Shown here: positions 1 to 64,000 of the stretch, one piece after another | Position numbering within the stretch: position 1 is the stretch's first letter | Layout of the letters: every line of letters starts with the position of its first letter | NCBI RefSeq assembly: GCF_014654725.1 | Contig: NZ_JACVZV010000007.1 | Span: 1 to 64,000 of the forward strand | DNA: 64,000 nt | Reading direction: 5' to 3' | Source: Vulcanococcus sp. Clear-D1 | Lineage (GTDB): Bacteria; Cyanobacteriota; Cyanobacteriia; PCC-6307; Cyanobiaceae | The notes under the pieces: model-generated | The model's database searches: none | Told to the model about the DNA's origin: nothing | The model's input: the letters and a program-made list of their open reading frames with translations, nothing else | Translations under genes and position numbers: made by a program

Positions 1-49
1 CTCTTTCCTGCTCACTGCGGTCGCTCAAACCCGTTTGTCCAGAGATTCC

Positions 50-496
50 CTAGCTGACGATCTCTGCGGTGAAGCCGATGAATGTCTCGGTGTTGGGTGA
101 GACCACTCCATCAGGAAACGGAGCAACTGAGTGGAAGTCGTAGTAGCTAGGTGTCGGCGGGTAAGTTGCGTAGAATAAGTTAGTAAAGCTGCCATCGTTC
201 AGAGAAAAGTTAATGCCGCCCACGGTCAGTTGTGGTCGATCGGCGCCCGGATCTTGCGGCCTAATCAGATTGTCTCCCAAATAGGGCTGTCCCGTAATGG
301 TATCGATATTTCCTGGAATGGCGGCTCCTGCCGGCAGAAGCGAAGCGATCTTCACACCATCACGATTTCCTTTGATGGCCCTAACCCTGTAATAGCCATC
401 ACGTGTGGGCCTGGAGCTTGTCCATAGGCGCCCCTTTGCGATCGGGCTGCTGCCATCGGCGGCGCTGTACTGCCAAGTCCATCTCAGCCATTTCAT
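50..496 (-). CDS. Hypothetical protein, secreted-type domain without signal peptide
   Basis: A 148-residue protein of unknown function. The pattern of a GYY segment, a run ending in LLPAGAAIPGN, then DNLIRP and GGINFSLNDGSFTN resembles a domain I associate from memory with exported, often PEP-CTERM, cyanobacterial proteins. No signal peptide, lipobox or membrane segment is visible: the chain starts directly with MKWLRWTWQYS. The ATG start is the only clear one. It may be a remnant of a longer exported protein or a cytosolic version of the domain. The family link is from memory and was not searched. Confidence 0.6.
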   Translation of the reverse strand: MKWLRWTWQYSAADGSSPIAKGRLWTSSRPTRDGYYRVRAIKGNRDGVKIASLLPAGAAIPGNIDTITGQPYLGDNLIRPQDPGADRPQLTVGGINFSLNDGSFTNLFYATYPPTPSYYDFHSVAPFPDGVVSPNTETFIGFTAEIVS

Positions 497-693
497 AGTT
501 GCCGGGTCAAGAGCATGTCACTCGTGTGGCGCGGTCTTCGACCTGCCTTAAATCAAGGCTAGGACCCATCATGTTCGCGTCACGCCATCGATCCCTATCG
601 TTACGCCAAGTACCGCTGCCAGTGAATACCCCCAGTGCGTGGCAGCGGCGTTGGTTCTCACGACATGAACATGCCGATGCGAGCCTTGGGAGG

Positions 694-1764
694 TTATTCA
701 ATGGGCAACGGCAGCGCTTCCCAGGCGCGAAGCTCATCCACAACAGAGCAATGCCGTTCAATCGCTTCGTCTCGGAATAGAGCGCCGCGCACCGTAGTAC
801 TTGGTTCATTGAGTGTGGCAAAAAGTCGTAACGCCACAGGCAGGCAACGCAGTGCCGCGAGCTGCAAGTCCTTACGTGCATCGGCTACCGAGTAATGGCT
901 GACGCCTTGCGCAACCAACTCTCCATGCCATAGATAGAGCAGTTCGTCTAAATGGCCGCTACGCTCAAAAAAGGGCTCACTCCCGCCAAGAAGATAAGCC
1001 AAATCGATGGCACCCATGCTCCGACAGGCATTCTGCCAGTCCAGGATGATTGTTGCTGGGTCAGACTCTGAGCCAGTAAACAAGAGATTGTCTGCCCGCA
1101 GATCGCCATGCACAAGAGTGAAAGGCCTGTTAGCAATGGCCGCATCAATCTCTCCCAGCTGCTTCAGGCATCCCTCTATGACCAGTGACATCCGATCACC
1201 AATGCGCCGCCCATAGGTCTGCAGAAATGGCTTAAGAAGAGTGTGGTCCAGATCAGAAAACCAATACTGATGGACTGGCAACCAGCAATGAAGCTCGAGA
1301 TCTGGCTTTTGCCAGAAACAGGCATGGATGGTGGCTAGCCGCCTCACAACTGCTCTGGCTTCCTCGTGGGACAACCCACGCACTTGATCGCCAGCCCGGT
1401 AATGACTGAGATCTTCCATTAACAACCATGGGTCGTTCGCATCGCCCAACCCGTAGATGCGAGGAAACCGAGATGTAACCGATGGGGCTAATGTCCGATA
1501 AAATGCAATCTCACGCTCGAACGCACGTTGAGACCTCGCGATGCCATGAAAAAGTGGATCGGTGGTCTCGCTTTTGAGCACAAGGCTAGGAGGCAAAACG
1601 CCCGGAGGATCCGTGCAGACTTGCAGCCTCCACGTCGTTGACAGGAATCCTCGGCTGTCGCCGATCTCAGTCGCGTCAATGGAGCAGATGGCAACACCAA
1701 GAACATCAGAGAGCCAGCTGGTCTCTGGGCGACGGATCGCCGGGGTGCTCGCAGATGGCTCCAA
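694..1764 (-). CDS. Aminoglycoside/ecdysteroid-kinase-like phosphotransferase
   Basis: A 356-residue protein kinase-fold small-molecule phosphotransferase of the APH/EcKinase type. The catalytic loop reads LVHGDLRADNLLF and is followed by the metal-binding segment IILDWQNACRS, so the Asp of HGD and the Asp of LDW are both present. LLMEDLSHY corresponds to the hinge region. The substrate cannot be told from sequence; choline, sugar or drug-like alcohols are all possible in this superfamily. The frame opens with TTG and no convincing Shine-Dalgarno sequence, so the start is uncertain. Upstream DNA is AT-rich compared with its surroundings, consistent with a promoter. No linked pathway genes are adjacent. 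Confidence 0.85.
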   Translation of the reverse strand: MEPSASTPAIRRPETSWLSDVLGVAICSIDATEIGDSRGFLSTTWRLQVCTDPPGVLPPSLVLKSETTDPLFHGIARSQRAFEREIAFYRTLAPSVTSRFPRIYGLGDANDPWLLMEDLSHYRAGDQVRGLSHEEARAVVRRLATIHACFWQKPDLELHCWLPVHQYWFSDLDHTLLKPFLQTYGRRIGDRMSLVIEGCLKQLGEIDAAIANRPFTLVHGDLRADNLLFTGSESDPATIILDWQNACRSMGAIDLAYLLGGSEPFFERSGHLDELLYLWHGELVAQGVSHYSVADARKDLQLAALRCLPVALRLFATLNEPSTTVRGALFRDEAIERHCSVVDELRAWEALPLPIE

Positions 1765-2106
1765 ATCAATTAAATAGAATTTGTTTCGATATTAGCTTTG
1801 AGGGCGCCCCTACGAACGCAAGTGGCACTCGTTCACGCCCTCGTGTATCACAGCACGACACAGATCAAGTGGGGACACTCTCGACGAAGTATGAATGAAC
1901 CACGTAGGCATTCAATCGGACTTGCCGCACCGCGATGAGTCGAAAGCAATACCACAAACGGGAACATCATCATTCGCAAGACCGTCTGAGGCATCTGTCA
2001 TGGCCGATCACTACGACGGACTTTCGACCTCGCCCCCGAGAGTGACGACGAGACCCGCACGCGAGGATCTCTGCGCCTCAGAAGATGAGATATCGCCAAG
2101 CATTAA
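1765..2106. other. Intergenic stretch without supported gene
   Basis: About 340 bases separate the phosphotransferase from the isochorismatase. An open frame on the plus strand crosses part of it (1895-2176) but has no recognisable motif and runs into the end of the next gene, so it is not called. The part closest to the phosphotransferase is AT-rich and could hold its promoter. Confidence 0.5.
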
Positions 2107-2760
2107 CTATTTACTTGAGGGTGGAATGCGTATCAAGATGGATTCGAATTCAGCCACAGAGATCTGGTTGCAGTAGCCGCTGAAGCAAGCCAGAGCAGCG
2201 GCATGTCGTTCCGGTGTCTCCGCCTGGCAAGCATCCTGAAGGCACACCACCTTGTAGCCCCTGTCAGCAGCATCCTTCACGGTGTGGTCGATGCACTGGT
2301 CGGTGAGCAGCCCGATCACCACGAGTGTGCGGATGCCGATATTACGCAGCAGATAATCAAGCGTCGTGGAACTAAAGGGCGAGGAGGAGCTCTTCGGCAA
2401 CACCAGCTCATCGGCCAGGGGTGCAAGTTCTGGGATCACCTGGGCGGCGCGGCTACCGGGTGAGAAGCCCATGGCGCAGCGCTTGTAATCGAGGCTGCGA
2501 TCGCGGCCATCCGCCGTGAGGTTGGCGATCACGGTGTAGATCACCTCCAGCCGCGCGTGCCGTGCCACCGCCAGGGCTTGCTGAGCTGCCGGCAAGGTGT
2601 TGCGGTTGAACTGCCGATCAAAAGCTGTTTGCGGTTGGGGCTGGCAATCACCGCAGGTGCCCTGTTGCAGATCGACCAGCAACAGCGCAGTAGCGCCGGG
2701 CTGCCACCAGCCACCCTGGGAAGTCGCCTCCATGCGGAGTTCTAGAGCCTTCGCAATCAT
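2107..2760 (-). CDS. Isochorismatase-family cysteine hydrolase
   Basis: A 217-residue hydrolase of the isochorismatase/nicotinamidase superfamily. The triad is visible: Asp30 in LLLVDLQ, Lys123 in LVLPKSSSS and Cys156 in GLLTDQCIDHT. These enzymes cleave amides or enol ethers; the exact substrate is unknown. It diverges from a glutamine synthetase-like gene, suggesting joint metabolism of an amide or amine (inference). The first ATG lies only 8 bases from the neighbour's start. The second ATG (Met11, at 2730) would give the more usual 10-15 residues before the first strand and leave more room between the genes, so it is a plausible alternative start. Confidence 0.88.
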   Translation of the reverse strand: MIAKALELRMEATSQGGWWQPGATALLLVDLQQGTCGDCQPQPQTAFDRQFNRNTLPAAQQALAVARHARLEVIYTVIANLTADGRDRSLDYKRCAMGFSPGSRAAQVIPELAPLADELVLPKSSSSPFSSTTLDYLLRNIGIRTLVVIGLLTDQCIDHTVKDAADRGYKVVCLQDACQAETPERHAAALACFSGYCNQISVAEFESILIRIPPSSK

Positions 2761-2768
2761 GGCTCTAG

Positions 2769-4136
2769 TTGTTCGACATCGCCGTGCCCAAGCCTTCCTG
2801 GCCCACCGTTGAAACTCTGGCTGAGGAGGGATTCCGCTGGGTGGCGATCACCTGGGTGAACAATGTCGGCGCACCTCTGGTGAAGGTGGTGCCGCTGGCA
2901 GCCTTCGACGCTGCGGTGGCCACTGGGGTGGGGTTCTCGCCGGTGGCCGATGCCTTCGGTGCCGCCGGGGCCATTGATCCACAGCATCCCCTCGCCCGCC
3001 CGGACGGCGATCTGCGCTTGCGGGCAGATGCCAGCGCCCTGGCCCGGCTCGAGACCCACAGCGGCTGGGCCTGGGCTCCCGGCGAACGCTTTGAGCGCTC
3101 CGGCGCGCCCTACGCAGCAGACCAGCGCCATCGCTGTCGCCTGCAGCAAAAGCGCCTGAACGAAGAGGGGGTGGAGCTGAAGGCCGGCTTCGAACTGGAA
3201 TGGCTGGTGGCCATCCCCGATGCCCAGGGGGCGCCCCAGCCTGCCGTACCAGGCGGCCCCTATGGCGCTGATCGACTCATCGAGGGGCTGGATTACGCCA
3301 GCGCCCTACTCGAAGCCTTGCAGGCCGCCGGCATCCCCTGGCTGCAGTTCCACCCGGAATACGGAGCCGGCCAGTTCGAGTTATCGCTGGCTCCGGGCAC
3401 GCCCCTTGAGGCTGCTGATCGGCTGGTGCACTCTCGGCTGGTGATTCAGCGTGTGACCCGGCGCCTGGGTTGGCACTGCAGCTTCAGTCCCAAACCGCGT
3501 CTGGAGCGGGTGGGCAATGGCGGCCACGTGCACCTGAGCATCTGCCGTGATGGCGTGCCGTTGCTCCAGGGAGGCGCCAACCCTGGTGGGCTCAGCGACG
3601 CCGGCAGTGCCGTGCTCGCCGCTCTGTTGAAGGAGCTACCGGCCTTGCTAGGCCTGGCATGTCCCCTGGCGATCTCCTACCAGCGGTTGGCCCCCGGGTC
3701 ATGGTCGGCACCATTTCAGGTGTGGGGCATTGAGAACCGCGAGGCGGCCTTGCGGCTGATTCCTACCGATGCGGATGCCGCTCCCGCCCATCTCGAACTG
3801 AAAGTGGCGGATCACGCAGCCAATCCCTACCTACTGCTGGCGGCCGTGCAGGCCGTAACACTGGCGGGACTTAAGGAACCTCAGCCACTGCCACCGCCGG
3901 TGAGTGGGGATCCGGCCAAGCTCCCCGTCGGATCAGCGGTGCGCCTGCCTGGGAGCTTGGCGGAGGCATCGGCTGCTTTCGCTGGCAGTGCTCTCCTGCG
4001 GGAGGCGCTGGGGGATGCATTGCATGGCTCCCTGCTCGCCAGCCAGGCCGCGGAGGTGCGACGTTGCGCTGGCCTCAGCGACACCGAGCTCGCCGCAGCG
4101 GATGCCTGGTGGCCGCTGGTTGGAGGGTTGGGTTAA
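2769..4136 (+). CDS. Glutamine synthetase-like ligase (GlnA/PuuA superfamily)
   Basis: A 455-residue ATP-dependent carboxylate-amine ligase of the glutamine synthetase fold. Visible elements are FELEWLV (metal-binding Glu), FHPEYGAGQFELS, the ATP/metal segment GNGGHVHLSI, a WGIENREAALRLIP segment carrying the substrate-binding Arg, and HLELKVADHAANPYLLLAAV near the C terminus. It is not the housekeeping type I enzyme: it lacks the adenylylation loop and resembles gamma-glutamyl-amine ligases. Substrate unknown. The only available start is a TTG directly after an in-frame TAG at 2766. The first true start may be another non-ATG codon further in, or the N terminus may have been lost. Confidence 0.85.
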   Translation: MFDIAVPKPSWPTVETLAEEGFRWVAITWVNNVGAPLVKVVPLAAFDAAVATGVGFSPVADAFGAAGAIDPQHPLARPDGDLRLRADASALARLETHSGWAWAPGERFERSGAPYAADQRHRCRLQQKRLNEEGVELKAGFELEWLVAIPDAQGAPQPAVPGGPYGADRLIEGLDYASALLEALQAAGIPWLQFHPEYGAGQFELSLAPGTPLEAADRLVHSRLVIQRVTRRLGWHCSFSPKPRLERVGNGGHVHLSICRDGVPLLQGGANPGGLSDAGSAVLAALLKELPALLGLACPLAISYQRLAPGSWSAPFQVWGIENREAALRLIPTDADAAPAHLELKVADHAANPYLLLAAVQAVTLAGLKEPQPLPPPVSGDPAKLPVGSAVRLPGSLAEASAAFAGSALLREALGDALHGSLLASQAAEVRRCAGLSDTELAAADAWWPLVGGLG

Positions 4137-4212
4137 ACGGGCTCAGATACAACGGCCAGACTGAATGGCCACGCACAGAACCATGCGTGCCAGACCAACA
4201 AAGGCCTTGTCG

Positions 4213-4686
4213 TCAGCCGATATCGACAAAGTCCCAAGTTCTGATGAAGGTTCCTCCTGTGAGACTCCCCTGACTTGGTCCGATGTCGATCACATTCAAG
4301 AGCCCTCGCTTCGGATCAAAGTAACCCGTTGCTCTTGCCGTCTCATCGAAGCCGGCTAAGTAGCCCAACCCAGTGAAGGTTCGATTGTAGGGAGAAAGAG
4401 AAATGATGTAGTCGGCTGATTGGGGCGTATCATCAACGGCGTGATTCCATTCGATGCGAGCCGTTAGATTTCCATTGGCCAATTTCTTGAACTCAATAAT
4501 CCCATCGAGTCCAGTGCCCGCCGCGTCTTTGCTGTCGTCGTCGTGCTCAACGTTCCAGGCCCTGAATGTGCCAGCCCACTCTCCCTGCTCAAGATACTTG
4601 CCCCATTGATTCAGTTTCCGCCTGAACTGCTTGCGGGCTCCCGTGATGACGTCCTTCTCTTGCCCATTGGGATTGATGTTGCTCAT
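4213..4686 (-). CDS. Hypothetical protein, paralogue of the divergent neighbour
   Basis: A 157-residue soluble protein with no signal peptide or membrane segment. A charged N-terminal helix (RKQFRRKLNQWGKYLEQGEW) is followed by predicted beta-rich sequence. It shares an ordered set of motifs with the divergent gene at 5007-5495: GEW near residue 37, then an S-P-Y-N-R-T-F or N-P-F-R-N-S-F stretch, an aromatic-D-x-K turn (GYFDPKRG / GHYDRKTD) and an I-G-P or N-G-P turn before the C terminus. The pair therefore looks like an old duplication. The fold could be lipocalin- or calycin-like, but that is inference. Function unknown. Confidence 0.7.
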   Translation of the reverse strand: MSNINPNGQEKDVITGARKQFRRKLNQWGKYLEQGEWAGTFRAWNVEHDDDSKDAAGTGLDGIIEFKKLANGNLTARIEWNHAVDDTPQSADYIISLSPYNRTFTGLGYLAGFDETARATGYFDPKRGLLNVIDIGPSQGSLTGGTFIRTWDFVDIG

Positions 4687-5006
4687 GCCAAGACCCTGCC
4701 CTGCGACTTGATGCTATCGCCGAATCCCAGTCCTGGGTCGTTGCTTTTGCGATTTCTTATTTCTCTGTAGCCCGACTGCAAAGCCCACAAGGGCACGAGA
4801 GTGCCTCCGAATAACGCAAAAGCGGGGATGCAGCCCGCTGAGGCAATCACTCCAATGAGCACCTCAATGCCCCAAACCCAAGACTTCTAGACAACAACGA
4901 TGCCATCCACCACGCCCCCACAGAAAACTATTAAATGATTCACAAGCTTAACGCCCGGTCACCGGCCATACATAGACTTGGGCTTCCATCGAGCCAGTTC
5001 ACAGCT

Positions 5007-5495
5007 ATGGATCCAATCCTCAACTGGAGCCAACTCAACAATAAGCAGAGAAAAGACGCCGCCGAAGACCGAGATGACTACATCAAGTCCCACAAGAAGC
5101 TGACTCGCATCCTCACCGAGGGGGAATGGGTGAGCGTGCATCGCGACATCAATGTGTTCGACGGCGACAACGTGACGTCGTACGAAAAAACAGATGGCAA
5201 CAACTACAAGTTCACCAAATCAAGCCCAACTCAGTTGAGAGCGGTCAATTCCTATGTGCTCTCAGAGGATGATCCAACTGTTTACACAGTGAACTGGGTC
5301 GTGCAACTGAACCCCTTTCGCAACAGCTTCATTCTGCGCGATCCCAAGACCCCCACGCGGGAAGCCTACGGCCATTACGATCGAAAAACAGACACCCTGA
5401 TGCTCTCCATCAACGGCCCGGCTGGCCCCATCGCCCAACCATTTGATGAGCCCGCCTGGGGCATCACAACCAACTACTACACACACGTGGTTTAG
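5007..5495 (+). CDS. Hypothetical protein, paralogue of the divergent neighbour
   Basis: A 162-residue soluble protein. I chose ATG 5007 over the upstream ATG at 4935 because it gives about 40 residues before the GEW motif, matching the paralogue at 4213-4686. The shared motifs are LTEGEW, NPFRNSF, YGHYDRKTD and INGPAGP. The N-terminal 35 residues are strongly charged (KQRKDAAEDRDD) and probably helical; the rest is likely beta-rich. No catalytic signature is evident. The two genes are divergent, separated by about 320 bases that could hold a shared control region. Confidence 0.7.
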   Translation: MDPILNWSQLNNKQRKDAAEDRDDYIKSHKKLTRILTEGEWVSVHRDINVFDGDNVTSYEKTDGNNYKFTKSSPTQLRAVNSYVLSEDDPTVYTVNWVVQLNPFRNSFILRDPKTPTREAYGHYDRKTDTLMLSINGPAGPIAQPFDEPAWGITTNYYTHVV

Positions 5496-5669
5496 CTTCA
5501 AAAAGCTCACCTGCAGCAGAGCATGCGTCTCGACGCGGGTGAGCGATCACTCTTCTACCGGGCCCAGAACGGTGCTCCCTCGGATCGCTGCAAGCAGTCA
5601 GGGAAAACAGACTGATGGAGCAGATCTCATCACCACAATCACACAACCGGTGCGAGAGGCTAGGATCAG

Positions 5670-5688
5670 CCAATAGCCAGTCTATTGG
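5670..5688. promoter_or_regulatory. Inverted repeat just upstream of dps
   Basis: A perfect inverted repeat, CCAATAG-n5-CTATTGG, ends 9 bases before the dps start codon. A -10-like TAGGAT lies at 5661-5666, so the repeat would sit at the transcription start. It could be an operator for a dimeric regulator or a hairpin in the leader. No clear Shine-Dalgarno sequence lies between it and the ATG. Confidence 0.45.
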
Positions 5689-5697
5689 ACAAAAACC

Positions 5698-6183
5698 ATG
5701 GCAGCCAGCTCAGTCAAGATCGACATCGGCATCCCCGCTGAGCAACGCGCCACAATTGCCGAATCTCTTGGTCGCGTGTTGGCCGACAGCACGGTGCTCT
5801 ATGCCAAAACCCACGGCTTCCACTGGAACGTGACCGGACCGATGTTCAACACACTCCATGTGATGTTCATGGAGCAATACACCGAACTGTGGACAGCCCT
5901 CGATGAGATTGCGGAGCGCATTCGCGCCCTGGGCTATCCAGCTCCCTTTGGCGCCAAGATCTATGCAAGCCTTTCCACTATCGAGGAAAGCGATGGTGTT
6001 CCATCTGCAATGCAAATGGTGAGCGAACTCGTGGCCGGCCACGAGGCTGTGGCTCGCACCATTCGCAGTGTGTTTACGGTCGCCGACGAGGCCAACGACC
6101 AACCCACCGCCGACCTGCTCACCCAACGGCTCCAGATCCACGAGAAAACCGCCTGGATGCTGCGCAGCCTCCTGGAAGGCTGA
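5698..6183 (+). CDS. dps: Dps-family DNA-binding ferritin
   Basis: A 161-residue Dps/ferritin-like protein. In this family twelve subunits form a shell that oxidises Fe(II) with hydrogen peroxide and stores the iron, protecting DNA. The inter-subunit ferroxidase signature is intact: His in AKTHGFHWNVTG, then the D-x(3)-E pattern in ALDEIAERIRALG. The N terminus is short, without a long lysine-rich tail. Its stop codon overlaps the start of the following adenylation-thioesterase gene (TGATG), so the two are co-transcribed and probably translationally coupled. A perfect inverted repeat lies immediately upstream and may regulate it. Confidence 0.96.
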   Translation: MAASSVKIDIGIPAEQRATIAESLGRVLADSTVLYAKTHGFHWNVTGPMFNTLHVMFMEQYTELWTALDEIAERIRALGYPAPFGAKIYASLSTIEESDGVPSAMQMVSELVAGHEAVARTIRSVFTVADEANDQPTADLLTQRLQIHEKTAWMLRSLLEG

Positions 6184-8357
6184 TGCTGGAGAGCTGGCGC
6201 ACCGCCTGGGCTCGCAGCCGGGAGCGCCACCAGGATCAGGTGGCGCTCTTAGCCACTGAAGGAGCCCTCAGCTTCGGCGAGCTGGGAGAGAAGGCAGATC
6301 ACTGGCGCAGTCACTACGAAACTCTGCCTTCTTGGTGCGTTGGGCAATGCCAGAGCTGGGCCTGGAGTGGTGCCTGGATTGACCTCCCGCAACTCCTGGG
6401 GCTCTGGCTCGCCGGTGGTGTGTGGATTGCCCAGGATTCGGACAGCAGCCATGCCGATCTGGCGGAGAGCATCGCCAGCTCGATCAGGGGCCCTGCATCC
6501 GGTGAGGGCCAGTGGCAGCAGATCCTGTTCAGCTCGGGATCAACCGGTCGTCCCAAGGTGCTGGTGCGCGGCTGGCGCCAGGCGTTGCTGGAAGCCAAGG
6601 CCAATGCACGGCAACTGCAATTGCCGCCCGGAAGCCGTTGCGCCATGGTCGTGAATCCCTGGTTTGGCGCGGCCACCAAACATCTACTGGCGGGCTTGCT
6701 GGAAGGTTGGTGCCAGGTGATCGGGCGCGCTGATCTGGCTCTGCTGCCCCATGGAGGCGAACTGCTCTACGCCACACCGAGCCAGCTTCAGAGCCTCGGA
6801 GCACGCAGCGACGGTGTGGGCCGATTCCACTGGATCTCACTCACCGGCGAAGCCTGCCCAGCCAACCTCTGGCCGGTGCTGCAGAGCTGGGCAAAACCGG
6901 GCGGACAGTGCCTCAATGCCCTTGGCGCCAGCGAAACCGGCGTCATCGCCCAACAACAGCTGCCCCTGGCTGGCCCCTGGCAACGCTTCAGCGGCATGCC
7001 CGTTGAGGGCAAACGCATCAGCCTGGTGAGCGATGACCAGCAGAACGTCGATGGTGAAGACGCCATCGGGCGCCTGCAGGTGGAAGGACCAGCGCTGATT
7101 GAAGGTCTACTGGTGCAGAAGCAGAGCCGATGGGAGCTCGCACCCACCGACTGGCATGACGGCTGCATGCGGTTTGTGAGCAACGACCTGGCTCGCTGGA
7201 GTGAATCCGGCGAACTGGAACTGCTGGGCCGCAGCAATCAGCTGCTCAAACACCATGGCGAGTGGATTGACGCCGCTCCACTGCAAAGCGCCCTTGAACA
7301 GCAACCTGGCGTGCGGCGTTGCCAGTTGTTCGCCGAGGCAGAGGGCATCGTGGCCTGGCTGGAACTGGAGCAACTCAGTCAAGCCAACATGCGCAAGATC
7401 GGGCGCGCTGTGTGCAGGTCGATCGACGACGTACGACTGCAGCCCCGGCATCTGTTCGGGTTGGAAACGCTGCCTCTGAACCCCAACGGCAAGCTGGATC
7501 TAGCGGCCCTGCAAAGGGCCATGAGCCAGCCCGAGTCGCTTCACGCCCTGGCCTGGCATGCAACACCACAACTCGTGAAGCTACGGGCAGATCTCGATTC
7601 TCTGGATCAAGCTCAGCTTGTGAGCAGCCTGGAACGCACCAATCTGCTCTGGTGCGGAGGCGGCCTGAACGCACTCCAGATCTCAAGGCCGATCGCGATC
7701 GGGCTCATCGGCCTTGGATTGCCAGCCCCCCCCCCAAGCTGGAGAGCCGATCAAAGCCCAGGCCTCAGACAGGTGGCCAGCGAGCAGGTCGACCTGCTGC
7801 TCAAGGCCTGCAACGGTGATCTCGGAGAGAAGCTCTGGGTGGGCGGCTTTTCATTACCGGCCTGGTTGGCCTATGCGGTCGCGGAGGTTCTGGAGCAGCG
7901 TGGTGTTGCGTTAGGAGGAGTGATCCTGCTGGATCCTGTCGATCCCTTCATAGGCACCTACCGCTGGCCATGGCGACGCAAGCTGGCCAGGATCTGGCGG
8001 CTGATTCCACGACGCTGGATTCGAAGCCAAGACAACCAGCATCGCCTCCTCGTGAAATCCTGGCGTCAACACCTTCTTGGTCGCTGGATCGAGGAATCAG
8101 CCTGCAAGACGCTGAACGCGCCCCTGCATGTGTTGGCGAGCGAGTGGCGGGGAGGCCTATCAACGAAGCGAGCTCAGGTGCTCCAATCCAACCCACTTAC
8201 ACTGCACCTAGCAACATCTGATCATAAAGCAGTGGTCAAACAGCCAGAACTGATTGAGCAATGGGTGAATTACATCTGGCAAACATTAGGAAGCTCAAGC
8301 ACGGCTAAGAAGCAGAAGACGGATCCGGCCGAGAAGGGAAAACAAGACGCAACGTAA
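6183..8357 (+). CDS. Adenylation (ANL) domain fused to alpha/beta-hydrolase thioesterase
   Basis: A 724-residue two-domain protein. Residues about 1-445 form an acyl-adenylating ANL domain: the P-loop FSSGSTGRPK at 116-125, NALGASETG, SNDLARW with the ribose-binding Asp, and PLNPNGKLD with the catalytic Lys at 437. Residues about 480-720 resemble an NRPS-type thioesterase: GFSLPAW with nucleophile Ser557, LLDP with Asp584, and SDHKAVV with His681. No carrier-protein domain lies between them. It could activate a carboxylic acid onto CoA or a separate carrier and then hydrolyse or transfer it. The A domain is closest in style to MenE-like ligases, but a menE role is not supported by the context. 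Coupled to dps. Confidence 0.85.
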   Translation: MLESWRTAWARSRERHQDQVALLATEGALSFGELGEKADHWRSHYETLPSWCVGQCQSWAWSGAWIDLPQLLGLWLAGGVWIAQDSDSSHADLAESIASSIRGPASGEGQWQQILFSSGSTGRPKVLVRGWRQALLEAKANARQLQLPPGSRCAMVVNPWFGAATKHLLAGLLEGWCQVIGRADLALLPHGGELLYATPSQLQSLGARSDGVGRFHWISLTGEACPANLWPVLQSWAKPGGQCLNALGASETGVIAQQQLPLAGPWQRFSGMPVEGKRISLVSDDQQNVDGEDAIGRLQVEGPALIEGLLVQKQSRWELAPTDWHDGCMRFVSNDLARWSESGELELLGRSNQLLKHHGEWIDAAPLQSALEQQPGVRRCQLFAEAEGIVAWLELEQLSQANMRKIGRAVCRSIDDVRLQPRHLFGLETLPLNPNGKLDLAALQRAMSQPESLHALAWHATPQLVKLRADLDSLDQAQLVSSLERTNLLWCGGGLNALQISRPIAIGLIGLGLPAPPPSWRADQSPGLRQVASEQVDLLLKACNGDLGEKLWVGGFSLPAWLAYAVAEVLEQRGVALGGVILLDPVDPFIGTYRWPWRRKLARIWRLIPRRWIRSQDNQHRLLVKSWRQHLLGRWIEESACKTLNAPLHVLASEWRGGLSTKRAQVLQSNPLTLHLATSDHKAVVKQPELIEQWVNYIWQTLGSSSTAKKQKTDPAEKGKQDAT

Positions 8358-9258
8358 CGCCAGCCAGAATCAACAGCATGCTGAGGATCGTTGCAGGATG
8401 CAAGGGTTCACCGAGGAATGCTGCTGCACTGAGCACCGTCACAACCAACGTACTGGAACTAGCCAAACCAACCTGGGTAACAGGGAAACGACGCTGACAG
8501 AACTGACGAAGGACTTCAGATCCAACACACAGGGTGATGGAGTAGATCACGAGCACACCCAGCACCCACCAGAAGCTGAGATAGAAAAAGTGCTGAGGCC
8601 CATATTGCTGCAATGCGATGATCCCAAAGGCAACCGCACCTGCAAGGTTGGGAATCCCTGCTGAGAGGCCTCGGCAGATCGGATACGGCGCCAGCTTGCG
8701 GCGGATCGAATTGCGCAGGGCCAGGGAACTCATCGATACAAGCGCCCAGATCACGCCGGTGGTCTGACTGGCAGCCTCCGGAGTGCTCATCCCCATCGGA
8801 CGCAACAACTTTCCAACAATCAAGCCAACCGTAATCAGCAGCAGGCTTCCCCAGAAGCGATCAGGAAGCTTCTCCCGCAGCCATAAGGTGGCAATCACGG
8901 CTGTGAAGGGAAGCGTCAGAGAGAAGAGCAACGTCTGGGTGACCACCGAGAGCTTGTCGAGAGCCAGGAAAAAGCTCATCGGCCCCAGAAAACAGCCAAA
9001 GAACGCATCAGCCACAATGAGCCGGCGGCCATGACGATCGAGCTTGTCGACATCAGAGAAGCTACGCCATCCATCCGATACAACAATCGCCAGGCCAACG
9101 GTGGCCTGAGAAATCAGAAAAACGTTGCAGAAACTAATCGGATTTTCACCACCGATGGGATTCTCCTCACCTGTGATCTGCAGTGCCTTGAGAACAGTGC
9201 CGCGCAAGCCAGTGAGCAGGATGTAGGCCAACAGACCTAAAGCATTCAGATCCAGCAC
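8305..9258 (-). CDS. EamA/DMT-family transporter
   Basis: A 317-residue integral membrane protein with about ten hydrophobic helices arranged as two repeats, typical of drug/metabolite transporters. The second repeat carries the characteristic segment ending in AAFLGEPLHPATILSMLLIL (the E-P motif near the penultimate helix), and the first has LWLREKLPDRFWGSLLLIT. Substrate unknown. Its 3' end overlaps the convergent thioesterase-fusion gene by about 53 bases, so the C-terminal tail (SRPDPSSAS) is read through the other gene's end. Confidence 0.9.
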   Translation of the reverse strand: MLDLNALGLLAYILLTGLRGTVLKALQITGEENPIGGENPISFCNVFLISQATVGLAIVVSDGWRSFSDVDKLDRHGRRLIVADAFFGCFLGPMSFFLALDKLSVVTQTLLFSLTLPFTAVIATLWLREKLPDRFWGSLLLITVGLIVGKLLRPMGMSTPEAASQTTGVIWALVSMSSLALRNSIRRKLAPYPICRGLSAGIPNLAGAVAFGIIALQQYGPQHFFYLSFWWVLGVLVIYSITLCVGSEVLRQFCQRRFPVTQVGLASSSTLVVTVLSAAAFLGEPLHPATILSMLLILAGVTLRLVFPSRPDPSSAS

Positions 9259-9387
9259 GCGCAGCTAAAGACGGAGTAGCCGGAACGTAGCAACGGCCTA
9301 GCAACGGAACCTCGCACCATGTAACGCAGAACACACCTGACACACGTGATTCGATCGCACACACTTGGACTGAGCTGAAGCCCCGCC

Positions 9388-10932
9388 TTGAGTCACTGGT
9401 CCCCGCTGAACCGCCCGACTCGCACACTGCTAGCCGCTGTGCTGCTGACAGGTTGCTGGCTGCCGATGGCGTCAGCCGCCGTCCCCACATTCGAACAAGC
9501 CGCGTCGGCATGGGTAGAGCGCAATCGGGATCACCCCGGGCGGCTTCGCACCTTCCTGAAGGCCATGCCGAAAGGAGCCGATCTCCATAGCCATCTCAGC
9601 GGGGCGGTGTTTGCCGAGGAATATCTCCAATGGGCCGCAGAGGATGGCTACTGCCTGGAGCACCAAAGCCTTCGGCTGATCGCGCCCGAACAGTGCAGCC
9701 GTAATTCTTCGCTGCTACCCGCCGCACGTGTGGTGCAGGACGGAAAGCTCTATGGACAGGTCCTGGATCAATGGTCCACGCGTGATGTCAGCGGCGGCGG
9801 CCATGCGGGCCACGATGATTTCTTCGAGGCGTTTGCAGGTTTCTCGGCCCTCTCCCGCCAACCCAGCCGACAAGGGTCCATGGTGGCCGCCGTAGCCAAT
9901 CGTGCGGCAGCGCAATCGATTCGCTACCTGGAGTTGATGATCACTGTGAATGGCGATCCAGTACGAACGCTGAGCCGCACCATTCCCTGGACAGGCTCTC
10001 TAGAGGCCGCACACTCCGCTCTACTAGCACGGGGCATGCCCTCACTGGTGAGTGAAGGCCGTCAGCAGCTCGAGGCTCTGAGCCGAGCCACCCAGAAAAC
10101 GTTGGGATGCGGCTCGGCAAGTGCCCAACCAGGCTGCAGCGTCACGGTCAGATTCCTACAGCAGACGCGACGCAATCAACAGCCCCAGGATGTGTTCGCC
10201 CAGTTCGTTTATGCGTTTGAGCTAGCCCACGCCTCAGAGCAGGTGGCTGGGATCAATCTGGTGGGTCCAGAGGATCATCCATTGTCTCTGCGGGATTACA
10301 CGCTGCAGATGCACATGCTGGGGTGGCTCAGGCAACGGTATCCAGCCGTACCCATCGCTCTGCATGCCGGCGAGCTCACACTCAATCTGGCGCCGCCAGA
10401 GCAGTTGGCCTTCCACATTCGTGAAGCGGTGGAGATTGCCGGCGCACGCCGGATCGGTCACGGTGTAGCCATCAGCTTCGAGCGGCATGCGGCGCAACTG
10501 ATGACCTTGATGGCTCGCCTGCGGGTGCTGGTCGAGCTCTGTCTGACCAGCAACGAAGTGATCCTTGGCGTGAAGGAAACGGATCACCCCCTGCTCGACT
10601 ACAAGGCAGCCAACGTTCCCACGGCTCTGGCGTCAGACGACGAGGGTGTTCTACGCACCGATCTCACCGAACAGTTTCTGCTGGCCGTGCGGCGCTACAG
10701 GCTGGACTACCGCGCTCTCAAGCGTCTAGCTCGCAACAGCCTGGAATACAGCTTCCTGCCTGGGCCAAGCCTGTGGGAATCCGATGCCTATCAGGCTCGC
10801 ATCACGGCCTGCCGCAGCCTTCAACCGATCTCCTCCGCCTGTAAGGGATACCTGGCGAGTAGCGCTAAGGCGCGCCAGCAATGGCAGCTGGAGCTGGAAC
10901 TCCATCAATTTGAACAGCAGGCATTGCCATAA
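9388..10932 (+). CDS. Exported adenosine deaminase-family protein
   Basis: A 514-residue metal-dependent hydrolase of the adenosine/AMP deaminase family, which converts adenosine to inosine. The metal and catalytic residues are present: DLHSHLSG with His67 and His69, ALHAGEL (metal His and catalytic Glu), RIGHGVAI and ALASDDEGV (Asp pair). The N terminus is a signal sequence with a possible lipobox, LTGC at 20-23, so it may be an anchored periplasmic lipoprotein or be cleaved later at ASA-AV. This resembles the secreted ADGF branch and suggests nucleoside scavenging. The start is TTG. Confidence 0.88.
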   Translation: MSHWSPLNRPTRTLLAAVLLTGCWLPMASAAVPTFEQAASAWVERNRDHPGRLRTFLKAMPKGADLHSHLSGAVFAEEYLQWAAEDGYCLEHQSLRLIAPEQCSRNSSLLPAARVVQDGKLYGQVLDQWSTRDVSGGGHAGHDDFFEAFAGFSALSRQPSRQGSMVAAVANRAAAQSIRYLELMITVNGDPVRTLSRTIPWTGSLEAAHSALLARGMPSLVSEGRQQLEALSRATQKTLGCGSASAQPGCSVTVRFLQQTRRNQQPQDVFAQFVYAFELAHASEQVAGINLVGPEDHPLSLRDYTLQMHMLGWLRQRYPAVPIALHAGELTLNLAPPEQLAFHIREAVEIAGARRIGHGVAISFERHAAQLMTLMARLRVLVELCLTSNEVILGVKETDHPLLDYKAANVPTALASDDEGVLRTDLTEQFLLAVRRYRLDYRALKRLARNSLEYSFLPGPSLWESDAYQARITACRSLQPISSACKGYLASSAKARQQWQLELELHQFEQQALP

Positions 10933-10937
10933 AGAAA

Positions 10938-10957
10938 CCTCCCGCCAATGCGGGAGG
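10938..10957 (-). terminator. Hairpin terminator
   Basis: Perfect 8-bp stem CCTCCCGC/GCGGGAGG with a 4-base loop. On the minus strand it is followed by TTTCTTT, so it best serves the gene ending at 10986. It may act weakly for the deaminase gene on the plus strand too. Confidence 0.8.
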
Positions 10958-10985
10958 CCATGCCTATGACGGCACACACTGAACC

Positions 10986-11585
10986 TCAGTCCATCACGAC
11001 CACCTCGGCCAAGCTCAACGAGCTTTGGATCGGGAGATCACGAGGGGAATCAAGGTCATAGTGGTAGCTCCAGAGAAAACTGGATTCTCCGGCCTTGAGC
11101 AACATCGCCTCCTCCTCAATTCCCCGAAAGACAACGCCTGGCTCCTGGCGCAGATCGCGCTCAAGTGAGCAATAAACCAGGCCATCGATGAAGCGCATGG
11201 CATTGGAAGCGCGAACCGCCAATTCACCCGTAAAAGACTGAACCGTTCCAGTCACACCAAAGATCTCGATCTCAAACTGACTGCTCAGAGCGTTGATCAA
11301 CTGAGTGAACAACTGAGCAGCCATCACGACGGCCTCCGCGCAGCCAAGCTGATGCCCAGAAGTCTGCAGAAGGGGCGACACACAGCCGCCTAAGCCGGCA
11401 ATCACCAGCTTATTCACTCCCAGCCTGCGGCCTTCACGACGAGCCTCATCAGCGATATCGAGCAAGTCGGTTTCGAGCTGAGACATGGCGTGATGGCCAA
11501 AAATGCGCGCATTGATCCGCAGATCTGTGAGGTGCAGGATCAGATAAGAGGCAGTTCGGTCCAGAGTGGAGTAGGTCGTAATCAT
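10986..11585 (-). CDS. Conserved-looking hypothetical protein
   Basis: A 199-residue soluble protein that I do not recognise. It has no signal peptide. The sequence alternates predicted strands and helices: LVIAGLGGCVSPLL is glycine-rich, and a helical stretch AVVMAAQLFTQLINAL is followed by EIEIFGVTGTVQSF. The C-terminal half contains an acidic segment (RGIEEEAMLLKAGE) before a final hydrophobic strand. The first ATG is used; a second Met (in HHAMSQLETDL) is a possible internal start about 33 residues in. A strong hairpin terminator follows its stop. Function unknown. Confidence 0.72.
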   Translation of the reverse strand: MITTYSTLDRTASYLILHLTDLRINARIFGHHAMSQLETDLLDIADEARREGRRLGVNKLVIAGLGGCVSPLLQTSGHQLGCAEAVVMAAQLFTQLINALSSQFEIEIFGVTGTVQSFTGELAVRASNAMRFIDGLVYCSLERDLRQEPGVVFRGIEEEAMLLKAGESSFLWSYHYDLDSPRDLPIQSSLSLAEVVVMD

Positions 11586-11643
11586 GGTGAAGATGTGAGG
11601 CGCGGAAGGCTACTGGCGGTGACTGACGAACAGATACAAACGT

Positions 11644-11939
11644 TTACGCGTGAGCGAGTTGATGCCACGGCAGTGGCCCCCATTCGCGGGCCTGGCGGCA
11701 CTCCAACCACAGCTCCCGCAATCGATTGATAAGGCGCACAGCAAAGCCTGTGTTGCACATGTGATGCATCCGTTCGCCTTTCACCCGAGCAACCAGCTCG
11801 CTGAAAGGCCGAAAACCGCGGCCGGCGTCGTAGGCGATGGATCCCTATACCACCCCTCATCGGCAGGAGCGATTAAATCTTGGGCAGGCAAGGCCCGCTG
11901 AGCGCGGGTGATGCGTCTGAAAGCAAAGCGATAAGCCAT
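11644..11939 (-). pseudogene. Small frameshifted gene (two reading frames, one protein)
   Basis: Reading the minus strand from ATG 11939 gives a plausible basic protein (MAYRFAFRRITRAQRALPAQ, then DLIAPADEGWYR). The coherent sequence then moves to another frame at about 11845: GSIAYDAGRGFRPFSELVAR, helices with RLINRLRELWLECRQAREW, and a stop at 11644. Adding one base near TATAGGGATCC would join them into one protein of about 98 residues. The downstream half is amphipathic and has normal coding character. This is either a recent frameshift, a sequence error or, less likely, programmed slippage. Not assigned to any family. Confidence 0.55.
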
Positions 11940-11983
11940 GGGCACCATTTGGAGGCACTGGAGGCTACGGGGGGGCGCACATG

Positions 11984-12011
11984 AAAAAAGCCCCCCGCCG
12001 AAGCGAGGGGC
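11984..12011 (-). terminator. Terminator of porin 1
   Basis: A GCCCCCCGC-CGAA-GCGAGGGGC hairpin (one C-A mismatch), with a six-base A-run on the plus strand, which is the T-tract on the minus strand. It lies about 60 bases beyond the porin stop codon. Confidence 0.85.
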
Positions 12012-12072
12012 CTGAGCTTTTGGTGTGTGAGTGTGCGCGAGGAGGCGCGTGAGGAGTGGCCTGATCAGACGA

Positions 12073-13668
12073 TCAGAACTTGAAGCCCACCTGGATCAGG
12101 CCAGCGAAAGCATTGAAGGTTTCGCCCTGGGGGGTGTTCTGACCAGCAGGACGGCTCAGATAGATCAGAGCGGGGGTCACGCTGATGTTGTCGGTGACTT
12201 GGTAGTTGTACCACCACTCCCAGGCGTAGTTGCCGTCATAGGGGGTGCTGCCATCAAAGGTGGAGGTGGTGAAGGGCGACTGGCCCACACCCATACCGGC
12301 AGAGTTGCCCTTCACGAACACGTCATCCCACTGCAGACCCACCATCCAGGACTGAGCGTTCTTGGTGTTGATGGCTTCGCGATAGCCATTAGTGAAGGTG
12401 GTGATACCCCAACCGGCACTGATAGAAGGCACCCAGCCGCTCTCAGAGGGCTGCCAGTAGCCGTTGATGGCGAAGCTGTTGGTGGCAGCGCTATCACCTA
12501 GATCGTCGCACTTAGCCTTCGAGTTATCATAAGTGTATTGCGTACCGGAGCGGATATTGGTGCCGCACTGGCCGTAGCGATAAGCACCGGTGAGGGCCCA
12601 ATTCTTGCCAGCACCACCCAGCTGGGCCAGGAAGGAGCCAGCCGAGTTGTCGGTCATGATGCCACCCTCGTCGGGGCTGCCCTTATCGGCATTCTTGGCC
12701 ACGTAGCTCACTCCAGCGGCGAGATAGGGATTGCCCTTCTTCACCTTCTGCTTCCAGACCAGACCCACACCAGCGCCGGTTTCCTTGTTGTAGGTGCCGG
12801 AGGTGCCGTAGGTGCCGTAGAGGAAATCAGTAATGTACGACTTGTAGGCCGAGGGGGTGATCGCCAGCATCTCGGTGTTACGAACCCGAGCGCCGAGGGT
12901 GGCTTTCAGCTCGTTACCCACCGGGAAGGTGTAGTACAAGCGGTCGATGTCAACCACGTTGGGGCCGGCCCCAGACTCAAACGATTTATCGAGCTTGGTG
13001 GCGCGGTACTGACCACCATCAAAGGCGGATTCACCGTAGTTACCGGAGCGCAGACGAGTACGCAGCAGATCCTTACCGGTGAAGCTGGTGTCGAAGTTCA
13101 GGCGAACGTCATAGTTGAACACCATGGCGCTGAGCAGGCTCTCGTCATCATCAAGGCCGGGGCCGCTGTTGCCGTTCTTGGCCGAGCCGCCGTAGGTGTA
13201 AGCACCCAAATCGAAGGTGGCCTCACCACGCAGCTTGGTGGTGGTGGAGAACTGGGTGGCTTCCAGCTCACCCACCTTGGCCTCGAGGCCATCCACACGG
13301 CCCTTCAGCACGGCGAGTTCCTTTTCGAACTCCTTCATCAGGCGCTTCAGCTCGTCGGTCACTTCGGTGATCCGGTCGAGGCAAGCGTTCAGCAGGGCGG
13401 CCGCTTCATAGCGGGTCATCGCACGGCTGCCGCGGTAGGTGCCGTTGGGGTAGCCGGCCACACAGCCGTAGCGCTCGATCAGGTTGCTCAGTGCTTGATA
13501 AGCCCAGTCGGTGGGCTGCACGTCGGAGAACTGGGTGATCGAAGTCACCTGCTCCTCAGAGCCGTACTGGCTCAGGCCAGCAATGTTGAGATCAGCGGCG
13601 GAAGCAGCCACAGGAGCCATCAGGCCCAGGGCAGCAGGCGCCAGAAGAAGCTTCTGGAACAGTTTCAT
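12073..13668 (-). CDS. SLH-domain outer-membrane porin, copy 1
   Basis: A 531-residue cyanobacterial porin of the SomA / iron-uptake-porin type. It has a signal peptide (residues 1-24, ending ASA), one SLH domain (about 43-101, FSDVQPTDWAYQAL through MTRYEAAALLNACLDRI) that binds the cell wall, a coiled coil (about 102-137), and a beta-barrel ending in GFKF with a C-terminal Phe. It forms channels for ions or small solutes in the outer membrane. I used the ATG of MKLFQKLLL, because the 88 upstream residues in the open frame are not signal-like. Its first third is nearly identical in DNA to the two porins upstream on the same strand, while the barrel differs. Confidence 0.95.
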   Translation of the reverse strand: MKLFQKLLLAPAALGLMAPVAASAADLNIAGLSQYGSEEQVTSITQFSDVQPTDWAYQALSNLIERYGCVAGYPNGTYRGSRAMTRYEAAALLNACLDRITEVTDELKRLMKEFEKELAVLKGRVDGLEAKVGELEATQFSTTTKLRGEATFDLGAYTYGGSAKNGNSGPGLDDDESLLSAMVFNYDVRLNFDTSFTGKDLLRTRLRSGNYGESAFDGGQYRATKLDKSFESGAGPNVVDIDRLYYTFPVGNELKATLGARVRNTEMLAITPSAYKSYITDFLYGTYGTSGTYNKETGAGVGLVWKQKVKKGNPYLAAGVSYVAKNADKGSPDEGGIMTDNSAGSFLAQLGGAGKNWALTGAYRYGQCGTNIRSGTQYTYDNSKAKCDDLGDSAATNSFAINGYWQPSESGWVPSISAGWGITTFTNGYREAINTKNAQSWMVGLQWDDVFVKGNSAGMGVGQSPFTTSTFDGSTPYDGNYAWEWWYNYQVTDNISVTPALIYLSRPAGQNTPQGETFNAFAGLIQVGFKF

Positions 13669-13679
13669 GGTCCTCACAC
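13231..13679 (-). repeat. Homogenised porin 5' segment, copy 1
   Basis: This segment covers the leader, signal peptide, SLH domain and coiled coil of porin 1. By eye it is base-for-base the same as 16890-17338 and nearly the same as 15011-15480. Confidence 0.85.
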
Positions 13680-13799
13680 CAATTGAGGGGACCCACGCCA
13701 AAGCGGGGTTACTCCGGAACGTATCGGCCGGCCCACGCCCTTTGCCCGCAGAGCAACACCGGTCGCTGTCGCGCAGAACACAACGGCCATCCGGGCAAC

Positions 13800-13826
13800 A
13801 AAAAACCCTCCGCCAATGGCGGAGGG
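13800..13826 (-). terminator. Terminator of porin 2
   Basis: Perfect CCCTCCGCC-AAT-GGCGGAGGG hairpin preceded on the plus strand by a six-base A-run. It lies about 36 bases beyond the stop of the second porin, so each porin appears to have its own transcription unit. Confidence 0.88.
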
Positions 13827-13861
13827 TTGAAGCTGCTGGTGCGTGCGCGAGGCGCGAAAGA

Positions 13862-15469
13862 TCAGAAGCGGAAGGTGGTCTGCAGCAGGTAGCCGAAGCT
13901 GTTGAAGGTGTTGCCCTGACCGGTGAGCTCACCTTGAGGACGCGACAGCCAGAAGATGGCCGGGGTCACAGCAATGTTGTCGGTGACCTGGAAGCGGTAG
14001 AACCATTCCCAGGCGTAGTTGCCATCCCACGGACCGTTGTCGGTGCCGCCGGTCACGAACGTGGGCTGACCCACGGCCATGCCCAGCACATTGCCCTTCA
14101 CGAAGGCATCCTTCCAGTTCAGACCCACCATCCAGGACTGGGTGGTGACATTGAGGTCTGTGGAGTCATTGCGGCTGCCGCCCACATCATTGGAGGTGGC
14201 GATACCCCAACCTGCGCTGATCGAAGGCATCCAACCGCTCTGCAGTGGCTGCCAATAACCAGCCAGGTTGAAAGCATTCGTGCCGTTGTAGCCGGTGGAC
14301 ACGGCCGCGCGGGCGAGGGGGGTTGCGCCCACACTCACACCACGGTTGCTGTAGGCATACAGACCCGTGATGTTCCAGTTCTGGCCGGTGTAGGCCAGCT
14401 GAACCGAGCCTGTCGCGGCTGAATTGCCATTGGCAACACCACCGACGCTCGGATCCCCCACATCGGCATTACCGGCCACATAGTTGGCACCAAAGCTGAA
14501 ACCACTCTTCCCTTCTTTCCACCAGAAGCCGGCACCACCACCAAGAACCTGGGTGTTGGCCTGAGGAGCACCAGCGAACTGGAAGATCTTCAGGATCTTG
14601 TCACCGGTGTACACCGAGGGCCACACGGCAAACATGTCGTCCTGACGGACCCGCGGGCCACCCACCACGGTGATGTTCTTGCCAACCGGGAACTTGTAGT
14701 AGAGGCGGTTGATGGCAACCACATCTCCGCAGTCAGCACCGGTTCCGCAGTTTTCTTGGAAGCCGGCATCCAGCTGAGAGAGGCGAACTGGATCAACGCC
14801 AAATCCAGAATCAGCGAAGTTGCCGGCGCGCAGCTGCGTGCGCAGCAGGTCTTTGCCGGTGAAGCTAGTATCAAAGTTCAGGCGAACGTCGTAGTTGAAG
14901 CTGAGGCCGTTGCGCAGTGACGTATCGCCGTAGGTGTTCTTCGACTTGTTGTAGAGCGGCGAGTCGCCCCCGAAAACCTGTCCGCCCAGCACCCAACGGC
15001 TATCACCACGCAGCTTGGTGGTGGTGGAGAACTGGGTGGCTTCCAGCTCACCCACCTTGGCCTCGAGGCCATCCACACGGCCCTTCAGCACGGCGAGTTC
15101 CTTTTCGAACTCCTTCATCAGGCGCTTCAGCTCGTCGGTCACTTCGGTGATCCGGTCGAGGCAAGCGTTCAGCAGGGCGGCCGCTTCATAGCGGGTCATC
15201 GCACGGCTGCCGCGGTAGGTGCCGTTGGGGTAGCCGGCCACACAGCCGTAGCGCTCGATCAGGTTGCTCAGTGCTTGATAAGCCCAGTCGGTGGGCTGCA
15301 CGTCGGAGAACTGGGTGATCGACGTCACCTGGTCGGCGCTTGAGCCGTACTGGCTGACGCCAGCGATGTTGAGATCAGCGGCGGAAGCAGGCCGGTTGGC
15401 GTCAACAGCCAATGGAGCCATCAGGCCCAAGGCAGCAGGCGCCAGAAGAAGCTTCTGGAACAGTTTCAT
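13862..15469 (-). CDS. SLH-domain outer-membrane porin, copy 2
   Basis: A 535-residue porin with the same layout as its neighbours: signal peptide, SLH domain, coiled coil, then a beta-barrel ending in TTFRF. Relative to copies 1 and 3 it has a short insertion after the signal peptide (LAVDANRPASAAD) and SSADQ in place of SEEQ just before the SLH domain. The barrel part has two Cys pairs within ENCGTGADCGD, a motif shared with copy 3 but not seen in copy 1. Start taken at MKLFQKLLL; the sequence GGTGTGAGGACC just before it is conserved in all three copies and serves as the ribosome-binding site. Confidence 0.95.
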   Translation of the reverse strand: MKLFQKLLLAPAALGLMAPLAVDANRPASAADLNIAGVSQYGSSADQVTSITQFSDVQPTDWAYQALSNLIERYGCVAGYPNGTYRGSRAMTRYEAAALLNACLDRITEVTDELKRLMKEFEKELAVLKGRVDGLEAKVGELEATQFSTTTKLRGDSRWVLGGQVFGGDSPLYNKSKNTYGDTSLRNGLSFNYDVRLNFDTSFTGKDLLRTQLRAGNFADSGFGVDPVRLSQLDAGFQENCGTGADCGDVVAINRLYYKFPVGKNITVVGGPRVRQDDMFAVWPSVYTGDKILKIFQFAGAPQANTQVLGGGAGFWWKEGKSGFSFGANYVAGNADVGDPSVGGVANGNSAATGSVQLAYTGQNWNITGLYAYSNRGVSVGATPLARAAVSTGYNGTNAFNLAGYWQPLQSGWMPSISAGWGIATSNDVGGSRNDSTDLNVTTQSWMVGLNWKDAFVKGNVLGMAVGQPTFVTGGTDNGPWDGNYAWEWFYRFQVTDNIAVTPAIFWLSRPQGELTGQGNTFNSFGYLLQTTFRF

Positions 15470-15480
15470 GGTCCTCACAC
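15011..15480 (-). repeat. Homogenised porin 5' segment, copy 2
   Basis: Same block as in porins 1 and 3, but with a short insertion after the signal peptide and several changes around 15321-15420. The rest is identical by eye. Confidence 0.8.
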
Positions 15481-15588
15481 CAATTGAGGGGGCCCGTAAA
15501 ACGAGCCCAAAAAACTTACAAGAGTAGGCAGATCCGCATTCAGACAGCAACTACAAGCAGGCGTAGCCGAAAGCACATCCACGCCATG

Positions 15589-15616
15589 AAAAAAAGCCCC
15601 GGCCGAAGCCGGGGCT
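15589..15616 (-). terminator. Terminator of porin 3
   Basis: Perfect AGCCCCGGC-CGAA-GCCGGGGCT hairpin with a seven-base A-run before it on the plus strand. It lies about 76 bases past the stop of the third porin. Confidence 0.88.
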
Positions 15617-15692
15617 GATCCAGAGGATTGGAGGACTGTGTGAGGAAGGAACCCTGATGTGTGAGGAAAGGATTCCGGTTCAGATCAAACGA

Positions 15693-17327
15693 TCAGAACT
15701 TGAAGGTGGTCTTGATGATGCCACCGAAGTTGGTGAGGGGGGCGCTGCTGTTGCTGCGACCGTTCAGTTCCCAGCCAGCCTGACCGAGGGGGTTGGACAG
15801 GTAGTACAGAGCGGGAGTCACGCTGATGTTGTCGGTGACCTGGAACTTGTACCACCACTCCCATGCCCAGTTGCCGTCTTGGGCAGACTGGCTGTCTCGG
15901 CCGGTGTTGGTGATGAAGGTGGGCTGCCCCAGAGCCATACCGAGGGCGTTGCCCTTGATGAAGGCGTCATCCCACTGCAGACCGACGTACCAGCTGTTAG
16001 CAGTCGGACCGTCGAAGTTGAAACCGTCGTCGTAGTTGGAGTATCCGGTGATGCCCCAGCCAGCGCTGATGGATGGGATAAAGCCGCTCTGAGAGGGCTG
16101 CCAGTAGGCGCTCACGGCTACAGAGTTGTTGCTGCCGGCGTAAGCGCCAGCAAGCACTGCAGCAGGTGTACCGGAAGCAGGGCCAACACCGTTGCCGTAG
16201 TTGTAGGCAACAGCAGCACCCCAGTTGCTAGCGGCGTAACCGATCTGAGCAGTGAAGGTTTCGTTAGAAGCAGCGGTACCGATACCGCCACCCAGCTGAT
16301 TGCCATCAGCGTCGTAACGGGAAACAGGGCTGCCGTTGTCACCATTGGCGGCAACGTAGTTGATGCTGAAGCTCCAGCCGTTGTCCTGGTACCACACACC
16401 GGCACCAGCACCCAGGTTCAGGCTGTAGGTACCAGGAGCGCCGGCATAGGTGAACACGTCGAGGACGGTGTCAGCGGGGTACACGCTGGGCCACATGGCC
16501 AGCATGTCGTCCTGACGGACACGGCCACCGAAGGTCACGGTGACTTTGTCACCGATGGGGAACTGGTAGAAGAGACGGTTGATGGCCACAACGTCACCGC
16601 AATCCATGCCGGTGCCGCAGTTCTCCTGGAAGGCCACTTCCAGAGCGTTCAGGCCGAGGTTGGCGCCATTGCCGCCAACGGTGGGAGCACCGCCCCAAGC
16701 AGAGTCACCGAAGTTGCCGGCGCGCAGGGTGGTGCGCAGCAGGTCCTTGCCGGTGAAGCTGGTGTCGAAGTTCAGGCGAACGTCGTAAGCGAAGGCTGTA
16801 GCACCCTCAAGGTCGCGAGCAGCGTCCTTGATGCGGCCATTGCTGCCGCCGAAGCTGTTGGCACCCAGCACGAAGGTGGCGATACCTTTCAGCTTGGTGG
16901 TGGTGGAGAACTGGGTGGCTTCCAGCTCACCCACCTTGGCCTCGAGGCCATCCACACGGCCCTTCAGCACGGCGAGTTCCTTTTCGAACTCCTTCATCAG
17001 GCGCTTCAGCTCGTCGGTCACTTCGGTGATCCGGTCGAGGCAAGCGTTCAGCAGGGCGGCCGCTTCATAGCGGGTCATCGCACGGCTGCCGCGGTAGGTG
17101 CCGTTGGGGTAGCCGGCCACACAGCCGTAGCGCTCGATCAGGTTGCTCAGTGCTTGATAAGCCCAGTCGGTGGGCTGCACGTCGGAGAACTGGGTGATCG
17201 AAGTCACCTGCTCCTCAGAGCCGTACTGGCTCAGGCCAGCAATGTTGAGATCAGCGGCGGAAGCAGCCACAGGAGCCATCAGGCCCAGGGCAGCAGGCGC
17301 CAGAAGAAGCTTCTGGAACAGTTTCAT
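15693..17327 (-). CDS. SLH-domain outer-membrane porin, copy 3
   Basis: A 544-residue porin. The first 147 residues match copy 1, including signal peptide, SLH domain and coiled coil. The barrel is closer to copy 2, with ENCGTGMDCGDVVAINRLFY and PVGxxxTV-like strands, and it ends in TTFKF. It is the most upstream of the three on the minus strand. About 180 bases separate it from the divergent glycosyltransferase at 17509, room for two promoters. Start chosen at MKLFQKLLL with the conserved GTGAGGACC ahead of it. Confidence 0.95.
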   Translation of the reverse strand: MKLFQKLLLAPAALGLMAPVAASAADLNIAGLSQYGSEEQVTSITQFSDVQPTDWAYQALSNLIERYGCVAGYPNGTYRGSRAMTRYEAAALLNACLDRITEVTDELKRLMKEFEKELAVLKGRVDGLEAKVGELEATQFSTTTKLKGIATFVLGANSFGGSNGRIKDAARDLEGATAFAYDVRLNFDTSFTGKDLLRTTLRAGNFGDSAWGGAPTVGGNGANLGLNALEVAFQENCGTGMDCGDVVAINRLFYQFPIGDKVTVTFGGRVRQDDMLAMWPSVYPADTVLDVFTYAGAPGTYSLNLGAGAGVWYQDNGWSFSINYVAANGDNGSPVSRYDADGNQLGGGIGTAASNETFTAQIGYAASNWGAAVAYNYGNGVGPASGTPAAVLAGAYAGSNNSVAVSAYWQPSQSGFIPSISAGWGITGYSNYDDGFNFDGPTANSWYVGLQWDDAFIKGNALGMALGQPTFITNTGRDSQSAQDGNWAWEWWYKFQVTDNISVTPALYYLSNPLGQAGWELNGRSNSSAPLTNFGGIIKTTFKF

Positions 17328-17338
17328 GGTCCTCACAC
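16890..17338 (-). repeat. Homogenised porin 5' segment, copy 3
   Basis: Third copy of the block described for porin 1. By eye I see no base difference from 13231-13679. The match stops about 11 bases upstream of the start codon and just after the coiled coil. Confidence 0.85.
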
Positions 17339-17508
17339 CAAAAGAGGAATTGGGCGCAACGCGCCGTGCGGCCATCTTGCAGGCCATGCCACGGGCAACA
17401 CAGAGAACCTGTGCCACAAAGCCCAATGGCATGTAGCAGCCGATACCAACAAGCTCCCCTGGCGCACCTCGCGCAGACTTCTCTTGCTCCGCCGCCCCAC
17501 CGCTGCCT

Positions 17509-19551
17509 GTGTTCAAGCGCTCGCTCTGGCTGTGGTGGCTTCTGCTCGTGGCCCTCTGGCTCCTGGCAACCGCTGCTGATCGCGCCTGGCTCCAGGCCGA
17601 TCAGCAGCTGCCGGCCTGGGATCAGGCCGACTACCTCAACAGCGCCATCGACCACGGCCGGGCCCTCGGGTTGCTGCGGGGTGGCGGCTGGCCGGGCTGG
17701 CAGGGGCTGCTGGATCTCTCTCCGAAAATCCCGCCGCTGGCGTCGCTGGTGAGCGGCACGGTGATGGCCGCGGCCGGCGAGAGCGTGGATGGCGCCAGCT
17801 GGGCCCTGAGCCTCTGGCACGGCTTGCTGCTGCTGGTGATCGCTCTTTGGGGGCGGCAGCTGCTCTCACCAGGCTTCGGGCTGCTGGCGGCCGCCCTCGT
17901 GGCGCTGGCGCCTGCCCTCTCCAGCCTGCGGGTGGACTTCACCCTCGACATGCCCCTCACCGCCAGCTGCAGCCTGGCCCTGTGGCTGCTCTGGCGCTGG
18001 CAGCGACCTGAGCACGGTGGGCGCTGGGGCCAGGCCCTGGCGGCCGCGGCGGCGATGGCCGCGGCCCTGCTGATCAAGCAGAGCGCCCTGTTGGTGCTGG
18101 CCCTGCCGGCCCTCTGGAGCTTCGGCCAGGCCCAGGGGCAACCCGGGCGCCGCTGGCAAGCCTGGGCGGCCCTGGCCGTGGTGCTGGCCCTACTGCTGCC
18201 GTGGCTGCAGCACAACTGGATCACCACCCTCGGCGGCACCGAGCGCGCTGTGGTCAGTTCCGGAGCGGCCGAAGGCGATCCCGGCAGCCTCGATCCACGC
18301 AGCCTGATCTGGTACCCCCGGCTTTGGAGCCAACAACTGGGCGCTGCCAGCCTCGGCGCCGGCCTGGCTGGGCTGGCTCTGCTCGGCTGGCAGCAGCGCG
18401 GCCACTGGCGGCAGCGCTGGCCCGATGGCTGGGCCTGGCTGCTGGGGGTAGCGATCAGCGGCTGGCTGTGCACCAGCCTGAGCCCCAACAAAGACGAGCG
18501 CTACATCGCTCCGGTGCTGCCGCTCTTGGCGCTGCTGCTGGCGCGAGGCTGGTGGGCCCTGGGGCAGTGGATCGCCCAGCGGCGCTCGGGCCGCTGGGCC
18601 GGCGGTGCCCTGGCCCTCGGCCTGCTCAGTGCCGGCGGGATCGAGGCCCAGGCCAGCTGGAGCCAGCTGAATCGCGAGCCGCCCTCGAGCGTGGTGGCGG
18701 CGATCCAGAGCCTGCGCGCCCGCGTGGGTGAGGCCCCCACCACCCTTTTGATCAGTGGCAGCAGCCCCGATCTCAATGAGCACAGCCTCACCCTGCTGGG
18801 CCGCCAGCAAGGCGGCCAGATCCTGGTGCGGCGCCTGGGGCGCAACCCCGGTGAACAAGACCTTGCCCTCGAGCAGGGGGAGTGGTGGCTGCTGGCCAGC
18901 GGCGATCAGGGCACCACACGCCCCTCCGCCCGCGCCCTGAGCCGTGCTGTGCGCCGGGATGGCCGCTACGAACGGGTGCAGATCTGGTCATGGACCAAAG
19001 GCCGCCAGCTGGAGCTGTGGCGCCGCAAGCCGGGTTTGGCAGCTCCGAGCTGCTTCCAGCAGCGCTTCATCACCCTGGCCCGAGGGCTGGAGCAAGGCCC
19101 CCGCGGCCTTCAGCCGGTGTTTGCGGCCATCGGCCCCTGGCACCTACTCGATCCCCGCTTCAGCTATCAATCAGATGTGAGCCAATGGGCTGAGGCCCAA
19201 TTGCGGCGCAACCCCAGCGATCGTGATGCGCTCTGGAGCCTGGCCCTGTTGGCGGTGCTGCAGAACAGGCCGCTCCAGGCCGACCACTGGTTTGCCCGCC
19301 TGGAGCAGCTCGAGGGCCCGGGCCACTGGCCCAGCGCCTATCGCAGCGTGGTGCAACTGGCCGGCTGGCGCAGCTGCGGCGCAGCGCGGGTGGCCGACAC
19401 CAAAACCCGCGATCCAGTCGCCGCTTCTGTGCTGCTCGGCCTGCGCGATCTCAGCCGCAGCCTTTGCTTCGATCCGCGCGGCCCCCTGGCGCTGAGCAGC
19501 AGCCTGCCAGCAGCGGTTCAAGCCGTGTCTGAGGAGCTGAAGCAGCCATGA
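17509..19551 (+). CDS. GT39/ArnT-like membrane glycosyltransferase
   Basis: A 680-residue polytopic membrane protein. An N-terminal helix is followed by WDQADYLNSAIDHGRAL, a periplasmic Asp-containing loop typical of the PMT/ArnT fold, then SPKIPPLASL and a DFTLDMPLTASCSLALWLLW segment with acidic loop residues. About ten further hydrophobic helices follow, ending near residue 400, with a soluble C-terminal domain of about 280 residues. Such enzymes transfer a sugar from a polyprenyl-phosphate donor to lipids or proteins on the outer face of the membrane. Start is GTG. The stop overlaps the next gene (ATGA), which is a broken DUF2079 gene. The acceptor is unknown. Confidence 0.85.
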   Translation: MFKRSLWLWWLLLVALWLLATAADRAWLQADQQLPAWDQADYLNSAIDHGRALGLLRGGGWPGWQGLLDLSPKIPPLASLVSGTVMAAAGESVDGASWALSLWHGLLLLVIALWGRQLLSPGFGLLAAALVALAPALSSLRVDFTLDMPLTASCSLALWLLWRWQRPEHGGRWGQALAAAAAMAAALLIKQSALLVLALPALWSFGQAQGQPGRRWQAWAALAVVLALLLPWLQHNWITTLGGTERAVVSSGAAEGDPGSLDPRSLIWYPRLWSQQLGAASLGAGLAGLALLGWQQRGHWRQRWPDGWAWLLGVAISGWLCTSLSPNKDERYIAPVLPLLALLLARGWWALGQWIAQRRSGRWAGGALALGLLSAGGIEAQASWSQLNREPPSSVVAAIQSLRARVGEAPTTLLISGSSPDLNEHSLTLLGRQQGGQILVRRLGRNPGEQDLALEQGEWWLLASGDQGTTRPSARALSRAVRRDGRYERVQIWSWTKGRQLELWRRKPGLAAPSCFQQRFITLARGLEQGPRGLQPVFAAIGPWHLLDPRFSYQSDVSQWAEAQLRRNPSDRDALWSLALLAVLQNRPLQADHWFARLEQLEGPGHWPSAYRSVVQLAGWRSCGAARVADTKTRDPVAASVLLGLRDLSRSLCFDPRGPLALSSSLPAAVQAVSEELKQP

Positions 19552-20345
19552 ACCAACGCCTCAGCCCAGGGCAACGGGTGTGGCTGGCCGCCGGGGTGTT
19601 CACCCTCGTGGGCTGGGCACTGCAGTGGTGGCGACTCCACAGCCTCGCCGCCACGATGGATCAGGGCATCCTGTTTCAGGTGCTCTGGAACGGGCTGAGC
19701 GGCCATCCGTTCGAGAGCACGCTCTCCTCTCAGCTGTCCACCAACGTGGTGCACGGGGGCGAGCTACCGGCCCCTGGCTACCACCGCCTCGGCCAGCACT
19801 TCACCCCCAGCCTGGTGCCATGGATCACGCTGGTGGCTCTGCTGGGCAAGTGAGCGCTGCCGCTGCTGCAGGTGGCGCTGATCGCCGCAGCCGGCCTGGT
19901 GCTGCATCGCATCGCGCGCCGGCGGCTGGAGCGAGATCTGGCGGCCATGGTCACCCTGGCGTTCTTCGGAGCCAACGCCTCCCTGGCGCGGATCCCACAC
20001 GGAGCGAGTGTGGTGGCCAGCAATCAACTCATCCCTCACCTGGCAGCGCGGCTAGTCCTGGTGCGATTCCCCGACCACGGGGCGTATCAAACCCGCTCAG
20101 GCGCGGCGATCCATGTGGAGTGGGTCGCCGTGGATCTCAACCAGCATCTCCGCTATGCCGAGGCCTTCCGCCAGGAGCAAAAGGCGCTGAAACGCAGCCT
20201 GCAGCTCCTGAAAACACTCCCAAGCGAGGGATACCGCGTGCAGGCGGTGAACGATGGGGTGGTGGTGTTGCAGCGCAACGGAGAGGTGGATGCATCTGCC
20301 GAGCAGCAACTCAATCGGCTGCTGCGGGAGATCAAAGAGGGCTGA
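19548..20345 (+). pseudogene. DUF2079 membrane protein remnant (in-frame stop, internal deletion)
   Basis: The frame starts at ATG 19548 with a DUF2079-like N terminus (MDQGILFQVLWNGLSGHPFE, HGGELPAPGYHRLGQHFTPSL). It meets TGA at 19851-19853 and continues in the same frame to 20345. Even joined it gives only about 265 residues, against 469 in the intact relative at 22726. The continuation jumps from an early helix (MVTLAFFGANA) directly to the C-terminal segment ASVVASNQLIPHLAARLVLVRF. That segment aligns with ARLSTTSYLVPQLSQRQQVSF in the intact copy. So the central membrane part has been deleted and a stop has been gained. Confidence 0.85.
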
Positions 20346-20464
20346 ACGCCCCATACAGGCCAGACAACAGCCCCAACACCCTTCCCAAGCCTTAAGGCTG
20401 CGTGCAAGACGCAGATGCTTTGCTGATTGGGTAGCACTCACGCCCGGGCGATCGGGCCTGCCGG

Positions 20465-21460
20465 ATGACCCCGCCCTCGAGCGCCGCATCGCCGCCCAGC
20501 CTCTGGGTGGTCGCCGCCTGCTTCAACGAAGCGGTCGGGATCGGAGCGTTCATCCAGGCGATCGAGGCGCTGGGCGTGGCGGAGCAGCTTCTGCTGATCG
20601 ACGACGGTTCGAGCGACAACACGGCCGCCGTGATCCGCGCCGCGATCGAGGCCCGCCGGGATCAACCCACAGCCCTGCCGATCAGCCTGATCGAGCTCAC
20701 CCGCAACTTCGGCAAAGAGGCCGCCATGCTCGCCGGCCTCGATCAGGCCCGCGGCCGCTGCGACGCGGTGGTGCTGATCGATGCCGACCTGCAGCACCCG
20801 CCTGAACTGATCCCCGCAATGGTGCGCCACTGGCAGGAGGGCGCCGAGATGGTGACGGCGATCCGCAGCGCCGCCGATCAGGAATCCACCCTCAAGATCC
20901 TCAGCGCCTCCGGCTTCTATTCACTGTTCAACCGCCTCACCGATTCGGTGCAGCTGGTGGATGGTGCCGGTGATTTCCGGCTGCTCAGCCAGCCAGTGGT
21001 GCGCGCCCTCACCGACATGCGCGAGGGCACCCGCTTCTCCAAAGCCCTGTTTCCCTGGACAGGCTTTCGCAGCGTGGACATCAGCTACGACCGCCCCCAG
21101 CGCAGCAGCGGGGCCACCACCTGGAACGCTCGGCGGCTGTTCAGCTATGCCCTCGATGGCATCTTCAGCTTCTCGGTGCTGCCCCTGCGCATCTGGATCG
21201 CGGTGGGCACGGTGATCTCCCTGATCAGCCTGGTGTATGCACTGGTCCTGGTGATCAGCACGCTGTTGCACGGCATCGATGTGCCGGGCTACGCCTCCCT
21301 GATCGTGGCGGTGCTGTTCCTCGGCGGCGTGCAGCTGATCGGCATCGGCATCCTCGGGGAATACATCGGCCGCATCTTTGAGGAAAGCAAGCGCCGGCCG
21401 CCTTATCTGGTGCGGCGCATCAGCACCTCGGCTTCCCGCGCGCGCCAGGGGGAGGCGTAG
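20465..21460 (+). CDS. GtrB/DPM1-like family 2 glycosyltransferase
   Basis: A 331-residue GT2 enzyme that would load a sugar from a nucleotide donor onto polyprenyl phosphate at the cytoplasmic face. The GT-A domain shows VVAACFNEAVGIG, IDDGSSDN and the metal-binding IDADLQHP. The middle carries KALFPWTGFRSVDISYDRP. Two C-terminal membrane helices (ISLISLVYALVLVIS and a second glycine-rich one) anchor it, followed by YIGRIFEESKRRP. It overlaps the convergent GtrA-YdjC gene by about 58 bases. Together they look like a donor-synthesis and flipping pair for envelope glycosylation. Confidence 0.93.
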   Translation: MTPPSSAASPPSLWVVAACFNEAVGIGAFIQAIEALGVAEQLLLIDDGSSDNTAAVIRAAIEARRDQPTALPISLIELTRNFGKEAAMLAGLDQARGRCDAVVLIDADLQHPPELIPAMVRHWQEGAEMVTAIRSAADQESTLKILSASGFYSLFNRLTDSVQLVDGAGDFRLLSQPVVRALTDMREGTRFSKALFPWTGFRSVDISYDRPQRSSGATTWNARRLFSYALDGIFSFSVLPLRIWIAVGTVISLISLVYALVLVISTLLHGIDVPGYASLIVAVLFLGGVQLIGIGILGEYIGRIFEESKRRPPYLVRRISTSASRARQGEA

Positions 21461-22674
21461 AAACGGCGCGAGAGGGGGTAGGCCTCAAGCTCAGCCACTT
21501 CAGCAAGCGAGCCGTCGGCCGGATGAGCCAGCACCACGCCGCCGCAGCGGCGCAGCTGGCGCTGGGCCGCCGCGATCACCGCCGCATCGATCCGGCCGGT
21601 GAACAGCACTCCGCAGAAGCCGGCATTGGTGGCGATGCCGCGGCGGGCCAGCTCGTCAGCGCGGCCGCTGTTGAGCAGGCGGAGCAGGAGCCACTTGATC
21701 GGCCCGAGGCCCAACCAGCCCTGCCACCACAGCGCCAGGGGAATGCCGCGCCAGGGCCAGGGTTCACGCAGGCTGCGGATCCAGACCGGCCGCTGGTGTG
21801 GCGGCAACTGACGCAACTGGCGCCACACCAGCGGCGTGAGGTGCACGTGCTGGTGACCATCCAACCGCAGGGGTCGCGTGGGGAAGAGCTCCTGAAAGCG
21901 CTGGATCTGGGCCTGAAGCTCCAGGGCCAGCTGGGCCTCGATCCGCCGCCGGGGCGGACACCAAGGCGGCAGACAGCCGAGCAGCAACAAACGCCCAAAT
22001 CCAAGGGCCAGGCGGCCCCGATCATCGAGCAACGCCGGGATCCGAGCCGGATCCGCCGCCGGCGGCCCCTCGCTCAGGCAGAGGTGAAGCGCCAGCTCAA
22101 GATTCGGCCGCCGCGCGCAGGCCTCGGCCGCCGCTGCTGCCGCCGGGCCGGCCACCAGCACGCTGGCGGAATCAAGGGCGCCCGCATCGCAGAGCTCCAG
22201 GATCGTGGCGTTCACCGCCGGATGCAGGCCGAGATCATCGGCGTGAAACTGCAACGGGCCCGCGGCGGGAGAGCGGTCGCGCCGGGCGCGGCTGTGGCGG
22301 GCCGCCAGCGACCAAATCACATAGTTGATCGCGGTGGGGGTGAACACCATCACCAACGTGCCGCCGGCACTGCGAGCCCAGGCCCCCAGCCAACCGGGCA
22401 ACAACAAGCTCACCAGCACGTTGAGGCTCGTTTGGATCAGCAGCCAGCGCCGCGGAAAGGTGCTGCCACCGGTGTGTTCACGGAAGGTGAACAGGGCATG
22501 GGCCAGATAGCCCCACACCGAAGCCAGCAGAAACCCCAGCAGGTTGGCCAGCGCCAGGGGCCAGCCCAGCCACTCGCCACCAAGCAACACCAGCGCATGG
22601 ATCGCTGCGGCCAGCACCCCCACACCGCCGTAGCGCATCAGCTCCGCCAGCTTCGCCCGCACGCCCACCGCCAT
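21403..22674 (-). CDS. GtrA-like flippase domain fused to YdjC/ChbG-like deacetylase
   Basis: A 423-residue fusion. Residues about 8-127 form a four-helix GtrA-like domain (YGGVGVLAAAIHALVLLGG, then LANLLGFLLASVWGYLAHALF), the family that flips polyprenyl-phosphate sugars. Residues about 140-420 form a YdjC/ChbG-type carbohydrate deacetylase with metal site LQFHADDLGLH (His144, Asp146, Asp147) and LDGHQHVHL at 271-279. Such deacetylases remove acetyl groups from N-acetyl sugars. A single chain that moves and deacetylates a lipid-linked amino sugar is a reasonable inference. Convergently overlaps the GtrB-like enzyme. Confidence 0.88.
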   Translation of the reverse strand: MAVGVRAKLAELMRYGGVGVLAAAIHALVLLGGEWLGWPLALANLLGFLLASVWGYLAHALFTFREHTGGSTFPRRWLLIQTSLNVLVSLLLPGWLGAWARSAGGTLVMVFTPTAINYVIWSLAARHSRARRDRSPAAGPLQFHADDLGLHPAVNATILELCDAGALDSASVLVAGPAAAAAAEACARRPNLELALHLCLSEGPPAADPARIPALLDDRGRLALGFGRLLLLGCLPPWCPPRRRIEAQLALELQAQIQRFQELFPTRPLRLDGHQHVHLTPLVWRQLRQLPPHQRPVWIRSLREPWPWRGIPLALWWQGWLGLGPIKWLLLRLLNSGRADELARRGIATNAGFCGVLFTGRIDAAVIAAAQRQLRRCGGVVLAHPADGSLAEVAELEAYPLSRRFYASPWRAREAEVLMRRTR

Positions 22675-22725
22675 CCATGGCCAGGGCCGGCAGCCTATGG
22701 GAAGCTCGGCGCCTGAGCATCCGCC

Positions 22726-24135
22726 ATGCCCGACAGCCGAAGCCTGCCGCCCCGCAATCTCCTACTCACCAGTGGGGCGATTGCGTTGTTGTTGTGGATC
22801 TGCGCGGCGGCGCGCCATGCCCTCCTGCAGAGCAACGCCTACGACCTCGGCCTGTTCGATCAGTGGATCTGGCTGGTGAGCCGCGGCCTGCCGCCGATCT
22901 CTTCCATGGAGGGGGTTCACATCCTGGCGGACCACGGCGCCTGGGCCCTCTATGGCGCGGCCCTGCCCTACAGGCTGCTGAGCAGCGTGCAGTGGTTGTT
23001 GGCCAGCCAGGCCGCCGCGCTCAGCTTCACGGCCCTGCCGATCTGGTGGGTGGGCCGCCAGGCCGGCCTCAGCCCGAAGCTCTGCTGGCTGGCCTGCGGC
23101 CTGTGGTGGCTGCAGCCGGTGGTGTTCAACGCCAACCTCTTCGACTTTCACCCCGAGGTGTGGGTGATGCCGGCCCTGGCCGGTTGCTACTGGGCCAGCC
23201 GCGCCGAGCGACCCTGGCTCTGGTTTGGCCTGCTGCTGCTGCTGCTCGGCTGCCGCGATGGTCTGGTGCTGGTGGTGGCGGGCCTGGGCCTAGAGCAGGC
23301 GCTGCGGCGCCGCTGGATCTGGGCCGGCGCCGCGATCGGCCTGGCGCTGGGCTGGCTGGCGCTGCTCAACCGTTGGCTCTACCCGCTGCTCAAGGGGAGT
23401 GATGCCGGGCCCAAGGCGGCGGGCAAGCTCTTCTCCTATCTGGGCGACAGCCTCGATCAGGTGCTGCTCAACATGCTCACCCGGCCCGATCTGCTGCTCA
23501 AGCATGTGGACTGGGCCAGCGGCCTGCTGTATCTGCTGCTCATCAGCGTGGCGGTCGCACCGTTCTGGCGGAAGGTGTCGCTACCGGTGCTGGCGGGTGC
23601 CATCCCGCTCGTGCTGGTGAATGTGCTTTCCGAGGAGGCTCCTCAGCGCACCCTCGTGCACCACTACAGCCTGCCGGTAGCCGTGATCGCTGTGGTTGCC
23701 GCCATCGATGGTCTCGCCCTACAACCCCGCCAACCGATGCCCTGGCGGAGCTTCAGCTGGAGCGTGGTGTGCTGGGCGGCCTTAGCCAAACCGTGGTTCT
23801 TCACCGGCCCCTACCTGGAGCGTGTGGATCAGCGACCCGCCCTCCAGGAAGCGATCGCGGCCGTGCCGCCCGAGGCACGCCTGAGCACCACCAGCTATCT
23901 GGTGCCCCAGCTGAGCCAGCGCCAGCAGGTGAGCTTCCCCCGCACCCGCCGCGACCGCACCCGGCTCGAGCAGCTCGATGCCCTGCTGCTCAACCCGAAG
24001 GATCCCGGCTGGGGCTCCTCGCAGGCACGCCAGCAAGAGCTCCTGCGTGAAGCCCGCGCCGCCGGCTGGAGCTGCCGCCGCTGGGACAACGGCCTGGAGC
24101 TCTGCCAAAACGATGCCCCCGGAGGGCACAGCTGA
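22726..24135 (+). CDS. DUF2079 family membrane protein
   Basis: A 469-residue polytopic membrane protein. The N-terminal helix is followed by NAYDLGLFDQWIWLVSRGLP and HILADHGAWALYGAALPYRL, the conserved periplasmic loop of DUF2079. About nine more helices follow, and a soluble C-terminal part carries VPPEARLSTTSYLVPQLSQR. The fold is related to GT-C glycosyltransferases, but activity is not established. It is the intact relative of the broken copy at 19548-20345. It starts 51 bases from the divergent GtrA-YdjC gene, so the two may share a regulatory region. Confidence 0.88.
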   Translation: MPDSRSLPPRNLLLTSGAIALLLWICAAARHALLQSNAYDLGLFDQWIWLVSRGLPPISSMEGVHILADHGAWALYGAALPYRLLSSVQWLLASQAAALSFTALPIWWVGRQAGLSPKLCWLACGLWWLQPVVFNANLFDFHPEVWVMPALAGCYWASRAERPWLWFGLLLLLLGCRDGLVLVVAGLGLEQALRRRWIWAGAAIGLALGWLALLNRWLYPLLKGSDAGPKAAGKLFSYLGDSLDQVLLNMLTRPDLLLKHVDWASGLLYLLLISVAVAPFWRKVSLPVLAGAIPLVLVNVLSEEAPQRTLVHHYSLPVAVIAVVAAIDGLALQPRQPMPWRSFSWSVVCWAALAKPWFFTGPYLERVDQRPALQEAIAAVPPEARLSTTSYLVPQLSQRQQVSFPRTRRDRTRLEQLDALLLNPKDPGWGSSQARQQELLREARAAGWSCRRWDNGLELCQNDAPGGHS

Positions 24136-24458
24136 CGCTGGCTCTCCGGGGGCTCTCGCCGGGTCCGCTCTGGCGCGGAACCGAATGATCTAGGAATCAG
24201 GCGCCGTAATCAGCCGGCGTTCTCCGCGATCAGCAGACCCTGCATGGAACAACTGTGACTCACGGGCACCTCCTCCTTGGGGGATTGGGATCAGCCGGCG
24301 ATGCATTCGGCACCAGGAGGGCGCAAGCGCCGCACTGAGGCCACATCACTGCTGACGGAACCCGCAAACTTTAACGAGATTGATGCGGTGCGCGAGCTTG
24401 CCAGGCTGGGTGAGCCACGACACGCCTCACGCCCAGGCCTCCTCCCCAGGCTGAACCC
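24136..24458. other. Intergenic region with a possible very short ORF
   Basis: No gene of normal size is supported here. On the minus strand AGGAGG lies 5 bases before a GTG at 24263. That start gives a 17-residue peptide (MSHSCSMQGLLIAENAG) ending at 24210. The strength of the ribosome-binding site is unusual for this window, but I cannot say whether the peptide is made. The rest probably holds the promoter of the ATPase-like gene. Confidence 0.35.
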
Positions 24459-26675
24459 ATGGATGTGCTGCAAGCCGGCGATCACATCGTTCTGGCACCC
24501 AGCGGCGAACCCTGGAGGGTGCGGCAGGTGCTGCCACGGCGACTGCGGCTCAGCAGTGATGCACTCCTGCACAACGGATCGCTGCAGCAGCGCCTGATCA
24601 ACGCCAGCCTGCACCTGAGCTGGGTACAAGCGATCCGGGTCAACATCCTGGCGGGCAGCCTGGTGATCGTGCACAGCTGCCAACGCAGCCTGCGGCGCCG
24701 TCAGCTTCAGGCCCTGCTGCACCTGGCCCTGCGGCACGAGCACGACCAGGCTCTGGCGTTCATGCCACGGGCCTCCAGTACAGCCCTCTGGCACCTCACA
24801 GGCACCACCGGGCTTTTGGCAGGGGTCGGCGTGCTCGGCCTACCCGCCTGGCCAGGACTGTTGCTGTTCATTGGGCTCTGTTACCTGCCTCTGGCTGCGC
24901 GCTGCCTACGCAGCCTGGGGCAACGGCAACTGGCTGGCAGCTGGCTTGATCTGTTCTGGTTCAGCAGCCTGTTGCTGCAGGCCAGCCCCGTGGCGGTGTT
25001 ACTGGAATGGACCCTGGAAACCGCCGGCAAGGTGTTCAAGGCCTGGACACCTTCGCCTGGCTTCGCGGAGGCCTTTCAGAAGCAACTGCAGGGCCGGCTG
25101 ACAGATCTCAGCTTTGCCGTGCAGCAGATCGATGGAAGCTGGCAGCACCAACCCTTCGAGGGTCTCGCAGCCGGAGATCGACTGCTGCTCGGCCCCGGTG
25201 ATCCATTGCCGGCCCATGGCCTGGTCGTGGATGGCCAAGCGCTGGTGAGCACGCGCTGGCGCGATGGTGACCCGCGTTTGCTCAGCGCCCGTGCCTTCCA
25301 GCAACTGCCGTTTGGAACCATCGTGATCGAGGGCCAGCTGCAGGTTCGGCTGGTGTGCGCCTCCATGCAGGATCCTGAACTCAGGCTCCTGCAACGGCTG
25401 CTCCACAAAGCACAACTGGAGGCCGCGCGCACATCCAAGCCATCCCTGCTTCGCGATGCCGAACGCTGGCATCAGGCCTCGGTGCCCTACCTGTTGATCG
25501 CCGGAGCTGCCCTGCTGGTGGTGGGCCCCCATGGCAGCGCCGGCGCCCTGATGCAGTTCGATCCAGCCAGCGATTGGCAGCTTTCTGCCTCTCTCACCTA
25601 CGGGGATGCCCAGCGCGATCTGCTCTGGCAAGGCCTGGTGTTACGACGAGCTGAGGCGATCGACGCCCTGGCCCACTGCCAGCAGCTGCTGGTGAGTGAG
25701 TCCGTTGTGCTCAGCACCAGCCAGTGGCACATCGGCGGCATCTACCCCCTGCCATTTCAGATCAGCCGCGACGAACTCATCCAGGCCGTGGCCGGCTTCC
25801 GCTGCCATCAGAAACCGCATGGCCTCCACCCGCTCCGTGGCCTCCTTGAGGAGGAAGACCTCCTGCCGGCAGTGGTGGAGGGTCTCCGACCACTGGGCGT
25901 CCATGGGGTTGAGGGCCGCATCAAGGGCAACACCTATCAGTTCGGTGGCCAATCGATGCTCCAGCATCTGAGGCTGCAGGCGCCGGCCGAGCTGATTACC
26001 TCAGCTTCGGAGACTCTTCTGTATCTCGTGCACCAGGGGCAGGTGCTCGGAGCGGTGGGCTTTGAAATGGAGCTCTCACGCCACCTGGTCAAGGGCTTGC
26101 GCCAGCTGCAACGAGCCGGCTGGCAGCTTCATCTGCTGGTGGAAAGCCACAGTGAATTGCTCGAAGACCTCGCTGGCCGGCTACATCGACAGGCCACAGC
26201 TACTTACACGGCCGCCAATCCCCATGAGCGCAATCGCGTCGTCAGCGAGCTGCGCCAGAAGCAGCCGCTGGCCATGCTCGGCAACGGGGCCCTGGATGCC
26301 CTTTGCCTAGCCCAGGTCGATCTCTCGATCGAGCTGCTCAATGAGCAGCACGGACTCAGCGGCGAAAACGCTGATCTCATGCTTCGGCCGGAAGCGCTGA
26401 CAACCCTGGCGGGATCGCAGATGATCGCGCTGGAGGCCTCCCGGCGCCACCGCCGCAACCTCGCCCTGGTGCTTGTGCCCCACCTCGCGGTGGTGCTGCT
26501 CAACCTTGTGCTGCCGCTCAACCCTGTGCTGGCAGTGTTGAGCGTGGACCTCCCGGTGCTGCTCGCGGAGCTGGGCCGCGTTAGCGGTGGACAGGAAGCG
26601 CTACGGAAACCCAACAAAAAAGCCCCGCCAAGGCGGGGCAGTTCAAAAAGGCGGGAAGTCTCGAGGAGCGGCTGA
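24459..26675 (+). CDS. Catalytically degenerate P1B-type ATPase homologue
   Basis: A 738-residue protein with the layout of a heavy-metal P-type ATPase: an N-terminal HMA-like domain (about 20-85), a membrane pair, an actuator-like domain (GLAAGDRLLLGPGDPLPAHG), more membrane segments, P/N-like domains and two final helices. The catalytic signatures are gone. Where DKTGTLT is expected the chain reads SESVVLS (413-419), with no phosphorylatable Asp. The CPC/SPC ion motif and TGES are absent. The hinge GDGxND has become GNGALDAL (608-615). The open frame and coding style are intact, so this looks like a maintained pseudoenzyme, perhaps a regulator or scaffold. The last 25 codons overlap the psaL terminator. 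Confidence 0.85.
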   Translation: MDVLQAGDHIVLAPSGEPWRVRQVLPRRLRLSSDALLHNGSLQQRLINASLHLSWVQAIRVNILAGSLVIVHSCQRSLRRRQLQALLHLALRHEHDQALAFMPRASSTALWHLTGTTGLLAGVGVLGLPAWPGLLLFIGLCYLPLAARCLRSLGQRQLAGSWLDLFWFSSLLLQASPVAVLLEWTLETAGKVFKAWTPSPGFAEAFQKQLQGRLTDLSFAVQQIDGSWQHQPFEGLAAGDRLLLGPGDPLPAHGLVVDGQALVSTRWRDGDPRLLSARAFQQLPFGTIVIEGQLQVRLVCASMQDPELRLLQRLLHKAQLEAARTSKPSLLRDAERWHQASVPYLLIAGAALLVVGPHGSAGALMQFDPASDWQLSASLTYGDAQRDLLWQGLVLRRAEAIDALAHCQQLLVSESVVLSTSQWHIGGIYPLPFQISRDELIQAVAGFRCHQKPHGLHPLRGLLEEEDLLPAVVEGLRPLGVHGVEGRIKGNTYQFGGQSMLQHLRLQAPAELITSASETLLYLVHQGQVLGAVGFEMELSRHLVKGLRQLQRAGWQLHLLVESHSELLEDLAGRLHRQATATYTAANPHERNRVVSELRQKQPLAMLGNGALDALCLAQVDLSIELLNEQHGLSGENADLMLRPEALTTLAGSQMIALEASRRHRRNLALVLVPHLAVVLLNLVLPLNPVLAVLSVDLPVLLAELGRVSGGQEALRKPNKKAPPRRGSSKRREVSRSG
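26616..26639 (-). terminator. Terminator of psaI-psaL, inside the ATPase-like gene's end
   Basis: Perfect GCCCCGCC-AA-GGCGGGGC stem preceded on the plus strand by six A residues. It lies 38 bases beyond the psaL stop. It is also translated as part of the basic tail of the convergent ATPase-like gene. Confidence 0.88.
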
Positions 26676-26676
26676 C

Positions 26677-27168
26677 TCAGCCCACGCTCCACACGCCACC
26701 GGCGATCTTCACCAGGGGAGACACGATGGTGGTGCCTGCGAGGAACCAGGCGAAGGCAGCGCCGCCGCAACCGCCGAGCCAGAAGCCGCTGGCGAATTCA
26801 GCCCAGCCGGCCTTGGTGAACAGGTCGGCGGGAGGGTTGTCGATGGTGGCGTCAGCGGGCTGCACGTTGGGGCCGCGGCCAGCGGTGCCGTAGAGCGACA
26901 GGCAGACGGTGAGGATCGACACCAGACCCACTGCCGCCAGCAGACCAGCGGTGCTGGCGTATTCGGTGGCGCGCAGCGGGCCGGTGATGGCGAAGGGTCC
27001 GTAGAGGAAGAAGCCATGGGCCATACCCACTTCCAAACCGCGGCGGTTCGGAGAGAGGGAAGGGCGATAGGCCGGCAGCGCGTTCAGGAAGGCACGGCTG
27101 AAGTAGCTGCTGTTGACGGGAGTGGCCAGATTGCCGACGCAGGGGTCGGCGACGGGGGTCACGGTCAT
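26677..27168 (-). CDS. psaL: Photosystem I reaction centre subunit XI
   Basis: A 163-residue thylakoid membrane subunit of photosystem I that sits at the trimer interface and binds chlorophyll and carotenoid. Family features seen are [13 protein letters not shown] near the N terminus, [22 protein letters not shown], and three hydrophobic helices. The lumenal stretch between helices 2 and 3 ([20 protein letters not shown]) is typical. It lies 42 bases downstream of psaI and is surely co-transcribed with it. A hairpin terminator follows. Confidence 0.98.
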
Positions 27169-27210
27169 CGGTGAAAGGGAGTTGGTTGGCGGCGATGAAG
27201 CGGCGACAGC

Positions 27211-27327
27211 TCAGTCGCGGGCTTCGATCACGTTGAACAGCAGGGCCATGGCCACCGCAGGAGCGAGGATCCCGACAAGGGGCACGAACACCGAGGGCAT
27301 CCAGGCGGCGACGAAGTCTCCGGTCAT
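27211..27327 (-). CDS. psaI: Photosystem I reaction centre subunit VIII
   Basis: A 38-residue single-helix membrane protein read from ATG 27327 (MTGDFVAAWMPSVFVPLVGI, then LAPAVAMALLFNVIEARD). The length, the short polar N terminus, the PSVFVPLVG segment and the terminal IEARD fit PsaI, which stabilises PsaL in photosystem I. Its position directly upstream of psaL is the usual cyanobacterial order. Confidence 0.95.
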   Translation of the reverse strand: MTGDFVAAWMPSVFVPLVGILAPAVAMALLFNVIEARD

Positions 27328-27422
27328 CAGCGTGGGCCAATACAGCTACCGTTCGGCACTGTAAGGAGCTCTTCCAAAGCTGCTCTCTGGCAGCGGAAGG
27401 GGCGACATAAAAGTTCAGACCG

Positions 27423-27908
27423 ATGACCCAGGCCCTCTCCGGAGCAGCGATCGCCGCCGTGATCGCTGCGTGCTGGCTGCTCGGGCGGCCGCGCCCGAAG
27501 ATCCTGCGCTCCACCGATGCCTCCGCGGTGGCGGCCCTCAACCGCAGCCAGATGGAGCTGGTGCTGCCGCGCCAGAGGGAAGCGGCCAGCAGCGCTGACT
27601 CCAGCAGCCACAACAGCCTCAGCGTTGCGCTGCCCAGCGCCGCCGACCGGCGAGGTCGCCTGCAACTGCTGGCGCAACTGGAGCGGCAGTTCCAACAGGG
27701 CGGCGAGCCGCGCCGCCAGGCCCTGGCGGTGTGCAGCGCCTGGCAGCACCGCGACGCCCTGCCGCTGATCCGCCGCGGCCTGCGCGATAGCGATCAGCAG
27801 GTTGCGGCTTTGGCCGCCGAAGCCATGGCCCACTTCCGCGGCCGCAGTGCGGCAACTGCTCAGCTCGCTGTAGCCAAACCACCCCGCAACGTTTCACGCA
27901 CCCGGTAG
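27423..27908 (+). CDS. Hypothetical protein with HEAT-like helices
   Basis: A 161-residue protein with one N-terminal membrane helix (SGAAIAAVIAACWLLG) and then a cytosolic, Arg- and Gln-rich helical part. The segment HRDALPLIRRGLRDSDQQVAALAAEAMAHF resembles one HEAT repeat. It diverges from psaI, about 95 bases away. Its last 49 bases overlap the convergent GT2 gene. I do not recognise a function; an assembly or protein-contact role fits HEAT-like helices but is inference. Confidence 0.7.
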   Translation: MTQALSGAAIAAVIAACWLLGRPRPKILRSTDASAVAALNRSQMELVLPRQREAASSADSSSHNSLSVALPSAADRRGRLQLLAQLERQFQQGGEPRRQALAVCSAWQHRDALPLIRRGLRDSDQQVAALAAEAMAHFRGRSAATAQLAVAKPPRNVSRTR

Positions 27909-28858
27909 ATCGGCCGGCCCTGGCTTTCGTGATAGGTGCGCATCTGCAGCTCCGCCAACAGGCCGAAGCAGAACAGCTGCACCCCCGCGATCAGCGCCAG
28001 CACCGCCACCAGCAGCAGCGGGCGGTTACCGATCTCAGCTCCCATCAGCTTCTCCACCAGCAGGTAGGCGCTGAGCACCGAGCCGATCGCGATTCCCACC
28101 AGCCCGCCGAAGCCGAACACGTACATCGGCCGGGTGAGGAAGCGCTTCATGAACCACACGGTGAGCAGATCCATCAGCACCCGGAAGGTGCGATCGATGC
28201 CGTATTTGCTCTGCCCGAACTGGCGGGCGTTGTGGTTCACCTTCACCTCACTGATGCGCGCTCCCTCGATGAAGGCCAGCGCCGGCAGGAAGCGATGCAG
28301 CTCGCCGTAGAGGTTCATGTCCTCCACCAGCTCACGCCGATAGGCCTTGAGGGAGCAGCCGTAATCGTGGAGCTTCACGCCGGTCACCCGGGCGATCAGG
28401 CGGTTGGCAATCTTGCTGGGGAGCAGGCGGCTCACGGCGTTGTCCTGGCGTTGATGGCGCCAGCCGCTCACCAGATCAAACCCCTGCTCAAGCTGCGCCA
28501 GCAGCATCGGAATATCAGCCGGATCGTTCTGCAGATCCCCATCGAGCGTGATGATCACCCGGCCGCGGCTCACATCAAACCCAGCCGACATGGCCGGGGT
28601 CTGGCCGTAGTTGCGGCGCAGCAGCACCGCCACCAGCTCCGGGGTGGCAGCCGCCAGCTCGCGCAGCACCGCAGCGGTGCCGTCGCTGGAGCCGTCGTCG
28701 ACCAGCACCAGCTCAAAGCTGCGGCCCAGGGGCCGCAAAGCTTCGAGCAACCGGGCCACCAGCAGCGGCAGGCTCTCCTCTTCATTAAAAAGAGGCACCA
28801 CAATCGAGAGCTCAGGCTGGCCCGCCAACGCTGATCCGGGCTCTGTCGTGGCGTTCAT
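27860..28858 (-). CDS. GtrB-like family 2 glycosyltransferase
   Basis: A 332-residue GT2 enzyme with IVVPLFNEEESLPLL, LVDDGSSDGT and the metal-binding LDGDLQNDP in the GT-A domain. GYDRTF-like sequence (KYGIDRTFRVLMDLLTVWF) precedes two C-terminal membrane helices. It would form polyprenyl-phosphate sugars for transfer outside the cell. It is distinct from the enzyme at 20465, which has IDADLQHP and different helices, so this block holds two such donor synthases. It convergently overlaps the HEAT-like gene by 49 bases. Confidence 0.93.
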   Translation of the reverse strand: MNATTEPGSALAGQPELSIVVPLFNEEESLPLLVARLLEALRPLGRSFELVLVDDGSSDGTAAVLRELAAATPELVAVLLRRNYGQTPAMSAGFDVSRGRVIITLDGDLQNDPADIPMLLAQLEQGFDLVSGWRHQRQDNAVSRLLPSKIANRLIARVTGVKLHDYGCSLKAYRRELVEDMNLYGELHRFLPALAFIEGARISEVKVNHNARQFGQSKYGIDRTFRVLMDLLTVWFMKRFLTRPMYVFGFGGLVGIAIGSVLSAYLLVEKLMGAEIGNRPLLLVAVLALIAGVQLFCFGLLAELQMRTYHESQGRPIYRVRETLRGGLATAS

Positions 28859-28914
28859 CCGGCAGCTGAGGCTGGCTGGAACCTAGGCCAGCAGCAGCGT
28901 GAGGAGCATGGCCA

Positions 28915-29667
28915 TCAGGGCAAGGTGCTGCCGTCGTGGCAGCGGATCACACGGCCGGCACCGCGGAGTTCGCGGCGGTAGTGCACGCTCACCGGATCCA
29001 GCAACTGCGGATCGAGGCCGTCGATGCCGATGCCGTTGCGGCCGTGCTCACGGCCGGAGCTGTGCAGATAGCGGCCATCTCCCAGATAAAGCCCCACGTG
29101 GGTGCAGCGCTGCGGCCGCCCGAAGAAGATCAGATCCCCAGGCCGCAGCAGGCTGTAGCAGCCTGGCGCCACGGCCACGGGCTGGCAGAAGCGCTCCTGC
29201 TGATAGGCGTCGCGCGGCACCCAGATGCCGGCCTGGGCGAAGGCGGCCTGAATCAGACCGGAGCAATCGAAATCCGGCCCGAGCGTGCCGCCCCATAAGT
29301 AGTGATTCGGCTGCTGGCGCGCCCGCTCCGCAAAGGCCAGCACCGCAGGCAGCGCCGCGGTGATCTGGCTGGCATCCAACAGCCGCGGCTGGGGCGGCAG
29401 GCAGGCACGGGCATGGCCCAGCACCAGCATGGGATCAAGCCAACCGGGATAGCCGTCTTCCCGTAGGCGCACCCGCAGGCGCTGGCGCCCGGGCTGCAAC
29501 GGCTCGATCACGGTGAACACCCGCCCGGATGCGGCCTGGGTGGCCAGGCCGGCCCCCTGCCAATGGCTGGTGAGATCCACAGGCGCCGTGAGCCGCCAGC
29601 TGCTGCCGAGCTGCAACAGCTCCAGGGCCACCGGTGTGCCTTCGGCCAACCTCCCTAATCTCGCCAT
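28915..29667 (-). CDS. NlpC/P60 (C40) cell-wall peptidase
   Basis: A 250-residue protein with an N-terminal SH3-like segment (about 15-85) followed by an NlpC/P60 domain. The catalytic Cys135 lies in PDFDCSGL, His190 in CTHVGLYLGDG, and His202 in YLHSSG could complete the triad. PGDLIFFG is the usual turn before the His. These enzymes cut peptide bonds involving D-Glu in peptidoglycan stem peptides. No classic signal peptide is seen at this start. It diverges from a beta-lactamase-fold hydrolase only 17 bases away, suggesting a paired role in wall turnover. Confidence 0.92.
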   Translation of the reverse strand: MARLGRLAEGTPVALELLQLGSSWRLTAPVDLTSHWQGAGLATQAASGRVFTVIEPLQPGRQRLRVRLREDGYPGWLDPMLVLGHARACLPPQPRLLDASQITAALPAVLAFAERARQQPNHYLWGGTLGPDFDCSGLIQAAFAQAGIWVPRDAYQQERFCQPVAVAPGCYSLLRPGDLIFFGRPQRCTHVGLYLGDGRYLHSSGREHGRNGIGIDGLDPQLLDPVSVHYRRELRGAGRVIRCHDGSTLP

Positions 29668-29684
29668 TGCCCCCTTTGGCCGCG

Positions 29685-30608
29685 ATGGCGTTCTACTGCC
29701 CGGATGGGGCGATGGCCCAACAGCTCGAGGCCAGCTTGGCGGCCCTGGAGGCCGATGGCCGCCCGGGGTTGAGCGAACAGGTGTCGATCAGCTGGGTGCG
29801 CTATGGCAGCTCCTTGATCGACAGTGCCTCGCCCCGCAGCGATCTGGCCGATTTCTGGGCCGATCAGCCGCCCGGCGCCAGTTGGCGGGGGAATCAGGCC
29901 CGCTATCCGGCCAGCGTAGTGAAGCTGCTCTATCTGGTGGCCGCCGAAGCCTGGCTGCAACGCCAGTTGATCGACGACACGCCGGAACTGCGCCGCGCCC
30001 TGGCGGACATGATCCGCGATTCGAGCAACGACGCCACCGGCCTGGTGCTGGATCTACTCACCGGCACCACCAGCGGTCCGGAGCTGCCCGAGGCGGCCTT
30101 TCGGCGCTGGAGCCTGCAACGCCAGCTGGTGAACCAATGGTGTGAACAGCTGGGTTGGCCGGAGTGGCAGGGCTGCAATGCCTGCCAGAAAACCTGGGGT
30201 GATGAGCCCTACGGGCGTGAGCATCAGTTCTATGGACCGGCCCTGGAGAACCGCAACCGCCTCAGCAGCGATCTGTGCGCGCGGCTGCTGCATGGGGTGA
30301 TCGCCGGTGCCCTGGTGTCACCGCCCGCCTGCAAGCGGATGCGCGATCTGCTGGCCCGCAGCCTTGATCTCAGCGAGCGCCGCGCCGACCCGGAGAACCA
30401 GGTGGATGGCTTCCTGGGTGAGGGCCTTCCGGGCGGCGCGCGGCTGTGGAGCAAGGCCGGCTGGATGAGCCAGGCCCGCCACGATGCGGCCTACGTGGAA
30501 GTGGAAGGGCTGGCGCCAATGCTGCTGGTGGTGTTCAGCGAAGGCCAGGCCCGGGCTGGCGACGCGCAGCTCCTGCCCGAACTCTGCCGGCAGCTCCTTG
30601 CGGCATAA
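29685..30608 (+). CDS. Class A beta-lactamase-fold serine hydrolase
   Basis: A 307-residue protein of the penicillin-binding/beta-lactamase fold. It has the Ser77-x-x-Lys80 motif in RYPASVVKLLYL, an SxN-like motif in MIRDSSNDATGL, and a KxG motif in LWSKAGWM. I used ATG 29685, because the open frame extending upstream overlaps the divergent NlpC/P60 gene. No signal peptide is visible. True beta-lactamases carry a Glu in an omega loop (ExxLN), which I do not see, so hydrolysis of cell-wall peptides or esters is more likely than drug resistance. A strong two-way terminator follows. Confidence 0.85.
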   Translation: MAFYCPDGAMAQQLEASLAALEADGRPGLSEQVSISWVRYGSSLIDSASPRSDLADFWADQPPGASWRGNQARYPASVVKLLYLVAAEAWLQRQLIDDTPELRRALADMIRDSSNDATGLVLDLLTGTTSGPELPEAAFRRWSLQRQLVNQWCEQLGWPEWQGCNACQKTWGDEPYGREHQFYGPALENRNRLSSDLCARLLHGVIAGALVSPPACKRMRDLLARSLDLSERRADPENQVDGFLGEGLPGGARLWSKAGWMSQARHDAAYVEVEGLAPMLLVVFSEGQARAGDAQLLPELCRQLLAA

Positions 30609-30626
30609 CCGCAACGGCGGAGCGGC

Positions 30627-30661
30627 AGCAAAAAGCCCCCTGCTCGAGGGGGCTTTTTGCT
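30627..30661. terminator. Bidirectional terminator
   Basis: Perfect 14-bp stem AGCAAAAAGCCCCC / GGGGGCTTTTTGCT with a 7-base loop. A- and T-runs flank the GC core on both sides, so it can stop the hydrolase transcript from the left and the tRNA-Ser transcript from the right. Confidence 0.93.
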
Positions 30662-30679
30662 CAGGGATCACACCTGGAA

Positions 30680-30768
30680 CGGAGAGGGAGGGATTCGAAC
30701 CCTCGACAGAAGTTGCCTCCTGTAACTCCTTAGCAGGGAGCCGCTTTCAACCACTCAGCCACCTCTCC
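30680..30768 (-). tRNA. tRNA-Ser (anticodon GCU)
   Basis: The minus strand folds as an 89-base class II tRNA. It has acceptor GGAGAGG/CCTCTCC with discriminator G, D-arm sequence GGCTGAGTGG, anticodon stem-loop CTCC-CTGCTAA-GGAG with GCT, a long variable arm, and GAGGGTTCGAATCCCTC in the T arm. No CCA is encoded. Confidence 0.97.
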
Positions 30769-30786
30769 AGCGGCCCGCTGAGCTTA

Positions 30787-31977
30787 TCAGCCGCCCGGCC
30801 CAGCAGCGGGTAGGCGCGGCAGCCGATGCTTGAAGCCGCAGAGGATTTCCCAGGGGATCGTGCCGCAGGGATCGCTCCACGCCAGGGGATCGATGCGCTC
30901 GCCCCCATCGCTGCCCAGCAGCGTCACCACGCTGCCCTGATCCAGCTGCGGGGCATCGGTGGCATCGAGCACCAGCTGATCCATCGTGATCGCCCCCACC
31001 TGGGGAATCCGCCGGCCCTGATGCAGCACCTGCAGGCGGTTGGAGAGCAGCCTCGGCACGCCATCGGCGTAGCCGATGCTCACCACCGCCAGGCGGCTGG
31101 GCCGCTGGGTGGTGAAGCGATGCCCATAGCTCACACCCGTGCCGGCAGGTACCTCCCGGATCAGGCTCACCCGGGCCCGCACTTGCATGGCGGGCTGCAG
31201 CACCAGGCTGCCCCCCAGGTGAGCCGCCGGCCGCTGGCCATAGAGCGCCAGACCCACCCGCACCATGTCGTAGTGGAGCTGCGCCGTGCGCAAGGTGCCG
31301 GCGGAATTGGCCAGATGGCGGCTGCCGCAGCCCAAACCGGCCTGCTGCACCGCCGTGAGCACCTGCTCAAAGCGCTCCTGCTGCTGGCGCGTCAGCGGAT
31401 CGAGGCCCGTGCCAGGTGCATCGGCATCGGCCAGATGGGAATAGAGCCCAGCCAGCTGCACCGCTTCCAGGGCGGAGATGGCCTCCACGATCCGGCGCCC
31501 CTCCTGCCAGGGGGCGCCGAGGCGGGCCATGCCTGTATCCAGCTTGAGCTGCACCGCCATCGGCCGGCCGCTGCCCGCCGCCAGGTTCTGGCAGAGCAGG
31601 GCCTCGCGCATGCCACTGAGGGTGGGCATCAGCTGCCAGTGCAGGCAGGCGCGCAACTCCTCAGGCTGCGTGAGGTTCCCGAGCACCAGCACCGGCTGGC
31701 GCAGACCCGCCTGACGCAGCTCCACCCCCTCCTGCAGGGTGGCCACCCCAAAACTGCTGGCCCCACCAGCGGCCGCGGCCCGTGCTACCGGCACCGCACC
31801 ATGGCCATAGCCATCGGCCTTCACCACGGCCATCAGGTTGCAGCCGGGCGCCAGGGAGCGGCGCAGACTGCGGGCATTGGCCTGCACCGCTGCTTCACAC
31901 ACCTCCACCCAGGCCCGCTGGCGCGGATGGGGCCAGGGTTGCCCGGAGGGGCTGATGGCCGGGGAGGCTTCTGTCAT
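30787..31977 (-). CDS. alr: Alanine racemase
   Basis: A 396-residue PLP enzyme that interconverts L- and D-alanine for peptidoglycan. The PLP lysine is Lys53 in MAVVKADGYGHG. The second catalytic base Tyr lies in GVSYGHRF, and SIGYADGVPR holds the phosphate-binding region. The N-terminal TIM barrel and C-terminal beta domain are complete. It begins about 100 bases from the divergent HNH gene, and its end lies just beside tRNA-Ser. Confidence 0.97.
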   Translation of the reverse strand: MTEASPAISPSGQPWPHPRQRAWVEVCEAAVQANARSLRRSLAPGCNLMAVVKADGYGHGAVPVARAAAAGGASSFGVATLQEGVELRQAGLRQPVLVLGNLTQPEELRACLHWQLMPTLSGMREALLCQNLAAGSGRPMAVQLKLDTGMARLGAPWQEGRRIVEAISALEAVQLAGLYSHLADADAPGTGLDPLTRQQQERFEQVLTAVQQAGLGCGSRHLANSAGTLRTAQLHYDMVRVGLALYGQRPAAHLGGSLVLQPAMQVRARVSLIREVPAGTGVSYGHRFTTQRPSRLAVVSIGYADGVPRLLSNRLQVLHQGRRIPQVGAITMDQLVLDATDAPQLDQGSVVTLLGSDGGERIDPLAWSDPCGTIPWEILCGFKHRLPRLPAAGPGG

Positions 31978-32078
31978 CCGGCGGGGCGTCGCGGAAAGCG
32001 TAAGCGGGGATGCATCGCGTTCCGGATCGTGGCCCCTAGCATGGCGAGCAATTCCAGGGCTGCCAGGGGGCCACTCCC

Positions 32079-32606
32079 ATGGGCCACGTGCTGGTTCTCA
32101 ACGCCTCCTACGAGCCGCTCAACATCACGAGCTGGCGGCGCGCCACGGTGATGGTGCTCAAGGGGAAGGCGGAAGGGCTTGAGCACGCGGCGGATCTGCA
32201 GCTGCGGCCTGGCCTGCATCGCCCCACCGTGATCCGGCTGCGCCAATTCGTGCGGGTGCCGTTCCGGGCCCTGCCGCTCACCCGCCGCAACCTGTTCCAG
32301 CGCGACGGCCACCGCTGCCAATACTGCGGCAGCGAGAGCGAGCGGCTCTCGATCGATCATGTGATGCCCCGCAGCCGCGGCGGCAGCCACAGCTGGGACA
32401 ACGTGACCACCGCCTGCCTGCGCTGCAACGTGCACAAGGGCAATCGCACCCCCCGCGAAGCGGGGATGCTGTTGCTGCAGCCCCCGAGGCGGCCGCTGAG
32501 TGGGCCGTTGTTTGAGGCCCAGCGCCAGATGGCCCGGGGCCAACACCACGAATGGGCCAAATACGTGCAGGGTTGGGACGACAACGGCCACAACGCCGCA
32601 GCCTGA
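32079..32606 (+). CDS. HNH endonuclease-family protein
   Basis: A 175-residue protein. The HNH core is complete: CxxC at 80-83 (CQYCG), SIDHVMPRSRGG with Asp93 and His94, WDNVTTACLRCN with a second CxxC at 113-116, and His119 in VHKGN. The N terminus (VLVLNASYEPLNITSWRRA) is the conserved lead-in of a small HNH group common in cyanobacteria. No mobile element surrounds it, so a housekeeping nucleic acid-processing role is more likely than homing. Its end faces prfA with an 8-base gap. Confidence 0.92.
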   Translation: MGHVLVLNASYEPLNITSWRRATVMVLKGKAEGLEHAADLQLRPGLHRPTVIRLRQFVRVPFRALPLTRRNLFQRDGHRCQYCGSESERLSIDHVMPRSRGGSHSWDNVTTACLRCNVHKGNRTPREAGMLLLQPPRRPLSGPLFEAQRQMARGQHHEWAKYVQGWDDNGHNAAA

Positions 32607-32613
32607 GCCAGCC

Positions 32614-33711
32614 TCAGCCGCCGGCCTGCTCCGCCAGCTCCTCGAGCTGCCGGCGCTGATCGGCCGACACACACGCACCGATCAACTCCGCCAACTGCCC
32701 CTGCAGGACCGGCTCCAGGGAGAAGTTGCGGCCGAGGCGATGGTCGGTGGTGCGGTTGTCTTTGTAGTTGTAGGTGCGGATCTTTTCGCTGCGGTCGCCC
32801 GTGCCCACCTGCGCCAGGCGAGCCGAGCGCTCCTCAGCGTTGGCGGCCGCCAGCTCCCGCTCATAAAGCTTGGCCCGCAGGATCTCCAGGGCCCGTTCGC
32901 GGTTTTGCAGCTGCGAGCGCTCCTGGGTGCAGAACACACGGATACCCGTGGGTTTGTGGAGCAAATCCACCGCGGTTTCCACCTTGTTCACGTTCTGGCC
33001 GCCAGCGCCGCCGGAGCGGGCCGTGCTGATCTCCAGATCCCCCGGATCGATCTGCACCTCCACCGGATCGGCCTCCGGCATCACCGCCACCGTGGCGGTG
33101 GAGGTGTGCACCCGGCCCTGGGATTCAGTAGCCGGCACCCGCTGCACGCGGTGCACACCGGCTTCAAACTTCAGCTGGCTGAACACGCCATCGCCCTTGA
33201 TCGCCAGGATCAGTTCCTTGTACCCGCCGAGTTCGGCCTCGGAGGCACTCACCGGCTGCACCTTCCAGCCCACACTCTGGGCGTAGCGCTCGTACATCCG
33301 GGCCAGATCACCGGCCCAGAGCGCCGCTTCATCGCCGCCGGCCCCAGCGCGGATCTCCAGCATCACGCTGCGTTCATCGCGGGGATCGCGCGGCAGCAAC
33401 GCCAGGGTGAGCTGCTCTTCGAGGGCGCTGATGCGGGTGGCCAGCTCAGCCAGTTCCTCCTGGGCCAGGGCCTCGAGGTCGAGATCGCCGCGGCTCTCGC
33501 GCAGCAACTCCCGTGCCTGCTGCTCTTGGCCTTGGAGAGTCTGCAGTTCGTCGTACCCCATCACCAGGGGCTCCAGCCGCGCCCGTTCACGGGCGATCGG
33601 CTCGAGCTGGGCTGGGTTGGCAGCCACATCCGGGTCTGCCAGCTGCCGCTCAAGCGTGTCGAAGGTGATGCGCGCCGCGTCGAGGCGCTCACTCAGGAAG
33701 GAGGCGTCCAT
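32614..33711 (-). CDS. prfA: Peptide chain release factor 1
   Basis: A 365-residue class I release factor that reads UAG and UAA. The GGQ loop that triggers hydrolysis is in [12 protein letters not shown]. The codon-recognition tripeptide PAT is in [13 protein letters not shown], which marks RF1 rather than RF2. It is the last gene of the ribosomal cluster, but a hairpin after rpmE separates it, so it probably has its own promoter. Confidence 0.98.
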
Positions 33712-33760
33712 GCAGGAAGGAAACGAGCGCGGAACAAACAGGCGATCGGGCAGTGAACAG

Positions 33761-33792
33761 CAAAAAGCCGGATGCCCTGAAGCATCCGGCTC
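33761..33792 (-). terminator. Terminator between rpmE and prfA
   Basis: AGCCGGATGC/GCATCCGGCT 10-bp stem with a short loop, preceded on the plus strand by CAAAAA. It lies about 50 bases downstream of rpmE and ends the rplM-rpsI-rpmE transcript. Confidence 0.88.
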
Positions 33793-33840
33793 ATGCTCAA
33801 CACCACAGCATCAGGGCTGCAGCGATCAGGACACCAGCGC

Positions 33841-34101
33841 TCAGGCCTTAGCCGAAGCGTCCTTCTCGCCGTCCTTGGCATCAGCAGCGGCAGCACCGCC
33901 CATGCCGTACTTGCGCATGAAGCGATCCACACGACCCTCGGTGTCGAGGATCTTCTGGGTACCGGTGTAGAAGGGGTGGTTGCCGCTCCACACATCCACG
34001 TGGAGTTCGGGGGACGTGGAGCCGGTGGTCATCACCACCTCTCCGTTGCAGATCACCTTGGCATCGGGATACCAGGTGGGATGGATTTCGGCCTTCGGCA
34101 T
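33841..34101 (-). CDS. rpmE: 50S ribosomal protein L31
   Basis: An 86-residue L31 protein. The family pattern is seen in IHPTWYPDAKVICNGEVV, in ELHVDVWSGNHPFYTGTQKI and in GRVDRFMRKYG. Only one Cys (in ICNG) is present, so this is the zinc-free form. The C terminus carries an extra Lys- and Ala-rich tail (AKDGEKDASAKA). It follows rpsI by 32 bases and is followed by a terminator. Confidence 0.97.
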   Translation of the reverse strand: MPKAEIHPTWYPDAKVICNGEVVMTTGSTSPELHVDVWSGNHPFYTGTQKILDTEGRVDRFMRKYGMGGAAAADAKDGEKDASAKA

Positions 34102-34133
34102 AACGAATACGGGGCTGAGGAGCTGAAGCGGAA

Positions 34134-34535
34134 TCAGCGCTTGGAGAACTGAGGAGCCTTACGGGCTTTCTTCAGGCCGTACTTACGACGCTCCTTGGCG
34201 CGGGGATCGCGGCTGAGGTGACCTTCGGTCTTGAGGGGCTTGCGGTTCTCGGGGGAGAGCTCGCACAGGGCACGAGCAGCGCCCTGCTTAATGGCGTCGG
34301 CCTGGCCGGTGAGACCGCCACCGCGCACATTCACCAGGATGTCGTACTCGCTGGCCAGACCCAGGGTCTGGAGAGGAGCGGTAACCGCAGCCAGGTAAAC
34401 GGGGTTGTAGTTGAGGTAGTTGTCACCGGGGCGACCATTGATGGTCACAGTGCCGGTGCCAGGAACCACGCGCACGCGAGCGACAGCAGTCTTGCGGCGG
34501 CCGGTTCCCCAGTAGACGACGGTGTTGGTGCTCAT
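34134..34535 (-). CDS. rpsI: 30S ribosomal protein S9
   Basis: A 133-residue S9 protein with [15 protein letters not shown] at the N terminus, [19 protein letters not shown] in the middle, and the tRNA-contacting tail ending [12 protein letters not shown]. Its start codon overlaps the stop of rplM in an ATGA, so the L13 and S9 proteins are translated together. Confidence 0.98.
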
Positions 34536-34984
34536 TGGGCGGAAGCGGCGGGATCGAGGGCGAGGGCCTTGGGCTGCTGGGCGGCGTGGGGGTGCTCAGC
34601 ACCCTTGTACACCTTCAGCTTGCGGAACAGCTGACGACCGAGGGCGTTGTGGGGGAGCATGCCCTTCACGGCCTTCTCGATGATCCGCTCAGGGATGCGG
34701 GCCTGCAGAGCAGCAAAGGATTCGGTCTTCATGCCACCGGGACGACCCGAGTGGCGGCGGTAGACCTTCTCCGTGAACTTGTTGCCACTGACCTTCACCT
34801 TCTCAGCGTTGATCACCACGACGAAATCGCCGGCGTCAAGGTGAGGGGCGAAGTTGGGGTTGTTCTTGCCCCGGAGCACCGATGCCACTTCGCTGGCGAG
34901 ACGGCCGAGGGTCTGGTTCTCAGCATCCACCAGATACCACTGGCGACTGGAGGGATCCTGAGGGGGAACGAGAGTCTTGTTCAT
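34532..34984 (-). CDS. rplM: 50S ribosomal protein L13
   Basis: A 150-residue L13 protein. The start is the ATG of MNKTLVPPQ; the open frame upstream of it has no family similarity. Seen are [34 protein letters not shown] and [10 protein letters not shown]. The C terminus ends in a non-conserved tail after [13 protein letters not shown]. It overlaps rpsI by 4 bases. Confidence 0.97.
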
Positions 34985-35162
34985 CGCACCGGCGGGCCGG
35001 ATCGGTAAGAGCTCCACTGCTCAGAGGAGCAGAGGGGCGGGACAGGGCGTCTGGACGGAAGGTCTGGACTGGGACGGCAGGGCATCCGATCACTCGGACG
35101 TCTGAAGCTCGTGGAGCGACCCTACCTCGCCGCCTGTCACGCCCCCATCGCGGAGAGCCTGC

Positions 35163-36047
35163 TCAGGCGCGGGGCGGAGAGTCGGAACACTCCAGCAAAT
35201 ACCGCGGTTGGCAATCATACCAGGCAGCCTCAGGGAACACCGGCGTGGGATACCCCACACGCAGCAGACAAAGCCCATGGGGTGGGGCCGCTTCCTTCAC
35301 CTCATGGCGGGCACCGGTGCGCCAGCGCTGCTCGAAGGCCTCGAGGCTGAGGCGCTGCTCCCCCACCGCCACCAGCTGGCCCATCACCAGCCGCACCATG
35401 CCGTAGAGGAAGCCCGATGCCTGCAGCTCCACCTCGATCAGATCACCACGCCGCTCCACTGTCACCTCCTGGAGGGTGGTGCGCGAGTGAGAGCGGGAGC
35501 TCCCGGCCCGCTCAAACGCCGCAAAGTCATGCTCACCGAGCATGCCCTCCAGGGCCTGACGCATTAGCTGCTCATCGAGGCGCAGCTGGTAGCGGTGCCA
35601 ACTCCAGGGCGCGAGAAACAGATTGGGCAGGCGAGCGTTGTAGAGCGTGTAGCGGTAGCGCCGAAAGCTGGCGCTGAAGCAGGCGTGCCAGTCGTCGGGC
35701 ACCTCTGCACCGGCGCGCACGCGGATGCTGGCAGGCAATCGCCCGTTCAAAGCGGCCGGCCAACGGTGAGCAGGGATAGGACCTTCCGCATCGAAGTGCG
35801 CCACCTGGGCAGCAGCGTGCACGCCGGTATCGGTGCGCCCTGCGGCCTGCACGCTCACGGGGCGGCGCGGATCCAAGGCGGCAATGGCCGCCTCCAGGGT
35901 TTCCTGCACGCTGGGATCACGGGGCTGCCGCTGCCAGCCGCAGTAGGGAGCGCCGTCGTATTGCAGGCAGAGCGCAATGCGCCGTGCTGCGGGAGTGAGT
36001 GGGTCAGCAGACGGTTCCACGACGGCGAAGGCACACGGGCCAGACAC
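35163..36047 (-). CDS. truA: tRNA pseudouridine(38-40) synthase
   Basis: TruA makes pseudouridine at positions 38-40 of the tRNA anticodon arm. The catalytic Asp lies in [26 protein letters not shown] and [10 protein letters not shown] are further family segments. The listed GTG start gives 294 residues. The family usually begins nearer [11 protein letters not shown], so a start up to 20 codons further in is possible. A hairpin sits just at its upstream edge, after rplQ, so it may depend on readthrough or its own promoter. Confidence 0.95.
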
Positions 36048-36052
36048 AACAA

Positions 36053-36083
36053 AGCCGCGCGGGTCTGATGACCACGCGCGGCT
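36053..36083 (-). terminator. Terminator or attenuator between rplQ and truA
   Basis: AGCCGCGCG/CGCGCGGCT 9-bp stem with a 13-base loop, about 22 bases beyond rplQ. On the minus strand it is followed by TTGTTGT, a weak T-tract, so termination may be partial. Confidence 0.65.
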
Positions 36084-36104
36084 GGTTGAACAACCAAGGC
36101 TGGA

Positions 36105-36455
36105 TCAGACCAGCTCGATGATCGCCATCTCAGCGTTGTCACCGCGGCGGGGCACGGTGCGGATGATGCGGGTGTAACCGCCGTTACGGTCGCCGTAACG
36201 CTCCTGGGCCTTGTCGAACAGGGCGTGCACGAGCTGCTTGTCGTAGATGTAGCCGATGGCGCGGCGACGAGCAGCGAGGCTGCCGTCCTTAGCCAGGCTG
36301 ATCATGCGCTCGGCTTCATCGCGCAGGGCCTTGGCACGAGCCTTGGTGGTGGTGAGACGACCTTCGCGGATCAGCTGCGTGGTGAGAGCGCGCAGCATGG
36401 CTTTGCGTTGGTCGGCGGGGCGTCCCAGCTTGGGAACTCGGCACTGGTGGCGCAT
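36105..36455 (-). CDS. rplQ: 50S ribosomal protein L17
   Basis: A 116-residue L17 with [38 protein letters not shown] and [20 protein letters not shown]. Full length for the family. It follows rpoA by 50 bases, the standard order at the end of the alpha operon. Confidence 0.98.
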
Positions 36456-36505
36456 GACGGATGCGGTGGGTAAGCGTTAACGGAACAGAAACGACGCGCG
36501 CTCGA

Positions 36506-37444
36506 TCAGGCGCTGGTGCGGCTCTGGGGCAGGGAGATCCCGATGCGCTCAAGCGCTTCGATCACCTCATCGGCCGACTTCGAACCGAAGTTCTTGATCT
36601 CCAGCAGATCTTCGTAGCTGAAGCCCATCAGGTCGGACACGGAGTTGACCTGGGCGCGCTTGAGGCAGTTGTAGGCGCGAACCGAGAGGTTGAGCTCTTC
36701 GAGAGGGATCTGGGCCTCAGCGGAAGGCTCAGGCTCCAGGCCCGGCTCATCCACCATGGTGAGGCTGGCCAGGGGCTGGAACAGGGCAATCAGTTGATTG
36801 GCGGCCTGGGCCATGGCGTCGTCAGGCGTGACGGAGCCGTCGGTCTCGATTTCGAGGCGCAGGCGCTCACGGGCGCTGCCGCCTTCACCCACAGCGGTTT
36901 CATCCACGCTGTAGTTCACCCGGCGCACCGGCATGAACACAGCATCAATCTGGAGAAGATCGATGGCGCTGGTGTCTTCGCTGCGGCGATCGACAGGGCG
37001 ATAGCCCACGCCGCGCTCCACATGCACTTCCAGCTCGAGGCTGTAGCCGTCGGCCACGGTGGCAATCGGCCGATCGCCATCGATCACGGTCACCTGCGAG
37101 GAGAACTGCAGGTCGGAAGCGGTGACGGTGCAGGGGCCGTTGGCCACCAGACGACCGATCTCCAGCTCACGGGTGCGGCTGCTGACGGCGATGTCCTTGC
37201 AGTTCAGCAGGATGTCGAGCACGTCTTCGCGCACACCGGGGACGGTGGCGTATTCGTGGTTCACGCCGGCGATGCGCACGGCCGTAATGGCGCTGCCCTC
37301 GAGGGCTCCCATCAGCACGCGGCGCAGGGAGTTGCCGAGGGTGATGGCCTGACCCCGCTCAAGGGGGCCGATCACAAAGACGCCGGTCTGGGAACGGTCG
37401 TCGGCGATCTGGTGTTCAACCCGATCGATCTGGTACTGCAACAC
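36506..37444 (-). CDS. rpoA: RNA polymerase alpha subunit
   Basis: A 312-residue alpha subunit. I chose the GTG at 37444 ([12 protein letters not shown]), because cyanobacterial alpha subunits begin MLQYQID and the 16 residues before it are not conserved. The N-terminal assembly domain ([20 protein letters not shown]) and the C-terminal promoter-contacting domain ([36 protein letters not shown]) are both complete and joined by an acidic, Pro-rich linker. Confidence 0.98.
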
Positions 37445-37501
37445 GGTCTGAAGCTCGAAAGAAGAGGAGGAGCCCCCTCTGGGGCGGGGCAAGGCGTCGG
37501 A

Positions 37502-37894
37502 TCAGACCCGGCGACGCTTGGAGCGGCGGCAGCCGTTGTGGGGCAGAGGAGTGACGTCGCGAATCAGGGTGATCTCCAGGCCAGCCACCTGCAGGGCACG
37601 GATGGCGGTTTCACGGCCGGAACCAGGACCGCGCACCAGCACCTCGATCTGGCGCATCCCCTGCTCAAGGGCGCGACGAGCGGCTGCTTCTGCGGCGGTC
37701 TGGGCGGCGAAGGGAGTGCCTTTACGGGCGCCCTTGAAACCGCTGGCTCCTGCGGAGCTCCAGGAGATCACTTCACCAGCGGTGTCGGTGATCGAAACGA
37801 TGGTGTTGTTGAAGGTGCTCTGAATGTGCGCCACACCGTTGGGCACATTGCGCTTCGTCTTCTTAGCGCCGGATTTCTTGGCGGGCTTGGCCAT
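37502..37894 (-). CDS. rpsK: 30S ribosomal protein S11
   Basis: A 130-residue S11 protein starting at [20 protein letters not shown], the family start; the frame upstream is not conserved. [18 protein letters not shown] and [14 protein letters not shown] are diagnostic, and the basic tail ends in RRSKRRRV. It lies between rpsM and rpoA. Confidence 0.98.
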
Positions 37895-38024
37895 GGAGAT
37901 AGGCCCTGCTGATGCAGGGAGGTGATCAGGGAACTGAGGGGGGCAACCTGGTGACGTGCCATCCCTATGGGGACAGCTCGGCAGGTGCAAACGCGATGGC
38001 CGAAGGCCGGAAGCAGGTCAGGCC

Positions 38025-38390
38025 TTACTTCTTCTTACCGGCAACGGTCTTACGAGCGCCGCGGCGGGTGCGGGCATTGGTACGGGTGCGCTGACCGCGC
38101 ACAGGCAGACCAGCGCGATGACGACGACCGCGCACGCAGCCGATGTCCTGCAGGCGCTTCATGGCCATGCCTTCCTGACGGCGCAGGTCGCCTTCAAGGG
38201 TGTAGCCCTCAGCGGCGCCGCGCAGCTTCTGCACGTCGGCGTCGTCAAGGTCCTTGACGCGGGTATCAGGGTTGACACCGGTTTTGGCCAGGATTTTTTG
38301 GGCCGTGGTCAGGCCGATCCCGTACACATAGGTGAGGGCGATTTCGATCCTCTTGTCGCGAGGAATATCAACGCCGGCAATCCGAGCCAC
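38025..38390 (-). CDS. rpsM: 30S ribosomal protein S13
   Basis: A 121-residue S13 starting at a GTG ([16 protein letters not shown]), which matches the family start [30 protein letters not shown] and [15 protein letters not shown] are diagnostic, with a Lys-rich end. It contacts the P-site tRNA at the head of the 30S subunit. Confidence 0.97.
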
Positions 38391-38458
38391 AGAAACTAAC
38401 GATGGGGTGAGCAGGGGAGGGGTTGGCCCGTAGGCCGATGGCAAGACTCAACCAGGGA

Positions 38459-38572
38459 TCAACCCTGGCGCTGCTTGTGCTTGGGGTTGGCGCAGATCAC
38501 CATCACCCGGCCGTGGCGACGAATCACACGGCACTTGTCGCACATTTTCTTGACCGAGGCACGCACCTTCAT
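38459..38572 (-). CDS. rpmJ: 50S ribosomal protein L36
   Basis: A 37-residue zinc-ribbon protein ([20 protein letters not shown], then [17 protein letters not shown]). The CxxC and the C-x(n)-H zinc ligands are present. It is too short for ordinary ORF cut-offs; the family start is the ATG at 38572. No infA fits into the 46-base gap to adk. Confidence 0.97.
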
Positions 38573-38618
38573 GGGAGCGGTCTCTCCAATTTTGCAAACG
38601 CTGACCCTACCACAGGGG

Positions 38619-39167
38619 TCAACCCAACACGCTGGCGATCCGCGCCTCGATCTCCTGAACCGTGCCTGCCGCTTCAACGGGAGCGATCAGACCGCGCTCG
38701 CGGTAGTAGGCGATCAGGGGCTCGGTCTGTTGGCGGTACACCTCGAGGCGGTGGCGGATCACCGCTTCGTTGTCGTCGGCGCGGCCGCGGGAGAGCAGGC
38801 GCTGCACGAGCACCGCATCATCGAGCTCCATCAGCACCACCAGCTCGATCTGCTGGCCGAGCTCCTCAAGCAGCTGCGCCAGGGCATCGGCCTGGGCCAC
38901 GTTGCGAGGGAAACCATCGAGCAGCCAGCCACCGGCGTGCGACTGAAGCCGGCTGCGCACGATCGCCAGCACCAACGCATCGCTCACCAGCTCGCCGCGG
39001 GCCATCACGGCTTCAGCTTCCTGGCCCAGCTCACTGCCGGCAGCCACTTCAGCCCGCAGCAGATCACCCGTGGAGAGGTGCAGCAATCCCTGGCTCTCGG
39101 CCAGGCGTTGGGCCTGGGTGCCCTTGCCAGCACCCGGTGGACCGAGGAAGAGGAGGCGTTGCTTCAT
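38619..39167 (-). CDS. adk: Adenylate kinase
   Basis: A 182-residue kinase that balances ATP, ADP and AMP. P-loop GPPGAGKGT at 9-17, AMP-binding LSTGDLLR and WLLDGFPRN, and the Arg-containing [15 protein letters not shown]. The lid is short and has no zinc-binding cysteines, as in other short-form bacterial enzymes. It follows secY in the usual order. Confidence 0.98.
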
Positions 39168-39216
39168 GACGCGAAGGGGAACAACAGAAAGGGAACAAAC
39201 AGGGTGTTGATGGCGC

Positions 39217-40533
39217 TCACTGGCGCACCATGCCCTCGTAGCGCTGCGAGATCACGGCGGTCTGCAGTTGCTTGGCGGTTTGGATGGCGACACCCACCAG
39301 GATCAGCAGGCTGGTCGCACCAAGGCCCTGGAAGGTCTTCACCTGAGTGGCCGATTCCACCGCGGAGGGGATGATCGCCACAGCCCCGAGGAAGAGGGCG
39401 CCGAGGAGGGTGAGGCGGTTCTGCACGCCACTGAGGTAGGTGGCCGTGGCCGAACCGGGGCGCACGCCGGGAATCGCCACACCGGAACGTTTCAGGTTGG
39501 TGGCCACATCCACCGGGTTGATCGTGAGGGTGGCGTAGAAGAAGGAGAAGCCGATGATCAGCGCGAAAAACAGCAGCGCGTACACCCAGGGGGTGCCGCT
39601 GTTGGGGCTGAGGGCCGAGGCGATGTTGATCAGCCAGGGCTGTTTGGTGATGTTGGCGATGGTGAGCGGCAGGAACACCACAGCCGACGCAAAGATGATC
39701 GGCATCACGCCGCCGGCATTGAGCTTGAGCGGTAGATAGCTCTGGCGAGCCGAGAGGCTGGCGCCGCCCACCTGACGCTTGGCGCTCACGATGGGGATGC
39801 GCCGGTTCCCCTCTTCCACACACACGATTCCCACAATCGTGAGCAGGAACACGGCCACGAGCACCACGATGCCGCCCACGGTGCTGCGGTCGCCGCTCTG
39901 GGCCAGCTCGATCGTGGAGCCCAGGGCCCGTGGCAGGGTGGCCACGATGTTGAGGTAGATCACCAGCGAAGCGCCCTGACCGATGCCGCGCTCCGTGATC
40001 ACCTCACTGATCCACATCACCACCATCGAACCGGTCACCAGGGCCACAGCCGTCTGCAGCACAAAAACCAGATCGGAGGTGCCGGCGGTGGCGTAAGGCC
40101 GCAGGATCAGGGCAAACACGATGCTCTGCAGGATGCCCCAGCCGAGCGCCACATAGCGCGTGTACTGGGCGATCTTGCGCCGGCCCGCCTCGCCTTCGTT
40201 CTTCTGCAGATCCTCGAGCTGGGGCAGCGCCGAGGTGAGCAACTGCAGGATGATCGAGGCGTTGATGAACGGCAGGATCCCAAGGCCGAACACCCCCAGA
40301 GTGGAGATGCCGCCACCGGTGAAGATGTCGAGGAAGCCGATCAGCTGACCGCCGCGGGCGATGAAATCCTGAAAGGCAACCCGATCGATGCCGGGCACCG
40401 GGATGTAAATCCCCAGGCGCACCAGCAGCAGCAGGCCGAGGGTGATCAACACGCGGTTGCGCAGATCCTTGGACTGAATCAGCTGGGTGAAGATTTCACC
40501 GGCACTGGGGTTGCGACCCCGGCTGACGAGCAT
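39217..40533 (-). CDS. secY: Preprotein translocase subunit SecY
   Basis: A 438-residue channel protein with ten membrane helices that exports proteins across the plasma and thylakoid membranes. I took the ATG of MLVSRGRNPSAGE, the family start. RVAFQDFIARGGQLIGFLDI is the plug-region segment, GIGQGASLVIYLNI lies in the middle and RSGVAIPGVRPGSATATYL in the loop contacting SecA or the ribosome. A hairpin with an A-run lies between it and rplO, so its expression may be reduced relative to the ribosomal genes upstream. Confidence 0.98.
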   Translation of the reverse strand: MLVSRGRNPSAGEIFTQLIQSKDLRNRVLITLGLLLLVRLGIYIPVPGIDRVAFQDFIARGGQLIGFLDIFTGGGISTLGVFGLGILPFINASIILQLLTSALPQLEDLQKNEGEAGRRKIAQYTRYVALGWGILQSIVFALILRPYATAGTSDLVFVLQTAVALVTGSMVVMWISEVITERGIGQGASLVIYLNIVATLPRALGSTIELAQSGDRSTVGGIVVLVAVFLLTIVGIVCVEEGNRRIPIVSAKRQVGGASLSARQSYLPLKLNAGGVMPIIFASAVVFLPLTIANITKQPWLINIASALSPNSGTPWVYALLFFALIIGFSFFYATLTINPVDVATNLKRSGVAIPGVRPGSATATYLSGVQNRLTLLGALFLGAVAIIPSAVESATQVKTFQGLGATSLLILVGVAIQTAKQLQTAVISQRYEGMVRQ

Positions 40534-40556
40534 GGCGGGCGGGCGGAGGAAGGAGA

Positions 40557-40598
40557 ACAAAAAACCGCCTGGTGAAGCCGGGAGGCTCCGCCAGGCGG
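40557..40598 (-). terminator. Hairpin between rplO and secY (attenuator)
   Basis: CCGCCTGG at 40565-40572 pairs with CCAGGCGG at 40591-40598, with further pairing possible in the loop. AACAAAAAA lies on the plus-strand side, giving a T-tract on the minus strand. It sits inside the operon, after rplO and before secY, so it is more likely an attenuator than a full stop. Confidence 0.72.
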
Positions 40599-40638
40599 CA
40601 CCGACGCTAATGGGTCGGGGTTAGAACCAAGCCGAAGC

Positions 40639-41091
40639 TCAGATCTCTTCGCAGGTACCACCGGCGGCCTCGATCTTCTCGCGGGCGCTGGCGGTGAACG
40701 CGGCGGCCTGAACGGTGAGCTTCACCTTCAGATCACCGGTGCCCAGCACTTTGAGGGGGTGCTTGGGGCTGGTGACGATGCCGTCCTTCACGAGGGTGTC
40801 GATGTTGATGGTGCTGCCGGCCTTGAGCTCAGCCAGCTTGCCCACATTGATCACCGTGAAATTCTTGGGGTTGATCACGGTGAAGTGCTTGAGCTTCGGC
40901 ACCCGGCGGTAGAGGGGCATCTGACCACCTTCGAAGCCCGGACGGGTGGGACGACCCGAGCGGGACTTCTGGCCGCGCATGCCGAAACCGCAGCTGGCAC
41001 CCTGACCGGCGGCGATACCGCGGCCCTTGCGGAGCTTGCGACGACGGGCGCCCTTCTGGGGCGCGAGAGACTGGAGATTGAGCGACGTCAT
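40639..41091 (-). CDS. rplO: 50S ribosomal protein L15
   Basis: A 150-residue L15 with [40 protein letters not shown] and [11 protein letters not shown]. It binds 23S rRNA late in assembly. It lies 8 bases after rpsE; the attenuator hairpin follows. Confidence 0.98.
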
Positions 41092-41099
41092 GGCAATCC

Positions 41100-41741
41100 T
41101 CAGGAGTAGATCTGCTCGAGGGAGATGCCACGCTCCTTGGCGGTCTCCTTGTGGGTGCGCAGGCCAGCCAGGGCATCCATGGCGGCGCGAGCGTTGTTGA
41201 GGGGAGTTTTCGAGCCGAGGCGCTTGGCCAGCACGTTTTTGATGCCGGCGAGCTCCAGCACCGTGCGGATCGAGCCACCCGCGATCACACCGGTACCCGG
41301 GGCGGCGGGACGGATCAGCACGCTGGCGGCGCCGTCACGGCCATTGCCGAGGGTGGGGATCGAGGAGTGACGGGTGAGGGGCACCTTCACCAGGTGCTTC
41401 TTGCCATCGGCCACGCCCTTGCGGACGGCACCGATCACATCGCCGGCTTTGCCGACGCCCACGCCCACCTGGCCCTTCTCGTTGCCGACGACAACGATGG
41501 CCCGGAAGCTCATCTTTTTACCGCCTTTCACGGTCTTGGAAACGCGGCGGATCTGCACCACGCGCTCTTGCCATTCGGAGTCACGCTCCTGGCCACGGCG
41601 GTTGTCACGGCCGCGACCGCGGCGGTCACCCCGGCCATCGCCCCGGCCACCGCGGCGTTCCTGCTGGCCTTCGGCCGCGGCAGGAACATCAGCTGCGCCC
41701 GGGATGTCGTTGGACTGGATTTGGTCGTTGGTTTCGGTCAT
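41100..41741 (-). CDS. rpsE: 30S ribosomal protein S5
   Basis: A 213-residue S5. Residues from [20 protein letters not shown] onward are the normal protein (RIRGxxGKGGxxG-like [36 protein letters not shown]). The first 55 or so residues are an added Gly-, Arg- and Asp-rich tail ([18 protein letters not shown]) not needed for the fold. Such tails occur in cyanobacterial S5 and may bind RNA. Confidence 0.98.
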
Positions 41742-41755
41742 GGTGAGAGCAGGGA

Positions 41756-42121
41756 TCAGAACTGAAGGCCCGCTTCCCGGGCGGCGTCAGCCAGGGCCTT
41801 GACACGGCCGTGGTACAGGTTGCCGCCTCGATCGAAGACCACCTGTTGGATGCCTTTGGCGAGGGCGCGCTTGGCGACCAGTTGGCCAACGGCGACGGAG
41901 GCGTCGCAGGTGGCACCGGCGGAAACGCTGGAGCGCAGCTCCTTATCGACGGTGGAGGCAGAGCAGAGGGTGCTCTGCGCGTGGTCGTCGATGACCTGCG
42001 CGTAGATGTGGTTGTTGGAGCGGAACACGGCCAGGCGCGGACGCGCGGCCGTGCCTGAGAGATTGCGACGCAGACGCCGGTGGCGTTTCTGCGTTTGCTG
42101 CTTGCGGGACAGTGTGGACAT
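41756..42121 (-). CDS. rplR: 50S ribosomal protein L18
   Basis: A 121-residue L18 that binds 5S r[23 protein letters not shown] and [11 protein letters not shown] lead into [20 protein letters not shown] and [17 protein letters not shown]. Complete. Confidence 0.98.
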
Positions 42122-42153
42122 GGCAGTACAGGGTAACGACGCTCAGGCAGACC

Positions 42154-42693
42154 TCATTTCTTACCGGTCTTACCGGCCTTGCGCAGGATGCGTTCGCCCT
42201 CGTACTTGATGCCCTTGCCCTTGTAGGGCTCAGGCGGACGAATGGCGCGAACCTTGGCTGCTTCGTTGCCCACCAGTTCCTTGTCAGCACCGGAGACAAG
42301 CACGGTGGTGTTGCCATCAACGGCGAAGGTCACGCCGTCGGGAGGCACCATCTCCACCTGGTGGCTGTAGCCAGCGCTCACCACCAGCTTCTTGCCCTGA
42401 ACGGCGGCGCGGTAGCCCACGCCAACGATCTCAAGCTTGCGGGTGTAGCCCTTGCTCACCCCTTCCACCATGTTGGCGACAAGGGTGCGGCAGAGACCGT
42501 GGCGCTCGCGGGAGCGGCGGTTGTCGCTGGCGGGAGACACCACAAGGGTGCTGCCGTCCTGGGCGATGGTCACACCGTCGGGGAGAGTGCGGCTCAGTTC
42601 ACCTTTGGGGCCTTTGACTTTGACGTCGAGGCCGCTAAGGGTGACGGTGACGCCGCCCGGCACGGGAATCGGCGCTTTACCAATACGAGACAT
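42154..42693 (-). CDS. rplF: 50S ribosomal protein L6
   Basis: A 179-residue L6 with two copies of the same fold. [15 protein letters not shown] opens the chain. [14 protein letters not shown] closes the first half. The signature [20 protein letters not shown] lies near the C terminus. Confidence 0.98.
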
Positions 42694-42709
42694 GGATCAA
42701 CCTCCCTGA

Positions 42710-43111
42710 TCAGTAGACGTAAGCGAGCACTTCGCCGCCGACGCCCTGCTTGCGGGCATCGCGGTCGCTCATCACACCTTTGGAGGTGGAGATGATGGCC
42801 ACACCAAGACCGCCCAGCACTTTGGGCAGCTGGCGGGTGTTCTTGTAGATGCGCAGGCCGGGCTTGCTGACGCGCTGCACGGTGCGGATCAGCGGCTGAC
42901 GGTGCTTGCCGCTGTACTTGAGTTCGAGCACGAGGTGCTTCTCAACGCCGTCACCCTCTTCAGAGATCTCGGCGATGAAACCCTCCTGCTGCAGCACCTT
43001 GGCGATGCTGCGTGCCATGCGCGAAGCAGGCACCTTGGTGGATTGGTGACGTTTCTCACTCGCATTACGAATGCGGGTGAGCATGTCGGAAATCGGGTCG
43101 TGATTAGCCAT
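42710..43111 (-). CDS. rpsH: 30S ribosomal protein S8
   Basis: A 133-residue S8 with [13 protein letters not shown], a [19 protein letters not shown] turn and the C-terminal signature [20 protein letters not shown]. In other bacteria S8 represses this operon; no matching site was sought in detail here. Confidence 0.98.
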
Positions 43112-43130
43112 GGTCGGGTCCGAAGAGGGC

Positions 43131-43670
43131 TCAGTTACTGCGGAACGGCATTCCCATCTCGCGGAGGAGGGCCCGGCCCTCTTCGTCGTTACGGGCAGTG
43201 GTCACGATGGTGATGTCCATGCCCCGGATGGCATCGATCTTGTCGAAGGAGATCTCAGGGAAGATGATCTGCTCCTTCACCCCAAGGGTGTAGTTGCCCC
43301 GACCGTCAAAGCTCTTGTCGCTCACGCCGCGGAAGTCGCGGATGCGCGGCAGAGCCAGGTGGATCAGACGCTCGAGGAACGCATACATGCGGTCGCCACG
43401 CAGGGTGACGGCCACACCGATCGGCATGCCCTGACGGATCTTGAAGCCGGCGATGGCTTTCTTGGCGCGGGTCACCATCACCTTCTGACCGGTGATCGTG
43501 GCCAGCTCCTCGATGGAGGCCTCGAGGGCCTTGGCATTCTGAGCGGCTTCACCGAGGCCCCGGTTGACGGTCACTTTGACCAGCTTGGGGACTTCGTGGA
43601 TGTTCGAGAGATTGAGATCCTTCAGCAGCTTGGGCTGGATCTTCTCCCGATAGTTCTGTTTAAGGGACAT
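43131..43670 (-). CDS. rplE: 50S ribosomal protein L5
   Basis: A 179-residue L5 that binds 5S rRNA and contacts the P-site t[42 protein letters not shown] and the end [18 protein letters not shown] are diagnostic. Confidence 0.98.
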
Positions 43671-43736
43671 GACGGGGGACAGGGGTTGCGCTTCTGGGCT
43701 TGGTCAGAAGGCGGACAAGGTTGATAGAGAGGGAGA

Positions 43737-44093
43737 TCAGTCGAGGATCTCGCCGGTTTTCTTGAGGCGGCGCTTCTTGGTGCCGTCCTTTTCCACCACG
43801 ATTTCGACGCGGCTGGCCACCTTCTTATCGGTGGAATACAGCATCACGTTGGAGGCATGCAGAGAAGCTTCCTCGGTGACGATGCGGCCGGTCTCGCCCT
43901 CCTGGGTGGGCTTGACGTGGCGGGTGCGCAGGTTCACACCCTGCACCACGACACGGTTCTCATAGGGAAGGGTGCGCAGGACCTCACCGGTCTTGCCCTT
44001 GTCCTTACCGCTGATCACCTGCACGGTGTCGCCCTTCTTGATGCGCATTTTGATGCGCACCTGAGCCTTGGCTTTAGGGGTGGCAGTCGCCAT
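43737..44093 (-). CDS. rplX: 50S ribosomal protein L24
   Basis: A 118-residue L24 whose KOW motif is in [34 protein letters not shown] follows. It starts one base beyond the end of rplN, so the two are tightly linked. Confidence 0.98.
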
Positions 44094-44094
44094 C

Positions 44095-44460
44095 TCAGAT
44101 CACCTCCGGAGCGAGGGACACGATCTTGGTGAAGTTGCGGTCGCGCAGTTCACGCGCCACAGGACCAAAGACGCGGGTGCCCTTGGGGTTGTTGTCGTTG
44201 CCGAGGATCACGGCAGCGTTGTCGTCGAAACGGATCGAGTTGCCGTTGACGCGACGCAGGGTGGCCTTGGTGCGCACCACCACGGCCTTGACCACATCCG
44301 ACTTCTTGACGCCCATGTTGGGCATGGCGTCTTTGACGGCGGCCACGATCACATCGCCCACGTGGGCGTAGCGACGGTTGGTGCCCAGCACACGGATGCA
44401 CTGGATGCGCTTGGCGCCGCTGTTATCAGCGACGTTGAGGAATGTTTCCTGTTGAATCAT
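44095..44460 (-). CDS. rplN: 50S ribosomal protein L14
   Basis: A 121-residue L14 beginning [20 protein letters not shown], with the barrel segments [13 protein letters not shown] and the end [15 protein letters not shown]. It forms an intersubunit bridge with 16S rRNA. Confidence 0.98.
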
Positions 44461-44472
44461 CGGGAGGTCTCC

Positions 44473-44724
44473 TCAGCTGGCGCTGCTGGTGTTCAGCACC
44501 TCGGCCACGGCCCAGCGCTTGGTGCGGCTGAGGGGACGGGTTTCGGTGATGCGGACGCGGTCTCCCACCTTGCAGGCGTTCTCCTCGTCGTGCGCCTTGT
44601 AGCGCTTGGTGCGGCTCACCGTCTTTTGATAGATGGGGTGAGGGAAGCGGTTCTCCACCGCCACCACCACGGTCTTATCCATCTTGTCGCTGACGACGGT
44701 GCCGACCCTTTCCTTGGTTGCCAT
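44473..44724 (-). CDS. rpsQ: 30S ribosomal protein S17
   Basis: An 83-residue S17 with an OB fold: [20 protein letters not shown], then the [20 protein letters not shown] segment and [13 protein letters not shown]. It binds 16S rRNA early in assembly. Confidence 0.98.
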
Positions 44725-44741
44725 AACGGTTACTTAGGGGA

Positions 44742-44951
44742 TCAGGAAGCGGCGGAGCGCTGGCGCTCCGTTTGCACCGTCAGCAGCTGGGCCAGCTTGA
44801 TGCGGGCGGCCTTGAAGCGGTGCGGTTGCTCAAGCCGGCGGGTGGCCTGCTCGAAGCGAAGGGTGAACAGCTCGCGACGGGTGTCGTCGATCTGGGTGTT
44901 GATGTCGCCGTCGGAAAGCTTGCGCACCTCGGCGATGTCGGGACGGGCCAT
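44742..44951 (-). CDS. rpmC: 50S ribosomal protein L29
   Basis: A 69-residue helical L29 near the exit tunnel: [18 protein letters not shown] and [20 protein letters not shown]. It lies 2 bases after rplP. Confidence 0.97.
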
Positions 44952-44953
44952 GG

Positions 44954-45415
44954 TCAGGACTCCACGGTGGTGGCCGCTTCGGCAGCCAGGGCAGCTTCCT
45001 GATCCGACAGGGACAGGAACTTGGTTTTGACGGGCAGCTTGTACTGCGCCAGGCGCATGGCTTCCTTGGCGATCTCGGGGGTGATGTCGGCACCGCCCAT
45101 CTCGAACAGGATGCGACCGGGCTTGATCACGGCCACCCAGAACTCGGGGTTGCCTTTACCGGAACCCATACGGGTTTCGGCGGGGCGCATGGTCACCGGC
45201 TTATCGGGGAAGATCCGGATCCAGATCTTTCCGCCCCGCTTGACATAGCGGGTCATGGCACGGCGGCTGGCCTCAATCTGACGGGAGGTAATCCACCCGC
45301 ACTCCTGGGCCTGCAGAGCGAATTGACCAAAGGCGATGGTGTTGCCACGGGTGGCGACACCGCGCATGCGGCCGCGCTGCTGCTTACGGAATTTGACGCG
45401 TCTTGGACTCAGCAT
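44954..45415 (-). CDS. rplP: 50S ribosomal protein L16
   Basis: A 153-residue L16 with [19 protein letters not shown], the [20 protein letters not shown] segment and [20 protein letters not shown]. The C terminus is a little longer than in many bacteria, with an Ala- and Glu-rich tail. Confidence 0.98.
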
Positions 45416-45431
45416 GGTTCAGGCCTCCTGA

Positions 45432-46160
45432 TCACTCTTCGTTCGAACGGTCTTCGAACTGTTGGGGCCGGCGGCTGGCGCGGCGCTTCGGCGCAGCACC
45501 CACGGGCACCTTGTCCTTGTTGCCGGGCAGCACTTCGCCCTTGAACACCCACACCTTGATTCCCAGCACCCCATAGGTGGTGGTGGCCACCTTGGTGGCG
45601 TAATCGATGTCAGCGCGCAGGGTGTGCAGAGGCACGCGACCTTCGCGGGTCCATTCGGTGCGGGCAATCTCGGCGCCGTTGAGGCGGCCGCTCACCTGGA
45701 GCTTGAGGCCAAGAACGCCGGCGCGCTGAGCGCGCTGAATGGCCATGCGCATCACGCGGCGGAAGGCCACGCGCTTCTCCAGTTGCTGGGCGATGTACTC
45801 GGCCAGCAGGTAGGCGTCGGCATCGACGCGCTCCACTTCCACCACGTTGATCCGCACCTGACGGGCGGAATCACCAATGGTCTTCTGGATGCCGCTGCGC
45901 AGCTCCTCGATGCCGCTGCCCTGACGGCCAACGAGCACGCCGGGGCGGGCGGTTTTGAGTTCCACTTCGAGCTGATCAGCCTTGCGGGCGATCACCACGT
46001 CGCTGATTCCAGCGGCGCCGTACTTCTTGTGGATGAACTTGCGAATCCGATCGTCTTCTTGAAGAAGGGTCGGGTAGGTCTTGCTGGGGGCGTACCAGCG
46101 GGACCGGTGCTCCTGGGTGATCCCCAGGCGCAGTCCGGTTGGATGGATCTTGTGTCCCAT
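45432..46160 (-). CDS. rpsC: 30S ribosomal protein S3
   Basis: A 242-residue S3 starting at [20 protein letters not shown]; the frame ahead of it is not conserved. The KH domain carries [12 protein letters not shown]. The C-terminal half has [20 protein letters not shown] and [14 protein letters not shown]. The last residues are a charged tail. It lines the mRNA entry site. Confidence 0.98.
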
Positions 46161-46179
46161 CGGTCGGTGTCCTCGGGGG

Positions 46180-46533
46180 TCAGGCGGCAGGAGCCACAGC
46201 AATGCTGATGTGGCAGGTCTTTTTCTGGATCGCGTAGGCGCGACCCTGGGCGCGGGGGCGAAAACGCTTCATCACCGGACCCATGTCCGCCGTGGCGGAG
46301 GAGATCACGAGAGAAGAGGGATCGAGACCCAGGTTGTGCTCGGCGTTGGCCACCGCACTGCGCAGCACCTTGGTGATCGGGCCGGTGGAGCGGTAGGGCA
46401 TGAACTCGAGCATGATCAGCGCGTCGCGATAGCTGCGACCGCGGATCTGATCGAGCACCCGGCGCACCTTCGACACGGAACCGCGGATGTAGCGGCCGTG
46501 GGCCTGGGCAGTGGTGGATGTGGTGTTAGCCAT
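46180..46533 (-). CDS. rplV: 50S ribosomal protein L22
   Basis: A 117-residue L22 starting at [39 protein letters not shown] and [20 protein letters not shown] (the tunnel hairpin) are diagnostic. A longer open frame upstream overlaps rpsS and is not used. Confidence 0.98.
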
Positions 46534-46537
46534 GTCC

Positions 46538-46813
46538 TCAGCGGCCTCCTTTCTTGTCCTTGATGTGGCCGCGGAAGTTGCGCGTGGGCGCAAATTCCCC
46601 GAGCTTGTGGCCCACCATCTGCTCCGTCACGTAGACGGGCACGTGGGCCTTGCCGTTGTGAACGGCAATGGTGTGGCCGATCATCATCGGCAGGATGGTG
46701 GAAGCACGCGACCAGGTTTTGATCACGGACTTGTCATCAGCCGCGTTCTGCTTTTCAACCTTCCGCAGAAGGCTGTCGGCAATGAACGGACCTTTTTTGA
46801 GTGAGCGTCCCAT
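46538..46813 (-). CDS. rpsS: 30S ribosomal protein S19
   Basis: A 91-residue S19 with [20 protein letters not shown], the [19 protein letters not shown] region and [20 protein letters not shown]. It contacts A-site tRNA in the 30S head. Confidence 0.98.
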
Positions 46814-46848
46814 AGCGGTTTAAACGAACAGCAAAGCGGTGAGTTGGA

Positions 46849-47712
46849 TCACGAATCGCGTCCGCCGCGGCTCCGCTTGGAAGTGCGACGACGTTTCCGG
46901 AGCACAAACCGATTGCTGGGTTTGTTCCGCTTGCGGGTCTTGAGACCCAGGGCCGGTTTGCCCCAGGGGGTAACAGGGCCGGAGCGACCGATCGGAGCGC
47001 GACCCTCGCCACCACCGTGGGGGTGATCGCAGGGGTTCATCACGCTGCCTCGTACCTGCGGGCGACGACCCAGCCAGCGGCGACGACCGGCCTTACCCAG
47101 GCTGGTGTTGCGCACTTCCGAGTTGCCCACTTCGCCGAGGGTGGCGTAGCACTCGCGACGCACCAGGCGCACCTCGGTGGAGGGCAGCTTGAGGGCGACG
47201 TAATCGCCTTCTTTCGCCATCACCTGGGCGCTGGCACCGGCGGTGCGCACCATCTGGCCGCCACGACCGGCATACAGCTCAACGCAGTGAACGCTGGAGC
47301 CGAGGGGGATGGCGGAGAGGGGCAGCGCGTTGCCGTTCTCGATCGGAGCTTCAGGGCCCGACACCACGGTTGCGCCCACAGCCACACCGGCCGGAGCCAG
47401 GATGTAGCGCTTCTCGCCATCGGCGTAGAAGAGCAGCGCCAGACGGGCGTTGCGGTGCGGGTCGTAGTGGATCGCGGCCACCTTGGCGACCACGCCGTGC
47501 TTGTCACGGCGGAAATCGACCAGGCGATAGAGGCGCTTGTGCCCACCGCCGCGGTGACGGCAGGTGATCACACCGCGGTTGTTGCGGCCCTTGCGCTGAT
47601 GCTTGGCCACCACCAAGCCCCGTTCGCGACCGCGGCCGGTGACTTCAGCGAAGTCGCTGGCCACACGGGTGCGGGTGCCGGGGGTGATGGGGCGGTACTT
47701 ACGGATTCCCAT
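46849..47712 (-). CDS. rplB: 50S ribosomal protein L2
   Basis: A 287-residue L2, needed for subunit joining and peptide transfer. [20 protein letters not shown] at the start, [19 protein letters not shown], and the catalytic-centre loop [20 protein letters not shown] near the C terminus. Confidence 0.98.
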
Positions 47713-47727
47713 GATTCGTTAAACCCC

Positions 47728-48030
47728 TCAGGCTTCAGGGAAGAGCTGGATGGCGTTGCCATCGGCCAGGCGCACCACGGCCTTCTTCACCTGGGCACGC
47801 TTGCCGGCGAAACGGCCCACGCGACGCGTACGACGCGGGGGGTTCATGGTGCTCACGCCAACGACCTTGACGTCGAACAGTTGCTCGACGGCGGCCTTGA
47901 TATCGGGCTTGGCAGCCCGGTGGTCCACCTCGAAGGTGTACTGGTTCTGCTCGATGGCCCGGGTGGCCTTCTCGGTGATCAGCGGCCGGCGGATCACATC
48001 CGCCAGACGACCGTTAAAGCGTTCAGTCAT
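47728..48030 (-). CDS. rplW: 50S ribosomal protein L23
   Basis: A 100-residue L23 at the tunnel exit, a docking site for trigger factor and [23 protein letters not shown] and [20 protein letters not shown] are typical. Its start overlaps the end of rplD by 8 bases. Confidence 0.98.
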
Positions 48031-48658
48031 CGCCGTAGACCTCCTGAATCTTCGCGAGCGCTTCCTCGCTCACCACCAGATGGTTGGCGTGGAGCAGATC
48101 GAACACGTTGAGCTGATCAGCGGCGATCAGCTTCACCTTTTCAAGGTTGCGCACCGAACGGCGCACCACCTCGCTGGGGGCATCCAGCACCACCAGCACC
48201 TTGGCGCCATCGGCGATGCCGAAGCGGCCCAGGGCTGCGGTGATTTCCTTGGTCTTGGGGGTGTCCAGACCAGCGGCGAACCCCTTCACCACGGTGATGT
48301 CGGCGGCGCGGCTCATCAGCGCGGTGCGCAGGGCCAGGCGACGCTCCTTGCGGTTCATCGCGAGGTTGTAGGTGCGGGGCTTCGGCCCGAACACCACGCC
48401 ACCACCGGGGCGCAGGGGGGTGCGGATCGAACCCTGACGGGCGCGACCGGTGCCCTTCTGCTTGTAGGGCTTGCGGCCACCACCGGCCACCTCAGCGCGG
48501 GTGAGGGTGCTGGCGGTGCCCTGACGGGCGTGGGCCAGCTGACGCACCACGGCGCGATGCACCAGGTCGTTAGCCGACGTTTCCTTGGCGACCTTCAGCT
48601 CAAGGGTGGCCTTGCCGGCCTCCTTGCCCTGCCAATCGCGAACAACACAGTTAGCCAT
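48023..48658 (-). CDS. rplD: 50S ribosomal protein L4
   Basis: A 211-residue L4. The tunnel loop is seen in [19 protein letters not shown] and the N-terminal domain in [19 protein letters not shown]. In E. coli L4 regulates its own operon; whether it does here is not known. Overlaps rplW by 8 bases. Confidence 0.98.
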
Positions 48659-48669
48659 CTCTGTCCTCC

Positions 48670-49317
48670 TCAGTTCGCGGCTTTGGCGCCCACCCGCTTG
48701 GCGGGGAGGATGTTCAGCAGGGCGCCGGGCTTACCGGGCACCGAGCCCTTCACCACCAGCAGATTGCGCTCGGCATCCACTTTCAGGATCACGAGACCGC
48801 GGGTGGTGATCTGCTTGCCGCCGTAGCGACCAGCCATGCGCTTGCCGGGGTACACACGGCCGGGGGTGGTGCCGGCGCCGGTGGAACCCGGTTCGCGGTG
48901 GTTCTTCGAACCGTGGGTCATGGGACCGCGGCTGAAGCCGTGGCGCTTCTGATAACCAGCGAAACCACGACCGATGGTGTCGCCGCTCACATCGACCTTC
49001 TGGCCCGCCTCAAAGGCGGCCACGGTGATTGCACCACCGAGCTCCAGACCGTCGACGGAATCGACGCGGTACTCCTTCAGGTGGCGGAGAGGCTCGCTGC
49101 CGGACTTGGCCAGGTGACCCTTGGCCGGCTTGTTGACGAGCTTCTCGCGGATGTCACCGAAGCCCAGCTGAACGGCGGTGTAGCCGTCGGTGCTGTCGGT
49201 TTTGAGTTGGGTAATCCGGCAGGGACCAGCCTCGATCACGGTGACCGGGATGGATCTGCCTTCGTCGTCGAAGAACTGGGACATGCCCAGTTTCTTCCCA
49301 AGAATGCCGATGGACAT
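48670..49317 (-). CDS. rplC: 50S ribosomal protein L3
   Basis: A 215-residue L3, the first gene of the superoperon here. [20 protein letters not shown] opens the chain and [20 protein letters not shown] is the central extension reaching the peptidyl transferase centre. rpsJ, often next upstream in other bacteria, is not present in the window. Confidence 0.98.
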
Positions 49318-49711
49318 AAGTAGGGAGAAACGCCAGCAGGACCACCACTCCTCTGGAGTGGCGTGGCTGAATCGGGTTGCGCAGTTGGCCGGATCAGATG
49401 GGCTGCAGCCGGAGCGATCCGGAGCAGCAGCGCAGATTCGGTTGGGCTAGCAGCGTCGAAACAGCGTGGGCTGGGACTTGCTGGGATGCGCGGGAGACCC
49501 GTTCATCAGATTCAGCAGTTTCCCGGTGACTCAGTTGAGCCACACAGGCCCGGGAAGGCCGCCACCACTGGCGACCTTTGTGCAGTGCGCTGGAGGCCCG
49601 GCTAGCGGACGGGCACAGTTGCAATTGCACAAGCGAACATGGTATCCCACAGCCCGACACCCATCCAGCGGCGGTGTCCTGCCAGACTCGCCCCAGCATC
49701 CCGCCCAGCCC
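49318..49711. promoter_or_regulatory. Divergent control region of rplC and ndhN
   Basis: Nearly 400 bases with no supported gene. It must hold the promoter of the ribosomal superoperon (minus) and that of ndhN-ldpA (plus). Close to rplC, CCACTCC-TCT-GGAGTGG at 49345-49361 forms a perfect 7-bp stem that would be in the 5' leader of the rplC transcript. This is a candidate for leader control, but I cannot match it to a known r-protein site. Confidence 0.55.
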
Positions 49712-50179
49712 ATGCCCCTGCTGCTCACCGGCCGCGGATTCCGCCAGGAGCTGGAGCGGGCCGGCGCCCTCGCCCTCTACGCCCCATTAGAAGGTGGCGC
49801 CGAGACGCGCCTGCTGCGTCGGATGCGGGCCGCCGGCTACCGGGCCCAGATCACCTCAGCCCGCGGCCTTGGTGATCCAGAGGCCTTCCTGCTGCAGCAA
49901 CACGGCGTCCGTCCGCCCCATCTCGGCCACCAGAGCGTCGGCCGCGGCGCGGCCGTGGGCGAGGTGCAGATGGCAGCCCCTCAGCTCGGCCACCTTTTTG
50001 ACGGCAACGCGCCTGTGCTGCTGTGGCTGCTGGAAGGCCAGGTGCTCTCCCGCGCCGAACTGTCGGCCCTGCTCGAGCTCACCCGGCGCGAACCTCGCCT
50101 GAAGATCGTGGTGGAACTCGGTGGCGCCCGCGCCCTGCGCTGGCAGCCTCTGGCCTCGGTGCTCGCCCAGGCCGCTTGA
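49712..50179 (+). CDS. ndhN: NAD(P)H-quinone oxidoreductase subunit N
   Basis: A 155-residue NdhN, a cyanobacteria- and plastid-specific subunit of the NDH-1 complex that carries cyclic electron flow and respiration in thylakoids. [40 protein letters not shown] and [18 protein letters not shown] are recognisable. I took ATG 49712; the longer frame upstream is not conserved. Its stop overlaps the TTG start of ldpA. Confidence 0.95.
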
Positions 50180-51225
50180 GCGCCGCGGCGGCTCCGCACG
50201 CCGCTCTGGCGGCCGGCCGCTTCGTGAAGCTGATCTGCGGCGCGGGCAACCAGGATCTGGCCGCCATCGAAGATCTCTGCGCGGTGTACAGCCTGGCGGG
50301 CGTGCACTGCATTGATGTGGCCGCCGATGTTGCCGTAGCGGCCGCCGCCCGGCGCGGCATGGAATGGGCTGTGGAGCGGGGCGCCACCCGCCCCTGGCTG
50401 ATGCTCAGCCTCAGCGACGGCGCCGACCCTCACTTCCGCAAGGCCCGCTTTGATCCGACGCTCTGCCCCAGCGATTGCCCGCGGCCCTGCCAACGGGTCT
50501 GCCCGGCCCTGGCGATTGGAGACAGCGGCGGCGTACTGGCCGAGCGCTGCTACGGCTGCGGCCGCTGCCTGCCCGCCTGCCCCCTGGGGCTGATCCAGGA
50601 GCAGCAGGTGCTGCTCAGCCCAGACGTGGTGCCGCAGCTGCTGGCGGCGGTGCAGCCGGATGCCGTGGAACTGCACACCCAGGCCGGCCGCCAGGGGGCC
50701 TTCGCCCAGCGGCTGCAGCAGGTGCAAACCAGCGGGGTGCCCCTGCAGCGCCTGGCCGTGAGCTGCGGCTTGGAACGTGGCGCCAGCGCCAAAGACAGCG
50801 GGAGCGCGGCAGCGGCCGAGACACCGCTCAGCCCCCGCGAACTGGCTGGCGAGCTCTGGCAACGCTTCGCCCTGGTGCGGCAGTGCGGCCTGAAGCCCCT
50901 CTGGCAGCTCGATGGCCGGCCGATGAGCGGCGATGTGGGGGCGGGCACGGCCCGCTCCGCCGTGAAGCTCCTGGAAGCCATCCGCCCCTGGGCCCCCCCC
51001 GGCCCCCTGCAGCTGGCCGGCGGTACCAACGCCAGCACCGCCGCTCTGCTCTCCGCCGATGCCGGCGCGGCGGGTGTGGCCTTCGGCGGGATGGCCCGCA
51101 GCCTGCTGCAACCGTTGCTGCTACAGGCCGAAACGCGCGGCGCCCCCCTGCGGGCGTGCCCGGAGCTGCTGGCGGAGGCCCTGACCCGGGCCCAGGCCCT
51201 CCTGGCGCCCTGGCAGAGCCGCTGA
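50176..51225 (+). CDS. ldpA: Iron-sulfur circadian input protein LdpA
   Basis: A 349-residue LdpA. In Synechococcus this iron-sulfur protein tunes the period of the clock to light and redox state. Two [4Fe-4S] motifs are visible: an [15 protein letters not shown] cluster and a ferredoxin-like [16 protein letters not shown]. The N-terminal half has [20 protein letters not shown]; the C-terminal LdpA domain includes [19 protein letters not shown]. The start is probably TTG at 50176 (TTGA), overlapping the ndhN stop by 4 bases. The frame open upstream of it is covered by ndhN. Confidence 0.93.
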
Positions 51226-51280
51226 TGGCTAGAACGCCAGTTCAGGAATGCCGGCGCGTCCGCCGGTTCCGCCCCCTGTG

Positions 51281-52954
51281 ATGGTTTCCGCTCCGATCAC
51301 CCCCCAGCGCATCACCGACGATCTCGATCGCCTGCTGGAGGTGTTGCCCGATGCCGTGCGGGAGGCACTTGCGCCGCCTGAGGCGCGCGAGCAGCTGCTG
51401 GAAGTGGTGCTCGATCTGGGCCGAGTGCCGGAGGCCCGCTACCCCGGGCGGGCGGTGAGCCTCGGGGAGGCGGTGGTGGAACGGGCCGACCTGACCGCGG
51501 TGGTGGAGCAACTGGGGGCCTTTGGCGGCGACAACCGCGCCGGCATCGAGCGCACCCTGCACCGCATCAGCGCCATCCGCAACCGCACCGGCACGATCGT
51601 GGGGCTCACCTGCCGGGTGGGGCGTGCCGTGTTCGGCACGGTGGCCATGGTGCGGGATCTGATGGATTCCGGGCAGTCGCTGCTGCTGATGGGCCGCCCG
51701 GGCGTGGGCAAAACCACCGCCCTGCGCGAGATCGCCCGGGTGCTGGCCGATGAGCTCGGCAAACGGGTGGTGGTGATCGACACCAGCAACGAGATCGCCG
51801 GCGACGGCGACATCCCTCATCCCGCCATCGGCCGCGCCCGGCGCATGCAGGTAGCCCGGCCGGAACTGCAGCACCACGTGATGATCGAAGCGGTGGAAAA
51901 CCACATGCCCGAGGTCATCGTGATCGATGAAATCGGCACCGAATTAGAGGCCCAGGCGGCCCGCACCATCGCCGAGCGCGGCGTGATGCTCGTGGCCACG
52001 GCCCACGGCAACGAGCTCGCCAACCTGGTGAAGAACCCCACGCTCAGCGACCTGGTGGGAGGCATCGAATCGGTGACCCTCGGTGATGAGGAGGCGCGGC
52101 GGCGGCGCAGCCAAAAAACCGTGCTGGAGCGTGCCGCCGAGCCCACCTTCCCCCTCGCGGTGGAAATGCACAGCCGCCACCGCTGGCTGGTGCATCGCGA
52201 TGTGGCCCGCACCGTGGATCTACTGCTGCGTGGTCAGTTGCCGCGGCCGCAGGTACGCGAACTCGATGGCGACGGCAGGCTGCACCTGCAGGAGCCGAGC
52301 CCGCCCCAGGCCCTCAGTCGACCGGCCCCTCCTGCGGCAGACCGCGCCGCGGGCCAACGCCGCCACCCGAACCTGGTGCCCGTGCCCCTGCCGGATCCGG
52401 TGGCACCGGCCCAACCCGCCGCCAGCAGCGACGACGGGGGCGACAGCGACACCCCCCAGGGACCGCTGCTGCTCTTCGGGGTTGGCGTCAGTGCGCTGCT
52501 ACTGGAGCAAGCGATCCGCAGCCGCCGCCTGCCGGTGCAATGCGTGGAATCGGTGGAGGAGGCCGATGTGGTGCTGGCCCTGCGCCAACAGTTGGGTCAG
52601 CATCCCGAGCTGCGGCGCCGGGCCCAGCAGGCCGGTGTGCCGATCCTGGTGATCAAGGCCGACACCCTGCCCCAGGTGCAACGGGGCCTGGAGCGACTGC
52701 TGCAGCGGCGCGAACCCGCCGATATCCCCGAAGCCGAGCCCGCACGCAGCGGTCCCGACGACGATCTGGCGGCGCTGGAGGAGTGCCGCTTGGCCGTGGA
52801 GCAGCTGGTGCTGGCCAAGGGGCAACCGGTGGAGTTGCTGCCCCGCAGCGAGCGGGTGCGGCGCCTCCAGGCGGAGCTGGCGGCGCACTATCAGCTGGCC
52901 TCAGCGGAGTTCGGCAGCGGCCGCCAGCAGCGGCTCCGCATCTTTCCCCGCTGA
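51281..52954 (+). CDS. Ycf45-type AAA ATPase with R3H-like C terminus
   Basis: A 557-residue ATPase related to plastid Ycf45 and to the SpoIIIAA ATPase. Walker A MGRPGVGKT at 137-145, Walker B-like EVIVIDEIGTELEAQAA, and TAHGNELANLVKNPTLSDL. The central part is Pro- and Ala-rich. The C terminus (RLQAELAAHYQLASAEFGSG) looks like an R3H nucleic acid-binding domain, so it probably works on single-stranded nucleic acid. The ATG at 51248 is an alternative start with 11 more residues. Confidence 0.92.
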   Translation: MVSAPITPQRITDDLDRLLEVLPDAVREALAPPEAREQLLEVVLDLGRVPEARYPGRAVSLGEAVVERADLTAVVEQLGAFGGDNRAGIERTLHRISAIRNRTGTIVGLTCRVGRAVFGTVAMVRDLMDSGQSLLLMGRPGVGKTTALREIARVLADELGKRVVVIDTSNEIAGDGDIPHPAIGRARRMQVARPELQHHVMIEAVENHMPEVIVIDEIGTELEAQAARTIAERGVMLVATAHGNELANLVKNPTLSDLVGGIESVTLGDEEARRRRSQKTVLERAAEPTFPLAVEMHSRHRWLVHRDVARTVDLLLRGQLPRPQVRELDGDGRLHLQEPSPPQALSRPAPPAADRAAGQRRHPNLVPVPLPDPVAPAQPAASSDDGGDSDTPQGPLLLFGVGVSALLLEQAIRSRRLPVQCVESVEEADVVLALRQQLGQHPELRRRAQQAGVPILVIKADTLPQVQRGLERLLQRREPADIPEAEPARSGPDDDLAALEECRLAVEQLVLAKGQPVELLPRSERVRRLQAELAAHYQLASAEFGSGRQQRLRIFPR

Positions 52955-53061
52955 GGGCAGAGGTGAGATTGGCGGCCGAGATTGACGAAGGTCGACCCGC
53001 TGTGGGTAACTATCTGAGTGCTCGCACAGCAGCGCTCCTGCGACTGATCTGAGCGACTCAT

Positions 53062-53133
53062 TGGGCCGTCGCCAAGTGGTAAGGCAGCGGGTTTTGGTCC
53101 CGCCATTCCTAGGTTCGAATCCTAGCGGCCCAG
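53062..53133 (+). tRNA. tRNA-Gln (anticodon UUG)
   Basis: A 72-base cloverleaf: TGGGCCG/CGGCCCA acceptor with discriminator G, GCCAAGTGGTAAGGC D arm, GCGGG-TTTTGGT-CCCGC anticodon arm with TTG, and CTAGGTTCGAATCCTAG T arm. CCA is not encoded. Confidence 0.97.
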
Positions 53134-53152
53134 TTTTGAAGCAAATCCAGCT

Positions 53153-53905
53153 ATGGCTGAAGCGCCGCTGCTGGTGTTCGATTTCGATGGCGTGCTCGTG
53201 GATGGCATGGCCGAGTACTGGTGGAGCGCCCGGCGGGCGGCCCTGGCCCTGCGCCCAGAGCGGCAGCTGCCTGAACAAGCACCTGCAGGTTTCAGCCAAC
53301 TGCGCCCCCTGATCCACAAGGGCTGGGAGATGGTGCTGGCCGCCCTGGAACTCTCCAGGGCCGAGCTCAACCTGCCGGCCTATCTGGCCGATTACAACCA
53401 TCACCTGCAGTCCGCCCTGCAGCGCTGGCACCTGGAGCCGCAAGCCCTGCAGCTAGCGCTCGAGCAACTGCGGGCCGAGGCGATCCAGGCAGACCCAGAC
53501 GCCTGGCTGGCGCTGCACCATCCCTACCCAGGCGTGATCCAGCGGCTGGAGGCCTTGGAGGCCGAAGGCAGCCCCTGGCGGGTGCTCACCACCAAGGGGG
53601 GAGCCTTTGCGCGGCAGCTCCTGGAGGCCTACGGGTTGCAGCCCGAAGCGGTAGATGGCCATGAGCAGGGCAGCAAACCGGAAGTGCTGCTGCAGCTGAG
53701 CCAAAACCAAACGCGCCCCATCTGGTTCGTGGAGGACCGCCGCCCCACTCTGGAGAGCGTGCGCGCCACACCAGGACTGGAGGGCGTGCGCTGCTTCCTG
53801 GTGGCGTGGGGCTACCTCGCTCCGGGGGACCTGGAACAGCTGCCGGCTGGCATCAGCCCGCTGCAGCCCGAACAGTTCGCAGCACCCCTGGCGAGCTGGC
53901 CCTGA
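53153..53905 (+). CDS. HAD-superfamily phosphatase
   Basis: A 250-residue haloacid dehalogenase-type hydrolase. Motif I is FDFDGVLVDG with nucleophile Asp10 and acid/base Asp12. Motif II is VLTTKGG, motif III Lys lies in GSKPEVLLQL, and motif IV in FVEDRRPTL. The alpha-helical cap lies between motifs I and II. It starts 20 bases after tRNA-Gln and probably shares its transcript. Substrate unknown. Confidence 0.9.
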   Translation: MAEAPLLVFDFDGVLVDGMAEYWWSARRAALALRPERQLPEQAPAGFSQLRPLIHKGWEMVLAALELSRAELNLPAYLADYNHHLQSALQRWHLEPQALQLALEQLRAEAIQADPDAWLALHHPYPGVIQRLEALEAEGSPWRVLTTKGGAFARQLLEAYGLQPEAVDGHEQGSKPEVLLQLSQNQTRPIWFVEDRRPTLESVRATPGLEGVRCFLVAWGYLAPGDLEQLPAGISPLQPEQFAAPLASWP

Positions 53906-53913
53906 TCCGCTAG

Positions 53914-53927
53914 CGTACGCCTGTACT
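53914..53927 (+). promoter_or_regulatory. Candidate LexA (SOS) box upstream of recA
   Basis: CGTACGCCTGTACT matches the cyanobacterial LexA consensus RGTAC-n3-DGTWCB at all fixed positions except the first (C instead of A/G). It lies 135 bases before the recA ATG, just after the HAD gene. Confidence 0.6.
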
Positions 53928-54061
53928 ACAGCCAGGTGAAGCCGGCAGCGGTGAAACATCTGGCGCCTGCGGTGGCACTTCTGTTGATGAGGTCGCCCAG
54001 GATGAGCCCGGTTCCGCCGGCTCCCTGCACCGCGGCCTGCCCCCATCGCTGAATCGCAGAC

Positions 54062-55201
54062 ATGCCAGCCGACACCAAAACCAGCAGCACCGCCGCTGGC
54101 GCAGCCAACAACGGCGCCGCCAACCCCGAGCGCGACAAGGCCCTGGGCCTCGTGCTCAACCAGATCGAACGCAACTTCGGCAAGGGCTCGATCATGCGCC
54201 TGGGGGATGCCTCGCGCATGCGGATCGAAACCAGCCCCACCGGCGCCCTCACCCTCGACCTGGCGCTCGGCGGCGGTTACCCCAAGGGCCGCGTGGTGGA
54301 GATCTACGGCCCGGAGAGCTCCGGTAAAACCACCCTCACCCTGCACGCCATTGCCGAAGTGCAGCGCCGCGGCGGCGTCGCCGCCTTCGTGGATGCGGAA
54401 CACGCCCTTGATCCGGTGTATGCCGCCGCCTTGGGCGTTGATATCGAAAATCTGCTGGTCTCCCAGCCCGATACCGGCGAGATGGCGCTGGAGATCGTGG
54501 ATCAGCTGGTGCGCTCCGCCGCTGTCGACATCGTGGTGGTCGACTCGGTGGCCGCCCTCACCCCCCGCGCTGAGATCGAAGGCGAGATGGGCGATCTGGC
54601 CGTGGGCAGCCAGGCCCGCCTGATGAGCCAGGCGATGCGCAAGATCACCGGCAACATCGGTAAATCCGGCTGCACCGTGATCTTCCTCAACCAGCTGCGC
54701 CAGAAGATCGGCGTGACCTACGGCAACCCCGAAACCACCACCGGCGGTAATGCCCTCAAGTTCTATGCCTCGGTGCGCCTCGATATCCGCCGCATCCAGA
54801 CCCTCAAGCGCGGCACCGAGGAATACGGCATCCGCGCCAAGGTGAAGGTGGCCAAGAACAAAGTGGCGCCTCCCTTCCGCATCGCCGAGTTCGACATCTT
54901 GTTCGGCCGCGGCATCAGCACCGTGGGCTGCCTGCTGGATCTGGCCGAGGAAAACGGCGTGGTGGTTCGCAAGGGCGCCTGGTACAGCTACGAGGGCGAC
55001 AACATCGGCCAGGGCCGCGACAACACGATCACCTGGCTGGAGCAGAACCCCGAGCCCAAGGAACAGATTGAGCGCCAGGTGCGCGAGAAGCTCAGCGAAA
55101 CCAGCGACTCACTCAAGCCGGTGGCTGCAGCGGCCGCTCGCCTGGCCGCCACTGGCAGCGCCGCCAGCACCAGCGAGGAGGCCGTGCCGGCCGCCAGCTG
55201 A
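54062..55201 (+). CDS. recA: Recombinase RecA
   Basis: A 379-residue RecA that forms filaments on single-stranded DNA, pairs homologues and triggers LexA self-cleavage. Walker [10 protein letters not shown] at 83-91, then [14 protein letters not shown], Walker [16 protein letters not shown], loop region [19 protein letters not shown] and [20 protein letters not shown]. The first 22 residues are an Ala-, Ser- and Asn-rich lead, and the C terminus is Ala- and Ser-rich. A candidate LexA box lies upstream. Confidence 0.99.
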
Positions 55202-55235
55202 ACCCAGCGGGGAGCTGGCGGCCGGCCAGCGCAAC

Positions 55236-55260
55236 AAAAACCCCCGCCTTGCGGCGGGGG
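55236..55260 (-). terminator. Terminator of the DUF1815 gene
   Basis: Perfect CCCCCGCC-TTGC-GGCGGGGG stem with five A residues before it on the plus strand. It lies 24 bases beyond the DUF1815 stop. It may also slow the convergent recA transcript. Confidence 0.85.
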
Positions 55261-55283
55261 CGGGCCAAGCGATGGATCGCGCC

Positions 55284-55622
55284 TCAAGCGCTGATCGTGG
55301 CGGCGACGGGGGCCGAGGGGGTCTGCAACGCAGCGGCGACGCGCTCGAGCTCCTGGATGGCCTCAGCACCTTCGAACTTCACCAGCTCGTGGCCATTGCG
55401 GGATTCCACCCAGCTGATGCCGTAATCCGACACGAGAAAACGCACCATGTGACCCTCGCCAAGATCGGCCACAAACGAGGCACCGTGACCATCACGGTCG
55501 TCGCCGCAGACATAGCAGGTTGCGGCAAATCCCTGTTGCTGCAGACCATCAGCGAGAGCGCGAAGGCTCATCACCAGGTCTTCAACAACCGATCGGTAGT
55601 GCTCAGCCAGACGCGCGAACAT
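55284..55622 (-). CDS. DUF1815 family protein
   Basis: A 112-residue soluble protein of the cyanobacterial DUF1815 family: FARLAEHYRSVVEDLVMSLR at the start, ATCYVCGDDRDGHGASFVAD with a CxxC pair, and VSDYGISWVESRNGHELVKF. The function is not known. The CxxC pair could bind metal or form a disulfide. It converges on recA, with a hairpin between them. Confidence 0.85.
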   Translation of the reverse strand: MFARLAEHYRSVVEDLVMSLRALADGLQQQGFAATCYVCGDDRDGHGASFVADLGEGHMVRFLVSDYGISWVESRNGHELVKFEGAEAIQELERVAAALQTPSAPVAATISA

Positions 55623-55736
55623 GGGCGCAGAGCATTGAATCCACCGATCCTAAGCTTTTCTTCAGGTTTGCGTGGGTAGGAATACTCAGGCCTGCGGGTG
55701 CGTCACCGTTCGCAAACCTGTCGGCAGTCGCCGGGA

Positions 55737-55982
55737 TCAGCCGTCCGCCAGGGTCCACCAACCGACTGCAGGGCCAATAAAGCGAACAATCACCCAGAAC
55801 AGCACCAGAGCGCCGATCCCAACCCAGGCACCGCGGGTGGTGATCTGCACAAATTGTTCGCCCTGGCGCTGGGTGAGCGGCAGCCACGGGGCCAGGCGCG
55901 GTGAGGTATCGGCGGGCTTGGCCTTGGCCGATTTGGGACGTGGGGGCAATCCCTGGTCAGCGCGGCGCTTGGCCTCTCCCAT
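55737..55982 (-). CDS. DUF2839 family membrane protein
   Basis: An 81-residue protein of the cyanobacterial DUF2839 family, with MGEAKRRADQGLPPRPK at the start and two short hydrophobic helices in the C-terminal half (GAWVGIGALVLFWVIVRFIG). It is probably anchored in the plasma or thylakoid membrane with a basic cytosolic tail. Function unknown. Confidence 0.85.
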   Translation of the reverse strand: MGEAKRRADQGLPPRPKSAKAKPADTSPRLAPWLPLTQRQGEQFVQITTRGAWVGIGALVLFWVIVRFIGPAVGWWTLADG

Positions 55983-56018
55983 CGAGCCGGTTCACAACAG
56001 CGCCCCAGGCTAAGGGGC

Positions 56019-57452
56019 TCAATCCGGCCGCAAACGGGTGAGCGCCACCCAGGGCTCCAGGGCCTGCAACACCGTGCGCCCCCATCCCCTGCGGCGCATG
56101 CGCCCATCCAGCACGGCCAAGCGGCCGCTGTTGCGGCGCACGCCGGCCACCGCCAACTGCAATCGCTGCAGGGCTTCCGGCAGCAGCAGCTCCCGGAACC
56201 AGTCCCGCCCCCGCAGGCGCAGCGCCGCCACCCGAGCGGCCGTGAGCGGATCCTCGAGGCTGGCGATCGGCAAGGTCGCCGCCACCAGCTGAGCCGGCAG
56301 CGGCAGGCGGCACTGGTGCTCCAGCCACCAAGGCCAGCTGCAACAGATCACACCATTGCTCTCCGGCGCGGTGAGCTCATGCCCGACGCGCGAGCCGAAT
56401 TCAGCGGCCAGGGCGCTGGTGAGCCGCAGCCGCAGACCGTCGTCATCAACGAGCACCACCGTGAGGCCGCTCTGGCCGAGCACGAGCCGGCGGCACTGAT
56501 CGAGCAGATGGGTGTCGTAGTGGGGGGCATTCGGCAGGGGCTGGCCCTGGGGCGCAAACAGGGGCAAGGGGTCCAGCAACGGCGGATCCGCCAGGGTCAA
56601 CTGCACCTGCGGAGAGAAGCCCAGCACCGGGCCTTGGGCTTCGGGCCAGGGCCCCACCAGCACCACGCCGCGCGCCTGCAGCAGGCCCGGCAGTTCAGCC
56701 AGGGGCTGGAGCGGCTGGCGATGCCACTGCCACTGCAGCACGGTGGGGTTCACCTGAGCCCAGCTGGTCCAGCCTTCGCCGGCACACTCCAGCCAGCGGG
56801 GCCAGGGATCGGGCAGCGGTCCGAGAACGGCGAGCAACTGCCGCAGCGGCGCCTCCTCCTCCGGTGCAATCGCCACCTGCTGATGGGGACCGCAGGGGCG
56901 AGCCAACAGCCGCCGGCTGAGGCGTTCATGCAGCTGCAGCAAACTCGCCGCAGCCGAGGGCAAGCTGCGGCGCAACTGCTCCCAGTGGCCTGTGTCGATC
57001 ACCACAGCGAGGGCCTGGCGCAGCAGCGGCTCCAGCAGCTCTCCCTCCGGCACCACCAGCTGGTGATCCGCCAGCGACCCACTGCGCCAAGCCAGAACCA
57101 GTTGCTCATGCGAGAGCAGCCAGAGCTGACCTGAGGGAGGGGGCTGCTGGCCTTCCCAGCAGGCCAGGCTGAGCCCCACGGCCTCCAGCCTCGGCAATTC
57201 CACCTGGAGCAGCCGCTGCCGCAACACCGGGCTCACCAGCATCGCCACGCGCTGGGGTTGCAGAGCCAGTGGCACCAGCAGGCCAAGCAGCCAGCTGGGA
57301 TCGCTGCCTGGGGCCAGGCGGATCAGGGTTTGATCGGCGCGGCGCAGACTGCGGGCCACCAACCGGCTCAAGGTGAGGTGGTGAGGCCAGCGCGGTTCAC
57401 CGGCCTGGCGGAGCAGGGCCTTGAGTTGGTGGTGGGCCCGCGCTTCCAGCAT
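56019..57452 (-). CDS. Degenerate DinG-like helicase homologue
   Basis: A 477-residue protein laid out like a superfamily 2 helicase but without its catalytic residues. Where the Walker A lysine loop is expected it reads LAPGSDPSWLLGLLV (46-60), with no GKT. The Walker B/DEAH box is replaced by VVIDTGHWEQL. A motif VI-like GRMRRRGWGRTVLQAL remains at the end. I chose ATG 57452, which leaves room for the divergent tyrA; ATG 57500 would overlap its start. From memory, similar proteins are annotated as possible helicases in marine Synechococcus. It may keep a DNA-binding role without ATP hydrolysis. Confidence 0.7.
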   Translation of the reverse strand: MLEARAHHQLKALLRQAGEPRWPHHLTLSRLVARSLRRADQTLIRLAPGSDPSWLLGLLVPLALQPQRVAMLVSPVLRQRLLQVELPRLEAVGLSLACWEGQQPPPSGQLWLLSHEQLVLAWRSGSLADHQLVVPEGELLEPLLRQALAVVIDTGHWEQLRRSLPSAAASLLQLHERLSRRLLARPCGPHQQVAIAPEEEAPLRQLLAVLGPLPDPWPRWLECAGEGWTSWAQVNPTVLQWQWHRQPLQPLAELPGLLQARGVVLVGPWPEAQGPVLGFSPQVQLTLADPPLLDPLPLFAPQGQPLPNAPHYDTHLLDQCRRLVLGQSGLTVVLVDDDGLRLRLTSALAAEFGSRVGHELTAPESNGVICCSWPWWLEHQCRLPLPAQLVAATLPIASLEDPLTAARVAALRLRGRDWFRELLLPEALQRLQLAVAGVRRNSGRLAVLDGRMRRRGWGRTVLQALEPWVALTRLRPD

Positions 57453-57493
57453 CGTGAAATCGTAGGAAGCTGGCCTGAAGCCACTGTTCAGAG

Positions 57494-58384
57494 ATGACAT
57501 CCAGCCAAGGGGAGTCCGCCCAGGGTCCGGGCGCCCTGCGCGAGCGGCCGGTGGGACTGGTGGGGCTGGGATTGATTGGTGGTTCGCTGGGACTGGATCT
57601 GCAAGCCGCCGGCCTGGAGGTGCGGGCCCTGGTGCATCGGGCGAGCACGGCGGAGCGCGCGCGGGAGCGGCAGCTGGCCCAGCGGATCGACACCGATCCC
57701 GGCGTGCTGCAGGGCTGTGGCCTGATCGTGCTGGCCTTACCCCTCGATCGGCTGCTCGATCCAGCGGCGGAGCTGCTGGCGGCACTTCCCCCGGATGCGG
57801 TGATCACCGATGTGGGCTCGGTGAAGCAGCCGGTGCTGGAGCGCTGGCAGCCGCTGCATCCACGCTTCGTGGCCAGCCATCCGATGGCCGGCACAGCCGA
57901 GGCCGGTGTGGAGGCGGGCCTGGCAGGCCTGTTTGCCGGGCGCCCCTGGGTGGCCACACCCAGCAGCAGCACCGACCCGGCTGCTCTAGCGCTGGTGCAG
58001 GAGCTGGCTGCCGTGGTGCAGGCGCAGTGGCTCTGCTGTGAGGCGGCCGCCCACGACCGGGCCGTGGCGCTGATCTCCCACATGCCGGTGCTGGTGAGCG
58101 CCGCGCTCTTGGAGGCGGCGGAGCAGGGCGGCCACGCCGCCGGTGCCGACACCCTGGTGCGGCAGCTGGCCTCCAGCGGCTTTGCCGACACCAGCCGCAT
58201 CGGCGGCGGCAACCCCGAGCTCGGAGCGCTGATGGCGCGCTGCAACCGCAGCGCCGTGCTGCAGGCAATCGAGCACTACCGCCAGCAACTGGCCGAGCTG
58301 GAAACCCTGGTAGAGCTGCAATCCTGGCCAGCCCTGCAGCAGCGGCTGGAGCACTGCCAGGCCCTGCGGCCGGAATTTCTCTGA
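57494..58384 (+). CDS. tyrA: Prephenate/arogenate dehydrogenase
   Basis: A 296-residue enzyme of tyrosine synthesis. The NAD(P) fold carries GLVGLGLIGGSLGLDL at 21-36. ITDVGSVKQPVLERW and the active-site HPMAGTAEAGVEAG follow, and SHMPVLVSAALLEA lies in the helical C-terminal domain. Cyanobacterial enzymes generally prefer arogenate and NADP. It diverges from the degenerate helicase gene, 42 bases away. Confidence 0.96.
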   Translation: MTSSQGESAQGPGALRERPVGLVGLGLIGGSLGLDLQAAGLEVRALVHRASTAERARERQLAQRIDTDPGVLQGCGLIVLALPLDRLLDPAAELLAALPPDAVITDVGSVKQPVLERWQPLHPRFVASHPMAGTAEAGVEAGLAGLFAGRPWVATPSSSTDPAALALVQELAAVVQAQWLCCEAAAHDRAVALISHMPVLVSAALLEAAEQGGHAAGADTLVRQLASSGFADTSRIGGGNPELGALMARCNRSAVLQAIEHYRQQLAELETLVELQSWPALQQRLEHCQALRPEFL

Positions 58385-58421
58385 GCGTGCAGCCCCAGCA
58401 CTCCCATGCAGCAAACCGCGG

Positions 58422-59924
58422 CTAACCCGCCAGCTGCAGGTCGCGACCATGCGCAGCGAGCAGCTGCCGGCAGGCGGTGAAGGCCGAGAGGCTCACCCCC
58501 GCGGTGCCCTCACCCGGATAGATCGCATCACCGCAGAGCCACAAACCCTTCAGCGGCGTGCGGCTGGCCAGGCCGAAGGGGCCAAAACGGCTCGGGTGCT
58601 GCCCCAGCCCCCCCACAAACCCGAACGGTCGGCCAGTCCAGCCGGCGAAGCCGCGCGGGGTGGCCAGCTCCACATGCAGGAACTGCTCCGGGCGCAGTCC
58701 CAGCAACTGCTGCAACCCCGCCTGCATCCCTGCCAGCGCCTGTTGCTTGCGCTGTTGATAGTGCGGTTCGGGTCCTTCAAACCAGGGCCTGGCCGCCGTG
58801 AACACGCTGGCAATCACCGTGGCCTGACCTGCGGGGGCGCGGCCGTCGCCCTCGGCACTGATCGACACGAACAGGTTGCCAGGATCCCCCCACTCGAGCT
58901 GGGCATGCAGCCCCAGATGGGAGGGCAGGCAGCCGCGCGGCACAGCGCCGTAGAGCACCAGGGCACCGGAGGGGTCGGGGAACGCCTCGATCCGCTGGCG
59001 ATAGCCCTGGGGCAGGCTGTCGCCCAGCAGATCCGGCAGCAGCTGGGGCGGCAGGGTATTCACCACCTGCTCGGCCTCCAGCGCAAACGGCCGCTGGCCG
59101 GCCACCATGCCCTCCAGCCGCCAGCCGCCTGCCACAGGCGTGAGGCTCTGGAGGCGATGGCGCAGCCGCAGCCTGCCGCCGGCCTGAGCCAACGCCTGCT
59201 CCAGGGCATTGCTGAGCATCTGCATCGAGCCCTGCAGGTGCCACAGCCCCAGCGGCGCCTGGGCCATGGCCAGCACCGTGGCGCCGTAGAGCGCAGCGGT
59301 GCGATCGGCGGGCTCCTGGGAATACAGCTTCAGCTGCAGATCGAGAAAGCGCCGCAGGCGCTGATCGCTGGCGCAGCCGCAGAGACTGAGTAAGTCAGCC
59401 ACCGTGGCGCCCACCAGCACACCGCTGGCCAGGCTGGCCGGCCCCACAGCCCCCAGCAACTGGCGCAGATCCCAGAGGCTGCGTGGGGGGAGGACCGGAT
59501 CACGGCCGGCGAACGCCCAGTTGCTCTGGTGCAGCCAGGCGCAGAGCTGCCAGAAGCGTTCACTTCCGGGAAACTGTCGCTGCCGTTCCTGCTGCCAGCG
59601 CGCCGGATCTCGCCAGAGCGCAATGGGTGCTGCGTCGCCGGCCAGCTGCACGCTGCAACCCGGATCGAGCGGTGTGGCCTGCGGTAGAGGCAAGCCGAAA
59701 TGGCGGAACAGGCGCTGGTGGATCCCGCCCAGCTCAAACCCCGCCACCTGGGTGGCACCCACATCAAAGGTGTACGGCCCGCGGCGAAAGGTGCCGGCAC
59801 AGCCCCCCGTCTGGCTGTGAGCCTCCAGCAGCTCCACCTGCAGCCCCTCGGCGGCGAGCAAGGCCGCAGCGGTGAGGCCGGCGATGCCGCCCCCCACCAC
59901 CGCCACATCACAACGGCTCAACAT
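58422..59924 (-). CDS. crtD: Carotenoid C-3',4' desaturase-like FAD enzyme (CrtD type)
   Basis: A 500-residue FAD-dependent desaturase. Dinucleotide-binding AVVGGGIAGLTAAALLAAEG is at the start, the ETGG-like QTGGCAGTFRRGPYTFDVGA follows, and the FAD-closing segment LKGLWLCGDAIYPGEGTAGV is at the end. The architecture matches the CrtD/CrtH/CrtI family; the middle part fits CrtD best, but CrtH (prolycopene isomerase) cannot be fully excluded. Start taken at MLSRCDVAVVGGG. The gene diverges from the fructosamine kinase-like gene. Confidence 0.85.
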   Translation of the reverse strand: MLSRCDVAVVGGGIAGLTAAALLAAEGLQVELLEAHSQTGGCAGTFRRGPYTFDVGATQVAGFELGGIHQRLFRHFGLPLPQATPLDPGCSVQLAGDAAPIALWRDPARWQQERQRQFPGSERFWQLCAWLHQSNWAFAGRDPVLPPRSLWDLRQLLGAVGPASLASGVLVGATVADLLSLCGCASDQRLRRFLDLQLKLYSQEPADRTAALYGATVLAMAQAPLGLWHLQGSMQMLSNALEQALAQAGGRLRLRHRLQSLTPVAGGWRLEGMVAGQRPFALEAEQVVNTLPPQLLPDLLGDSLPQGYRQRIEAFPDPSGALVLYGAVPRGCLPSHLGLHAQLEWGDPGNLFVSISAEGDGRAPAGQATVIASVFTAARPWFEGPEPHYQQRKQQALAGMQAGLQQLLGLRPEQFLHVELATPRGFAGWTGRPFGFVGGLGQHPSRFGPFGLASRTPLKGLWLCGDAIYPGEGTAGVSLSAFTACRQLLAAHGRDLQLAG

Positions 59925-59960
59925 CCCGGCATGCTGGCAGCGCACGCGTCGGGATCGGCC

Positions 59961-60863
59961 ATGCAGAAGCAGGTGATGGCGCGCTGGTTGGCGGAGCAGG
60001 GGCTGGAGCTGGCTGCGATGCAACCGGTGGGTGGTGGCTGCATCCACCGCGCCTGGCGGCTGGAGCTGAGCGATGGCAGCCAGCGTTTTGCCAAAACCAA
60101 TCACGCCGCGCTGTTGCCGGTGCTGGAGGCAGAGGCCGATGGCCTGGCCGCCCTGAGCGCAGCCGTGCAGCTGGATCCAACGGCTGCGCCACTCCCGACG
60201 ATTCCCAAACCACTGGCCCTAGCGGAACTCGAAGGTGAGGCCGTACTGCTGCTGAGCTGGCTGGAGCTGGGTGGCGGCAGCCAGCAGGGCTGGAGGGAGC
60301 TGGGCCAAGGCCTCGCCCGACTGCACCGCGCCAGCCTGGGCAGCGGCGATGGACGCTTCGGCTGGCACCAGAGCAACTACATCGGCTCCGGCCCGCAACA
60401 CAACGGCTGGCACCGCAGCTGGGCAGCGTTCTTCAGCGACCAGCGCCTGGGGGTGCAACTAGAGCTGGCCGCAGCCGCTGGACGGGCCCTGCCCAAGGCA
60501 AAGGCCCTGCTGGAGCAGGTGCCCCATTGGCTGGCTGAGCATGAGCCTGAGGCCTGCCTGGTGCATGGCGATCTGTGGAGCGGCAACGCCGGGCTGTTGA
60601 TCGGCGGCGGCTGCGCCCTGTTTGATCCGGCGGTGTCTCGCGCAGATCGCGAGGTGGATCTGGCGATGGCACGCCTCTTCGGCGGGTTCCCGGCAGCTTT
60701 CTTCGAGGGCTACGAGCGGGAGTGGCCTTTACCTGCCGGACACCGTCAACGGGTGGAGTTGTACAACCTGTACCACTTGCTCAATCACGCCAACCTCTTC
60801 GGCGGCGGATACTGGCAGCAAAGTGCTGCCAGTATCGAGGCGCTGCTGCGCCACTGGAGCTGA
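59961..60863 (+). CDS. Fructosamine kinase-family protein
   Basis: A 300-residue protein of the fructosamine-3-kinase family, which phosphorylates sugars attached to protein amines so that they fall off. It has PVGGGCIHRAWRLELSDGSQ near the start, FAKTNHAALLPVLEAEADGL (ATP-site Lys), LVHGDLWSGNAG (catalytic Asp) and LFDPAVSRADREVDLAM. Length fits the family. ATG 59931 is an alternative start, 10 residues longer. It stops 10 bases from the convergent CAAD gene. Confidence 0.94.
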   Translation: MQKQVMARWLAEQGLELAAMQPVGGGCIHRAWRLELSDGSQRFAKTNHAALLPVLEAEADGLAALSAAVQLDPTAAPLPTIPKPLALAELEGEAVLLLSWLELGGGSQQGWRELGQGLARLHRASLGSGDGRFGWHQSNYIGSGPQHNGWHRSWAAFFSDQRLGVQLELAAAAGRALPKAKALLEQVPHWLAEHEPEACLVHGDLWSGNAGLLIGGGCALFDPAVSRADREVDLAMARLFGGFPAAFFEGYEREWPLPAGHRQRVELYNLYHLLNHANLFGGGYWQQSAASIEALLRHWS

Positions 60864-60872
60864 GCGATCAGC

Positions 60873-61238
60873 TCAGCCCAGGTATTCCTTACGCAGGCTC
60901 TGCACCTTGGTGATCACCGCCGAGCGCTTGTCGCTGGTGGTCAGGTTCTGCCAGCTCCACTGGCCCACCACCACCAGGCCCAGCAGCTCCAGCAGGCCGG
61001 GCACCACGGGCAGGAGGTTGATGGTGTCGATCACGCCCTTGATCAGCACCTGGGCAACGATCACCACCACGAGCACGCCCACACCCTTGCCGATGCGGCC
61101 CATCTGGCTCCAATCGACCTTGTCGAGGGTTTCGTTCACCTTGCTGAGCACCTCGCTGTAGCGCTCACTGAAGCTGGCGCCGGACTCCTCTGCAGCAGGG
61201 CTGACCTGATCCTTGAGGTCGGGGGTCTCGACGGTCAT
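60873..61238 (-). CDS. CAAD-domain thylakoid membrane protein
   Basis: A 121-residue protein with an acidic N-terminal part and a CAAD domain (about 50-120). The domain has two membrane helices (IGKGVGVLVVVIVAQVLIKG; LLPVVPGLLELLGLVVVGQW) and a basic end (KVQSLRKEYLG). CAAD was named from appendages of cyanobacterial aminoacyl-tRNA synthetases; stand-alone forms resemble plant CURT1 proteins and may shape thylakoids. Confidence 0.92.
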   Translation of the reverse strand: MTVETPDLKDQVSPAAEESGASFSERYSEVLSKVNETLDKVDWSQMGRIGKGVGVLVVVIVAQVLIKGVIDTINLLPVVPGLLELLGLVVVGQWSWQNLTTSDKRSAVITKVQSLRKEYLG

Positions 61239-61279
61239 CGGCCAGGTCGTGAATTATTACTTCGCCATAAGGTATCCGG

Positions 61280-61789
61280 GTGCGTGCACCAACGCCAGAG
61301 CGACTGCAGTTCGATGGGCATTGCCTGATCGTTCTGGAACGCACGCTGCTGGTGGCAGAGCCGGAGGAAGGCTGTGCCCTGCTGCTGGGTGCTCGCGATG
61401 GTTCAACCCTGCGCGTGCAGTGGATCTGGCCCTGCCGGAACGTGTGGCAGCCCACGCAGGAACGGCCACAACGCTTCAGCCTCGACCCGCGTGAGCAGCT
61501 GCTGGCCCAGCGCTGGTGCCGCAGCCGCGGCCTCACCGTGCTCGGCGCTGCCCACAGCCACCCCAGCAGCGAAGCTGTGCCCTCCCGCACCGATCGAGCG
61601 TTGTGCGTGGGGCCAACGCTGATGCTGATCCGCAGCGGCCTCCTGCTAGAGGGGGCGGCCCTGCGCGCCTGGTGGATCCCAGACGCAGACCCTGACGCGG
61701 CCCACGACTGCGATGCACTCCCGCCTCCCATCGAGCTACTGATCTCGGGGGGAGCTGCAACGGCGAGGGCCGGGCATTTGGGAGAGTAG
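61280..61789 (+). CDS. JAMM/MPN-family metallopeptidase
   Basis: A 169-residue JAMM peptidase. The zinc motif is complete: Glu30 in EPEEGCALLLG, His92 and His94 in AAHSHPSS, Ser102 and Asp105 in VPSRTD, exactly in the HxH-x7-S-x2-D spacing. Bacterial JAMM proteins often trim ubiquitin-like sulfur carriers. The next gene, 27 bases downstream, is an E1-like MoeB-rhodanese enzyme, so the two probably act on the same carrier protein (inference). The start is GTG. Confidence 0.92.
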   Translation: MRAPTPERLQFDGHCLIVLERTLLVAEPEEGCALLLGARDGSTLRVQWIWPCRNVWQPTQERPQRFSLDPREQLLAQRWCRSRGLTVLGAAHSHPSSEAVPSRTDRALCVGPTLMLIRSGLLLEGAALRAWWIPDADPDAAHDCDALPPPIELLISGGAATARAGHLGE

Positions 61790-61816
61790 GGAGCTGGACA
61801 GCGTTTCGCTCGCCCC

Positions 61817-62989
61817 ATGCTTCCCCCCGACACCACCGGCATCGAGCTCAGCCCCGATGAGGTGGCCCGCTTTGCGCGCCACCTGATCCTGCCGGAAGTG
61901 GGCATGGAGGGGCAGAAGCGCCTCAAGGCCTCTTCGGTGCTCTGCGTCGGCACCGGCGGCCTGGGCTCACCCCTCCTGCTCTATCTCGCCGCCGCCGGCG
62001 TGGGCCGCATCGGCATCGTGGATTTCGATGTGGTGGACCACTCCAACCTGCAGCGGCAGGTGATCCACGGCACCAGCTGGGTGGGCAAGCCCAAGATCGA
62101 ATCGGCCAAGGCGCGGATCCTCGAGATCAACCCTCACTGCCAGGTGGATCTCTACGAAACGGCACTCACCAGCGAAAACGCTCTCGAGATCGTCCGGCCT
62201 TACGACATCGTCTGCGACGGCACGGATAACTTCCCCACCCGCTACCTGGTGAACGACGCCTGCGTGCTGCTGGGGAAGCCCAACGTGTACGGCTCGATCT
62301 TCCGCTTTGAAGGCCAGGCCACGGTGTTCAACCTGGATGCCGAAAGCCCCAACTACCGCGACCTCTTCCCCGAGCCGCCGCCGCCGGGCATGGTGCCCTC
62401 CTGCGCCGAAGGCGGTGTGGTGGGTGTACTGCCCGGAATCATCGGCGTGATCCAGGCCACCGAAGCGGTGAAGATCATCACCGGCATCGGCACCACCCTC
62501 AGCGGCCGCCTGCTGCTGTTCGATGCCCTGGGCATGAAGTTCCGCGAGCTGAAGCTGCGGCCCAACCCCGAACGCCCGGTGATCGACAAACTGATCGACT
62601 ACCAGGAGTTCTGCGGCGTGGGCGGCAGCGCTCCGGGCCAGGAGGAAGCCGGCGCTGTGGACAACATCAGCGTCAGCGAGCTGAAGGGGCTGCTCGACGG
62701 CGACACCAGCGGCCTGGTGCTGATCGACGTGCGCAACCCGCCCGAAGCGGAGATCGCCGTGATCCCCGGCGCCACGCTCATCCCCCTCGATCAAATTGAA
62801 AACGGCACTGCCGTGGATCGGGTGAAGGAGCTGGCTGCCGGCAAAACCCTCTACGTGCACTGCAAGCTGGGGGGCCGCAGCGCCAAGGCCCTGATCGCCC
62901 TCAAGCGTCACGGCATCGAGGGCATCAACGTGGCCGGCGGCATCGACGCCTGGAGTCAGGAGGTGGACAGCTCGGTGCCTCGCTACTGA
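61817..62989 (+). CDS. moeB: MoeB/ThiF-type adenylyltransferase with rhodanese domain
   Basis: A 390-residue E1-like enzyme that adenylates the C-terminal glycine of a sulfur carrier such as MoaD. The ATP site is GTGGLGSPLLLYLAAAGVGR and the metal-binding loop DFDVVDHSNLQRQVIHG. The catalytic-Cys region reads PGMVPSCAEGGVVGVLPG. I see no pair of CxxC zinc motifs, unlike E. coli MoeB. The C-terminal rhodanese domain (about 285-390) has active-site Cys in YVHCKLGGRSAKAL and would supply sulfur. It follows the JAMM gene. Confidence 0.95.
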   Translation: MLPPDTTGIELSPDEVARFARHLILPEVGMEGQKRLKASSVLCVGTGGLGSPLLLYLAAAGVGRIGIVDFDVVDHSNLQRQVIHGTSWVGKPKIESAKARILEINPHCQVDLYETALTSENALEIVRPYDIVCDGTDNFPTRYLVNDACVLLGKPNVYGSIFRFEGQATVFNLDAESPNYRDLFPEPPPPGMVPSCAEGGVVGVLPGIIGVIQATEAVKIITGIGTTLSGRLLLFDALGMKFRELKLRPNPERPVIDKLIDYQEFCGVGGSAPGQEEAGAVDNISVSELKGLLDGDTSGLVLIDVRNPPEAEIAVIPGATLIPLDQIENGTAVDRVKELAAGKTLYVHCKLGGRSAKALIALKRHGIEGINVAGGIDAWSQEVDSSVPRY

Positions 62990-63012
62990 GCGAGATCGAT
63001 CACTGCTCTTCC

Positions 63013-63037
63013 GCCCGGGCTCAGGCCCGGGCTTTTT
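63013..63037 (+). terminator. Terminator of moeB
   Basis: Palindromic stem GCCCGGGC-TCAG-GCCCGGGC followed by TTTTT. It lies 24 bases beyond the moeB stop, between moeB and the convergent cobO gene. Confidence 0.93.
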
Positions 63038-63046
63038 GCTGGCAGC

Positions 63047-64000
63047 TCAGTAATCCACGCCGCGCTTGAGATCCACACCCCGCTCGGCGTAGTGCTTGTG
63101 GCACACCATCTCCGAGTGCACGCTGGCGAGATCGAAATAGGCGGGCGGGTTCTTGCAGCGGCCCGTGAGGATGACCTCGGTTTCGGAGGGCTTACGCAGC
63201 AGCGTCTGCACGATCGGCTCCACCGGCAGCAGCTCCAGATCCACGGTGGGGTTGATCTCATCAAGGATCACCGTTTTGTAGAGGCCGCTGGAGATGGCGG
63301 CACGGGCAATCTCCCAGGCCCGCTCTGCTTCCACGTAATCGATCGGCTGCTGCTGGCCGCGCCACACAATCGCGTCACGGCCGGAGCGCAGGTGATCCAC
63401 CAGGTGGGGATAGCTCTCGCGCAGGGCGGCAATCGCCGCGTCTTCGGTGTAGCCACTGCCGCCCTTCAACCACTGCAGGATCAGCACGCGATGGCTCTTG
63501 TCTTGCGAGATGCCGCGGCCGATGGCCTGCAGGGCCTTGCCCAGGGCACTGGTGGATTTGCCTTTGCCCTCACCGGTGTACACCTCGATGCCTTCCAAAC
63601 CGGCAGGCGGATGCTCAAGGCCATCAGCATCGAATTCCGCGGCCGTGGCTGCATCGAGGCGACGATGGGCCCGCATCTCGGAGTGGAGATCAGCGATCTG
63701 CACCAGGGAACGCGGGGCGCCGCGGCCGGTGACGATCACCTCCATGCCGGCGGGTTTGGCCGCCAGGGTGCGCACCACGTCGTCGGTGTCGAGCAGGCCC
63801 AGATCGAGCACTGGATTGAGCTCATCGAGCACCACCACCGAATAGAGCTCGCTGGCGATGGCGCCCTTGGCGATGGTCCAGCCGCGCTGGGCCTCCTGAA
63901 TATCGATGCGGGTGACTTCGCCTGCCCCGAAAAATTCACCGCGACCGGTGCGCACCTGATCGATCAGGTGGGGGAAACCCTGCTGCAGCGCCTCAATCGC
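63047..64000 (-). CDS. cobO: Cob(I)yrinic acid a,c-diamide adenosyltransferase with tandem domains (partial)
   Basis: The reading frame runs off the right edge; the N terminus is missing. What is visible (about 318 residues) contains two similar CobO domains. The second has the complete ATP loop GEGKGKSTSALGKAL and VILDEINPTVDLELL. The first has VVLDELNPVLDLGLL and EVIVTGRGAPRSLVQIADLH, and its P-loop lies outside the window. CobO attaches the adenosyl group to cobalt in B12 synthesis. The tandem copy is a fused duplication; its first ATP site cannot be judged here. Confidence 0.92.
   Translation of the reverse strand, partial: AIEALQQGFPHLIDQVRTGRGEFFGAGEVTRIDIQEAQRGWTIAKGAIASELYSVVVLDELNPVLDLGLLDTDDVVRTLAAKPAGMEVIVTGRGAPRSLVQIADLHSEMRAHRRLDAATAAEFDADGLEHPPAGLEGIEVYTGEGKGKSTSALGKALQAIGRGISQDKSHRVLILQWLKGGSGYTEDAAIAALRESYPHLVDHLRSGRDAIVWRGQQQPIDYVEAERAWEIARAAISSGLYKTVILDEINPTVDLELLPVEPIVQTLLRKPSETEVILTGRCKNPPAYFDLASVHSEMVCHKHYAERGVDLKRGVDY

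Follow-up and report, generated by a model that had tools for sequence, protein, structure and literature searches.

A P1B-type ATPase relative without its catalytic residues, a possible partner of an HMA_2-type pump in picocyanobacteria

The cycle of P-type ATPases depends on a phosphorylated Asp, the TGE and TGD motifs, a Lys of the P domain and the GDGxND motif, and these enzymes are generally seen as self-sufficient catalysts with at most small accessory subunits. In the stretch of 64,000 nt from Vulcanococcus sp. Clear-D1 analyzed here (contig NZ_JACVZV010000007.1, positions 1–64,000; hereafter the window), a gene has the layout of a heavy-metal P1B pump with these residues replaced. What does such a protein do, if it does not pump? 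The gene and its neighbors are as follows (positions in the window):

24459..26675, plus strand: dead P1B-type ATPase relative, 738 aa, without stop or frameshift
22726..24135, plus strand: neighboring gene for a DUF2079 membrane protein, upstream of the dead gene
26677..27168, minus strand: neighboring gene psaL (PF02605, 3.1e-60), tail to tail with the dead gene, with 1 base between them

Domains and catalytic residues of the window protein

The first-pass annotation had read the gene as an uninterrupted frame of 738 codons for a P1B ATPase relative, and both points were confirmed. The window protein matched the Pfam E1-E2_ATPase model (PF00122) at 4.3e-9, above the cut-off; with scores below their cut-offs, it also matched HMA_2 (PF19991; 3.8e-4, 20.9 bits vs. 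a gathering score of 30) and, over residues 221–695, NCBIfam TIGR01525 (3.3e-27, 95.6 bits vs. 346.25). By sequence, the nearest solved structures were CopA pumps (3.2e-15), and the Pfam, NCBIfam and CopA matches led us to reject a chance resemblance; moreover, the protein could be aligned with its live relatives, revealing the following parts:

24507..24734, plus strand: HMA_2-like domain (residues 17–92), predicted beta-alpha-beta fold, without CxxC
24777..25043, plus strand: first group of membrane helices (residues 107–195), from the model, low confidence
25110..25352, plus strand: actuator-like domain (residues 218–298), from Pfam, the model and a structure match
25446..25628, plus strand: core membrane hairpin (residues 330–390), from the model, overlapping the stretch of lowest pN/pS (336–395)
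25722..26063, plus strand: N-like domain (residues 422–535), from the model and a structure match
26064..26438, plus strand: second part of the P-like domain (residues 536–660), from the model and the alignment, containing Arg591
26439..26606, plus strand: last pair of membrane helices (residues 661–716), from the model, low confidence

An AlphaFold2 model from a 13-row alignment (mean pLDDT 64.8, pTM 0.44) was moderately confident in the HMA-like, actuator, P and N parts and not in the membrane domain, where about eight helices were predicted with pLDDT mostly below 50. The best Foldseek matches of this model were zinc and copper P1B pumps; a second aligner superposed it on CopA with Z 19.6 (rmsd 9.5, 402 residues) and on the P and N domains of CopA with Z 18.6 (rmsd 4.3, 264 residues). 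As modeled, the actuator and P/N domains of the P-type ATPase fold are thus present in the window protein. It therefore shares architecture and fold with the heavy-metal P1B ATPases (TIGR01525; CopA, ZntA), with recognizable actuator, P and N domains, but differs from CopA and ZntA in lacking the phosphorylated Asp, TGE, GDGxND and CPx, and in scoring under the NCBIfam cut-off.

The alignment with live relatives placed the replacements as follows:

25263..25271, plus strand: DGD in place of TGE (residues 269–271)
25557..25577, plus strand: FDPASDW in place of the ion-site motif (residues 367–373)
25692..25715, plus strand: VSESVVLS in place of FDKTGTLT (residues 412–419)
26229-26231, plus strand: Arg591 in place of the catalytic Lys of the P domain
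26280..26297, plus strand: GNGALD in place of GDGxND (residues 608–613)

Ser413 thus occupies the position of the phosphorylated Asp; LTGES became RDGDP, with its Gly retained in columns 269–271 (DGD), and TGD became VES. The losses are shared by the dead proteins found in other genomes (see below): in motif counts over 43 dead and 33 live rows (leaving aside L113, L117, L118, L119, the CPC pumps L110 and L111 and five dropped hits), catalytic residues were lost in 43/43 dead and 0/33 live proteins. The position of the phosphorylated Asp is Ser in 34 dead proteins and Thr in nine, and the P-domain Lys is Arg in 39 and Gln in four, whereas all 43 retain two residues, the TGE Gly and the final Asp of GDGxND. 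Since the known P-type cycle requires the lost residues, the window protein cannot pump by that cycle. The initial claim that every catalytic motif had been lost therefore holds for DKTGT, TGES, TGD, GDG and CPx, and fails for these two retained residues. The GNG triplet is private to the window genome, with GCSAID in the four orthologs described below, and we consequently rejected its reading as a half-kept GDG. The HMA-like part was searched for CxxC and contains none, while Arg28, Arg30 and Asn62 occur in 43/43 dead proteins and Arg60 in 98% of them.

The nearest live relatives, both by sequence and in the trees, are cyanobacterial HMA_2-type pumps (L031:5694-8168, L032 and L034, among others), which have the same HMA_2-like N-terminus. 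They also lack CPx, the ion-site motif of classical P1B pumps; unlike the dead proteins, they retain DKTGT, TGE and GDG/GEGxND, and have a membrane motif LDFGTG or FDLGTG.

Conservation and origins of the dead proteins

Four orthologs, with 69–71% identity to the window protein and all equally dead, are flanked by the DUF2079 gene and psaL in 4/4 loci; a search for same-locus relatives with an intact DKTGT yielded none among the five copies, including that of the window. NG86 dN/dS values were 0.208–0.240 between the window gene and each ortholog and 0.159–0.206 among the four, far from 1, which agrees with the earlier proposal that selection keeps the gene. In the same genomes, dN/dS was 0.093–0.194 for the live pump and 0.155–0.364 for a sister group of dead proteins (clade B, below). 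Because the four orthologs share the losses at the same locus with dN/dS of 0.159–0.240, chance or decay can be excluded; likewise, the intact frame and the pairwise dN/dS of 0.16–0.24 rule out a pseudogene. Frames are intact in all 43 dead proteins compared. The dead gene is nevertheless the fastest-changing of its locus, with identities of 69–70% vs. 89–92% for the DUF2079 gene and 97.5% for psaL.

Three other observations concern this region. The 323-bp gap that separates the dead gene from the DUF2079 gene contains an element (24136–24310) of about 165–175 bp that is 95–97% identical across the four orthologous loci, far more conserved than the dead gene, and is present in 26 of 60 relatives, including ones without the dead gene there. 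It had no Rfam family match, a folding z-score of 0.08 and a predicted three-way junction with little covariation (pairs changed on both sides were 2/32), so a structured RNA is unsupported; we consider it a candidate small RNA or regulatory element. At the other end, the final codons of the window copy (26616–26675) cross a terminator-like hairpin of psaL (26622–26639, minus strand), and the orthologs stop earlier. Finally, the tRNA-Pro (cgg) called by ARAGORN at 18553–18644 lies within a long open frame of membrane-protein character and is probably spurious.

The window genome contains a second dead pump, on contig L031, where it (683 aa; VSHSCAER, GDVIHD) comes third in a row, after an intact pump (824 aa; FDKTGTLT, LTGES, GDGIND) and a small membrane protein of HMA-like type. 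At 1e-40, a profile of 12 dead proteins had matches in 29 of the 400 family genomes searched. Among 388 genomes sampled from the class, 16 matched it at 1e-45, nine of them in the picocyanobacterial family; in the seven from other families, the matching proteins all have DKTGT. Copies per genome are lower bounds, because we scored the two best candidates per genome in these searches and in the live-pump search of the same family, and three in a search of 291 genomes, both described below.

In an 82-row tree, with 43 dead and 39 live proteins, the dead ones fell on one side of a single branch with 100% SH-aLRT, and a smaller, careful tree of 35 rows recovered the same clade (100/100, and in 100% of 200 bootstrap trees). 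The tree program warned of long branches and uneven composition; a single origin of the 43 whole dead proteins as one clade, as judged from these sequences, is thus well supported and not proven. They split into clade A, with 13 proteins including that of the window, and clade B, with 30. Long branches blur the exact attachment of the dead clade, but in three trees it was never among the Cyanobiaceae live pumps, and its derivation from the partner pump within this family was rejected. Left out before the 82-row tree were a fragment at a contig end (L104_3_983), two weak hits (L036_14441 and L048_9240) and other P-type ATPases (L108_13993 and L112), while L113, L117, L118 and L119, four live proteins from elsewhere outside these families, were added; the later trees of 35 and 44 rows are chosen subsets.

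Live HMA_2-type pumps of genus g28 (L042, L113, L114, L115 and L117) sit near the attachment of the dead clade. Some of them have slightly altered motifs, LSGEV in L042 and GEGIND in L042, L114 and L115, which may represent the onset of decay. In two further genomes, G057 (L046/L183) and G647 (L177), the HMA_2-type pump is divided between two frames, which may reflect a broken gene, a sequencing error or a split protein.

Losses of the phosphorylated Asp also occur outside this clade. A live HMA_2-type pump of another family, used as query against 291 genomes of the class, had matches at 1e-80 in 53; of these, 30 contained two or three matches and ten had two within about 20 kb. Examination of 18 stretches revealed four proteins without DKTGT: L168_6745 (FARTGTLT, TGG, GEGMDD) and L169_2911 (FAKTGTLT, NGD, GEGIDD), with an intact pump 1.2 and 2.3 kb away, respectively, and L172_4102 (FDSSS) and L178_5381 (FDQTG), both lacking GDGxND, whose closest DKTGT-bearing pump copies are at about 5.5 and 12 kb. 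A fifth protein, L167_6854, is partly degenerate (GDSISD) and keeps FDKTGTLT, for which it was counted as live in the 44-row tree; the remaining pump copies in the 18 stretches retain DKTGT. This tree needs three live/dead changes, a number forced by its starred branches. The phosphorylated Asp would thus have been lost at least two further times outside the clade of the window protein, if the ancestor was live and with long branches as a caution.

Association with a live pump and other cation transporters

Co-occurrence with an active pump, which the first-pass annotation had suggested looking for, was strict. A profile of ten live partner pumps had matches in 30 of the 400 family genomes at 1e-180 (the dead and live searches were taken to cover the same genomes from their identical handles and counts), and the pump was present in 29/29 dead-bearing genomes, 28 with whole dead proteins and one (G377) with an N-terminal fragment short of the catalytic motif. 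The sole genome with only the live pump (G392) is 73% complete; 268 bases separate the end of its minus-strand pump gene from the contig end, on the side where a dead gene would be expected, and a direct search for a dead protein elsewhere in this genome found none. Fisher's test for the co-occurrence gave 2.6e-43, a value that ignores kinship, and a gene cluster inherited as a whole may account for part of the co-occurrence. Linkage is not a sufficient explanation, since the copies at the psaL locus (five genomes) and those in operons with a CAX gene (four genomes), at loci apart from the pump, are confined to pump-bearing genomes. These unlinked copies, including the window gene, occur only in the seven pump-bearing genomes of the 25 in the genus, the other 18 lacking both the dead protein and the live pump; the corresponding chances, 0.0004 for the psaL-locus and 0.0028 for the CAX-operon copies, assume independent genomes, which they are not.

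In the 22 loci with both genes whole, the dead gene belongs to clade B and always lies 345–625 bp downstream of the pump gene, in the same orientation, with a small HMA-like gene between them in 20 of the 22 by clustering; gene starts were taken as the first ATG, GTG or TTG of the frame, so intergenic gaps are approximate. In two other loci (L102 and L103) the dead gene adjoining the live pump is from clade A, and four stretches (L089–L092) combine dead genes of both clades with the live pump.

Sister dead genes also neighbor other cation transporters. A CAX-type gene directly precedes clade B genes in four loci (L043, L044, L105 and L037, the last with a tandem pair, making five proteins in all), with spacings from a 1-base overlap to a 24-base gap. 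One of these transporters is a CAX by library match (PF01699, 6.8e-26; TIGR00378, 1.3e-52, below cut-off) and the remaining CAX-type genes were assigned by clustering with it. A GDT1-type gene adjoins a clade B dead gene in six loci (L096–L101; PF01169, 1.7e-33 for L096), and L093 and L094 each have a clade A gene in divergent orientation to a GDT1 gene, with a cation efflux gene close by (for L094, PF01169, 1e-40, and PF01545, 2e-40, respectively). The pump cluster also includes DUF1345, carbonic anhydrase (PF00484), DUF454-like and HMA-like glycine-rich proteins. The cation-transporter and carbonic anhydrase neighbors suggest, from gene context, that the cation involved is divalent, perhaps with a carbonate link.

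The glycine-rich proteins (L036:14441-15349 and relatives in pump clusters) have an HMA-like N-terminus and glycine-rich repeats, with 21 GxxxG in 302 aa. They are reminiscent of the calcyanins and CoBaHMA-domain proteins, with which the pump cluster would share this N-terminus and repeats, carbonic anhydrase and cation transporters; however, L036:14441-15349 matched no Pfam or NCBIfam family and no library model of calcyanin.

A dead pump as partner of a live one

Strict co-occurrence with one live pump and the operon pairing of the sister proteins lead us to favor the reading of the window gene as a pseudo-pump that serves divalent-cation transport as a regulatory subunit or non-catalytic partner, mainly that of the intact HMA_2-type P-type ATPase; to this reading we assign a probability of about 0.5. 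A regulator of a true pump was among the roles first proposed from the sequence, along with a metal sensor and a chaperone; the regulator is now the preferred idea, on the evidence of genomic linkage. The dead protein, without an aspartyl-phosphate, would be kept as a non-catalytic partner and would assemble with the live pump, perhaps via the P and N domains, which, retained without their chemistry, would offer a pairing surface. Its altered membrane site and HMA_2-like domain could sense the ion or nucleotide state, or pass the ion, and the protein would so gate or stabilize the pump.

P-type ATPases do pair through their nucleotide-binding and phosphorylation domains in the MgtA homodimer, as reported (PMC10925321). 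MgtA consists of two catalytic copies and is a Mg2+ transporter of another P-type class, whereas here one copy is dead and the pairing is what we infer. Several observations count against the partner reading: the window gene itself has no adjoining cation transporter and no live pump nearby; in two of the six CAX-type loci (L084 and L088) about 6 kb lie between the dead gene and the CAX-type gene; mean identity is 38% among dead proteins vs. 67% for the live pump; and many sampled genomes with live HMA_2-type pumps elsewhere in cyanobacteria lack a dead partner.

It is possible, if doubtful, that the protein is instead a stand-alone sensor or transducer that binds a cation or nucleotide and regulates the live pump, CAX and GDT1 without being a pump subunit. 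The location of the window gene apart from the pump, the three kinds of cation transporter that adjoin its sisters and the invariant Arg28, Arg30 and Asn62 would fit such a role, but CxxC metal ligands are absent, the co-occurrence is specific to the pump, and there is no evident reason for a sensor to retain the whole actuator, P and N architecture. We give a smaller chance to a passive conduit or ATP-independent carrier, in which the remodeled hairpin (FDPxxDW, Asp697) would move the ion alone. The core membrane hairpin is indeed the most constrained part of the protein, with pN/pS of 0.127 in residues 336–395 vs. 0.21–0.41 elsewhere, and Pro369 of the new motif is found in 43/43 dead and 0/33 live proteins; nevertheless, the soluble domains, needless for a bare channel, are constrained too (0.24–0.34), and Asp697 in the membrane part is replaced in 11 of the 30 clade B proteins (10 Asn, 1 Arg). 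An altered live enzyme, whose Ser or Thr accepts the phosphate or which has another HAD activity, is unlikely, and we see only a slight chance for it: the invariant Ser/Thr and last Asp of GDGxND would agree with it, but the actuator Glu, the Lys, TGD and GDG are lost too, and the Pfam HAD model misses the dead proteins scanned while matching the live pump at 8.6e-33. A functionless, decaying duplicate, as the loss of all catalytic motifs, a rate of change above that of its neighbors and the private 3′ extension over the psaL hairpin might suggest, is just as unlikely in view of the 43 intact frames, the dN/dS of 0.16–0.24 and the conserved residues specific to dead proteins.

Returning to the non-catalytic partner, the comparative data suggest that such a role can fall to a dead copy of the pump itself. 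A broader reading is more tentative, and we place it somewhat short of even odds: P-type ATPases would have hetero-oligomers, the HMA_2 pump being one catalytic and one dead protein; in cyanobacteria, dead subunits would have originated three or more times, one lineage having diversified into paralogs that also serve the CAX antiporter, and the window gene would be such a subunit at its own locus.

Pseudokinases and ABC transporters with a degenerate site are examples of a dead paralog kept beside a live one. The ClpR subunits are another (PMC6508832). None of these are P-type ATPases, and the partnership shown there would, for the dead pump, be deduced from its genomic company. Among the matches listed in our search of open-licence literature, no catalytically dead P-type ATPase family was found; in the accessible part of a review (PMC10654040), "inactive" and "heterodimer" were absent and "pseudo" appeared in a species name only. 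A conserved, recurrent dead family tied to one live pump would extend the pseudoenzyme principle to P-type ATPases, and whether such pumps work as asymmetric dimers would become testable. It also draws attention, in picocyanobacteria, to an uncharacterized pump without CPx, clustered with carbonic anhydrase and other HMA-like proteins.
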